This document shows positions 1-32,977 of a stretch of 32,977 nucleotides of DNA, one piece after another. Source of the DNA: Treponema sp. (GTDB lineage Bacteria; Spirochaetota; Spirochaetia; Treponematales; Breznakiellaceae); assembly GCA_009781475.1 (NCBI GenBank), contig WQYB01000023.1, positions 1 through 32,977 of the forward strand, in the 5' to 3' direction. The position numbers and the translations under genes are program-made. Each line of letters starts with the position of its first letter. Position 1 is the first letter of the stretch. The notes beneath the pieces were generated by a model, which searched no databases, was not told the origin of the DNA, and was given only the letters and a program-made list of their open reading frames with translations.

Positions 1-539
1 ACAGCTTCTACAGGAGTACCTATAAAAGCGTATCTTAAAGGCCGCTCAAGTGAAATCTGATTAAGCGGCAGGCTTCCTTCGAGCCTGAATGTCACATACA
101 ACCTGTTCGCTATTGTGTCGGTCATAAAATATCTTTGCAAGCGCTCCGGAGTAGCCATGAAAATGCCGTTAAAATCAACTTCATAAGAATCTGTTTTTTC
201 CAGTAAAACATTCATTTGATGGATTTCAACTTTAAACTCAATGCCAAAAAGTTCTGACAGCCACCGGCATAAATGGACAGAATACCCGCCAATTTGCCCG
301 TCACTTTTTAAAAACGCCTCAGTTGAAGGGATCATCCCATAAATAAAATACTCTCGTTCTTTTTTCAGTTTTTCAATAGCTTCGATTTCTTCGGGTGTAA
401 TACCTGGAATTTCATGAAATGATTTTATTGAATTAATATTAAATATTTGATCTTCTGTTTTTTCAGAGCAGGATAAAAAAGCGGCAACAATACATACAAG
501 AAATAACGCTGGCGTTATTCGCTTATAGATTGAGATCAT
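1..539 (-). CDS. Sensor-type lipoprotein with periplasmic solute-binding domain (partial, 3' end outside window)
   Basis: I translated this from the minus strand; about 179 residues are visible and the frame stays open to the window edge. The N-terminus has a hydrophobic signal and a lipobox ending AFLSC (Cys24), so it should be lipidated. From about residue 60 it reads like a family-3 solute-binding fold: Y-F-I-Y-G-M, then DGQIGGYSVHLCRWLSEL, then an ATPERLQRYFMTD segment. Spirochaetes often place this domain in front of histidine kinase or GGDEF modules, so the missing part may be a signalling domain (inference). Its ATG overlaps the stop of the upstream HD-GYP gene by one base (TAATG), which indicates translational coupling. 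It could also be a simple binding protein. Confidence 0.7.
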   Translation of the reverse strand, partial: MISIYKRITPALFLVCIVAAFLSCSEKTEDQIFNINSIKSFHEIPGITPEEIEAIEKLKKEREYFIYGMIPSTEAFLKSDGQIGGYSVHLCRWLSELFGIEFKVEIHQMNVLLEKTDSYEVDFNGIFMATPERLQRYFMTDTIANRLYVTFRLEGSLPLNQISLERPLRYAFIGTPVEA

Positions 540-1579
540 TATATTTCCACTTCAGAAAAATCTTTTTCACATTTTAAAAATATTTCCGCTAATTCCGGAT
601 CAAAATGCGTGCCTCTGGATTCATTGATAATTCTAACAGCTTCTTCATGTGAATACGCTTTTTTATACGGACGCTCGGATACAAGAGCGTCGTATACATC
701 AGCTATTGCCATAACTCTTCCCTGCAAGGGAATTTCTTCGCCTTTTAAAGCGCGAGGATAACCAGTACCGTCCCATCTTTCATGATGAGAGCCTGCAAAA
801 GATTTTGCGTATTGTAAAAAGTATCCGTCACCGGAATCCTCGATAATTCTGTCTATTATTTTTTCACCTTCAGAAGTATGGGCTTTCATCCTTTCAAATT
901 CATCATCTGTCAGTTTTCCTTTTTTGTTTAAAATCATATCAGATATAACTATTTTACCTATATCATGCAATCGGGCTGAAGAAGCTACAAGCTCCACATT
1001 CCAGTCACTTATTTCCCTTGTGTATACGCCGTATTCAGCCATTGTGTTCAAAAGAATTCTTATAAACTTTGTGGTGCGTTCAACATGATGACCTGTCAAT
1101 TTATCACGGTTTTCTACCATAGTTGCCAAAACCGACGCCATGGAGTTTTGCAGCTTTACAAGACGTTCTGTGCGAAACCGCAGCATTTGGTTTCTTTCCT
1201 GGATTATATCTTCGACATTAAGCTGCGTTTTTATACGGTTTATAAGGACTGCTTTTGAAAACGGCTTGGAAATGAAATCTGCAACCCCCATTTCAAAACC
1301 GCGGGCTTCGGTTTCAGGGTCATTTTTACTTGTTAAAAATATAACAGGGATTCCGGAATATCTTTTATCGGATTTTAGATACTTTAAAGCGTCAAACCCG
1401 CTTATTTCAGGCATCAATATATCCAATAAAATTAAATCTGGAGTAACATTTTTCAGCATTTCATACATTAATGAAGCAGACGAACAGGTATAAACAGCAT
1501 ATTTTTCTGATAATGCTGATTCTGCTGCCAACAAGTTAACATGGTTGTCGTCAACTGTGAAAATTGTTTTCATTAACAT
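539..1579 (-). CDS. Response regulator with HD-GYP domain (c-di-GMP phosphodiesterase, RpfG type)
   Basis: This 346-residue protein has an N-terminal receiver domain (about 1-120) with the acidic pair D10/D11, the phospho-acceptor D53 in LLDILMP, and the conserved K105 of the SKPF motif. A short helical linker leads to an HD-GYP domain (about 145-340) with HHVERT, the HD pair in LHDIGK (205-209) and HHERWDGTGYP (265-275). All hallmark metal and GYP residues are present, so it is probably an active cyclic-di-GMP hydrolase controlled by phosphorylation. The stop codon overlaps the start of the downstream sensor lipoprotein, so the two probably form one signalling unit. The start is the first in-frame ATG; an internal ATG two codons later is equally possible. 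Confidence 0.92.
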   Translation of the reverse strand: MLMKTIFTVDDNHVNLLAAESALSEKYAVYTCSSASLMYEMLKNVTPDLILLDILMPEISGFDALKYLKSDKRYSGIPVIFLTSKNDPETEARGFEMGVADFISKPFSKAVLINRIKTQLNVEDIIQERNQMLRFRTERLVKLQNSMASVLATMVENRDKLTGHHVERTTKFIRILLNTMAEYGVYTREISDWNVELVASSARLHDIGKIVISDMILNKKGKLTDDEFERMKAHTSEGEKIIDRIIEDSGDGYFLQYAKSFAGSHHERWDGTGYPRALKGEEIPLQGRVMAIADVYDALVSERPYKKAYSHEEAVRIINESRGTHFDPELAEIFLKCEKDFSEVEI

Positions 1580-1620
1580 TCATTATATAGGAAATTTGCT
1601 CTTTTTACAATAATACGAAC

Positions 1621-1655
1621 AAAAAAAACGCTCCGTCTTTTAAAGACAGAGCGTT
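1621..1655 (-). terminator. Rho-independent terminator
   Basis: An inverted repeat pairs AACGCTC (1627-1633) with GAGCGTT (1649-1655), with an inner GTCTT/AAGAC stem and a three-base loop. Read on the minus strand, the hairpin is followed by a run of about eight T. It lies just after the secreted-protein gene at 1701-2222 and should end that transcript before the HD-GYP operon begins. Confidence 0.8.
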
Positions 1656-1700
1656 CAAATCTAAAATAAACAGTTCTTGTAGTCTTAATTCCAATCTGTT

Positions 1701-2222
1701 TTATTTACATCCGCATGTACATCTTTCCCTTTCATGCCCATTTCTTCTGTTTGAAGGGTTATTTCGTCTTTGACCATCATTATCTGGTCTAGTTCTTTCC
1801 TGGCGTCGGTTTAATTCATGATTTCTTAACTGAGGGTTTATTTGTCCCATACGAGCCCTATTATTAAACTCAATAGTTTTTCCTTCAATTACCATTTTAA
1901 CAGGATGAACAAAGTTCCTGACTCCAAAACCTTCGATAGAAACTGTAGCGCCTTCTTTTACTTCACTAATAAAACCGGCAAAACGGTTTAAAACCGGAAC
2001 AAAATGAATTGTATCGCCGCTTTTTACTGCGATAAATCCCCTTTCCAGTACCAGAATTCCATCAATTGTAACGGGATTTACCTGACGCCTGTCTTGTGTT
2101 TCGCTTCTTTGGGGACGAGGGGTTCTGTCTTGTCTGTTTTCCCTGTTCTGACGGGTAGATTCCTGAGCGAATAAACCTCCGATTAATACAGTAATAAAAA
2201 GAATTAAAAATAATTTTTTCAC
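1701..2222 (-). CDS. Small secreted Arg/Asn-rich protein of unknown function
   Basis: This 173-residue protein starts with GTG, preceded by a strong GGAGG Shine-Dalgarno. A Sec signal peptide (about 1-19, ending LFAQ) is followed by a low-complexity stretch rich in R, N, Q and E. A compact, probably beta-rich core comes next (about 48-125, GILVLERGFIAVKSGDTIHF onward). Then there is a second Arg/Asn/Gln-rich tail, and the protein ends in a cysteine cluster, CTCGC. I recognise no family. The core may be a small beta-barrel; the basic tails could bind nucleic acid, polysaccharide or envelope (inference). It is a single-gene transcription unit with its own terminator. Confidence 0.75.
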   Translation of the reverse strand: MKKLFLILFITVLIGGLFAQESTRQNRENRQDRTPRPQRSETQDRRQVNPVTIDGILVLERGFIAVKSGDTIHFVPVLNRFAGFISEVKEGATVSIEGFGVRNFVHPVKMVIEGKTIEFNNRARMGQINPQLRNHELNRRQERTRPDNDGQRRNNPSNRRNGHERERCTCGCK

Positions 2223-2310
2223 AATAACCTCCGTATAGGAAATAAAATTTCCATTTAAATAGTTTCTAATTATATAACCAAAATTTTATATATGTGTTAC
2301 ACTTATTAGA

Positions 2311-2784
2311 GTGAAATATTATTACAATTACAGTAATAAATTCTGTAACCTTTTTATCATAGAAGAAAATAACACTATTCATAATGTTCGGTTTAAATTC
2401 GAAGAAAAATTATTTATTAAAAAATCAACAGAACTAAAAAAGCTACAAACTCCTTTAATAAAAGAAACAATAAAACAGCTTGATGAATATTTTAGCGGCA
2501 AGCGAAAAACATTTGATTTACCGCTTAACGCACAAGGAACGGAATTTCAAAAAAAGGTATGGCAGGTTTTAAAAGCTATTCCCTACGGACAAACATGCAG
2601 CTACGAACAAATTGCGATCAAAACAGGGAATCCAAAAGCGTGCAGGGCTGTAGGGCTTTCGAACAATAAAAACCCGATTGTTATAATAATTCCCTGTCAT
2701 CGTGTTATTGGAAAAAACGGAAAATTAACGGGTTACGCCGGCGGCTTGGAACTAAAACAAAAACTACTTGATCTTGAAAAATAA
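2311..2784 (+). CDS. ogt: Methylated-DNA-[protein]-cysteine S-methyltransferase
   Basis: A 157-residue DNA repair protein that transfers an alkyl group from O6-alkylguanine to its own cysteine. The C-terminal domain (about 76-157) is diagnostic: FQKKVWQVLKAIPYGQ, the helix-turn-helix segment SYEQIA, and the active site IPCHRVIG with the acceptor Cys129. The N-terminal half is short and divergent, as usual for Ogt/MGMT. The start is GTG; there is little Shine-Dalgarno signal. One oddity is CRAVG at 111-115, where many family members have ARAVG. It is divergent from the secreted-protein gene and convergent with the membrane-protein pair downstream. Confidence 0.93.
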   Translation: MKYYYNYSNKFCNLFIIEENNTIHNVRFKFEEKLFIKKSTELKKLQTPLIKETIKQLDEYFSGKRKTFDLPLNAQGTEFQKKVWQVLKAIPYGQTCSYEQIAIKTGNPKACRAVGLSNNKNPIVIIIPCHRVIGKNGKLTGYAGGLELKQKLLDLEK

Positions 2785-2792
2785 TTTGGAAT

Positions 2793-2940
2793 TTTATCTC
2801 GCAAAGGCGCAAAGACGCAAAGTTGTTGTCCGAATTCTTAATATAATAACTAAAAATACTTAAAGTAATACTTAGATTCCTAGTTTTAAAGCAAGATTTC
2901 GTACCTCTGCTCTGCGCCTCTGCGTCTTGGCGAGAATAAA
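2793..2940. repeat. Inverted purine-rich intergenic repeat (GCAAAGGCGC type)
   Basis: The left arm (2793-2822) contains CTCGCAAAGGCGCAAAGACG, and the right arm (2905-2940) is its imperfect reverse complement, ending TCTTGGCGAGAATAAA. About 80 bases between them hold no gene. It sits exactly between the convergent genes ogt and the 576-residue membrane protein, so it could act as a two-way terminator. It belongs to the same family as the elements near 8.1, 11.2 and 26.9-32.2 kb. Confidence 0.8.
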
Positions 2941-2953
2941 TTTCTAAATATTA

Positions 2954-4684
2954 CTAACTATGTTGGGCGGAAAGTGTTATAAGCGAGATGAAAAGCGTGA
3001 CAGCCAAAGCAACGATATAAATAATAATTGCCGCAGAAAAACCTGCGCTTATTACAAGCCAAATACCCAGTGTATTAAAAACAGAACGATACAGGAAAAC
3101 TAAACCGTGAAATATAACAGGTAAAACAGGCAATAATAAAACAAAAAGATAGCGGGGTTTTTGCCTTGCCCTGTAACGCCAGGCGATTATAATTATAAAA
3201 ATTGACAGCGGTAAAAAGAAAAGCGCAGAACCGAGCCGGTTTAAAATTTCCGCTTCAAAAATCTGATTTATATAACCGGCTTTTTCAAGAGATCTTGCCG
3301 CTGTAAAAAGTTCTCTAATCTGAAGATTGGAAAGCCCGCGCCTAACTTTGGAAAGAAGTAAAAACTCTTCAAAATCAATATCCAGTAATATTCCGCCGGC
3401 AGGTTCGCTTCCAAGCTGCCACTGGCTTCTAAAACTTCTGTCTTCGTTATAACGATCCAGCGCTTGAGTTAAAACCAGAATTTTCGGACTTTCGTCAAGC
3501 GTAAAGGGAAGCAGTTTCACATAACGGGCAGTACCGCTGGTTTTTAGGTTCATGTCATTGTCAAAACCCATGTAATCAAATCCAAAACCATAAGAAACAT
3601 CATCTGCCAATGTAAGACTTGAAAAACGCAGTACAACCCTGCCGTCTTCACTTGGAAGAGAAAAAACAGCGCCGTTTAAAATTTCGCCTACAGAAAGCTC
3701 AACTTCGTCGATAAAAAAGGCGGTAAGAGCGGCTCCCTGTTCGCTTGCTGCAAGAAAATTTACAGCATCAGGATCATTTGGAGTATGACCGATTAACTGC
3801 TGAAAAATATAGTAAGCCTGCACCCACTGACCGGTTTGCATTGCTTGATACCCTGAAAGTTTAAGATGATACAAATTAAAAATATGTGTTTCTCTTTGGT
3901 TAGGAGCCAAAGACGCGATCATGTCCCATGCTTCACTTTCCAATTGAGTGGCGGCGGCAACCTGCACAATGTTACGCTGTCCTGCAAGACGGATTGCCAA
4001 CCCTGCAAGCCAATGCGAGTCAAAATAACGCTCCTCGTCAAATGCTGTTTGAGCCATTGTCATTGCCATTGTAGCATCAATCGGCTGTTCACTGGATAAC
4101 GGATATATATCTATAGTGTAATTTTCCCTTCTTTCGTTTTCGCTTCTATCCAGATTTAAAGCAACATCCCTTTTTAATAATTCAAGTTCAGTGCTGTTAT
4201 GCCAAATACGATCACAGATCGCAAGAAACTGGGAAGCGTCAAACCATTCGCCGGCTCTTGCGCTTTCCTGCGCGTTGTTTTTTGCAAGCTGATAAAGTGA
4301 TCCTGTAAAGCGCATATTATCTTCATGATTTTTAACAAGAGGAGCTATAAGAAAGAAAATCAATCCATATATTATAGCGGCTGCAATTGCCGTAACGACA
4401 GAAGAAAGAAGACGTTTAAAAAATATTTCGGAAAAACTTTGGTAATTTTCTTCAAATGAAGCAAGTCCAAAAGGAATGACTAATGCAGATAACGCTAAAG
4501 CCGGAAACAGATTAAATATTTCCAAAAATCCCTGCATAAACCGCCAGCTTCCTGCGTACATCGGCAGCGGCGGCAAAGAAGACGGAAAAATAAAGCGGTA
4601 AAGTAAAATCAAAATAGAAGAAACTACGATATAAATTATAAATATATATTGGGGGCTGCGAAGTTTTTCCGTATTAATCATCAT
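2954..4684 (-). CDS. Large membrane protein of unknown function
   Basis: This 576-residue protein has about three transmembrane segments near the N-terminus (about 12-31, 55-75, 92-112) and about three at the C-terminus (about 485-570). Between them lies a roughly 370-residue soluble part whose first half is alpha-helical and resembles tetratricopeptide-type packing (about 120-310), followed by a more beta-rich segment (about 320-420). I do not recognise a family. The start MMIN is preceded by GGAGG, which lies inside the Arg-Arg codons of the upstream gene, and the two genes overlap by 11 bases. They are therefore very likely translated together and may form one membrane complex (inference). 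Confidence 0.75.
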   Translation of the reverse strand: MMINTEKLRSPQYIFIIYIVVSSILILLYRFIFPSSLPPLPMYAGSWRFMQGFLEIFNLFPALALSALVIPFGLASFEENYQSFSEIFFKRLLSSVVTAIAAAIIYGLIFFLIAPLVKNHEDNMRFTGSLYQLAKNNAQESARAGEWFDASQFLAICDRIWHNSTELELLKRDVALNLDRSENERRENYTIDIYPLSSEQPIDATMAMTMAQTAFDEERYFDSHWLAGLAIRLAGQRNIVQVAAATQLESEAWDMIASLAPNQRETHIFNLYHLKLSGYQAMQTGQWVQAYYIFQQLIGHTPNDPDAVNFLAASEQGAALTAFFIDEVELSVGEILNGAVFSLPSEDGRVVLRFSSLTLADDVSYGFGFDYMGFDNDMNLKTSGTARYVKLLPFTLDESPKILVLTQALDRYNEDRSFRSQWQLGSEPAGGILLDIDFEEFLLLSKVRRGLSNLQIRELFTAARSLEKAGYINQIFEAEILNRLGSALFFLPLSIFIIIIAWRYRARQKPRYLFVLLLPVLPVIFHGLVFLYRSVFNTLGIWLVISAGFSAAIIIYIVALAVTLFISLITLSAQHS

Positions 4685-5600
4685 CGTACCTCCTTCTTGC
4701 TACAAAATTTAAAAACGAATAAATATTTACAAGGATGCCGAATCCCAAAAAGAATAACGGAAGCGAATCAATACTCGATATAAAATTTCCCAGTAATGAA
4801 TTAATTGTAGCCATCATTTCCGGTCTATTGAATAATGTTATTATTGCAAGAACACCCCTAAAAGCCAATGCAGCCAAGAAAAGATTTGCAAGCGGCCATG
4901 CGCTGAATTTGACTGTGTAGGCAATTGAACACAATAAAAAAATTAAAGAGCCGACATAAACTAAATATGAAAAAAGCCCCTGATTAAATTTCTGCTGAAA
5001 CACTTCTGCGTTAAGCCGCAAATCTATGGAAATACTTCTTAAAAACCATGGGGTATCATCTGTAAAAGGAATGGAAGGAAGGCTTGTAACCGGGTTTGCA
5101 AAACTTAAACCAACTGATTGCTGATAAATAAGAGGCTGTCCCGGAATAGCTGTTACCCTGGGACCGCTGTGATCTGTAACACCATTTAAAAGAACAACCG
5201 CTGTTTCGTTTTTATCAAGGGAGTTTGTCAAAATCAAACCCTTATCCCCAAGCGGAATACCTGCAGCAAAGGGCGGCGGAGAAGCATTCCATCCCTGTAA
5301 AATAGTTGAAATGCTAAAGGTAAATAAAAATGAAAGCGACATAACGCAAATAAGAGTCATTATATAATAACAGTTTCTTCTTACTGCATAATTCATCGCT
5401 AAAATGATTGAAGAAAACAGTGATAAAGATAAAGCCCAGTGAGCGGCGGTTATAAACAAAGTAAGGGTAGTTTCAGGAGTTGGCGGCAGAATTTTTATCC
5501 ATTCAACACGCAGGGATAAAAACTTGAAAGCCGCTACCAGAAAAAAAGTAATGAGAAAAGTAAGGCTAAATAAGATGATTAATTTGGCTAATTTCCTCAC
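4674..5600 (-). CDS. Polytopic membrane protein of unknown function
   Basis: A 308-residue protein with predicted membrane segments near 7-29, 50-70 and 78-100 and a C-terminal group near 213-300. A loop of about 100 residues (110-208) includes a PPPFAAGIPLGDKGLILTNS stretch and probably faces the periplasm. No family is recognised. Its 3' end overlaps the start of the 576-residue membrane protein by 11 bases. The C-terminus RRRYDDD is highly charged and encodes the Shine-Dalgarno of the next gene. It is transcribed divergently from gpsA over a gap of 84 bases. Confidence 0.75.
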   Translation of the reverse strand: MRKLAKLIILFSLTFLITFFLVAAFKFLSLRVEWIKILPPTPETTLTLFITAAHWALSLSLFSSIILAMNYAVRRNCYYIMTLICVMSLSFLFTFSISTILQGWNASPPPFAAGIPLGDKGLILTNSLDKNETAVVLLNGVTDHSGPRVTAIPGQPLIYQQSVGLSFANPVTSLPSIPFTDDTPWFLRSISIDLRLNAEVFQQKFNQGLFSYLVYVGSLIFLLCSIAYTVKFSAWPLANLFLAALAFRGVLAIITLFNRPEMMATINSLLGNFISSIDSLPLFFLGFGILVNIYSFLNFVARRRYDDD

Positions 5601-5632
5601 ATTCTAAGATTATCACGGCATTAACAGTCATG

Positions 5633-5689
5633 TCCATACCTTGTAATATATTGAGAAAATTATTAAAACAAGTCATAATGAGGTATGGA
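5633..5689 (+). promoter_or_regulatory. gpsA promoter region enclosed by a 9-bp inverted repeat
   Basis: TTGAGA (5651-5656), 17 bases, then CATAAT (5674-5679) make a plausible sigma-70-like promoter only five bases before the gpsA ATG at 5685, so an mRNA from it would be nearly leaderless. TCCATACCT (5633-5641) is a perfect reverse complement of AGGTATGGA (5681-5689), which contains the ribosome site and start codon. If transcripts start further upstream, the start could be sequestered in a hairpin. Confidence 0.5.
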
Positions 5690-6749
5690 AGCAAAAATAG
5701 CGGTTTTGGGAGCCGGAGCGTGGGGAACAGCAATAGCGAAAGTTATTGCCGACAAAGGAAAAGAAGTTCTTGTCTGGAGTTTTGAAGAATCTGTCAGGGA
5801 CGATATTAATAATAACGGCTTAAATACAAGATATTTGCAGGGTGTAAAACTGCCAAAAACACTTAAGGCGACATCAAATATTGAAGAAGCTGCGGAAGGA
5901 AGACAATTTTTGATTTATGCTCTTCCGTCTTTATTTCTCCTTGATACATTAAAAAAATCAATTAATGTAAAATCGATTCGTGACGGTAAAACCACAATAG
6001 CGGTTATAACAAAAGGATTTTTACCCACAGAAAACGGACCTCGCCTAATCCTTGAAACAATGGAAGATTACCTGCCTGGCTTTTTCCGCCAATCTTTGGT
6101 TTATATATCAGGACCTAGCCATGCAGAAGAAGTATCCTGCGGAAAAATTACAGGGCTTATTGCAGCAAGTGAAAATCCAAAAAATGCCATTCGTTTCAGA
6201 GACCTTTTAAAAAACCCGCGCCTTTTGGTATATTCATCACTGGATGTACGCGGCGTTCAGGTAGCTGCGGCAACTAAAAACGTAATTGCGATTGCGTTTG
6301 GAATGCTTGATGCTTTAAAAACATCCGACAAAGCCGACATGTTCGGAGATGGAACAGAATCCCTTTTACTTGCGGCAGGTCTTAACGAAATACAGCTTTT
6401 GGGCAAAACGTTAGGCGCTACACACCCGGAAACATTTACATCAATTTCAGGGATAGGAGACCTTGATGTTACATGCCGGTCGGTACTTGGGAGAAACAGG
6501 CGTTTTGGAAGGGATATAATCGAAAAAAATATTTTAGACTCGTTTAAAAATATCGACGACATACTAAGCCGTATCGGCGAAATCGGATACCTGCCTGAAG
6601 GAGTTGCGGCAGCGAAACAAATCAAAGAGCTTGCAGAAAAACACAAACTGCGTATGCCTGTATCATTGGGGATATGCAACCTTTTAAACAAAGAATTAAA
6701 ACCTATGGAATTTTGCAAAAATCTGCTTGTAGATTGGGATATAAGATAA
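5685..6749 (+). CDS. gpsA: NAD(P)-dependent glycerol-3-phosphate dehydrogenase
   Basis: This cytoplasmic enzyme reduces dihydroxyacetone phosphate to sn-glycerol 3-phosphate for phospholipid synthesis. The 354-residue protein has the Rossmann motif GAGAWGTA (9-16), a second conserved lysine in VITKGF (K110), SGPSHAEEV (142-150), the catalytic lysine in AATKNVIAIA (K198), and GIGDLDVTC followed by GRNRRFG (256-275). Length and motif order match the GpsA family. The start ATG is preceded by GAGGT. The stop codon is followed directly by the ATG of ffh, so the two genes should share a transcript and are probably translationally coupled. Confidence 0.96.
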   Translation: MEAKIAVLGAGAWGTAIAKVIADKGKEVLVWSFEESVRDDINNNGLNTRYLQGVKLPKTLKATSNIEEAAEGRQFLIYALPSLFLLDTLKKSINVKSIRDGKTTIAVITKGFLPTENGPRLILETMEDYLPGFFRQSLVYISGPSHAEEVSCGKITGLIAASENPKNAIRFRDLLKNPRLLVYSSLDVRGVQVAAATKNVIAIAFGMLDALKTSDKADMFGDGTESLLLAAGLNEIQLLGKTLGATHPETFTSISGIGDLDVTCRSVLGRNRRFGRDIIEKNILDSFKNIDDILSRIGEIGYLPEGVAAAKQIKELAEKHKLRMPVSLGICNLLNKELKPMEFCKNLLVDWDIR

Positions 6750-8099
6750 ATGTTTGAAAAATTGACAGGAAAAATTACCGACGCATTTCGTTTTGTTACA
6801 GGCAAGTCCTCGATAACAGAAAAAAATATTGAAGATGCTGTTGAAGCCATAAAAATGGCTTTACTTGAAGCCGATGTAAACTTACGTGTTGTACGGCGTT
6901 TTGTAAACTCAACAATAGAAGAAGCAAAAGGCGAAAAAGTTTTACGTTCTGTAGACCCGGGACAGCAATTTATAAAAATCGTTCACGATAAACTTGTTTC
7001 CTTTCTTGGTGATGAAGATCCAAAAAGCCGCGCCTTAAAATTAAAAGGTCCTGATGTTATAACTACAATTTTAATGCTCGGTCTTCAAGGTTCGGGTAAA
7101 ACTACAAGCGCGGCAAAACTTGCTCTGCGTTTAAAAAAGGAAGGACGAAAACCATTACTCGTAGCTTGTGACCTTATTCGTCCTGCCGCTATGGAACAGC
7201 TTTTTGTTCTTGGAAATCAAATCGACATACCTGTTCACAAAGAAGACGGAGCGAAAGACAGCGTAAAAGTTTATCAGAATGCTCTTGGCTGGGCAAAGAA
7301 AAATCTAATCGACACAATCATCATCGACACAACAGGGCGAATGCAGATTGACGAACCGATGATGGAAGAACTTTCCCGGTTAAAAAAAGCTGCCAACCCG
7401 GATGAAATGCTTTTAGTCGCAGATTCAATGACAGGGCAGACTGCGGCGGACATCGCAAAAACCTTCGATGAAAAAATAGGTCTTACAGGCGTAGTATTAA
7501 GCAAGTTTGATTCTGACACACGAGGCGGAGCTGCTCTTTCTTTAAAAACAGTAACAGGTAAGCCGCTTAAGTTTACAGGCACTGGTGAAAAACCGGAAGA
7601 CTTTGAACCGTTCCATCCCGACAGAATCGCAGGGCGTATTCTTGGCATGGGGGACGTCGTAAGTCTTGTAGAAAAAGCGCAGGAAGTAATCGATGAAAAG
7701 CAGGCGCTTGAACTCCAGAAAAAAATGGAGAAAGAAAACTTTACACTGGAAGACTGGCTGGATCAAATTAAAGCAATGAAAAAAATGGGATCGCTTCAAA
7801 AAATGCTTGACATGATCCCGGGTATGCAGGGACAACTTAGCGAAGATGATATTAACAAAGCAGAATTAAAAAGCCAGGAAGCGATTCTTAGCTCGATGAC
7901 AAAAAAAGAGAGGGCTAACCATTTAATTATAGGACCTCCTCGGCGAGGCAGAATTGCAAGAGGCTCCGGGACATCGGTTGCAGAAGTTGCGCGTCTTTTA
8001 AAAAAGTTTGAAAAGATGCGAGGCATGATGAAAAAGATGGCAAAAGGCAACATGAAAGGAATGCCCGGCATGCCGAACATGCAAGGATTACAATTCTAA
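6750..8099 (+). CDS. ffh: Signal recognition particle protein Ffh (SRP54)
   Basis: A GTPase that with 4.5S RNA delivers nascent membrane proteins to the FtsY receptor. The 449-residue protein has an N domain (about 1-95), a G domain with the P-loop GLQGSGKTT (111-119), DLIRPAAMEQL, DTTGRM (193-198) and SKFDSDTRGGA (251-261), and an M domain (about 320-449) ending in a Met/Gly/Lys-rich tail (MRGMMKKMAKGNMKGMPGMP). Small departures from the usual consensus are DTTGR in place of DTAGR and SKFDSD in place of TKLDGD; both keep the key Asp. The ATG follows the gpsA stop with no gap. A palindromic repeat downstream probably ends the transcript. Confidence 0.97.
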   Translation: MFEKLTGKITDAFRFVTGKSSITEKNIEDAVEAIKMALLEADVNLRVVRRFVNSTIEEAKGEKVLRSVDPGQQFIKIVHDKLVSFLGDEDPKSRALKLKGPDVITTILMLGLQGSGKTTSAAKLALRLKKEGRKPLLVACDLIRPAAMEQLFVLGNQIDIPVHKEDGAKDSVKVYQNALGWAKKNLIDTIIIDTTGRMQIDEPMMEELSRLKKAANPDEMLLVADSMTGQTAADIAKTFDEKIGLTGVVLSKFDSDTRGGAALSLKTVTGKPLKFTGTGEKPEDFEPFHPDRIAGRILGMGDVVSLVEKAQEVIDEKQALELQKKMEKENFTLEDWLDQIKAMKKMGSLQKMLDMIPGMQGQLSEDDINKAELKSQEAILSSMTKKERANHLIIGPPRRGRIARGSGTSVAEVARLLKKFEKMRGMMKKMAKGNMKGMPGMPNMQGLQF

Positions 8100-8110
8100 A
8101 TAGTTTCTTT

Positions 8111-8216
8111 TTTAAAACCACAAACCCCACGAAACCGTGCCTGCGGCACGAACACGAACCCTTACTTCGATATATTATCTTCTTTCGTGATGGTTAGTGT
8201 GGTTCGTGGTAAAAAT
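8111..8216. repeat. Inverted CCACGAA-type repeat with nested micro-hairpin, likely bidirectional terminator
   Basis: The left arm begins TTTAAAACCACAAACCCCAC (8111-8130) and the right arm, TGTGGTTCGTGGTAAAAATT (about 8198-8217), is its imperfect reverse complement. The plus strand then becomes T-rich. A perfect 6-bp hairpin, CGTGCC-TGC-GGCACG, is nested in the left arm at 8136-8150. The element separates convergent ffh and the glycan locus, so it may stop both transcripts. Confidence 0.75.
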
Positions 8217-8228
8217 TTTTATTTCTTT

Positions 8229-8504
8229 TTATGAAATAATTTCAAATTGCCATAAACCTGTCTTGCCGTAAAACACAAGATACAGATCATGTACACCGCT
8301 TATATTTTCCATCTTGCACTGAGTATGTCCCCAGGATGCAAGTCTTCTAAAGCTGGTTTTGGGAAGCGGATAAAAAGATATATCCCCTGTAATTGGAACT
8401 TCCAGAGTACCAACTATTTTTCCTTCTGGTGAATCAATGCGGACTTCTATCTTGCTGCCGTGCGTTCCCTGTACAATCGAAGATAACTGTAATGTTTTTC
8501 CGTT
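8229..8504 (-). pseudogene. Readable C-terminal half of a CBM6 domain, cut off from the GH3 gene by an in-frame TAA
   Basis: In the same frame as the GH3 gene, directly after its TAA (8505-8507), 91 further sense codons follow before a second TAA at 8229-8231. The translation has the carbohydrate-binding family 6 pattern: NGKTLQLSSIVQGTHGSKIE, then VRIDSPEGKIVGTLEVPITG, then GVHDLYLVFYGKTGLWQFEI. The CBM6 start is still in the GH3 reading frame. No start codon or ribosome site supports separate translation, so this is the detached tail of a once longer GH3-CBM6 enzyme, unless the TAA is a sequencing error or is read through. Confidence 0.8.
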
Positions 8505-11195
8505 TTAAAAATCAACTGATTTAAAACTTATCCAGCTTCCATCTTCATTATTAAAAACAGCAGGGATAGGACTTCCTCTTTTTTCGTGCAGATAACAGTT
8601 TGAATAGCTGTCAAAGTTCTGCGCATGTACTTGTTTTGCCAGTAATTTGCGCGGAAGAAGTTTTTCACCTTTGATTTCGATATTGCCGCTAAGGCGGATA
8701 TCAATAGAAGAAGAGCCGATTGAAATTGTACATGAACCTGCTTCCAGTAAAAAAGTATTTTTAAGTCCTTCCCAAATCGTAAGTTCATTTGCAGATAATT
8801 GAAAACAAATAGTTTTTTCTTCGCCCGGTTCAAAATAAATTCTTTCAAAACCTTTTAATGTTTTTAATGGACGGCGCAAAACAGAACCTTTAAATGTTAC
8901 ATACATCTGAGGCACTTCCTCTGAAGCAGCCTGACCTTTATTTTTTATTTTAAAAGAAACATTTAAAGTATCATCTTTTTCTATTTTTGATTTATCGATT
9001 TTTAAATCTTTGTACTCAAAGTTTGTGTAAGAAAGCCCGTGTCCGAATGGAAACAGAACATTTTTATCAAAATACTGATAAGTTGTTTTACCAGCCATAA
9101 TGTCGTATTCCATAATCAAAGGAAGCTGTTTTTCATCTTCGTACCATGTTAAAGGAGTGCGCCCTGCCGGTGAATACTTTCCGCTTAAAATATCTGCGAT
9201 ACCGTTTCCTGTTTCCTGAATGCCGTGCGCCATCCAAATAATCGCAGGAACTTTTTTTGAAATTTCTTTGATTGTATAAGGATAACCGGAAATCATAACA
9301 AGTACGGTTTTGTCGTTCACTTCTGCGATACTGTCGATTAACTGCTGCTGCCTCGGCGGAAGGTTTAAACTTGGTCGGTCGATACATTCCCTTCCGTTAA
9401 TCATCGGGTCGTTGCCTGCAAAGAATAAAACATGCTGCGCTTTTGCGGCAGCTTCTTTTGCAGCGGCAAGTCCGTCATGCTCAAGTTTCATTTTAAATAA
9501 TTCGCTCTTTACAGGAACAGGATCGTCATGCTGGGTAACAGGTTTTCCTGTTTCGTTTGTTATGATACGCCTATTATCGTGGGTTTTAATAAGTACATTA
9601 CCGTTTTTTTGAGGTACAATATTAAAAAGTGTAAATCCAAACCACTGTAAATTATTTTTTGCCGATGCTGTTATAAAATAATCTGTCGTGTCATTTTTTG
9701 GCATAAGCTGAGGCGGAATCGGTTCTCTTCTTGGCGGAACAACTTCTCTTCTTGCGTAACAGCCTTCCAGCATTAAACCGCTTTGTGTATCTGTAAAAGT
9801 TTTTACGCCCCATCCCCAATCTTCAACGTAAAATTGCGCCGGGTTTTCTCCCTGTTTACCTGCAGCTAATGTCTTTTTTGATTTATCGGGATTATCCTTT
9901 TCAGGAACATCGATTAATACCAATGGTCTTCCATCGTCTGTTGTAAAAGAAACAATGTCACGATGGTCGATGTGTTTAATTTTTTCTCCGTAAACTTCTT
10001 TTAGCGCATCTATTGGTGTACTTTGATATGTCGGAATCCCTGCGTACCAGTCCAGATGAAGTTCAGATGCAAGAGGTCCCATTACTGCAATAGTACCATT
10101 AGTTTTTTCAAGTTTTAAAGGAAGAAGCTGTTTTTCGTTTTTCAAAAGTACGATAGATTTTCTTACAGCTTCACGGCAGAGTTTTCGGTATTCATCCTTC
10201 ATATTATCTGATTCGCCGATTGCTTCGTATGGATTTTCCAAATTTTCTATTGGATCAAAGTGACCAAAGCGGAAGCGGATTGCAAATATTCTTTCAAGGT
10301 GTCTGTCAATTTCTGCTTCATCTATAAGTTTTCTTTCAAGCGCTTCTTTTACAGCTTCTATTACAGGCTCCGGCATATCGGTCATATTATCAGCGCCGCT
10401 TTTTAAAGCAGCGGCAAGTGTTTCTCCGTGTGTTTCAAAATAATTGTGAGCATCGACCGTTTGTAAAAAATCGCCGCCGTCTGTTACAATGTGCCCTTCC
10501 AATCCCCATTCTTTTTTTACTATTTCTTCCTGTATGGGATGGATCATCATCGGGATTCCGTTTACTTCGTTGTAAGCGGTCATCATCGATACTGCGCCTG
10601 CATCCTTTATCGCCGCTTTAAAAGGTACAAGATAATATTCGTGCATAAGGCGCGGCGGGATGGAACAATTGCAGGCGATTCTATTTTCTTCGTTATTGTT
10701 TGCAAAAAAATGTTTTGGTCCGCAGCTTGCTCTTAAATAAAAAGGATGGTCTCCCTGCACACCTTTAATGTATTGGCTTGAAAGCTGGCTTGTAAGGAAA
10801 GGGTCTTCTCCGTAACCTTCTTCGGTTCTTCCCCACCTCGGGTCTCGCTCCAAATCTACTGTAGGCGACCAAACAGCAAGCCCCCTTGTGCGATCGCTTG
10901 ATTTATAAAAACACCGCGCTTCGATGCCGACAATCTCTCCTATTTTCCGCAAAAGCTCTCTATCCCAACCGGAAGCTAAACCTATTGTCTGCGGAAAAGT
11001 TGTATTGTTTCCTTCGCGGTTTACAAAACCATGAGCACCTTCGCCGCCAATTGCCCAAGTGCCGATGCCAAGCCGTTCAACAGCATGGTTACGGGTTGGA
11101 ATAAAACCGCATTTTTCTTCGAGAGTTAACCTGGAAATCAGGTCTTTAACTCTTTCTTTTAATGGTAATGATGGATCATTAAATGGATATTTCAT
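8505..11195 (-). CDS. Glycoside hydrolase family 3 enzyme (beta-glucosidase/beta-xylosidase type), truncated in a C-terminal CBM6
   Basis: This 896-residue enzyme should release terminal beta-linked sugars from short oligosaccharides. The N-terminal TIM barrel shows AVWSPTVDLERDPRWGRTEE, GEDPFL, the substrate-binding KHF (161-163), MTAYNEVNG and the nucleophile region HIVTDGGDF (Asp239). The C-terminal alpha/beta sandwich (about 340-690) carries an unusually long insertion near 385-560. A fibronectin-III-like domain follows (about 735-830, GHGLSYTNFEY onward). From about residue 848 the protein enters a CBM6 domain that stops early at SVDF followed by TAA. No signal peptide is visible, so it is probably cytoplasmic and acts on imported oligosaccharides. 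It is the last gene of the glycan locus. Substrate is not certain. Confidence 0.9.
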   Translation of the reverse strand: MKYPFNDPSLPLKERVKDLISRLTLEEKCGFIPTRNHAVERLGIGTWAIGGEGAHGFVNREGNNTTFPQTIGLASGWDRELLRKIGEIVGIEARCFYKSSDRTRGLAVWSPTVDLERDPRWGRTEEGYGEDPFLTSQLSSQYIKGVQGDHPFYLRASCGPKHFFANNNEENRIACNCSIPPRLMHEYYLVPFKAAIKDAGAVSMMTAYNEVNGIPMMIHPIQEEIVKKEWGLEGHIVTDGGDFLQTVDAHNYFETHGETLAAALKSGADNMTDMPEPVIEAVKEALERKLIDEAEIDRHLERIFAIRFRFGHFDPIENLENPYEAIGESDNMKDEYRKLCREAVRKSIVLLKNEKQLLPLKLEKTNGTIAVMGPLASELHLDWYAGIPTYQSTPIDALKEVYGEKIKHIDHRDIVSFTTDDGRPLVLIDVPEKDNPDKSKKTLAAGKQGENPAQFYVEDWGWGVKTFTDTQSGLMLEGCYARREVVPPRREPIPPQLMPKNDTTDYFITASAKNNLQWFGFTLFNIVPQKNGNVLIKTHDNRRIITNETGKPVTQHDDPVPVKSELFKMKLEHDGLAAAKEAAAKAQHVLFFAGNDPMINGRECIDRPSLNLPPRQQQLIDSIAEVNDKTVLVMISGYPYTIKEISKKVPAIIWMAHGIQETGNGIADILSGKYSPAGRTPLTWYEDEKQLPLIMEYDIMAGKTTYQYFDKNVLFPFGHGLSYTNFEYKDLKIDKSKIEKDDTLNVSFKIKNKGQAASEEVPQMYVTFKGSVLRRPLKTLKGFERIYFEPGEEKTICFQLSANELTIWEGLKNTFLLEAGSCTISIGSSSIDIRLSGNIEIKGEKLLPRKLLAKQVHAQNFDSYSNCYLHEKRGSPIPAVFNNEDGSWISFKSVDF

Positions 11196-11230
11196 AAGAT
11201 AGATAGTAACATAAAATTATTAATTAATTA

Positions 11231-11302
11231 ACCACGGAGGACACGGAGTTTCACGGAGTTTTTAATACGAAAGCACTTCTCTCCTCTGTGTTACTCCGTG
11301 GT
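11231..11302. repeat. Compact inverted ACCACGGAGG repeat
   Basis: ACCACGGAGGACACGGAGTT (11231-11250) is inverted as TTACTCCGTGGT (11291-11302), with CTCCTCTGTG alongside. Nothing coding lies inside. It lies between GH130 and GH3, just upstream of the GH3 start on the minus strand, where it could form a processing or attenuation hairpin. Confidence 0.8.
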
Positions 11303-11310
11303 AAATAAAA

Positions 11311-11370
11311 AAGGCGCAAGACACACAAAAAATATCTTAATATTCTCTGCGTGCTCTGCGCCTTTGCGAG
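11311..11370. repeat. Compact inverted AAGGCGCAAG repeat
   Basis: AAGGCGCAAGACACACAAAA (11311-11330) is followed after a short AT-rich spacer by CTGCGTGCTCTGCGCCTTTG (about 11347-11366) and CGAG. The arms are imperfect reverse complements. It is a second, differently worded member of the same family, placed directly beside the ACCACGGAGG element. Together they fill the 191-base gap between GH3 and GH130. Confidence 0.7.
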
Positions 11371-11386
11371 ATGAAATTCTTAGAAA

Positions 11387-12385
11387 TTAAAACTTATTCT
11401 TCTTTACCCAGTCGATGATTTCATCAACTTTGCCAAAGACTAATCCTGTTACTGTGTCGGCGCAGCCGTAGTAGATGGCGACTTTGCCTGAGTCTTTGTC
11501 AACGAGCGATGCTACAGGGAAAGTTACGTTTGGTACGTCTCCTGCAAGTTCGTAAAGCTCTTTGGGGCAAATAATATAAGGCTTGGGACGGGCAATTACT
11601 TTCCAGGGTTTGTCTAAATCCATTAAAGCTGCGCTAAATGAATAAACAAAACCGTTACAGCTTGTAAGTACGCCGTGATAGAAAACTAACCAGCCTTCGG
11701 TTGTTTCGATAGGGCAAGGACCTGCTCCGATTTTTGTGCTTTGCCAGCCGCCGTTAGGGCTCATAACATGGCGGTGTTTTCCCCAGTAAACCAAGTCAGG
11801 GCTTTCTGAATACCACATATCGCCGAATGGAGTGTGACCTGAATCGCTAGGGCGGCTGTACATGGCGTAATTTTTTCCAATCTTGCGCGGGAAAAATGCT
11901 CCGTTTCGGTTGTAAGGCATCATCGAGTTTTCCATCTGGTAAAACTTTTTAAAATCATAAGTATAACCAACACCAAGACATGGACCTTTATAACCGTTGC
12001 ACCAGATGATGTAATAGCGGTCTTCAAGCCAAATAACACGAGGGTCATATTTATAATCTGAATCAGGAAGTTCCGGGTCTGTCTTTTCAAACTTAATTGC
12101 ATTATCTTCTATTTTCCAGTTAATACCGTCTTTACTGAATCCCACATGGATGTCCATATGTCTTTGTGTATCATCGCAGCGGAATACGCCTGCAAACTCG
12201 CCGTTAAAAGGCACTACGGCACTGTTAAAGATACTGTTTGATGTAAGGGTTAAATCACGCGGAATAACGGGATTTTTGGAAAAACGCCACATAATTTCTT
12301 TATTTGGATCGCTTCCTTTGCCTGAGGAGGGTCTGTCTTCCCAGGGAATGTTCGGAATGCTTACTCCATTAACAATTTTACTCAT
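11387..12385 (-). CDS. GH130 family enzyme (probable beta-mannoside phosphorylase)
   Basis: The 332-residue protein has the five-bladed propeller signatures of GH130: GVFRCDD (67-72 region), YDPRVIW with the likely proton-donor Asp114, NRNGAFFPRKI, SESPDLVYWG, the GAGPCPIETTEGWLVFYHGV phosphate/substrate loop, NVTFPVA and IYYGCAD. GH130 enzymes mostly phosphorolyse beta-mannosyl linkages such as Man-Glc or mannooligosaccharides; a few are hydrolases. No signal peptide is present, so it acts in the cytoplasm. The gene lies 15 bases after the binding-protein gene and before GH3, with a purine-rich ribosome site (AAGGA). This suggests it processes the transported glycan. The exact substrate cannot be read from the sequence. 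Confidence 0.88.
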   Translation of the reverse strand: MSKIVNGVSIPNIPWEDRPSSGKGSDPNKEIMWRFSKNPVIPRDLTLTSNSIFNSAVVPFNGEFAGVFRCDDTQRHMDIHVGFSKDGINWKIEDNAIKFEKTDPELPDSDYKYDPRVIWLEDRYYIIWCNGYKGPCLGVGYTYDFKKFYQMENSMMPYNRNGAFFPRKIGKNYAMYSRPSDSGHTPFGDMWYSESPDLVYWGKHRHVMSPNGGWQSTKIGAGPCPIETTEGWLVFYHGVLTSCNGFVYSFSAALMDLDKPWKVIARPKPYIICPKELYELAGDVPNVTFPVASLVDKDSGKVAIYYGCADTVTGLVFGKVDEIIDWVKKNKF

Positions 12386-12400
12386 ATTTTTTTCCTTTTT

Positions 12401-13756
12401 TTAACGGTTGAAATCTTCGATTGCTGCGTTAATTCTTGGCATCCATGATTCAATGTGCTGAGCAGGAGTTACAATTCCAAGACCGTCAGCTCTGAAATCA
12501 CCGATAAAATCACCAAACGGATAACCCGGAACAAGATCAAAACCTGCTAAAGTAAGATAGCGGGGATCTCTTGACATTACAACAGTTTCTGTTACGTCTC
12601 GTATGTTTCTGGAAGCCCAATAGTGTCCCTGCAGCCAGTCATCTGATACAGGAGCGCTCCACAATTGATCTGCTTTAAGAATTACATCAACTTCCGCAGG
12701 TGAAAAAATATTCGGAATTGCCGCGCCGCCGACTCCGGCTCCTACACGGATATTCTGTGATCTTGGACCTCTTGGCGGAAGTACGTAACCGGCTTCAAAG
12801 TTATCGTTCATCTGACCTTTTCTCCATTCAGGATCAAATGTCATTGCTACTCTTCCGTCTACGAATGCTGACCAGTTCCAACCCCAGTCATAAGTAGGCT
12901 GTGTTGCAACAAGACCTTCTGTGATTAGTCTGTTAAAGAATTGTAAAGCATCCAAAACCGCCGGGGAATTGGCGCTGTTTACAGCTCTGCCTTGTTCGTC
13001 AAATGTAACAAGATTTCCGCCGTTTCCAAAAATAAGCCCCATTATAAATTCACGGGCATCGTCAATTGGAAGCGCGTATGTGTCAATAACGCCGTTACCT
13101 GTTGTATCGCGTGTTAATCTTTTGCAAACTTCATAAAAAGTATCCCATGTCCAGTTGTTGTCTCTTTGTAAGTCATAAAGATATTCTCTGCCTAAACCGA
13201 CTTCTTCAAGGTGCTGAGGATTAAAGAACAACATTGAAGTTCCCCAACCATTGTTAGGAAGACCATAAGACCATGCGTATGTTTTTCCGCCGAAAGTAAA
13301 AGCTTCGTGAGCCAGACCGTTAATCATGGCTTTTTCGCCTATAATATCTTTTCGATTATTAAAATCAATTATTTTACTGTCGCTTACAGGATATAAAAGC
13401 CCTTGTTTAAACAATATCATAATATGACTTGCGCTAAGCTGATACATATGAATATCTTTGTTATTTGACATAATATTACTTGCTACAAGCGGAAGATAAT
13501 TATCCCAGTCTGACAGTTCAAATACTTCATAACTAAAGTCATGTTCTCTAAGTAATCTTCTTCTTTGTTCAAGTTCCTGTTCTTCGCTTTCACTTCTCGG
13601 TTCGTAAGTATTTACATTGTATGTTTGCCACCATGAAGCTACTTTAATATTGGCTCCCTTAAGATTTGTACCGCCGCATCCTGTAAATACGACCAAACTA
13701 AATACAAGCAAAAACGCAAGTAAAAATATTCCAATTTTATTTCTACCTAATAACAT
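12401..13756 (-). CDS. Sugar ABC transporter substrate-binding lipoprotein (second tandem copy)
   Basis: A 451-residue extracellular solute-binding protein of family 1. It has a signal peptide with lipobox VVFTGC (Cys27), then KVASWWQTYNV near the mature N-terminus, and MLFFNPQHLEEVGLG, NNWTWDTFYEVC, DWGWNWSAF and MTFDPEWRKGQMNDNFEAGY in the body. The C-terminal 80 residues are almost the same as those of the neighbouring paralogue, and overall the two agree at roughly three quarters of positions by eye. The start has a strong AAGGAGG site. A terminator-like hairpin precedes the gene, so it may be expressed less than the upstream copy. It should deliver oligosaccharide to the permeases at 15.3-17.3 kb. 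Confidence 0.93.
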   Translation of the reverse strand: MLLGRNKIGIFLLAFLLVFSLVVFTGCGGTNLKGANIKVASWWQTYNVNTYEPRSESEEQELEQRRRLLREHDFSYEVFELSDWDNYLPLVASNIMSNNKDIHMYQLSASHIMILFKQGLLYPVSDSKIIDFNNRKDIIGEKAMINGLAHEAFTFGGKTYAWSYGLPNNGWGTSMLFFNPQHLEEVGLGREYLYDLQRDNNWTWDTFYEVCKRLTRDTTGNGVIDTYALPIDDAREFIMGLIFGNGGNLVTFDEQGRAVNSANSPAVLDALQFFNRLITEGLVATQPTYDWGWNWSAFVDGRVAMTFDPEWRKGQMNDNFEAGYVLPPRGPRSQNIRVGAGVGGAAIPNIFSPAEVDVILKADQLWSAPVSDDWLQGHYWASRNIRDVTETVVMSRDPRYLTLAGFDLVPGYPFGDFIGDFRADGLGIVTPAQHIESWMPRINAAIEDFNR

Positions 13757-13771
13757 ATCATTCCTCCTTAT

Positions 13772-13820
13772 AAAAAAAATAATTTGCGTCTTCGCAGTGT
13801 TAACCGTGAAAACGCAAATT
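13772..13820 (-). terminator. Terminator-like intercistronic hairpin between the two binding-protein genes
   Basis: AATTTGCGT (13781-13789) is perfectly inverted as ACGCAAATT (13812-13820). On the minus strand the hairpin is followed by a T-run (13772-13779), then directly by the AAGGAGG ribosome site of the downstream binding-protein gene. Incomplete termination here could lower expression of 12401-13756, GH130 and GH3, and protect the 3' end of the upstream copy. Confidence 0.65.
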
Positions 13821-13871
13821 AATAATATGGAGTCTAATCAAACAAAATGTTTGTGATTCCGGAAAAGTTCA

Positions 13872-15224
13872 CTATCTGTTGAAATCTTCGATTGCTGCGT
13901 TAATTCTTGGCAGCCATGATTCAATGTGCTGAGCAGGAGTTACAGTTCCTGTTCCGTCAGCTCTGAAATCATTGATGAAATCATCAAACGGATAACCTGG
14001 AACTAATTGGAAACCTTTTAATGTAAGGTATTGTGCATCTCTTGACATTACAACAGTTTCTGTTACGTCGCGGAGGTTTCTGGATGCCCAGTAGTGTCCC
14101 TGGAGCCAGTCTGTTGTTACAGGTGTAAACCATTTTTCCATTGCGTTCATAATAACATTAACTTCAGCTGGTGAATAAAAGTTAGGAATTACATAAACGT
14201 TGTTGTTTGCGCCAATGCGAATTCTCTGTGAGTTAGGACCTCTTGGAGGAAGAACGTATCCGCCTTCAAAGTTGTCGTTCATCTGACCTTTTCTCCATTC
14301 AGGATCAAATGTCATTGCTACTCTTCCGTCTGAATATGCTGACCAGTTCCAGCCCCAGTCATAAGTAGGCTGTGTGGCAACAAGTCTTTCACTGATTAAT
14401 GTGTTATAGAAATCCAATGCCTGAATTACTGCAGGTGAATTAATACCGCTTACAGCTCTTCCCTGTGCGTCAAATGTAACAAAGTTTCCGCCGTTTCCGT
14501 ATACTAAGCCCTGAATAAATTCACGAGCATCGTCAATTGGAAGAGCGTAAGTATCGATAACGCCGTTACCTGATCTGTCTCTTGTTAATTTTCTGCAAAC
14601 ATCAAGGAAAGTTTCCCATGTCCAGTTGTTGCTTGCCTGTAAATCATAAAGATATTCAGCGCTTAAACCAACTTCTACAAGGTGCTGAGGATTAAAGAAC
14701 AACATTGCTGTTCCCCATCCGTCGTTTGGAAGACCAAACTGAAAACCATATTGTTTTCCGCCGAATGTCATAAAGTCCTGTACAAGACCATCATACATCG
14801 GTCTTACGCCTGCAACTGGTTCACGGTTATTTAAGTTAGCCCTTGAATCGCTTACAGGATACAGAAGTCCCTGTTTAAATAATGTCATTGCCATAGCAGA
14901 TGAAACTTCATAAACACTGATGGTTCTGTCGTTTGACATAATATGGCTTGCTACAAGCGGAAGGTAGTTATCAAAATCTGATAATTCAAATACTTCCATG
15001 TTGAAGCCTTCTTTCGCAAGAAGATTTCTTCTCATTTCAAGTTCTTGTTCTTCACCTTCATTTCTGGGTTCATAAGTGTCTACATTGTATGTTGACCACC
15101 ATGATGCGATTCTGATATTCGCTCCCTTAAGACCGTCTCCAGGACATCCTGTAAGTACAACTAAACTAAATGCAAGGATAATTGTAAACAGAACTAATCC
15201 AATTTTTTGACTTGTTTTTAACAT
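13872..15224 (-). CDS. Sugar ABC transporter substrate-binding lipoprotein (first tandem copy)
   Basis: A 450-residue family-1 solute-binding protein with lipobox VVLTGC (Cys27). It shares most of its length with the paralogue at 12401-13756: NIRIASWWSTYNVDTYEPRN, MLFFNPQHLVEVGLS, NNWTWETFLDVC, DWGWNWSAYSDGRVAMTFDP and the final PAQHIESWLPRINAAIEDFN. Differences cluster near residues 125-160 and 330-350, where ligand specificity could differ (inference). It is the first binding protein after the permease pair, starts with ATG after a GGAGG site, and is preceded by a small perfect hairpin. It most likely supplies the 15.3-17.3 kb permeases. Confidence 0.93.
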   Translation of the reverse strand: MLKTSQKIGLVLFTIILAFSLVVLTGCPGDGLKGANIRIASWWSTYNVDTYEPRNEGEEQELEMRRNLLAKEGFNMEVFELSDFDNYLPLVASHIMSNDRTISVYEVSSAMAMTLFKQGLLYPVSDSRANLNNREPVAGVRPMYDGLVQDFMTFGGKQYGFQFGLPNDGWGTAMLFFNPQHLVEVGLSAEYLYDLQASNNWTWETFLDVCRKLTRDRSGNGVIDTYALPIDDAREFIQGLVYGNGGNFVTFDAQGRAVSGINSPAVIQALDFYNTLISERLVATQPTYDWGWNWSAYSDGRVAMTFDPEWRKGQMNDNFEGGYVLPPRGPNSQRIRIGANNNVYVIPNFYSPAEVNVIMNAMEKWFTPVTTDWLQGHYWASRNLRDVTETVVMSRDAQYLTLKGFQLVPGYPFDDFINDFRADGTGTVTPAQHIESWLPRINAAIEDFNR

Positions 15225-15261
15225 GTCATTCCTCCATAAAAAATAATTTTTACTATCTCAA

Positions 15262-15276
15262 ACGGTAAACTACCGT
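15262..15276 (-). promoter_or_regulatory. Short perfect hairpin upstream of the first binding-protein gene
   Basis: ACGGTA-AAC-TACCGT is a perfect 6-bp stem with a three-base loop in the 73-base gap between the permease stop and the binding-protein start. On the minus strand an AT-rich stretch with a T-run follows about 14 bases later. It could be a weak attenuator or an RNA-processing or stabilising hairpin that sets binding protein to permease ratio (inference). Confidence 0.4.
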
Positions 15277-15297
15277 GTTGAAACCATTTTAATCCGG

Positions 15298-16290
15298 TTA
15301 CATTTTAATACCGGTTTGGCTAAGTGATTCTACGAACGCTTTTTGCGCTACTAGATATAAAAGTATAAGCGGTATAAGGAATACAAGTGTTCCTGTAGCT
15401 ACTACTGCCTGTACATATCCTACAGGAGGCTGTGCCATAATTCCGCCGCCGCCTGCTCCTGTTGCGTTAATACCTGCCCAATAACGGAAAAAACTTTCTG
15501 TAAGCCTTGAAAGGGCAATAGGCATCATGTTATATCCCCTAAGGAACAATGTTGAAAAAATGGAATCTGTCCATTGCCATACAAATGAAAAAAGGAAACA
15601 TGATGTAAGCATAGGCATAGCATCGGGAAGCATAATGCGTCCGAATGTATAAAATCTTCCGCATCCGTCTACATAAGCTGCTTCTTCCAGTTCTTTTGGC
15701 ACTCCCCTGAAATACTGTCTTAAAAGGAAGATATAAAGACCGCTTTTTAAACCCATCGCTGTAGCGGAAAGAAGGAAATAACCCGTCAGAGTTCCCAATA
15801 GATTTATAGGTTCTCCGGTTATAAGCTTAAAAATTCCCAATATATCAAAAAACTGGAAATTCAAATAAAGTGAAGCCAGAATTGTCTGCGGCGGAACAAT
15901 AATTATCAGGAATACACACATGAATAAAATATTCTTACCGGGAAATTTATATCGGGCAAAACCATAAGCCGCCATAGTACAGGCTGCAACCTGTAAAAGA
16001 GCGCTTATTACAATGATTATTGTTGATTGAATTAATGTTGGCCAGTACTTCATAAGATTCATGGCAATTTTGTAGTTGTCGGTAGAAAAATTACGGGGAA
16101 TACTTACTACGCTGGCATCGTAAAGATCATGTTCTTCCATAAAACTTACAGAAACCTTATCCAAAAGCGGCTGTAAAATGAGGAAACAGAACCCAAAAAT
16201 AAGGATAGCGCGGAATATCTTATAAGTTATATCCGCAACCTTGTTTCCGAGAATATTCATTGCATGAGGGTTTACTGCTTTTTTAGTCAT
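15298..16290 (-). CDS. Carbohydrate ABC transporter permease (MalG/YtcP type)
   Basis: A 330-residue inner-membrane permease with about six transmembrane helices. The cytoplasmic EAA loop that contacts the ATPase is clear: GVPKELEEAAYVDGCGRFYTFGRIMLPDAMP (about 205-235), matching EAA-x3-G-x9-I-x-LP. The extra-long N-terminus and the loop near 275-295 (TGAGGGGIMAQPPVGY) are typical of the YtcP-like branch. The start overlaps the end of the partner permease by eight bases, so the pair is translated together. No ATPase gene lies nearby. Confidence 0.93.
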   Translation of the reverse strand: MTKKAVNPHAMNILGNKVADITYKIFRAILIFGFCFLILQPLLDKVSVSFMEEHDLYDASVVSIPRNFSTDNYKIAMNLMKYWPTLIQSTIIIVISALLQVAACTMAAYGFARYKFPGKNILFMCVFLIIIVPPQTILASLYLNFQFFDILGIFKLITGEPINLLGTLTGYFLLSATAMGLKSGLYIFLLRQYFRGVPKELEEAAYVDGCGRFYTFGRIMLPDAMPMLTSCFLFSFVWQWTDSIFSTLFLRGYNMMPIALSRLTESFFRYWAGINATGAGGGGIMAQPPVGYVQAVVATGTLVFLIPLILLYLVAQKAFVESLSQTGIKM

Positions 16291-17266
16291 AATAGTAAAC
16301 CTTCTTGGAAATTAATCCCATCGACACCCCTATAACAATAATAACAATCAAGAAATAGAACCATGCCAGAGCCGACGAATAACCAAAATCAAGGCTTTGG
16401 AATAAGACGGTGGATATCTTTTCCATAACCCTGTTGTCCGTTCTTAAGAAGAAGTCTACCACAGAATACACTATATTGACAAGTATTAGGGAACTTACCA
16501 TAGGAAATGTTATTTTCCAGAAGCATTCCCAGCTTGTAGCTCCTTCAATTTTTGCGGCTTCGAACATGCTAGGCGGTATGGTCTGAAGCGCAGAAAGGAA
16601 GATAATTATCTGAATACCGGAAGCCATAGCGATTGTATAAATCTGGTTAACTACCTGGAAAATATATTTCATAAAACCGGCGGCAGCGCCTTCAACTGCA
16701 ATTATTTCTTCCAAAACCCCGGTAATCGATGCTTTCATCATGTTACTGTCTTTTATGGACTGGGCAATGCTCTGCATAAGCGCGTTATTTGTCTCAAGCC
16801 CGACAAGTACACCTGAAGATAAAATAACGGGAAGGAAGAAAATCGCCCTTACCATTCCCCTTCCTTTAAACTCCTGGTTTAATAAAAGGGCTATAAAAAG
16901 ACTGAAAATGATAATTGCTGGAACTACCAATACCATACGGATGAGCTCTTCTACAAGTAATCGGGTAAATTCAGGGTCTATTGTAAGAGCTCTTTCAAGG
17001 TTTCCTAAAGCTACAAATTCAAGGCCAAATGATTTATTTACAAGGTCTATACTGACATTGCTGAATATCATTCTAAAGGATTCCAAAATCGGAATAAACA
17101 TAAAAAGGATAAAACCAATTACAAACGGAAGTATAAAAAGATACCCTGCGCGGGCATTTTTACCTTCCAGTGTAAGGCAGAGTTTATCATTTTTTACCCA
17201 AAGATATTTCGGCAAAGTCTTTGATAAAAAACCTTCGATAGCGTTTTTTATTTTTTTAAGTTTCAT
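16283..17266 (-). CDS. Sugar ABC transporter permease (MalF type)
   Basis: A 327-residue permease. The N-terminal 35 residues are cytoplasmic and basic, then membrane segments begin at about 41 (AGYLFILPFVIGFILF). The EAA loop reads IPPSMFEAAKIEGATSWECFWKITFPM (about 230-256). The ATG overlaps the stop of the DUF5696 gene (TAATG) and its own 3' end overlaps the next permease by eight bases, so the three genes are tightly coupled. It should form a heterodimer with the permease at 15298-16290. Confidence 0.93.
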   Translation of the reverse strand: MKLKKIKNAIEGFLSKTLPKYLWVKNDKLCLTLEGKNARAGYLFILPFVIGFILFMFIPILESFRMIFSNVSIDLVNKSFGLEFVALGNLERALTIDPEFTRLLVEELIRMVLVVPAIIIFSLFIALLLNQEFKGRGMVRAIFFLPVILSSGVLVGLETNNALMQSIAQSIKDSNMMKASITGVLEEIIAVEGAAAGFMKYIFQVVNQIYTIAMASGIQIIIFLSALQTIPPSMFEAAKIEGATSWECFWKITFPMVSSLILVNIVYSVVDFFLRTDNRVMEKISTVLFQSLDFGYSSALAWFYFLIVIIVIGVSMGLISKKVYYYD

Positions 17267-19797
17267 TAGTTCCCCCGCCTTAATACAACGTAATTATTGG
17301 AGCCGACATACCTTCCGCTGTAATTAATTCCTGTATTACTTGTATTTACCGCAACTCTAGTCCCGTCTTCGTATTCTGTAATTGTAAAACCATCAGATAC
17401 AATCGTATGATTTACGATTGCCTGGTTGTAAAGATGTCCGAAATCGGCGCTGAAACGTTTATAAAGCACATCCGCATCTCCAACCCATTTATGATAAACA
17501 TTTGCATAAAACTGCCTGAACTTTGTTTCTTGTAAAACCGAAGTTTCTTCTGTCATAAAGCTAAAATAAAGCCCGGCTCCGCTTTCAACCGTTTTTAACA
17601 GGTTTTTTGTATAGTCTTCTGCAAGGTTTATAGCTTTACCTGTAAAAGGAACAAGACCATGTAAAACCATCGGATAGAAAGGCACTGAAACGTCCGTTAT
17701 ACTGAAACTCTGGCAATCAAGCGGCATATCAATAATAAAATCCGCAAAGGGCGCTGCGTAAGCATGACCTGAAAGAAGCATTATTCCCTTTCCGTTTCTT
17801 GAAAGCTGCGCAAGTTTTTCCTGTCTCATTAATTTTGAGCCTTCCCGGCTTACATGCTGTCTTTCGTTATAATCACCTGCAAGCCTGGAGCCGATATTTC
17901 TGAATGCTACATTTTCAATTCCGTAATTTTCAGCTTTGTTCACATAATTATCGATTGTTGACATCATAAAATCCGGGCGCGCTATATAACTTAGTTTACC
18001 CCACCTCATCCTTTCGCCGAACCATACAAAACTGAAAGGATATCTCTCTATTCTTCTGCGATCTATTGAGCGTGATGCGTCATTATATAAGCTGAAACCG
18101 TCGAAAGGTTTTGTATCTCTCATAAAGAAAAAATCAACTTCCGGGTAAACTGTAAAACCTTTTTGATTTGATATATCAAGAAGATTTTGAAAATCCCTTT
18201 TGCTTCCAAGGTCTCTGATTAATTTAATGCGTGACGGAACAGAATGTTCTACGCTGTGATTAAACCAGCCGTTTAATTTTACATTTACATTTTTCCATCC
18301 TAAATTGGAAAAATCATTTAACATTTCGGCGGCTTCATTATATGATGTAAGTTTTAAAGGAAGGTCAAAAGGAATTCCGGCACGGTGCTGTGTTTTATTT
18401 ACCGCTCCGGGTATTTCAACTACGATAGGAATTCCGCTGTCATTTCTTTTACTCAAAGAAGGAAATTTATTTAAAAGGTATTCGCGGTATTCTTTTGCCA
18501 TGCCGACATAACCGTCTTCTTTACAGATTATATAACGGATTGTTATACTCTCTCCATCAGGAAGCGATCTTTCATATTGAAAAACATCACGCTGTGACCT
18601 TCCGGATATATTCATAATTTCGTTGTGTACCATTGTAAAACGCGGATACACATAATTATATGAACTTGAAGGACCGGAAACATCGGCGCGTATACTTGCG
18701 TAAGATGAGCCGTTTTCGATTACGGCTAAAATGGCATTACCGTTTTTTTGTATACCGTAGACAGGCATGGGAGATCTGTTATCTGATATAAGTTCTTTTC
18801 TAACCCTCGCTTCGTCCCATCCATAAACAACACTGTTAAAAAACTGCTGGTTATGTTTGCCGTTATTAAAATAAATTAAAGAGCCGCTGCCGTCAGGAAC
18901 CAGTACATAACCTTCGTCATCTAAATAACCTGCTCCGAAATACGGCATAACAGAAAGAGTTGTTATCGGATAAGTTGCCCTGTAAGCTATTTTTTCAAAA
19001 GGTATATCCAATACTAAAGATCTTCCTTCCAGCGTATAACGTAAAGTTACATTAAAAGAAGGCCTGTCTCTTACGGCAAGTGTGGGATACATGGCTATAT
19101 CTGTAAGATAATCATCATAAGTGTATCCGGCATTGGAAAAGTAATTTTCATATTCTGCCTTTTGATATTCATGAACTTCGTCGCGTAACGCATAAATATT
19201 TGTGTTTCTTAAATTGGGATACTTTATTAATAATTCATCCCTGTCGTCATTTCTTCTTAAATTATTTATATCGTAAAGACGGTAGCCTGCATTTAAAAGA
19301 CTCTGTTCTGTCATGGTCATATTGTTCATGAAGTGCAGCATTCTTTCTTCAGGAACTGCAGGCGGAATAATATAGGTTCTTTCAATGTTACCAACCGTAT
19401 AATTAACTTCCAGTCCGCCGTCTACAATACCGTATTCATAAACGCCAAGATCAATACTTTGTTCACCCGAATACTGAAACATTCCAATTCCGTAAACATT
19501 GGCGTATTCCAAAGCAAATACTGATGCTTGCATATACCTTGTAACCGGAGCCGCTCTAGGATCGATTTCTTCGGGATTTGATCTCCACTGCGCTCCTGTT
19601 TCTTTACAGGTAAGAATTATCCCGGTATTTTCCGGCAGGAAACGCAGATGAAGATACTGATTTTCAAGTATTACTTCATCCGTATTACCGTCCCATTCAT
19701 ATATAGTTATATTTTTCGCCCCTGACGGTCTTCCGCCGCAGGAAACTAGCGCAATAGAAATAATTAAAGCTAAAAAAAGCCAAGTAATTTTCTTCAC
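17266..19797 (-). CDS. DUF5696-type surface lipoprotein, possible glycoside hydrolase
   Basis: An 843-residue protein with a lipobox IALVSC (Cys20), so it should be anchored at the cell surface or in the periplasm. An N-terminal beta-rich domain (about 28-270) begins NQYLHLRFLPENTGIILTCK, reminiscent of the sandwich domains of sugar-processing enzymes. A probable TIM-barrel-like part follows (about 440-780): WKNVNVKLNGWFNHSV, GFTVYPEVDFFFM, ENVAFRNIGSRLAGDY and ADFIIDMPLDC. Acidic residues at barrel strand ends could be catalytic, but none is assigned. The family accompanies YtcP-type transporters in other bacteria; its function is not known to me. A small C-terminal domain (about 790-843, GFTITEYEDGTRVAVNTSNT) closes it. 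It lies between the two permease pairs. Confidence 0.8.
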   Translation of the reverse strand: MKKITWLFLALIISIALVSCGGRPSGAKNITIYEWDGNTDEVILENQYLHLRFLPENTGIILTCKETGAQWRSNPEEIDPRAAPVTRYMQASVFALEYANVYGIGMFQYSGEQSIDLGVYEYGIVDGGLEVNYTVGNIERTYIIPPAVPEERMLHFMNNMTMTEQSLLNAGYRLYDINNLRRNDDRDELLIKYPNLRNTNIYALRDEVHEYQKAEYENYFSNAGYTYDDYLTDIAMYPTLAVRDRPSFNVTLRYTLEGRSLVLDIPFEKIAYRATYPITTLSVMPYFGAGYLDDEGYVLVPDGSGSLIYFNNGKHNQQFFNSVVYGWDEARVRKELISDNRSPMPVYGIQKNGNAILAVIENGSSYASIRADVSGPSSSYNYVYPRFTMVHNEIMNISGRSQRDVFQYERSLPDGESITIRYIICKEDGYVGMAKEYREYLLNKFPSLSKRNDSGIPIVVEIPGAVNKTQHRAGIPFDLPLKLTSYNEAAEMLNDFSNLGWKNVNVKLNGWFNHSVEHSVPSRIKLIRDLGSKRDFQNLLDISNQKGFTVYPEVDFFFMRDTKPFDGFSLYNDASRSIDRRRIERYPFSFVWFGERMRWGKLSYIARPDFMMSTIDNYVNKAENYGIENVAFRNIGSRLAGDYNERQHVSREGSKLMRQEKLAQLSRNGKGIMLLSGHAYAAPFADFIIDMPLDCQSFSITDVSVPFYPMVLHGLVPFTGKAINLAEDYTKNLLKTVESGAGLYFSFMTEETSVLQETKFRQFYANVYHKWVGDADVLYKRFSADFGHLYNQAIVNHTIVSDGFTITEYEDGTRVAVNTSNTGINYSGRYVGSNNYVVLRRGN

Positions 19798-19806
19798 TGC
19801 TTCCCC

Positions 19807-20463
19807 CTATATAAACCTGAAAAGTAATTCTCTATACAGCGATAAAAAGTAAGCTATTGTATCGCTGATCAAACTGAAGAAAACTACGAAAATAAATACC
19901 ATAATTCCCATTCCAATGATTGTAAGAAGGCTGGATAAAATTGCCTTACCCATACTGTAATCGTGTATCATCATCATGCCGACCAATATTAAAACACCTG
20001 TCCAAATTACGGAAAATACCGATAAAAACCAGTAAATTGCGCCTTCATCAAATGTTACAATCTGACTTAAAATAATCATTATAGTGTTAATAATTATTGA
20101 CGGAACCAATGCGTAAGCTACAGCCATGTATATATCGACCATCTTGCCTTTGCCGTCCATAAGGGTAGTAAGACCCCAGTTGGCTACAACCCATAACAAA
20201 ATAGGCAGCAATATACGCAGAAGAACGATTAACGCATTAAAGTTTTCCATGTTAATGCGTACAAACATAAAACTTGTAAGCGTTACGCGCAATATTTCTA
20301 TAAGTACGGATGCAAAAACAAAAATATGCGCGGCGGCAAGAGAGCCTCTTTTTTCATTGGTTAAATCCCAAAAACCGTCAAAGGGATGGGTGCAAACATA
20401 CAATGAATATTTCATTGTCTTGCCAAGATGCTGCCACCAGTTTTTATCGGTAATATACTTCAT
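19807..20463 (-). CDS. YIP1 family membrane protein
   Basis: A 218-residue integral membrane protein. The N-terminus has THPFDGFWDLTNEKRGSLAAA, the typical opening of bacterial YIP1 proteins, and about five transmembrane helices follow. Two of them include an LTTLMDGKGKMVDIYMAVAYALVP segment, the conserved core loop of the family. Its molecular role in bacteria is unknown. It overlaps the NHL gene by four bases (ATGA) and lies nine bases before the DUF5696 gene, so it is part of the glycan transport operon. Confidence 0.85.
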   Translation of the reverse strand: MKYITDKNWWQHLGKTMKYSLYVCTHPFDGFWDLTNEKRGSLAAAHIFVFASVLIEILRVTLTSFMFVRINMENFNALIVLLRILLPILLWVVANWGLTTLMDGKGKMVDIYMAVAYALVPSIIINTIMIILSQIVTFDEGAIYWFLSVFSVIWTGVLILVGMMMIHDYSMGKAILSSLLTIIGMGIMVFIFVVFFSLISDTIAYFLSLYRELLFRFI

Positions 20464-21920
20464 GCGTCTCTAATCTCCTTAACAAGTTTGATAGAGTATT
20501 TTATAGCGGCGGGAACCAGAACTATTATAGCAACAATTAAAAGTATTTTCCAAAGATTGTCTTCCATCCATTGTTTGCGGTAAAGCTGGAACGCTTTACC
20601 GTAACCTTCGCGGAAGTGTTTTAATTTATAGTATTCCATCGCTTTTTGATATTGCCCCTGGCGTAAAGCAGCGCGCCCTATTCCAATATATGCAAGATCA
20701 TAATTACCATTCATTTTTAAAACTTCTTCCCATATAAGAGCCGAAGATTCGTAACGACCTGCTCTGTATTCATCCAATGCGTCATTAATTTTTTGTCCGT
20801 AAGTAGTCACATCAAAACGTGTTACAGCGGCGAATCTTGAATCCAGCGTATATAAAGCAGTACCCATTCTGTCTATTGCAACAGGTATTTGAAAATATCC
20901 TTCTTTATTACCGATGCTTCCAAATGCATATAAAAGATTTCCCTGGAAATCGTACATAAAAATACGTCCGCGGGCACTGTCAAAACATGCGTAAGAATCA
21001 TTGTCAAAAGCGACAACATCTATAAACCTGGAAGGTCCCGATATTCCGCCTGCATCTCCCCAAACTAAATCACCCACAGGTTTTTTATAACCGTTTCGGA
21101 TTAATATATCCTGCCCCATGGCATTTAAGCGGCGCACCGGATCTGTTGGAACATCTCCCCATGCAGACATTGTTGCGTTTGTAGCGTAAACAAAACCTTC
21201 GTTATCCAAAGCAATATTATTGTATTCTGTAGGAATAAAAAGATTCATTCTTTTCTTTTGTTCCTGTGTGGCGAACAATCTCCAAATATAATCGACAACT
21301 TTAAATGAAACCTTGTTCGCTCCCATGTAACCGGTAAAATCGCCGCGGCTGTCAAATTCCATTAAACCTTTATTAACGCCTCTAACCTGTGCGAATATTC
21401 TGTTGGCAAAATCTACAACAAGTTTTAAAGGATGAAACTCGACAAAATCATCGATACTTTCATCGTCAGGTCTTGTGATTGTAAATATATGATTCCACTG
21501 CCCGTCAAGTTTTAAGATACGCCTATTATTGGTGTCCGCTATATAAATATAATTGTTTCTGCACTGGAAAAGATCCATAGGATATGCAAGATCCGATTCT
21601 TCACCGTCTATTAAAACAGAATTTACAACCCTGTTAAGAACATGATCGCCGAACGGCGTAACTTCCAGTACTACGATACGGTTATTGCCCGAATCACATA
21701 CATATACAAGGTTATCTTTGATAAATAAACCTTGCGGATCACGGAAATGCCCTATGTCAAATGCGGTTCCAAGCAAAAAGGCGGATACACGGTACGCATC
21801 GGGGGATATTGCCTGTTCATCCCAATAATCGTAGTTATATGTGTAGTTAGTCGGTTCGGCATACACAACCGCAGAAATAATAAAAATAGCCAAAAATAAT
21901 AAAATAATTGTTTTTTTCAT
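20460..21920 (-). CDS. Exported NHL-repeat/TPR protein with C-terminal membrane anchor
   Basis: This 486-residue protein has a signal peptide (1-21, ending VVYA) and a beta-propeller of NHL-type repeats, with clear units at LVYVCDSGNNRIVVLEV (about 70-86) and YIYIADTNNRRILKLDGQWN (about 125-145) and weaker ones to about 370. A tetratricopeptide-like segment follows (about 385-445: AGRYESSALIWEEVLKMNGN, DLAYIGIGRAALRQGQYQKA). A single membrane helix (about 463-480) and a basic tail end the protein. The propeller therefore sits outside the inner membrane. It overlaps its neighbours on both sides by four bases. The role may be as scaffold or sensor for the transporter (inference). Confidence 0.85.
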   Translation of the reverse strand: MKKTIILLFLAIFIISAVVYAEPTNYTYNYDYWDEQAISPDAYRVSAFLLGTAFDIGHFRDPQGLFIKDNLVYVCDSGNNRIVVLEVTPFGDHVLNRVVNSVLIDGEESDLAYPMDLFQCRNNYIYIADTNNRRILKLDGQWNHIFTITRPDDESIDDFVEFHPLKLVVDFANRIFAQVRGVNKGLMEFDSRGDFTGYMGANKVSFKVVDYIWRLFATQEQKKRMNLFIPTEYNNIALDNEGFVYATNATMSAWGDVPTDPVRRLNAMGQDILIRNGYKKPVGDLVWGDAGGISGPSRFIDVVAFDNDSYACFDSARGRIFMYDFQGNLLYAFGSIGNKEGYFQIPVAIDRMGTALYTLDSRFAAVTRFDVTTYGQKINDALDEYRAGRYESSALIWEEVLKMNGNYDLAYIGIGRAALRQGQYQKAMEYYKLKHFREGYGKAFQLYRKQWMEDNLWKILLIVAIIVLVPAAIKYSIKLVKEIRDA

Positions 21921-22786
21921 TCTTTTATCCCCGAACTTGCCATTGTCTGAAGAACGTTACTTTGCGCCAGAATAAAACATATTAAAGGAACAATCATGAC
22001 GAAAAGCCCTACAGCCGCTCCTACACCCGCGCGTGCAACACCGGTTGTAATAATCTGGGAAAGAGCGTAAGGAAGTGTTTTTAATTCTTCCGAATAAATA
22101 AAGTTTGAAGCTCTTGCATTCCATAAAGACTGTACGGAGAAGATCATTACAGTAAGCCAAGCCGGTTTAATCATGGGAAGGACTATCCAGCCGAAAATGC
22201 CGAACTCCTTAGCCCCGTCTACTTTGGCAGCCTCCAATAATGTATCCGGTATGGTATCTATAAACTGTTTTAACAAGAAGAATCCCATAGGCATTGCGAA
22301 CGCAGGAACTATGATAGAAAGATATGTATCTACCCAGCCAAGCTGTGCCATAACAAGGTAGTTTGGAATTGCTGTTACATAACCTGAAAACATAAGAGTA
22401 ATAATAACGCCGGAGAAAAATACTTTTGCACCCGGGAATTTATATTTGCTTACTACGAACGCTCCCATTGCCGCGACAATGATAAGACCTGCAGTACCTG
22501 CAACAGTGACAAACAATGTATTAAAAATGTAACGTGAAAAAGTTACCCAGGATTTACTCATAATGATAAAAAGATCCTGGAAGTTGTTCATTGTAGGACG
22601 GCGGACAAAAATATTGGGCGGGAAAAGGAAGATTTCGTTCAGCGGTTTGAACGCATGGTTAATGTTAAAAACAAGAGGGAACGCAAAGAACACGCCGAAA
22701 ATTGTAAGCAGTGTGATAATAAATGCGTCTCCGCCGTAAGAACGGTTAAGTCTTCTTCCGCCAATCAGTTTTTTTACTTTTTTCAT
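21917..22786 (-). CDS. Carbohydrate ABC transporter permease (MalG type)
   Basis: A 289-residue permease with six predicted membrane helices and the EAA loop IPDTLLEAAKVDGAKEFGIFGWIVLPM (about 180-206). The C-terminus MASSGIKE matches the usual end of the family. It starts one base after the stop of its partner permease and overlaps the NHL gene by four bases. It belongs to the first transporter, served by the large binding protein at 23729-26623. Confidence 0.94.
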   Translation of the reverse strand: MKKVKKLIGGRRLNRSYGGDAFIITLLTIFGVFFAFPLVFNINHAFKPLNEIFLFPPNIFVRRPTMNNFQDLFIIMSKSWVTFSRYIFNTLFVTVAGTAGLIIVAAMGAFVVSKYKFPGAKVFFSGVIITLMFSGYVTAIPNYLVMAQLGWVDTYLSIIVPAFAMPMGFFLLKQFIDTIPDTLLEAAKVDGAKEFGIFGWIVLPMIKPAWLTVMIFSVQSLWNARASNFIYSEELKTLPYALSQIITTGVARAGVGAAVGLFVMIVPLICFILAQSNVLQTMASSGIKE

Positions 22787-22787
22787 A

Positions 22788-23720
22788 TCAAGTTCCTACC
22801 CGCTTTAGCATTTTCTGAATTACAAAGTTACAAACGATCATTGTAAAGAACAGAATAGTGGCGATAGCCGATGCGTAGCCCATTTCAAAACGAAGCGAGC
22901 CGTAGTCAATTAGATGGTTTACAACTGTATGGACTGCATAGTCCGTACTTGGGAAACCGGCAAGTACAATGGTAACGTCCGCTACCCCGAACGATTGCGT
23001 TATCGCCATAACAGCCCCGAACATTAACATCCCTTTCATGTTAGGAAGCGTTATGTACCACAGTTCCTGCCAGCGGTTTGAAATACCGTCAACAAGACCT
23101 GCTTCATATAAAGTTGGATCGATTGTAGAAAGACCTGCGATAAACGCAAGGAAGCCCGCTCCCAAACTCATCCATAAAATGACAACTAACATAACAGGCA
23201 TCATAAACTTTGGATCGGAAAGCCAAAGAACCGGTTCCGATAAAATACCAATGTTCATTAAAACACCGTTAATGTATCCGTAAGCATCTCCTGAAAAAAT
23301 AAGCGCCCAAATCATGTAAGCTCCGCCGGAAATTGAAGGAGCGTAAAAAACCAGTGTGACAATAGCGCGGACATAACGGGGAAGTTCGTTAATAAACCAG
23401 GCAAACAAGAAAGCCATTATATAACCGATAGGACCTGTTATCGCCGCCATAAGGAATGTGTTTTTCATTGCGATTAAAAATACATCGTCTGCAAGAAGCA
23501 GGTTGATGTAGTTACGAAGCCCGATAAATTTCGGCGGCTCTAAAATATTAAAATAGGTAAAACTGTAAAAAATTGATATTACAAGCGGGGCGACAAAGAA
23601 TAAAAGAAAGACAATAGCATAAGGAGCGAGAAACAAATAACATACACGATTTTTGTATATTTCTCTGGCTCGCCTTTCATCATTATTTTTTACTTTTTCT
23701 AAATAACGTCCAAGACTCAT
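22788..23720 (-). CDS. Sugar ABC transporter permease (MalF type)
   Basis: A 310-residue permease. The sequence has YLFLAPYAIVFLLFFVAPLV as the first membrane helix (about 28-47) and the EAA loop IDPTLYEAGLVDGISNRWQELWYITLPNM (about 200-228), in which the usual EAA reads EAG. It sits eight bases after the large binding protein and one base before its partner permease. It should form the heterodimeric channel with 21917-22786. Confidence 0.94.
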   Translation of the reverse strand: MSLGRYLEKVKNNDERRAREIYKNRVCYLFLAPYAIVFLLFFVAPLVISIFYSFTYFNILEPPKFIGLRNYINLLLADDVFLIAMKNTFLMAAITGPIGYIMAFLFAWFINELPRYVRAIVTLVFYAPSISGGAYMIWALIFSGDAYGYINGVLMNIGILSEPVLWLSDPKFMMPVMLVVILWMSLGAGFLAFIAGLSTIDPTLYEAGLVDGISNRWQELWYITLPNMKGMLMFGAVMAITQSFGVADVTIVLAGFPSTDYAVHTVVNHLIDYGSLRFEMGYASAIATILFFTMIVCNFVIQKMLKRVGT

Positions 23721-23728
23721 TATTCCCC

Positions 23729-26623
23729 CTATTCCAGACCAAATTCTTTGCGTTTTCTAATCAACTCATCGTTGATAGTAATGGAGTAATCCAGCAATGT
23801 TTCTCTTGTATCCTGACCTTCGTTAAGAATTTTGCGCACTGCGTTAACTATGTGTCTTGAAACAAAGTAACCGCCGGGTACTTCAGGTGTTCCGATAGTC
23901 CAGGCGCGCTGTTCGTCAAGAACTGCCATCTGCTCTGAACCCCAGGGAAGCTGCCTGAAAGCATTATAATTTGCAGTCGGATAACGCGCTGCAGAACCCA
24001 TTAAACTTTCCAATTCACGTCCAAACCGAAGCTGGGTTTCCCATCCAATCCACCATCTTAAAAACTCCCAGGCTAACTCAGGATGTTTTGACGATGAGAA
24101 GATCATCGATGCTAAAGCGCCTGTCGGTATTGAACGGTCTATAGAACCGTCTTCTTTTTGAAGACCGGGCATTCTTGCAAAACCCCACAAACCGCGAAGC
24201 TCGGGTGCGAAAATTTCCAGTGTGTTAAACCATGAATAATCGTTAAACGCAAGCGGCATTTCTCCTGTGCGGAAACGGTTTGTAAAATCGAACATTACAG
24301 GAGTTTTATAATGGGTAAAAAACTTTGTATAAAAATCGAAAGCATCGATAGCGATTTCGGTATCCAAAAGCGTTCTGGAGCCTTCTTCGTTATAAAGACG
24401 ACCGCCTCTTTGGAACAGGTGAGCGAGGAAGTTTGCAAAATCGGGAGCTACAGGGTTAGCTACAGACGGGATACCTACGTTCATGTTATTTTTTTGAATA
24501 ATCGGCATTATGTTGATAAGATCGTCCCATGTATCGGGAAGCTCTATTTCAAGTTCTTCAAGGATATCTTTACGGTAGTACATTACATGGTAGTACTGGG
24601 TTTCAGGAAGACCGTATACACCGCCCTGGAATTCGAACGGAACAATAACACTGTAGTTTAACTCGCTTACAAGTTCGTCAAAACCGGGGAACTTGGAAAC
24701 ATCAACAACAGCTCCGCGGATAGCATAGTTAATAATATCAATATGGGGAACGGTTAAAACCATGTCAGGTCCTGTCCCTGCTACAACCGCGGGCATTACC
24801 GCATCAGGAGCAACAAGTTTTAAGTTAACACCAATCCCTGTTAAGTTGGTAAAACTTTCGTCGATCATGGCTTTTAAAATGGTACTTTGATCACGTCCTG
24901 AAAGTACCCAAACTTCGATAACGCCGCGAAAAAGCGGGTCTTTTTTATTGAATTTACTACCTATGCTGTCAAAGTCAAAAACAAATGAAGCAAAGAATGA
25001 TTTAATTTCGTGCCAGGCTGTGATAAAAAAGTGTTCTTTGATCGGCGGTATTACTGCTTCTTCTGCGGTTACTAAAATATAGTCAATATCAAGGCGAGCC
25101 AATGATAAAGACAAAAGACTGTCGCCAAGAGAGCTTATATTACCTTTAAAATTTACCAATGTACTTGGAATTTTGTCAGGGCGCTTTCCAAAGTATTCAA
25201 GCTGGCGGGCAAGGGTTAGAGCAACAGCGGCTTCGGCACTGCGCTCGCCGGAATAACGGGTTAAATCGTCAACTAATTTATAAAGTATTTTACTTTCCAG
25301 AGCCATCGCTTCCATAACTTCCGGGTATACTTCATCGACACGGTAGTCACGGAATACATCAGGTTCCGGTCCTGTTAAAACAAGAATCTTTCTGTAAATG
25401 GAGTTCAGGCGGAAAACGCTTTCTTCCATTACGTCAAGCATTTCACCCATTCCGCCAAGGGTTACCTGCATTCGCAATGTATTTATACCCCTTTCAAGCG
25501 GAAGAAGAATATCGCCTTGTTCATCGTTTAATGAAATATGTTTCCATTTGTTTGTATAAGAGAATGGAACCGCTGCCATTTCCTGACAGACAACATGCCC
25601 GTTGATCATTACAGTACGGTTGGAAACAAAACCCCTATTGTAATTTTGCCTTCCTTTGAATGTAATGCGATACATACCGTTTTCAGGTATATCAATATCC
25701 CATTCAATCCACTGACCTGCAATACGCCACGATTCGCCGCCTATCATGTTAAGACGTATTTTATCGACACTTGCAGGGTCGGTAGCTCCTGATGAACGGT
25801 CGAATATACCATATAACGATGAATCGCTTCGGCGATCGGCATTTTCACCCTGAATTTTTTGAAAATAGTTTTTGCGGGTATTTGAGTATCTGCCAAGATC
25901 AATTCCGGATAGATATTCACGGTAAGTCGGAGTCGTTGTCGGAGCTTTCAAGGTCAAGGAACGAATTGCTAAAGGTTCATTCATACCGACTAAAGCTATT
26001 GTATTTTCGCCCTGACGCAAATGGAAAGCGTAAGGTTCTGTTATATAACCTAAAGAATCTTTAAACCAGATAGTTTCCCAGCGGGCTCTTTCAACCTGAC
26101 GCGGACGAATTTCATTTTCCCGATTATCGTAACGGACGGGACCTGCGTCTCCCCATATACGCGGGAAAGAAAGCCTGTTGGCTCCAAGAAAGGGAGTTTC
26201 ACCATTTATTAAAAAGGAGCGTTCGATGGGTATTCCGCGTGCTTCCAGCGGAAAATATTCCATTTGAACATAATACATACCCGCTGTTTCTACGTTTACG
26301 GTATACTCAACAGTGCTGCGTTCTTCAGTGCGTAAAACAAAAGGAGTATTCTGAAAGTTTTCAAGAACGGAAACACCGTCTGCGAAAGCCCATGAAAACA
26401 AGTCGATAGAAATATCGCTGCGGGCGGCAGGAACATGAGCATAGCGTTCCATGTACCTGGAATAGATATTTGTTCTTCCGCTGCCGGCTCCGCTTAAATC
26501 ATAACCTTCATATTTTTCAGAGAAATCCTTCTCTTCCCATCCTACAATCATTACAACCAGCGCTATTAAAGCACCAGCAACAATTAAACCAATTATTTTA
26601 CCGCGAAGAGAAATTTTTTCCAT
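23729..26623 (-). CDS. Large membrane-anchored solute-binding protein with CBM-like N-terminal domains
   Basis: A 964-residue protein that is more than twice the length of a standard family-1 binding protein. A single hydrophobic helix (about 8-27) without a lipobox cysteine anchors it. Two beta-sandwich, carbohydrate-binding-like domains follow (about 95-235, TVEYTVNVETAGMYYVQMEY; about 270-400, WIEWDIDIPENGMYRITFKG). A helical connector (about 430-540) leads to a family-1 solute-binding module (about 565-964) with VVAGTGPDMVLTVPHIDI, YGLPETQYYHVMYYRKDIL and AWEFLRWWIGWETQLRFGRE. The design suggests glycan capture and hand-over to the permeases in one chain (inference). It is the first gene of the operon, just after a good promoter. 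Confidence 0.88.
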   Translation of the reverse strand: MEKISLRGKIIGLIVAGALIALVVMIVGWEEKDFSEKYEGYDLSGAGSGRTNIYSRYMERYAHVPAARSDISIDLFSWAFADGVSVLENFQNTPFVLRTEERSTVEYTVNVETAGMYYVQMEYFPLEARGIPIERSFLINGETPFLGANRLSFPRIWGDAGPVRYDNRENEIRPRQVERARWETIWFKDSLGYITEPYAFHLRQGENTIALVGMNEPLAIRSLTLKAPTTTPTYREYLSGIDLGRYSNTRKNYFQKIQGENADRRSDSSLYGIFDRSSGATDPASVDKIRLNMIGGESWRIAGQWIEWDIDIPENGMYRITFKGRQNYNRGFVSNRTVMINGHVVCQEMAAVPFSYTNKWKHISLNDEQGDILLPLERGINTLRMQVTLGGMGEMLDVMEESVFRLNSIYRKILVLTGPEPDVFRDYRVDEVYPEVMEAMALESKILYKLVDDLTRYSGERSAEAAVALTLARQLEYFGKRPDKIPSTLVNFKGNISSLGDSLLSLSLARLDIDYILVTAEEAVIPPIKEHFFITAWHEIKSFFASFVFDFDSIGSKFNKKDPLFRGVIEVWVLSGRDQSTILKAMIDESFTNLTGIGVNLKLVAPDAVMPAVVAGTGPDMVLTVPHIDIINYAIRGAVVDVSKFPGFDELVSELNYSVIVPFEFQGGVYGLPETQYYHVMYYRKDILEELEIELPDTWDDLINIMPIIQKNNMNVGIPSVANPVAPDFANFLAHLFQRGGRLYNEEGSRTLLDTEIAIDAFDFYTKFFTHYKTPVMFDFTNRFRTGEMPLAFNDYSWFNTLEIFAPELRGLWGFARMPGLQKEDGSIDRSIPTGALASMIFSSSKHPELAWEFLRWWIGWETQLRFGRELESLMGSAARYPTANYNAFRQLPWGSEQMAVLDEQRAWTIGTPEVPGGYFVSRHIVNAVRKILNEGQDTRETLLDYSITINDELIRKRKEFGLE

Positions 26624-26700
26624 AGTATAAGAAAACCCCCAAAAAAATTGATTTTAAAGACTTACCCGCATGAAATAGGTTAAAACAAACCGATTGCGTT

Positions 26701-26730
26701 ATCATAACCCAAAATTCTATAAGATGTCAA
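26701..26730 (-). promoter_or_regulatory. Sigma-70-like promoter of the glycan transport operon
   Basis: On the minus strand a perfect -35 TTGACA (26725-26730) is followed after 18 bases by TATGAT (26701-26706). The leader to the first ATG is about 70 bases. GTTAT-C-ATAAC (26698-26708), an odd-length palindrome with 5-bp arms, overlaps the -10 and could be an operator, but this is weak. No regulator gene is visible nearby. Confidence 0.65.
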
Positions 26731-26750
26731 CAATTTTTAACGAATTTTTA

Positions 26751-26868
26751 ACACTACGGGGTGACTGACACCCATACTGCCTGTAGTGTGGTATCTGTCC
26801 GGTACGCTATATATAGCGGTAGCGGGGGTGATTGACACTTTTTTAGGCGCAGTTTAAGGTGACTGACA
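26751..26868. repeat. Cluster of palindromes and GGTGACTGACA motifs at the edge of the accessory region
   Basis: ACACTAC (26751-26757) and GTAGTGT (26783-26789) enclose a GGGTG-ACTGA-CACCC hairpin (26759-26773). A perfect 14-base palindrome, CGCTATATATAGCG, lies at 26805-26818. GGTGATTGACAC (26827-26838) and GGTGACTGACA (26858-26868), both followed by T-runs, complete the cluster. No gene is seen between 26624 and 26927. Confidence 0.7.
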
Positions 26869-26876
26869 ATTTTTTC

Positions 26877-26905
26877 TTGACGATAACCAGGAAAAGTATT
26901 ATTTT
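26877..26905 (+). promoter_or_regulatory. Possible promoter of the two tiny membrane-protein genes
   Basis: TTGACG (26877-26882), 17 bases, then TATTTT (26900-26905) form a plausible but weak sigma-70-like promoter. The expected start lies about 15 bases before the first ATG at 26928. The -35 lies just after the last GGTGACTGACA motif and its T-run. Confidence 0.4.
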
Positions 26906-26927
26906 ATAGGAACAGGATATTTTACTT

Positions 26928-27131
26928 ATGGTTAGTATTAATAAAGATCTGCAAAATATAAACAGAACACTTCAGATACATAATGAAATTGCGGAGAAAT
27001 TACTGAATGCAATGCAAAAACCGGAAAATAGATTTATTAAGATATTGCAAATAATAGGTCTAAGTGCTGGCGCTCTTGCGATTTTTAATATAATCGAGAA
27101 TATTATAAAGTGGATCATCGGAGGACTTTAA
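26928..27131 (+). CDS. Small tail-anchored protein, unknown function
   Basis: A 67-residue protein with an N-terminal amphipathic, probably coiled-coil part (about 5-32, heavy in N, L, I and E) and a C-terminal hydrophobic segment (about 40-67, IIGLSAGALAIFNIIENIIK). This suggests attachment to the inner membrane by the C-terminus. I recognise no family. A purine-rich AGGA sequence lies upstream. Its last codons contain the GGAGG ribosome site of a second tiny membrane gene, so the two are likely co-translated. A holin- or toxin-like role is possible but nothing in the sequence proves it. Confidence 0.6.
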   Translation: MVSINKDLQNINRTLQIHNEIAEKLLNAMQKPENRFIKILQIIGLSAGALAIFNIIENIIKWIIGGL

Positions 27132-27132
27132 A

Positions 27133-27222
27133 ATGATTTATCAAATAATTATGTGGACTATTGTCGCAATTCTTGGATTCTCGGTATTTTTCATTGCTAG
27201 ATATTTAGGAAAACGCTCTTAA
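27133..27222 (+). CDS. 29-residue single-span membrane peptide
   Basis: An ATG at 27133 opens a 29-codon frame ending TAA at 27220-27222. The product starts MIYQIIMWTIVAILGFSVFF and ends IARYLGKRS: one membrane helix with a basic end. A strong GGAGG site lies about nine bases upstream, inside the end of the 67-residue gene, and the gap between the genes is one base. The good ribosome site and clean hydrophobic and basic pattern favour a real gene, although it is very short. Confidence 0.55.
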   Translation: MIYQIIMWTIVAILGFSVFFIARYLGKRS

Positions 27223-27242
27223 AGGGCGTCGATCACTTTTTT
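27213..27242 (+). terminator. Possible terminator of the tiny membrane operon
   Basis: ACGCTCT (27213-27219) pairs with AGGGCGT (27223-27229), including one G-T wobble, across a three-base loop. A run of six T begins about seven bases after the stem. The stem overlaps the last codons of the 29-residue gene. The distance to the T-run makes this only moderately convincing. Confidence 0.4.
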
Positions 27243-27302
27243 CTCTCGCAGAGATCGCATAAGAATTTTTTACCACGAACCAATACGAAAGGTGTCAGGC
27301 AC
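27243..27302. repeat. Fragments of purine-rich and GTGTCAGGCAC repeats
   Basis: CTCTCGCAGAGATCGCATAA, then TTTTACCACGAACCAATACG, then GGTGTCAGGCACTTT are short degenerate members of the repeat families of the region. They lie between the convergent tiny membrane genes and the hicA gene. A very similar ACCACTAACCAACACGAAAA stretch recurs at about 27775-27794. Confidence 0.6.
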
Positions 27303-27311
27303 TTTAAATTT

Positions 27312-27506
27312 CTAAAAATGATATTTAATACCAGCCTGTTTCATAATTTCATTCGCAACATGCCGTATATTAATTTTTCCATCAACAGTAAAATTACGAT
27401 TATTTATTGGACTGTGCCATATATCATGATCTCCCCTGCCATGTCGTACAAAATGACATCCATTTTCTTTTAAAACTTGCCGAACCTTTTTTTCATATTC
27501 TGCCAT
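27312..27506 (-). CDS. hicA: HicA family toxin (mRNA interferase)
   Basis: A 64-residue protein of the double-stranded-RNA-binding-like HicA family. It has EKKVRQVLKENGCHFVRHGR at the start, then GDHDIWHSP with the catalytic histidine, a short NRNFTVDGKI hairpin and the C-terminal helix VANEIMKQAGIKYHF. Length and motif order match active HicA toxins, which cleave mRNA when not bound by an antitoxin. The ATG overlaps the stop of the upstream antitoxin gene (TAATG). Of the toxin-antitoxin loci in this window it is the only one that looks complete. Confidence 0.87.
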   Translation of the reverse strand: MAEYEKKVRQVLKENGCHFVRHGRGDHDIWHSPINNRNFTVDGKINIRHVANEIMKQAGIKYHF

Positions 27507-27721
27507 TAAACCATAACCGCCTGAGTTTCCATTTTAAATGCTAAGTAAATGTCGGTTTTTGATAATTTATTTATTTCAAGCATCTCAGGTACTGCCAGTT
27601 TTACTCTTTTTATTAACAAATCAAGAGAAAAATCCTCAAGAAGAATGGGAATATCATCGTTTTGAGCATACCACTTTTGTGCTTCGTCATCAAAAGATAA
27701 TACAATTGTAAATTTATTCAT
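27506..27721 (-). CDS. DUF1902/HicB-like antitoxin
   Basis: I chose the ATG at 27721 (71 residues) in place of the longer frame from a TTG at 27757, because the DUF1902 fold begins at MNKFTIVLSFDDEAQKWYAQ and the upstream codons overlap promoter-like sequence. The body continues NDDIPILLEDFSLDLLIKRV, as in HicB-type partners. It lacks a visible C-terminal DNA-binding domain. It lies upstream of hicA with a one-base stop/start overlap, as expected for an antitoxin made first. Confidence 0.8.
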   Translation of the reverse strand: MNKFTIVLSFDDEAQKWYAQNDDIPILLEDFSLDLLIKRVKLAVPEMLEINKLSKTDIYLAFKMETQAVMV

Positions 27722-27728
27722 CCAATAT

Positions 27729-27757
27729 ATAATATCATAATTTTTTACAGATAGCAA
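27729..27757 (-). promoter_or_regulatory. Possible promoter of the DUF1902-hicA pair
   Basis: On the minus strand TTGCTA (27752-27757), 17 bases, then TATTAT (27729-27734). The -10 ends only seven bases before the antitoxin ATG at 27721, so the transcript would be nearly leaderless, much like the predicted gpsA promoter. Confidence 0.4.
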
Positions 27758-27794
27758 GCAAAGAAGAATTTCTTACCACTAACCAACACGAAAA

Positions 27795-28223
27795 GTGTCA
27801 GTCACCAAAATTGAACCAGAAATAATTTTAACAAATTCTCTGGAAATTCACTTTATTAACATGGTAAAATACAAGAAGCAGGTGAAAACCTTGTTAGATG
27901 ACCCACTAAATAGATGGCTTACATGGTTTAACAAGGACAGCCCGCCAGAGCTTCTCCAGGAGGTAGTTAGAATGGATTCAGCGATACAGACAGCAGAAGA
28001 CAGATTGCATCATGTAACCCAATCTGAAGAAGACATGCGTATGTATACCCGATATATGATGGCAGAATGTGATCGTACCAGCCAGCTGAACTTCGCTCGT
28101 GATGAAGGTCGAAAAGAGGGCTGCATAACCATCGCCAGAAATCTTTTAGCAAAAGGTTCTACACCAGAATTTGTTCAGGAAATAACAGGGTTAGACCTGG
28201 AAACCATACGACAGCTTACGTAG
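27795..28223 (+). pseudogene. 5'-truncated Rpn-family PD-(D/E)XK nuclease (putative transposase) remnant
   Basis: The frame opens with GTG inside a GTGTCAGTCACC repeat and enters Rpn-like sequence abruptly at IILTNSLEIHFINMVKYKK. It then follows the usual C-terminal half: DDPLNRWLTWFNKDSPPELL, EVVRMDSAIQTAEDRL and FARDEGRKEG. The catalytic N-terminal domain is missing, so it cannot be an active nuclease. The last 28 residues, RNLLAKGSTPEFVQEITGLD onward, are nearly the same as those of the full-length Rpn gene at 29118, although the bodies belong to different subfamilies. It is most likely a deletion remnant. Confidence 0.75.
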
Positions 28224-28301
28224 GGTGACAGTCAACAAATCATACAATTTTATAGGTTTTAATGTAGACAATAAACAAAAAATAGGTTTATAACTAAAAA
28301 T

Positions 28302-28538
28302 ATGGGTATAGAGGAATTATCAAATTATATCATAATTAACAATGAAATTCGCTTCGGGAAACCTTGTATAAAAGGTACTAGAATAACAGTTGGAGATATT
28401 CTTCAATGGTTATCGGAAGGAATTTCCATTTCGGAAATATTGGACGATTATCCATTATTAAAAGAAATACATATTAAAGCGGCTTTATCTTTTGCGGCAA
28501 GACGTGAAGAAATTATAAAGGTAATAGCAGCAGCATAA
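28302..28538 (+). CDS. DUF433 antitoxin
   Basis: A 78-residue protein with the DUF433 signature: IIINNEIRFGKPCIKGTRIT, VGDILQWLSEGISISEILDD and YPLLKEIHIKAALSFAARRE. DUF433 proteins have a winged-helix-like fold and pair with DUF5615 PIN-like toxins, which normally follow directly. Here the stop is followed by the ATG of exactly such a gene, but that toxin is internally deleted (28539-28605). The antitoxin is intact and may be an orphan. The ribosome site is weak. Confidence 0.87.
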   Translation: MGIEELSNYIIINNEIRFGKPCIKGTRITVGDILQWLSEGISISEILDDYPLLKEIHIKAALSFAARREEIIKVIAAA

Positions 28539-28605
28539 ATGAAGCTATTACTCGATGCTAATATATCATATAAAAAATGAATACGGATTATTAGAAATTG
28601 TGTAA
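28539..28605 (+). pseudogene. DUF5615 PIN-like toxin remnant with internal deletion
   Basis: ATG follows the DUF433 stop with no gap and encodes MKLLLDANISYKK before TGA; this is the typical start of DUF5615 toxins, including the metal-binding Asp of LLDAN. Straight afterwards, in another frame, the bases read NEYGLLEIV and TAA, the usual C-terminal end of the same family. About 80-90 central codons are gone and the ends are joined out of frame. The toxin is therefore dead, while the antitoxin in front is complete. Confidence 0.75.
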
Positions 28606-28620
28606 AACTTTTACAGTATC

Positions 28621-28653
28621 TGTGTACTCCGTGCCTCTGTGCCTCCGCGAGAA
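28621..28653. repeat. Right-arm purine/pyrimidine repeat (CTCCGTGCCTCTGTGCC type)
   Basis: TGTGTACTCCGTGCCTCTGT followed by GCCTCCGCGAGAA is a right-arm member of the ACGGAGG family. It lies 15 bases after the deleted DUF5615 toxin. No matching left arm is visible upstream of the DUF433 gene, so the pair is incomplete. Confidence 0.7.
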
Positions 28654-28686
28654 AAATTCCAAAAATATTTTAACACGAAATTTCCT

Positions 28687-28907
28687 GCAAAAAAACCGTG
28701 CGAGTTCCACAGCCTCAGTTGTTAATACTTTTAATACTTAAATAATCTGTACAAGCATAGCAGGCTGCGTTTCAAAAAAACTTTGGAGGAATCTGACTAC
28801 GAGCCCTGCTGGCGCACGGTCTCTACGTCAGAGAATTCCAAAAATGTTTTTCTGCTCCGCTCCTGCCTTGCCTGTACAAAAATATATTTATTAAAAATAT
28901 TTAAACA
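28687..28907 (+). repeat. 221-bp direct repeat, copy 1
   Basis: This copy begins GCAAAAAAACCGTGCGAG and ends AATATTTAAACA; it recurs at 30002-30222 in the same orientation with four differences by my count. CCGTGCG near the start and CGCACGG in the middle are reverse complements. The ORFs in it are short and unconvincing. With the nearby leader sequence it fills the gene-free stretch 28606-29117. Confidence 0.9.
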
Positions 28908-29020
28908 GATGGAGATCAAGTAACGCCCCTATGCTGCTAAGCATCCGCTTCGTTGTGTGTGAAATAAATTCCGAGAATTTACTCTCGCAAAAGCGAAAAA
29001 AAGAAAAACGTTTAATTTTT

Positions 29021-29117
29021 TCCATTCTCAGTCATGCAAAACAGCATGTTCACGCCATATATAAGTATGAAAAATCTGTTTTTGCGGATTTAATTTTTAT
29101 TTTGGCGGAGGCTCTAC
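29021..29117 (+). promoter_or_regulatory. Leader cassette of the Rpn gene, copy A
   Basis: Contains TCCATTCTCAGTCATGCAAA, a CATGC-(6)-GCATG hairpin (29033-29048), CCATATATAAGTA as a likely -10 region, and a second hairpin AAATCTG/CGGATTT (29072-29091) followed by a T-rich stretch, then GGAGG eight bases before the Rpn ATG. The cassette recurs before the second Rpn gene (32186-32280) and, in its first half, before the GxxExxY gene (31031-31080). The second hairpin could act as an attenuator. Confidence 0.6.
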
Positions 29118-29987
29118 ATGGAAGCTAACAGAAATTTTAAGGACAGCGTTTTTACAACATTATTTAATGATCCTGACATCCTTCGGGAATTGTACTGTGC
29201 TCTGGAAGGTATTACACTACCTCCAGACGTACCTGTTTCCATAAACACACTGGAAAATGTGTTGTATTTGGACTTTTACAATGATATTTCTTTTGAAGTA
29301 GATGGAAAATTGATAGTACTTATTGAACATCAAAGCACTATTAACCCAAACATGGCTTTGCGTCTTTTATTCTACATAACCCGTGTACTGGAAAAGAAGA
29401 TTGAAAGCAGAACTTTATACTCCAAAAAACCTGTTTCTATTCCATACCCTGAGTTTTTTGTATTGTATAATGGTAAAGAGCCATTTCCTGACAGTGCTGT
29501 TTTTAAACTGTCAGATTTATTTATTAATCCTAAATCAATTGGATTAAATGAAAAATCATATCCCTTATTGGAATTAGAAGTTAAAGTACTTAACATCAAC
29601 GAAGGAAAGAACATTGAAATCGTAAATCGCTGTAAGAGTCTCGCAGAATACAGTGCTTTTGTAGCCAAGATACATGCTTTATGGAAAGAGTTTGGCAGCC
29701 TTGAAAAAGGAATAAAAGAAGCTATAAAATATTGTTCTAAGCATGGTATAATGAACCGGTTTCTTGAGATACATGGCTCGGAGGTTTTGAATATGATATT
29801 GGAAGAATGGAATACAGAAGATGCAATCGCTTTTGCTCGTGAAGAAGGATGGGAAGACGGTCGAGAATATGGTCAAGAAAACGAAAAACATACCATCGCC
29901 CGAAAAGCTCTAGCAAAAGGCTCTACACCAGAATTTATTCAGGAAATAACAGGACTCGATCTGGAAACCATACGACAGCTTACGTAG
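29118..29987 (+). CDS. Rpn family recombination-promoting nuclease / putative transposase
   Basis: A 289-residue protein of the PD-(D/E)XK superfamily (Rpn, transposase-31-like). The N-terminal domain has NFKDSVFTTLFNDPDILREL, then the catalytic cluster: D56 in YNDISFE, and E70-x-Q72 in VLIEHQS, the ExQ variant usual for Rpn. ALRLLFYITRVLEKKI follows. Rpn proteins of E. coli promote RecA-independent recombination and nick DNA; a true transposase activity is not shown. The C-terminal tail has charged GREYGQENE repeats, then ALAKGSTPEFIQEITGLDLE, probably a small DNA-binding or partner helix pair. The start has GGAGG in front. A near-identical second copy lies at 32281. Confidence 0.9.
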   Translation: MEANRNFKDSVFTTLFNDPDILRELYCALEGITLPPDVPVSINTLENVLYLDFYNDISFEVDGKLIVLIEHQSTINPNMALRLLFYITRVLEKKIESRTLYSKKPVSIPYPEFFVLYNGKEPFPDSAVFKLSDLFINPKSIGLNEKSYPLLELEVKVLNINEGKNIEIVNRCKSLAEYSAFVAKIHALWKEFGSLEKGIKEAIKYCSKHGIMNRFLEIHGSEVLNMILEEWNTEDAIAFAREEGWEDGREYGQENEKHTIARKALAKGSTPEFIQEITGLDLETIRQLT

Positions 29988-30001
29988 GGTGGGCGGTCAC
30001 C

Positions 30002-30222
30002 GCAAAAAAACCGTGCGAGTTCCACAGCCTCAGCTGTTAATACTTTTAATACTTAAATAATCTGTACAGGCATAGCAGGCTGCGTTTCAGAAAAACTTTG
30101 GAGGAATCTGACTACGAGCCCTGCTGGCGCACGGTCTCTACGTCAGAGAATTCCAAAAATGTTTTTCTGTTCCGCTCCTGCCTTGCCTGTACAAAAATAT
30201 ATTTATTAAAAATATTTAAACA
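30002..30222 (+). repeat. 221-bp direct repeat, copy 2
   Basis: Same orientation and nearly the same sequence as 28687-28907. It has two perfect inverted pairs: CCGTGCG (30011-30017) with CGCACGG (30128-30134), and TGTACAGGCA (30063-30072) with TGCCTGTACA (30184-30193). These pairs interleave, so they can only form together as a pseudoknot or as alternative folds. Together the copies flank the Rpn gene at 29118-29987. Confidence 0.9.
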
Positions 30223-30246
30223 ACAGATGGATATCAACCTAAAACT

Positions 30247-30274
30247 CCCGTGCCTTTGCGCCTCCGCGAGAAAC
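30247..30274. repeat. Right-arm purine/pyrimidine repeat fragment
   Basis: CCCGTGCCTTTGCGCCTCCG then CGAGAAAC resembles the right arms at 2905-2940 and 28621-28653. It is directly downstream of the 221-bp repeat, as copy 1 has such an arm directly upstream. Confidence 0.6.
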
Positions 30275-30303
30275 TCTTCTTCGCAAGCAATGTCAGTCAC
30301 CGC

Positions 30304-30338
30304 AAAAAAAATCCCGACCGCTAAAGCAGCTGGGATTT
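30304..30338 (-). terminator. Rho-independent terminator of the secreted-protein gene
   Basis: AAATCCC (30309-30315) pairs with GGGATTT (30332-30338). On the minus strand the hairpin is followed by a T-run of about eight. It lies 18 bases after the stop of the gene at 30357-30878. Confidence 0.8.
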
Positions 30339-30356
30339 AAAAACTTCTCGTTTGTA

Positions 30357-30878
30357 CTAGTTATTCTGAGTGATTGTAAATGCCGAGAAGCGAATAGTGA
30401 CAGGTCCCTGTACACCAGAGCCTGCTCGTCCGCGAGTACCAGCGCCTTCTGTGAAAACATTAAGTACATTTCTATTTGCTGCTGCGGAAGTTGCTGCTGC
30501 GGTTGTAACAAGAGTAAATTCAACGGTGTATGTCTGTCCCGTTCTTAAAAGTCCCATATTAGCGTCATTAGTAGTCCAATAAGGGCTTAATTCCCTCCAC
30601 CAGCCTGCCGCTTCTGATGGATCAAGAAGAACAAACATTAATTCATCTTCCAGATTACGACTTACAGTAAATGTCGCTTTGATAGTATACGATTGACCAG
30701 CGGCGATTTGGCGTCCATTCATAAGATTCCTAGCTGAAATTTGATTTCCATAAGAATTTCCATGTTCAAAACCATCATTCAAAACAAGGTTAAATGCGCC
30801 TAAATCTCTTGTTTGCGCAAACAACGCAGGAACCATAAAAAAGCTAAGGATCAATACGACCAATAGTACCTTTTTCAT
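30357..30878 (-). CDS. Secreted beta-rich protein of unknown function
   Basis: I chose the ATG at 30878, not the longer frame from 30941, because GGAGG lies eight bases before it and it opens a clean signal peptide (MKKVLLVVLILSFFMVPALFAQ). The 173-residue product has a mature part of alternating beta-type segments: AAGQSYTIKATFTVSRNLED, ELMFVLLDPS, QTYTVEFTLVT and GPVTIRFSAFTITQ. This resembles a single jelly-roll carbohydrate-binding-like domain, but I recognise no family. It contains an Ala-rich loop (AAATSAAANRN). It stands alone, with its own terminator, amid mobile-type genes. Confidence 0.75.
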   Translation of the reverse strand: MKKVLLVVLILSFFMVPALFAQTRDLGAFNLVLNDGFEHGNSYGNQISARNLMNGRQIAAGQSYTIKATFTVSRNLEDELMFVLLDPSEAAGWWRELSPYWTTNDANMGLLRTGQTYTVEFTLVTTAAATSAAANRNVLNVFTEGAGTRGRAGSGVQGPVTIRFSAFTITQNN

Positions 30879-30963
30879 TAAAAAACCTCCAAAAAATATT
30901 TTTCGGATAACCGATACTACTATAATACCATTGGTCGCCAAAAATTACAAACTTTTTTTAAGA

Positions 30964-31004
30964 TTTCAGTCACTTTTTTAAGACTTCTCCCGGAGGCGCA
31001 GTAA
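30964..31004. repeat. Composite repeat (CAGTCACTTTTTTAAG plus CGGAGGCGCAG)
   Basis: TTCAGTCACTTTTTTAAGAC followed by TTCTCCCGGAGGCGCAGTAA joins the GTCAC motif to a left-arm purine repeat. The same composite occurs at 32001-32035. It lies between the divergent secreted-protein and GxxExxY genes. Confidence 0.65.
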
Positions 31005-31030
31005 AATTAAGAGGAATTTTTAACCACTTT

Positions 31031-31080
31031 TTTCCATTCTCAGTCATGCAAAACAGCACTTTTGACCCATATATAAGTAC
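31031..31080 (+). promoter_or_regulatory. Leader cassette, copy B, in front of the GxxExxY gene
   Basis: TTTCCATTCTCAGTCATGCA, AAACAGCA and CCATATATAAGTA match copy A before the Rpn gene at 29118; the second half differs. Downstream is a small AACCTT/AAGGTT hairpin (31081-31097) and then an AAGGAG ribosome site. A shared promoter for different PD-(D/E)XK-fold genes is the simplest reading. Confidence 0.6.
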
Positions 31081-31122
31081 AACCTTTTTTGAAGGTTGCA
31101 TCACCTTTTTAAGGAGTATTTT

Positions 31123-31554
31123 ATGGAAAAAGAGTTCACACGGAGGCACAGAGACACGGAGGTTTTGAATATGAATGAAAATGAAATTGGTTCAATTATA
31201 GTTGATACAGCGATTGATCTTCATAAAAGACTAGGTCCCGGATTACTAGAAAGTGTTTATGAAATAATTTTTACGAAACTACTTGCAAAAAGAGGACTTC
31301 TTGTTCAACGGCAAGTTTCAATCCCAATAGAGTTTGATGGAGAATCCTTTGATGAAGGATTTAGGATTGATTTATTTGTACATGGGAAAGTTATAATTGA
31401 ATTAAAATCTGTAGAGAGAATAACGGGTATTCACAAAAAACAATTATTAACATATTTGAAATTGACTAATACAAAAGTTGGATATTTATTAAATTTTGGA
31501 GCAGAAGTAATGAAATATGGGATTTATAGAGTAATAAACGGTATTGTTGAATAG
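31123..31554 (+). CDS. GxxExxY protein (PD-(D/E)XK-type fold)
   Basis: The 143-residue form starts at ATG 31123 with AAGGAG six bases before it; a 127-residue form starts at ATG 31171 with GGAGG eight bases before it. The longer form carries FTRRHRDTEVLNM, which is simply the translated ACGGAGG repeat, so the shorter one may be the true ancestral start. The conserved part has IVDTAIDLHKRLGPG, the family motif GLLESVY (40-46), then RIDLFVHGKVIIELKS with D83 and E93-x-K95, a PD-(D/E)XK-like active site, and LLTYLKLTNTKVGYLLNFG. The family's function is not established; a nuclease role is inferred. The gene lies between inverted purine-rich repeats. Confidence 0.9.
   Translation: MEKEFTRRHRDTEVLNMNENEIGSIIVDTAIDLHKRLGPGLLESVYEIIFTKLLAKRGLLVQRQVSIPIEFDGESFDEGFRIDLFVHGKVIIELKSVERITGIHKKQLLTYLKLTNTKVGYLLNFGAEVMKYGIYRVINGIVE
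31136..31162. repeat. Left inverted arm of the GxxExxY element
   Basis: TTCACACGGAGGCACAGAGA then CACGGAGG. About 22 of its first 28 bases match the reverse complement of the arm at 31571-31610. It overlaps the 5' end of the longer GxxExxY frame, and its final GGAGG serves as a ribosome site for the shorter one. Confidence 0.8.
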
Positions 31555-31570
31555 AATTTATCTTATATAT

Positions 31571-31610
31571 TTTCTCTGTGTACTTTGTGCCTCCGTGCCC
31601 CCGTGTGAAA
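31571..31610. repeat. Right inverted arm of the GxxExxY element
   Basis: TTTCTCTGTGTACTTTGTGC then CTCCGTGCCCCCGTGTGAAA. It begins 17 bases after the GxxExxY stop and is the reverse complement of the left arm, with the outer TTCACACGG best conserved. Confidence 0.8.
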
Positions 31611-31642
31611 TTCTTTTGACGGATATTTATGTCCAAAATAAC

Positions 31643-31685
31643 CTCTCGCAGAGGCGCAAAGGCGCAGTTAAGGTGACTGTCGCCT
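31643..31685. repeat. Left-arm repeat fused to a GGTGACTGTC motif
   Basis: CTCTCGCAGAGGCGCAAAGG then CGCAGTTAAGGTGACTGTCGCC. It ends six bases before the surviving C-terminal codons of a DUF4258 toxin, so the repeat marks the truncation point. Confidence 0.7.
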
Positions 31686-31691
31686 TGTTAA

Positions 31692-31766
31692 TTTTCAATT
31701 TCTGCGATACATTATTTTCCTGACCCTAATGAATGGACAGATGATTTTAAAAAAAGGAGGTTTTAA
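31692..31766 (+). pseudogene. C-terminal stub of a DUF4258 toxin
   Basis: This open frame after a TAA at 31689-31691 encodes about 24 residues ending YFPDPNEWTDDFKKRRF and TAA. That is the normal end of DUF4258 toxins (P-D-P-x-x-W-x-D-D-F). The stop overlaps the ATG of the MqsA-like antitoxin gene (TAATG), as in intact pairs, and its Arg-Arg codons contain the antitoxin's GGAGG site. The rest of the toxin is missing and replaced by repeat sequence. Confidence 0.7.
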
Positions 31767-31999
31767 TGACGTGTTTTATGTGTAAAGGAACAGTACAAGA
31801 CGGATTTTCAACTTTTACTGCAGATATGAGCGGCTGTGTTATTATCATAAAAAATGTCCCATCCGGCATTTGCAATCAATGCGGTGAAACCTCATATAAT
31901 GATGAAGTTGCAAAACAACTTCAACAACTTATTGATAATATCGCAAAAACTAACAGCGCTGAAATTGCGGTTGTTAATTATTCAAAAAAAGCCGCTTAA
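31766..31999 (+). CDS. MqsA/YgiT-type zinc-finger antitoxin
   Basis: A 77-residue protein whose zinc site is formed by CFMCKG (Cys3 and Cys6) and CNQCGE (about 36-41). The YgiT-type linker GTVQDGFSTFTADMSGCVII lies between, and a helical C-terminal part (DEVAKQLQQLIDNIAK) follows. There is no full MqsA DNA-binding domain. A strong GGAGG precedes the start. Partners of such short antitoxins are usually DUF4258 toxins encoded upstream; only a C-terminal stub of that toxin remains here. Confidence 0.88.
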   Translation: MTCFMCKGTVQDGFSTFTADMSGCVIIIKNVPSGICNQCGETSYNDEVAKQLQQLIDNIAKTNSAEIAVVNYSKKAA

Positions 32000-32000
32000 A

Positions 32001-32107
32001 AGTGTCCGTCACTTTTTTAAGACTTCTCGCAGAGGCGCTAAGGCGCAGAGAATGGAAATCGGGGTGATAACTCCGCGATCCTTTGCGTTCTTGGCGTCTT
32101 TGCGTGA
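32001..32107. repeat. Composite inverted repeat after the MqsA-like gene
   Basis: GTGTCCGTCACTTTTTTAAG leads into left arm CTTCTCGCAGAGGCGCTAAG (32024-32043) and GCGCAGAG. The right arm, CCTTTGCGTTCTTGGCGTCT (about 32080-32099) and TTGCGTG, is its imperfect reverse complement. No gene lies inside. Confidence 0.7.
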
Positions 32108-32123
32108 ACTCTTCCTTTTTTTA

Positions 32124-32170
32124 AGACCTCTCACGGAGGCGTCGAACCTTCGGTTCGCGGGGCGCAGAGA
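32124..32170. repeat. Left-arm repeat interrupted by a perfect micro-hairpin
   Basis: GACCTCTCACGGAGGC and GGCGCAGAG are separated by an insert containing CGAACC-TTC-GGTTCG (32143-32157), a perfect 6-bp hairpin. The arrangement parallels the nested hairpin at 8136-8150. Confidence 0.7.
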
Positions 32171-32185
32171 AATTTTAATTATTTT

Positions 32186-32280
32186 TCGTTTTCAATCATG
32201 CGCCAGAGCATATCCGCGCCATATATAGGTATGAAAATCTGTTTTTGCGGATTTAATCTTTATTTTGGCGGAGGCTCTAC
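32186..32280 (+). promoter_or_regulatory. Leader cassette of the second Rpn gene, copy C
   Basis: CGTTTTCAATCATGCGCCAG, GCGCCATATATAGGTATG, the AAATCTG/CGGATTT hairpin, TTTATTTTGGCGGAGGCTCT and ACATG match copy A, with several changes in the first hairpin. It accounts for the last part of the gene-free stretch 32000-32280. Confidence 0.6.
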
Positions 32281-32977
32281 ATGGATGCTAACAGAAATTT
32301 TAAGGACAGCGTTTTTACAACATTATTTAACGATCCTGACATCCTTCGGGAATTGTACTGCGCTCTGGAAGGTATTACACTACCTCCAGATGTACCTGTT
32401 TCCATAAACACACTGGAAAATGTGCTGTATTTGGATTTTTACAATGATATTTCTTTTGAAATAGATGGAAAATTAATAGTACTTATTGAACATCAAAGTA
32501 CTATTAACCCTAACATGGCTTTACGTCTTTTGTTCTACATAACCAGAGTACTGGAAAAGAAGATTGAAAGCAGAACTTTATATTCCAAAAAACCTGTTTC
32601 TATTCCATACCCTGAGTTTTTTGTATTGTATAATGGTAAAGAGCCATTTCCTGACAATGCTGTTTTTAAACTGTCAGATTTATTTGAAAATCCTAAATCA
32701 ATGGGATTAAACGAAAAATCATATCCCTTATTGGAATTAGAAGTTAAAGTACTAAACATCAACGAAGGAAAGAACAATGAAATCGTAAATCGTTGTAAGA
32801 GTCTTGCAGAATATAGTGCTTTTATAGCCAAGATACATACATTCTGGAAAGAGTTTGGCAGTCTTGAAAAAGGAATAAAAGAAGCTATAAAATACTGTTC
32901 TAAACATGGTATAATGAACCGGTTTCTTGAGATACATGGCTCGGAGGTTTTGAATATGATATTGGAAGAGTGGAATA
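32281..32977 (+). CDS. Rpn family nuclease / putative transposase, second copy (3' end outside window)
   Basis: 232 codons are visible. The product matches the Rpn protein at 29118-29987 with about a dozen substitutions, for example D2 for E2, I61 for V61, N126 for S126 and E136 for I136. The catalytic residues D56, E70 and Q72 are kept. The leader, ribosome site and start codon are also duplicated. The window ends at the matching LEEWN, before the variable charged tail. There is no frame disruption in the visible part, so this copy could be functional. Confidence 0.9.
   Translation, partial: MDANRNFKDSVFTTLFNDPDILRELYCALEGITLPPDVPVSINTLENVLYLDFYNDISFEIDGKLIVLIEHQSTINPNMALRLLFYITRVLEKKIESRTLYSKKPVSIPYPEFFVLYNGKEPFPDNAVFKLSDLFENPKSMGLNEKSYPLLELEVKVLNINEGKNNEIVNRCKSLAEYSAFIAKIHTFWKEFGSLEKGIKEAIKYCSKHGIMNRFLEIHGSEVLNMILEEWN

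Follow-up and report, generated by a model that had tools for sequence, protein, structure and literature searches.

Inverted arms around GxxExxY genes point to a half-kilobase mobile cassette in Treponema and other bacteria

Close to one end of a 32,977-nt stretch of Treponema sp. DNA (contig WQYB01000023.1; this whole stretch is called the window), a short gene of the GxxExxY family stands between two inverted repeats. Do gene and repeats form one unit that moves, as a sequence-only reading of this DNA had put forward with the words "possibly a mobile element", or are they merely neighbours? The gene (31171..31554, + strand) is preceded by a left arm, a terminal inverted repeat at 31127..31162 (+ strand) made of ACGGAGG/CACAGAG units with a GGAGG at its inner end (31158-31162), and followed by a right arm at 31571..31617 (- strand), an imperfect reverse complement of the left arm. 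Over 31 nt each (31127-31157 and 31587-31617), at a spacing of 429 nt, the arms are 81% complementary, which bears out the proposed enclosure of the gene by imperfect inverted arms. Another copy of the repeat unit, with no clear partner, lies at 31645..31668 (+ strand). The motif ACGGAGG occurs six times in the window, with 1.7 occurrences expected, and six were reached in 1 of 100 shuffles. The arm pair had an alignment score of 34, and 48 of 2478 mismatched flank pairs scored as high in the same setting. Taken alone, the inverted pair at this locus is thus moderately surprising; its strength lies in its recurrence elsewhere.

The gene had been thought to start within the left arm. This was not upheld, since the ATG at 31171, just 3' of the arm, is the likelier ancestral start; it gives a protein of 127 amino acids, stands 8 nt after the GGAGG of the arm and opens an MNENEIG start that is common to the homologue at L027. 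An in-frame ATG at 31123 would extend the protein to 143 amino acids, but is less likely to be ancestral because it is part of a leader that precedes other genes elsewhere. This leader (31015..31125, + strand), with a ribosome-site-like stretch and the ATG, resembles leaders of other genes in the genome of the window (G000) and its relatives; the genes behind them are Rpn-like by eye at L308, L311 and L312 and of another kind at L309. No such gene body follows the leader in the window. To the right of the cassette, 31713..31766 (+ strand) encodes the last 17 codons and the stop codon of a truncated gene, as judged by hand translation and similarity to longer copies, and a gene for a YgiT-type zinc finger protein follows as a neighbour outside the cassette (31766..31999, + strand). 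Longer copies of the truncated gene, possibly DUF4258, precede YgiT-type genes in relatives (L303-L305), and the two genes are perhaps a broken toxin-antitoxin pair. Since the left leader has no gene body and the right gene is reduced to its last 17 codons, the window cassette seems to occupy a scar between two truncated genes. The similarity between the window element and its copy in G009 is confined to 31120-31610 of the window, and that with the copy in G008 extends from 31067 to 31617. An empty version of the window's own site was not found, and no relative had both flanks. The GxxExxY gene of the window is the only one found in the assembly of 3.29 Mb and 216 contigs. A wide scan of genome contigs led to a single locus. 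A close relative, with 72% identity, is present in a Treponema bin.

Three further features of this region were noticed. Leaders with a CCATATATA box, in the window at 31015-31125 and 29011-29107, recur before several genes in G000 and its relatives, and they resemble a common 5' module that is mobile or has been duplicated. Two almost identical Rpn-type genes lie 3 kb apart, at 29118-29987 and 32281-32977, the second ended by the contig. A separate inverted repeat without ACGGAGG units at 30039-30216 had a score of 42, compared to a shuffle maximum of 21.

The window protein matched TIGR04256 (GxxExxY) with 127.7 bits (cut-off, 35) and PF13366 (PDDEXK_3) with 128.5 bits (cut-off, 22), and these were the only families found for it. 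The proposed PD-(D/E)XK-like core, D-x9-E-x-K, could be assigned to D67, E77 and K79 (numbered from the ATG at 31171) and is conserved in 19 aligned homologues, in which twelve residues, including E27, D67, K79, Q91 and Y95, are invariant and E77 is nearly so. The order D, E-x-K, Q-x3-Y (Q91-x3-Y95) recalls, in our view, that of RecB/Cas4 nucleases. A sequence search of the PDB gave three weak rows, the best with an E value of 0.08, and a sub-threshold Cas4 chain with an E value of 0.88. From these residues, GxxExxY is probably a small RecB/Cas4-like PD-(D/E)XK nuclease, and nuclease activity may be expected of it. The dN/dS ratio was 0.02 to 0.11 in 10 of 12 pairs, values that are rough since several pairs had a dS above 1 and were saturated; because of these low ratios, the protein can be said to be under purifying selection over longer times. 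The two most recent pairs had a ratio of 0.61, which rests on 7 and 10 changes.

If the arms belong to the gene, they should flank GxxExxY genes more often than other genes. Loci were drawn from 39 genomes of the genus and 296 of the phylum; the initial loci and 60 more among the matches listed were used. The flank test covered 147 loci, including L058-L087, which were repeat-pattern matches and contributed none of the 105 gene records. In 111 of the loci the profile gave 113 matches; 106 of these were full length, 105 were left after removal of identical copies, and 99 had enough flank. The test is independent of any motif: the upstream flank was aligned with the reverse complement of the downstream flank, and crossed flank pairs were the controls. 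Own inverted arms (score of at least 30) were present at 64 of 99 full-length GxxExxY genes in Spirochaetota, compared to 78 of 2502 crossed pairs. With 330-nt flanks and a score of at least 28, the numbers were 73 of 103 genes and 119 of 2478 crossed pairs, 30 of the 103 genes being without arms at this score. Indeed, with 250-nt flanks taken from the ORF ends, arms were enriched at GxxExxY genes as had been anticipated, with 53 of 98 compared to 7 of 204 other ORFs at the same loci (Fisher p = 4e-24). A chance origin of the arms was rejected on the first and the last of these comparisons. The recurrent unit measures 512 bp (median; middle half, 475 to 652 bp) between the outer ends of the arms found. 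The arms tend to be quasi-iterated: their best periodic identity was 0.51, versus 0.39 in flank controls, and an identity of at least 0.65, at periods of 8 to 11 nt, was reached by 16% of 146 arms and 0.8% of 241 controls.

Rpn genes (PDDEXK_2/Transposase_31) also encode PD-(D/E)XK proteins and are also multi-copy in G000 (11 matches). Unlike GxxExxY genes, they rarely lie between inverted arms: in the same phylum, with 21 of 22 loci used, arms were found at 3 of 21 Rpn genes, and these arms were AT-rich. The idea that arms occur at any small nuclease gene was rejected on this count. A second control gave another picture. Genes for the four-helix-bundle family TIGR02436 (S23/IVS family) had similar arms at 9 of 20 loci, four of the nine being AT-rich (the set comprised 30 loci, of which 21 were typed and 20 of these usable). 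At the four-helix-bundle loci L183-L200 the flanking inverted arms have other sequences, for example, GTGATTAGTGAGTAGTGATTAG.

ACGGAGG had been taken as the signature of the arms, which proved too narrow, since arm sequences vary with the protein clade. Among 73 genes, arm similarity correlated with protein identity with r = 0.506 (maximum of 1000 permutations, 0.089), and when the comparison was restricted to pairs from different bacterial families, r was 0.429, a value reached by 0 of 2000 permutations. Judged by eye, as were the clade names, GPGLLESVYE-type proteins tend toward ACCACAGAGGCACAGAG-like arms, GNGFQEVIYQR-type proteins toward GTCTGAATCACGGATT-like arms, CYKIYGCIYAVN-type proteins toward ACCACGAACCACACGAAC arms and TYSIIGAAM-type proteins toward CACAGATT units. 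Genomes with two clades (G002, G010, G026, G138 and G216) have two arm types. Arms and protein have thus co-diversified. Where two proteins of one genome were at least 50% identical, an arm score of 12 was reached in only 2 of 7 pairs. We had also considered that the gene was merely dropped into older repeats, and we rejected this because both arms travel with the gene and match its clade.

Does the unit move? Two pairs of closely similar units in unrelated places define its ends. L101 and L109, from two genera, are 95.7% identical over 510 bp that end in AACAAACGGATTTGTTC and its inverted copy, and their surroundings differ. L126 and L139, from one genome, are 93.8% identical over 516 bp that end in CTGACATCTACCCACA and its inverted copy; on the left, the similarity continues for some 15 bases beyond the arm end. 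In both pairs, therefore, similarity stops at the outer ends of the arms or within about 15 bp of them. Occupied and empty sites were found as well. For the gap between hisG and hisB in genus g10, 111 of 118 genomes were matched and gave 30 loci, from which 26 genomes were readable for both genes (the one-sided loci L149, L161, L172, L175 and L177 and one duplicate row are excluded from this count). The gap was 3 to 22 bp in six genomes and 41 to 208 bp, often with other inserts, in fifteen, and it contained a GxxExxY cassette in 5 of the 26; the cassette in G311 is of another clade and has another arm type. In G429, hisG and a GxxExxY gene at a contig end make a sixth case. The cassette is present in G269 and absent in G310 and G324, whose hisG genes are 97 to 99% identical to that of G269. 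The hisG-hisB clade may be vertically inherited and sometimes lost, because four of the elements diverge from that of G269 about as much as hisG does. Furthermore, Bacteroides finegoldii has a cassette after the stop codon of radA, where Parabacteroides distasonis has 13 bp. The unit thus comes and goes at hisG-hisB and at radA, the kind of occupied and empty sites that the sequence-only reading had looked to strain comparisons for. The hisG-hisB gaps of L150, L155, L156, L157, L159, L160, L162-L164 and L166 hold another repeat, in several of them GGGGAAG...GCGGGGACACCCCGCAACGCCCC, and in some cases iterated inverted arms, for example, ATAGGGGATAGTAAATAGGGG, lie at its borders.

Direct repeats at the edges were more frequent than in crossed edges: repeats of at least 7 nt were found in 4 of 72 units and in 19 of 5112 crossed edges (p = 2e-4), and repeats of at least 4 nt in 18 of 72 and 487 of 5112, respectively. 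The clearest case is L098, in which a perfect 9-bp direct repeat, CCGGCTTTC, abuts both arms, which are of another build (GGGTGCACCGTA). Others are L122 (9 bp), L053 (8 bp) and L126 (7 bp), the last being doubtful because its left flank is common to L139. No fixed length stands out, and 54 of 72 units have no edge direct repeat of at least 4 nt. Some insertions seem to have duplicated the target, without a fixed length, and most units show nothing of the kind. Target-site duplication is not required in every family of elements with terminal inverted repeats. As in transposable elements of that type, terminal inverted repeats were found to move with the gene. Since arms are enriched at GxxExxY genes and occupied and empty sites exist, mobility is well supported at the level of the family, and GxxExxY gene and arms can be regarded as a mobile cassette of about 0.5 kb.

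If the cassette is mobile, gene-free pairs of arms could be its derivatives, and the sequence-only reading had named five such pairs of the same design in the window. The score of each was compared with those of 100 shuffled versions of its stretch, which were scanned slightly more coarsely. The pair at 2784..2949 is clear, with a score of 44 versus a shuffle maximum of 23, and is MITE-like. The others do not individually exceed their shuffles: the pair at 8117..8210, which is of the ACCACGAACC arm type and weak alone, scored 19 versus 23, the pair at 11.2 kb 19 versus 21, the repeat copy at 11340..11370 (- strand; 11.3 kb) with its weak inverted partner 23 versus 23, and the weak arm-like pair at 32019..32113 24 versus 26. 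For two more repeat copies, at 28628..28651 and 30247..30270 (both - strand), no partner was found. MITE-like derivatives were present in the relative G003, which has 276 pattern sites: 11 of 12 stretches held a gene-free pair (ten of 136 to 179 bp and one of 236 bp), a figure that is no rate, as the stretches were picked for close + and - sites. Of 20 regions collected, these 12 short stretches and the gene locus of G003 were read and 7 regions of G004 were left out. By eye, the interiors of many of the G003 pairs are alike. G000 contains 99 sites of the window's arm pattern (reversed-pattern control, 0), and here the idea of short derivatives fared less well: among 30 exact-type sites, out of 230 counted, an inward partner was found at 6, an outward partner at none, and 24 were unpaired.

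Such unpaired sites, and the ribosome-site-like GGAGG within arms, would be expected if the arms were no more than terminators or expression signals of a kind frequent between cistrons, with gene and arms forming no unit. We consider this very improbable, because paired arms are rare at other ORFs (7 of 204), because the similarity of distant copies ends at the arms and because whole units are missing at otherwise conserved sites, as at hisG-hisB and radA.

The number of repeat copies was then related to the presence of a matching gene. The window's arm type had a median of 84 copies in 8 genomes with a gene of the clade and 3 in 31 genomes without one (p = 2e-5, kinship ignored); the group of 8 was set from arms seen beforehand and includes G004, which has a gene fragment only. 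One genome, G037, has 121 copies, and a gene of the clade was not found there. The ACCACGAACC type did not repeat this pattern (copy number versus its gene, p = 0.05): it is abundant in G015 (104 copies), G001 (83) and G000 (63), in which no matching gene was found, and G002, which has the ACCACGAACC-type gene, has 7 copies, 5 of them at the gene's own locus.

The units lie in narrow gaps, with medians of 24 and 23 nt to their neighbours. Orientation was read by a simple longest-ORF rule; of 73 units, 9 were too far from their neighbours and 7 had no called neighbour. The remaining 57 comprised 35 in ++, 7 in --, 10 in +- and 5 in -+ arrangement (++ versus --, p = 1.5e-5), and hence most insertions place the cassette on the sense strand, with both neighbours running the same way. 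The unit of the window itself belongs to the five in -+ arrangement. Its arms pair with each other in the predicted RNA (z = -4.05; 0 of 100 shuffles as stable). Rfam gave 0 matches at the gathering threshold for 28400-32977 of the window.

Sense orientation in operons and pairing of the arms in the predicted RNA could also indicate an element that acts at the RNA level, like the intervening sequences (IVS) of 23S rRNA: the arms of the transcript would pair, the stem would be open to processing by RNase III, and the element would spread via RNA. Arm-flanked cassettes do contain the S23/four-helix family of intervening sequences, and a study on Coxiella describes an intervening sequence with a 28-bp terminal stem that was tested for RNase III processing (PMC4990558). 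However, any inverted repeat in DNA yields a stem in the transcript, and the fold therefore adds no evidence of its own; the unit has no second gene and hence no reverse transcriptase; of the 57 units whose neighbours were called, 22 have an arrangement other than ++; and the edge direct repeats point to insertion of DNA. An RNA-level element is, in our estimate, quite improbable.

More weight, although we still regard it as unlikely, should be given to a passive cassette. Here the arms would be moved by something else, be it a transposase of the chromosome or recombination by the host, and GxxExxY as well as the four-helix-bundle gene would be cargo, for example, for defence. Similarly built arms at 9 of 20 four-helix-bundle genes speak for cargo, as do the abundance of the ACCACGAACC type in genomes without a matching gene found, the many copies in G037 and the cases in which similar proteins of a single genome have dissimilar arms. 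With an external mobiliser one would not, however, expect arm sequence to track protein clade across families, nor G002, G010, G026, G138 and G216 to have differing arms for differing clades, and Rpn genes of the same phylum are rarely flanked, and then by AT-rich arms.

We lean towards the reading that arm, GxxExxY gene and arm are a minimal mobile cassette whose nuclease recognises and cuts the arms of its own clade, gene-free pairs being moved in trans. The arms would be the terminal inverted repeats of the cassette, often built of quasi-iterated units of 8 to 11 nt. Recognition of own-clade arms by the protein is proposed mainly because arms and protein co-diversify, and a role of GxxExxY as the enzyme that moves the repeats is plausible on the same ground. 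The protein would cut at the arms, possibly when single strands have folded; repair would then insert or copy the unit into a different intercistronic gap, in some cases with a short direct repeat as a trace. Where their ends match, gene-free arm pairs could be moved in trans. The cassette, which usually has the orientation of the host operon, would probably be transcribed by read-through, and the arms can hold ribosome sites. Against this reading stand the majority of units without an edge repeat, the 30 of 103 genes without arms at a score of 28, which 119 of 2478 crossed pairs reach, the ACCACGAACC-type and G037 copies without a gene found, the 24 of 30 unpaired sites in G000, the sharing of arms in only 2 of 7 similar same-genome pairs, the possibly vertical hisG-hisB elements and the dN/dS of 0.61 in the youngest pairs. 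Because four-helix-bundle genes often lie between inverted arms too, the data suggest either that two cassette families exist in parallel or that a mobiliser is shared; that a single external mobiliser serves both is conceivable.

How does the cassette compare with known systems? Each RAYT clade is associated with a REP type of its own. In REP/REPIN systems with a RAYT gene, a small chromosomal gene stands beside short palindrome-forming repeats that also have many gene-free copies (PMC2817692, PMC3116915). GxxExxY is similar in being a small gene with dispersed copies of its flanking repeat, 99 sites in G000. Unlike RAYT, it belongs to a PD-(D/E)XK nuclease family and is not an HUH tyrosine transposase of the TnpA_REP type, and the unit, which is also present in other phyla, travels between operon genes together with both of its arms. 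The 23S rRNA intervening sequence of Coxiella is reported to be 428 nt long, with terminal inverted repeats that close a stem around one small ORF, and such sequences are sporadically distributed and suspected of mobility (PMC4990558). The window unit also has a predicted terminal stem that closes an ORF, but it does not lie in 23S rRNA (0 Rfam matches for 28400-32977; the YgiT-type neighbour is a protein gene) and its protein belongs to PF13366 rather than to the S23 four-helix family, no TIGR02436 match having been found in G000. S23-family genes of this intervening-sequence type often have arms similar to those of GxxExxY units. The GxxExxY cassette is neither a RAYT/REPIN system nor a 23S intervening sequence, and its architecture resembles both. 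As with MITEs, the gene-free units of 136 to 236 bp in G003 share their ends with the GxxExxY cassette. IS elements are described as the main source of prokaryotic MITEs (PMC10969869); unlike MITEs derived from them, the presumed autonomous partner here is the GxxExxY cassette.

GxxExxY is a named family for which no function was found in the open-licence literature or in the database entries seen. In the open-licence texts that could be searched, which do not include subscription papers and preprints, we found no description of the pairing of GxxExxY genes with arms; the family appeared there as a neighbour-gene mention and a table entry, PDDEXK_3 was not found and PF13366 appeared in a remark on gene counts. 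If GxxExxY does act as the enzyme of such a half-kilobase element, the family would gain a function, several kinds of short intergenic repeats would have a likely source, and a PD-(D/E)XK, RecB/Cas4-like enzyme would join the known routes of DNA movement. Clade-specific arms make recognition between enzyme and arm directly testable, and the resemblance to S23 cassettes is relevant to the spread of 23S rRNA intervening sequences. Tentatively, and with less confidence than for the mechanism itself, we suggest that GxxExxY cassettes might be a separate class of autonomous mobile elements, among the smallest known, with a single RecB/Cas4-like nuclease, clade-specific and often iterated arms, sense-strand insertion into operon gaps, a range of several phyla and mobilisation of arm-only elements in trans; many of the short intergenic repeats of the ACCACAGAGG, CAGGATT, CACAGATT and CACGAACC types might then be their remnants, and the cassettes of S23 four-helix-bundle genes might form a second class with this architecture.

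A phage origin of the cassette was rejected, with 0 matches in 50,697 phage records and 2 loci in one pattern-based scan of viral contigs. Outside Spirochaetota, the flanks of a Prevotella locus did not exceed their shuffle maximum. Five of seven matches in plasmid records were examined, and 4 of the 5 loci, as well as both of the 2 viral-contig loci, had flanks above their shuffle maxima. In a Sphingomonas record the cassette lies between fabD and fabG. At L180 (Gemmatirosa), the arms are doubled into hairpins and the shared flanks are long (score, 113), as if insertions were nested.
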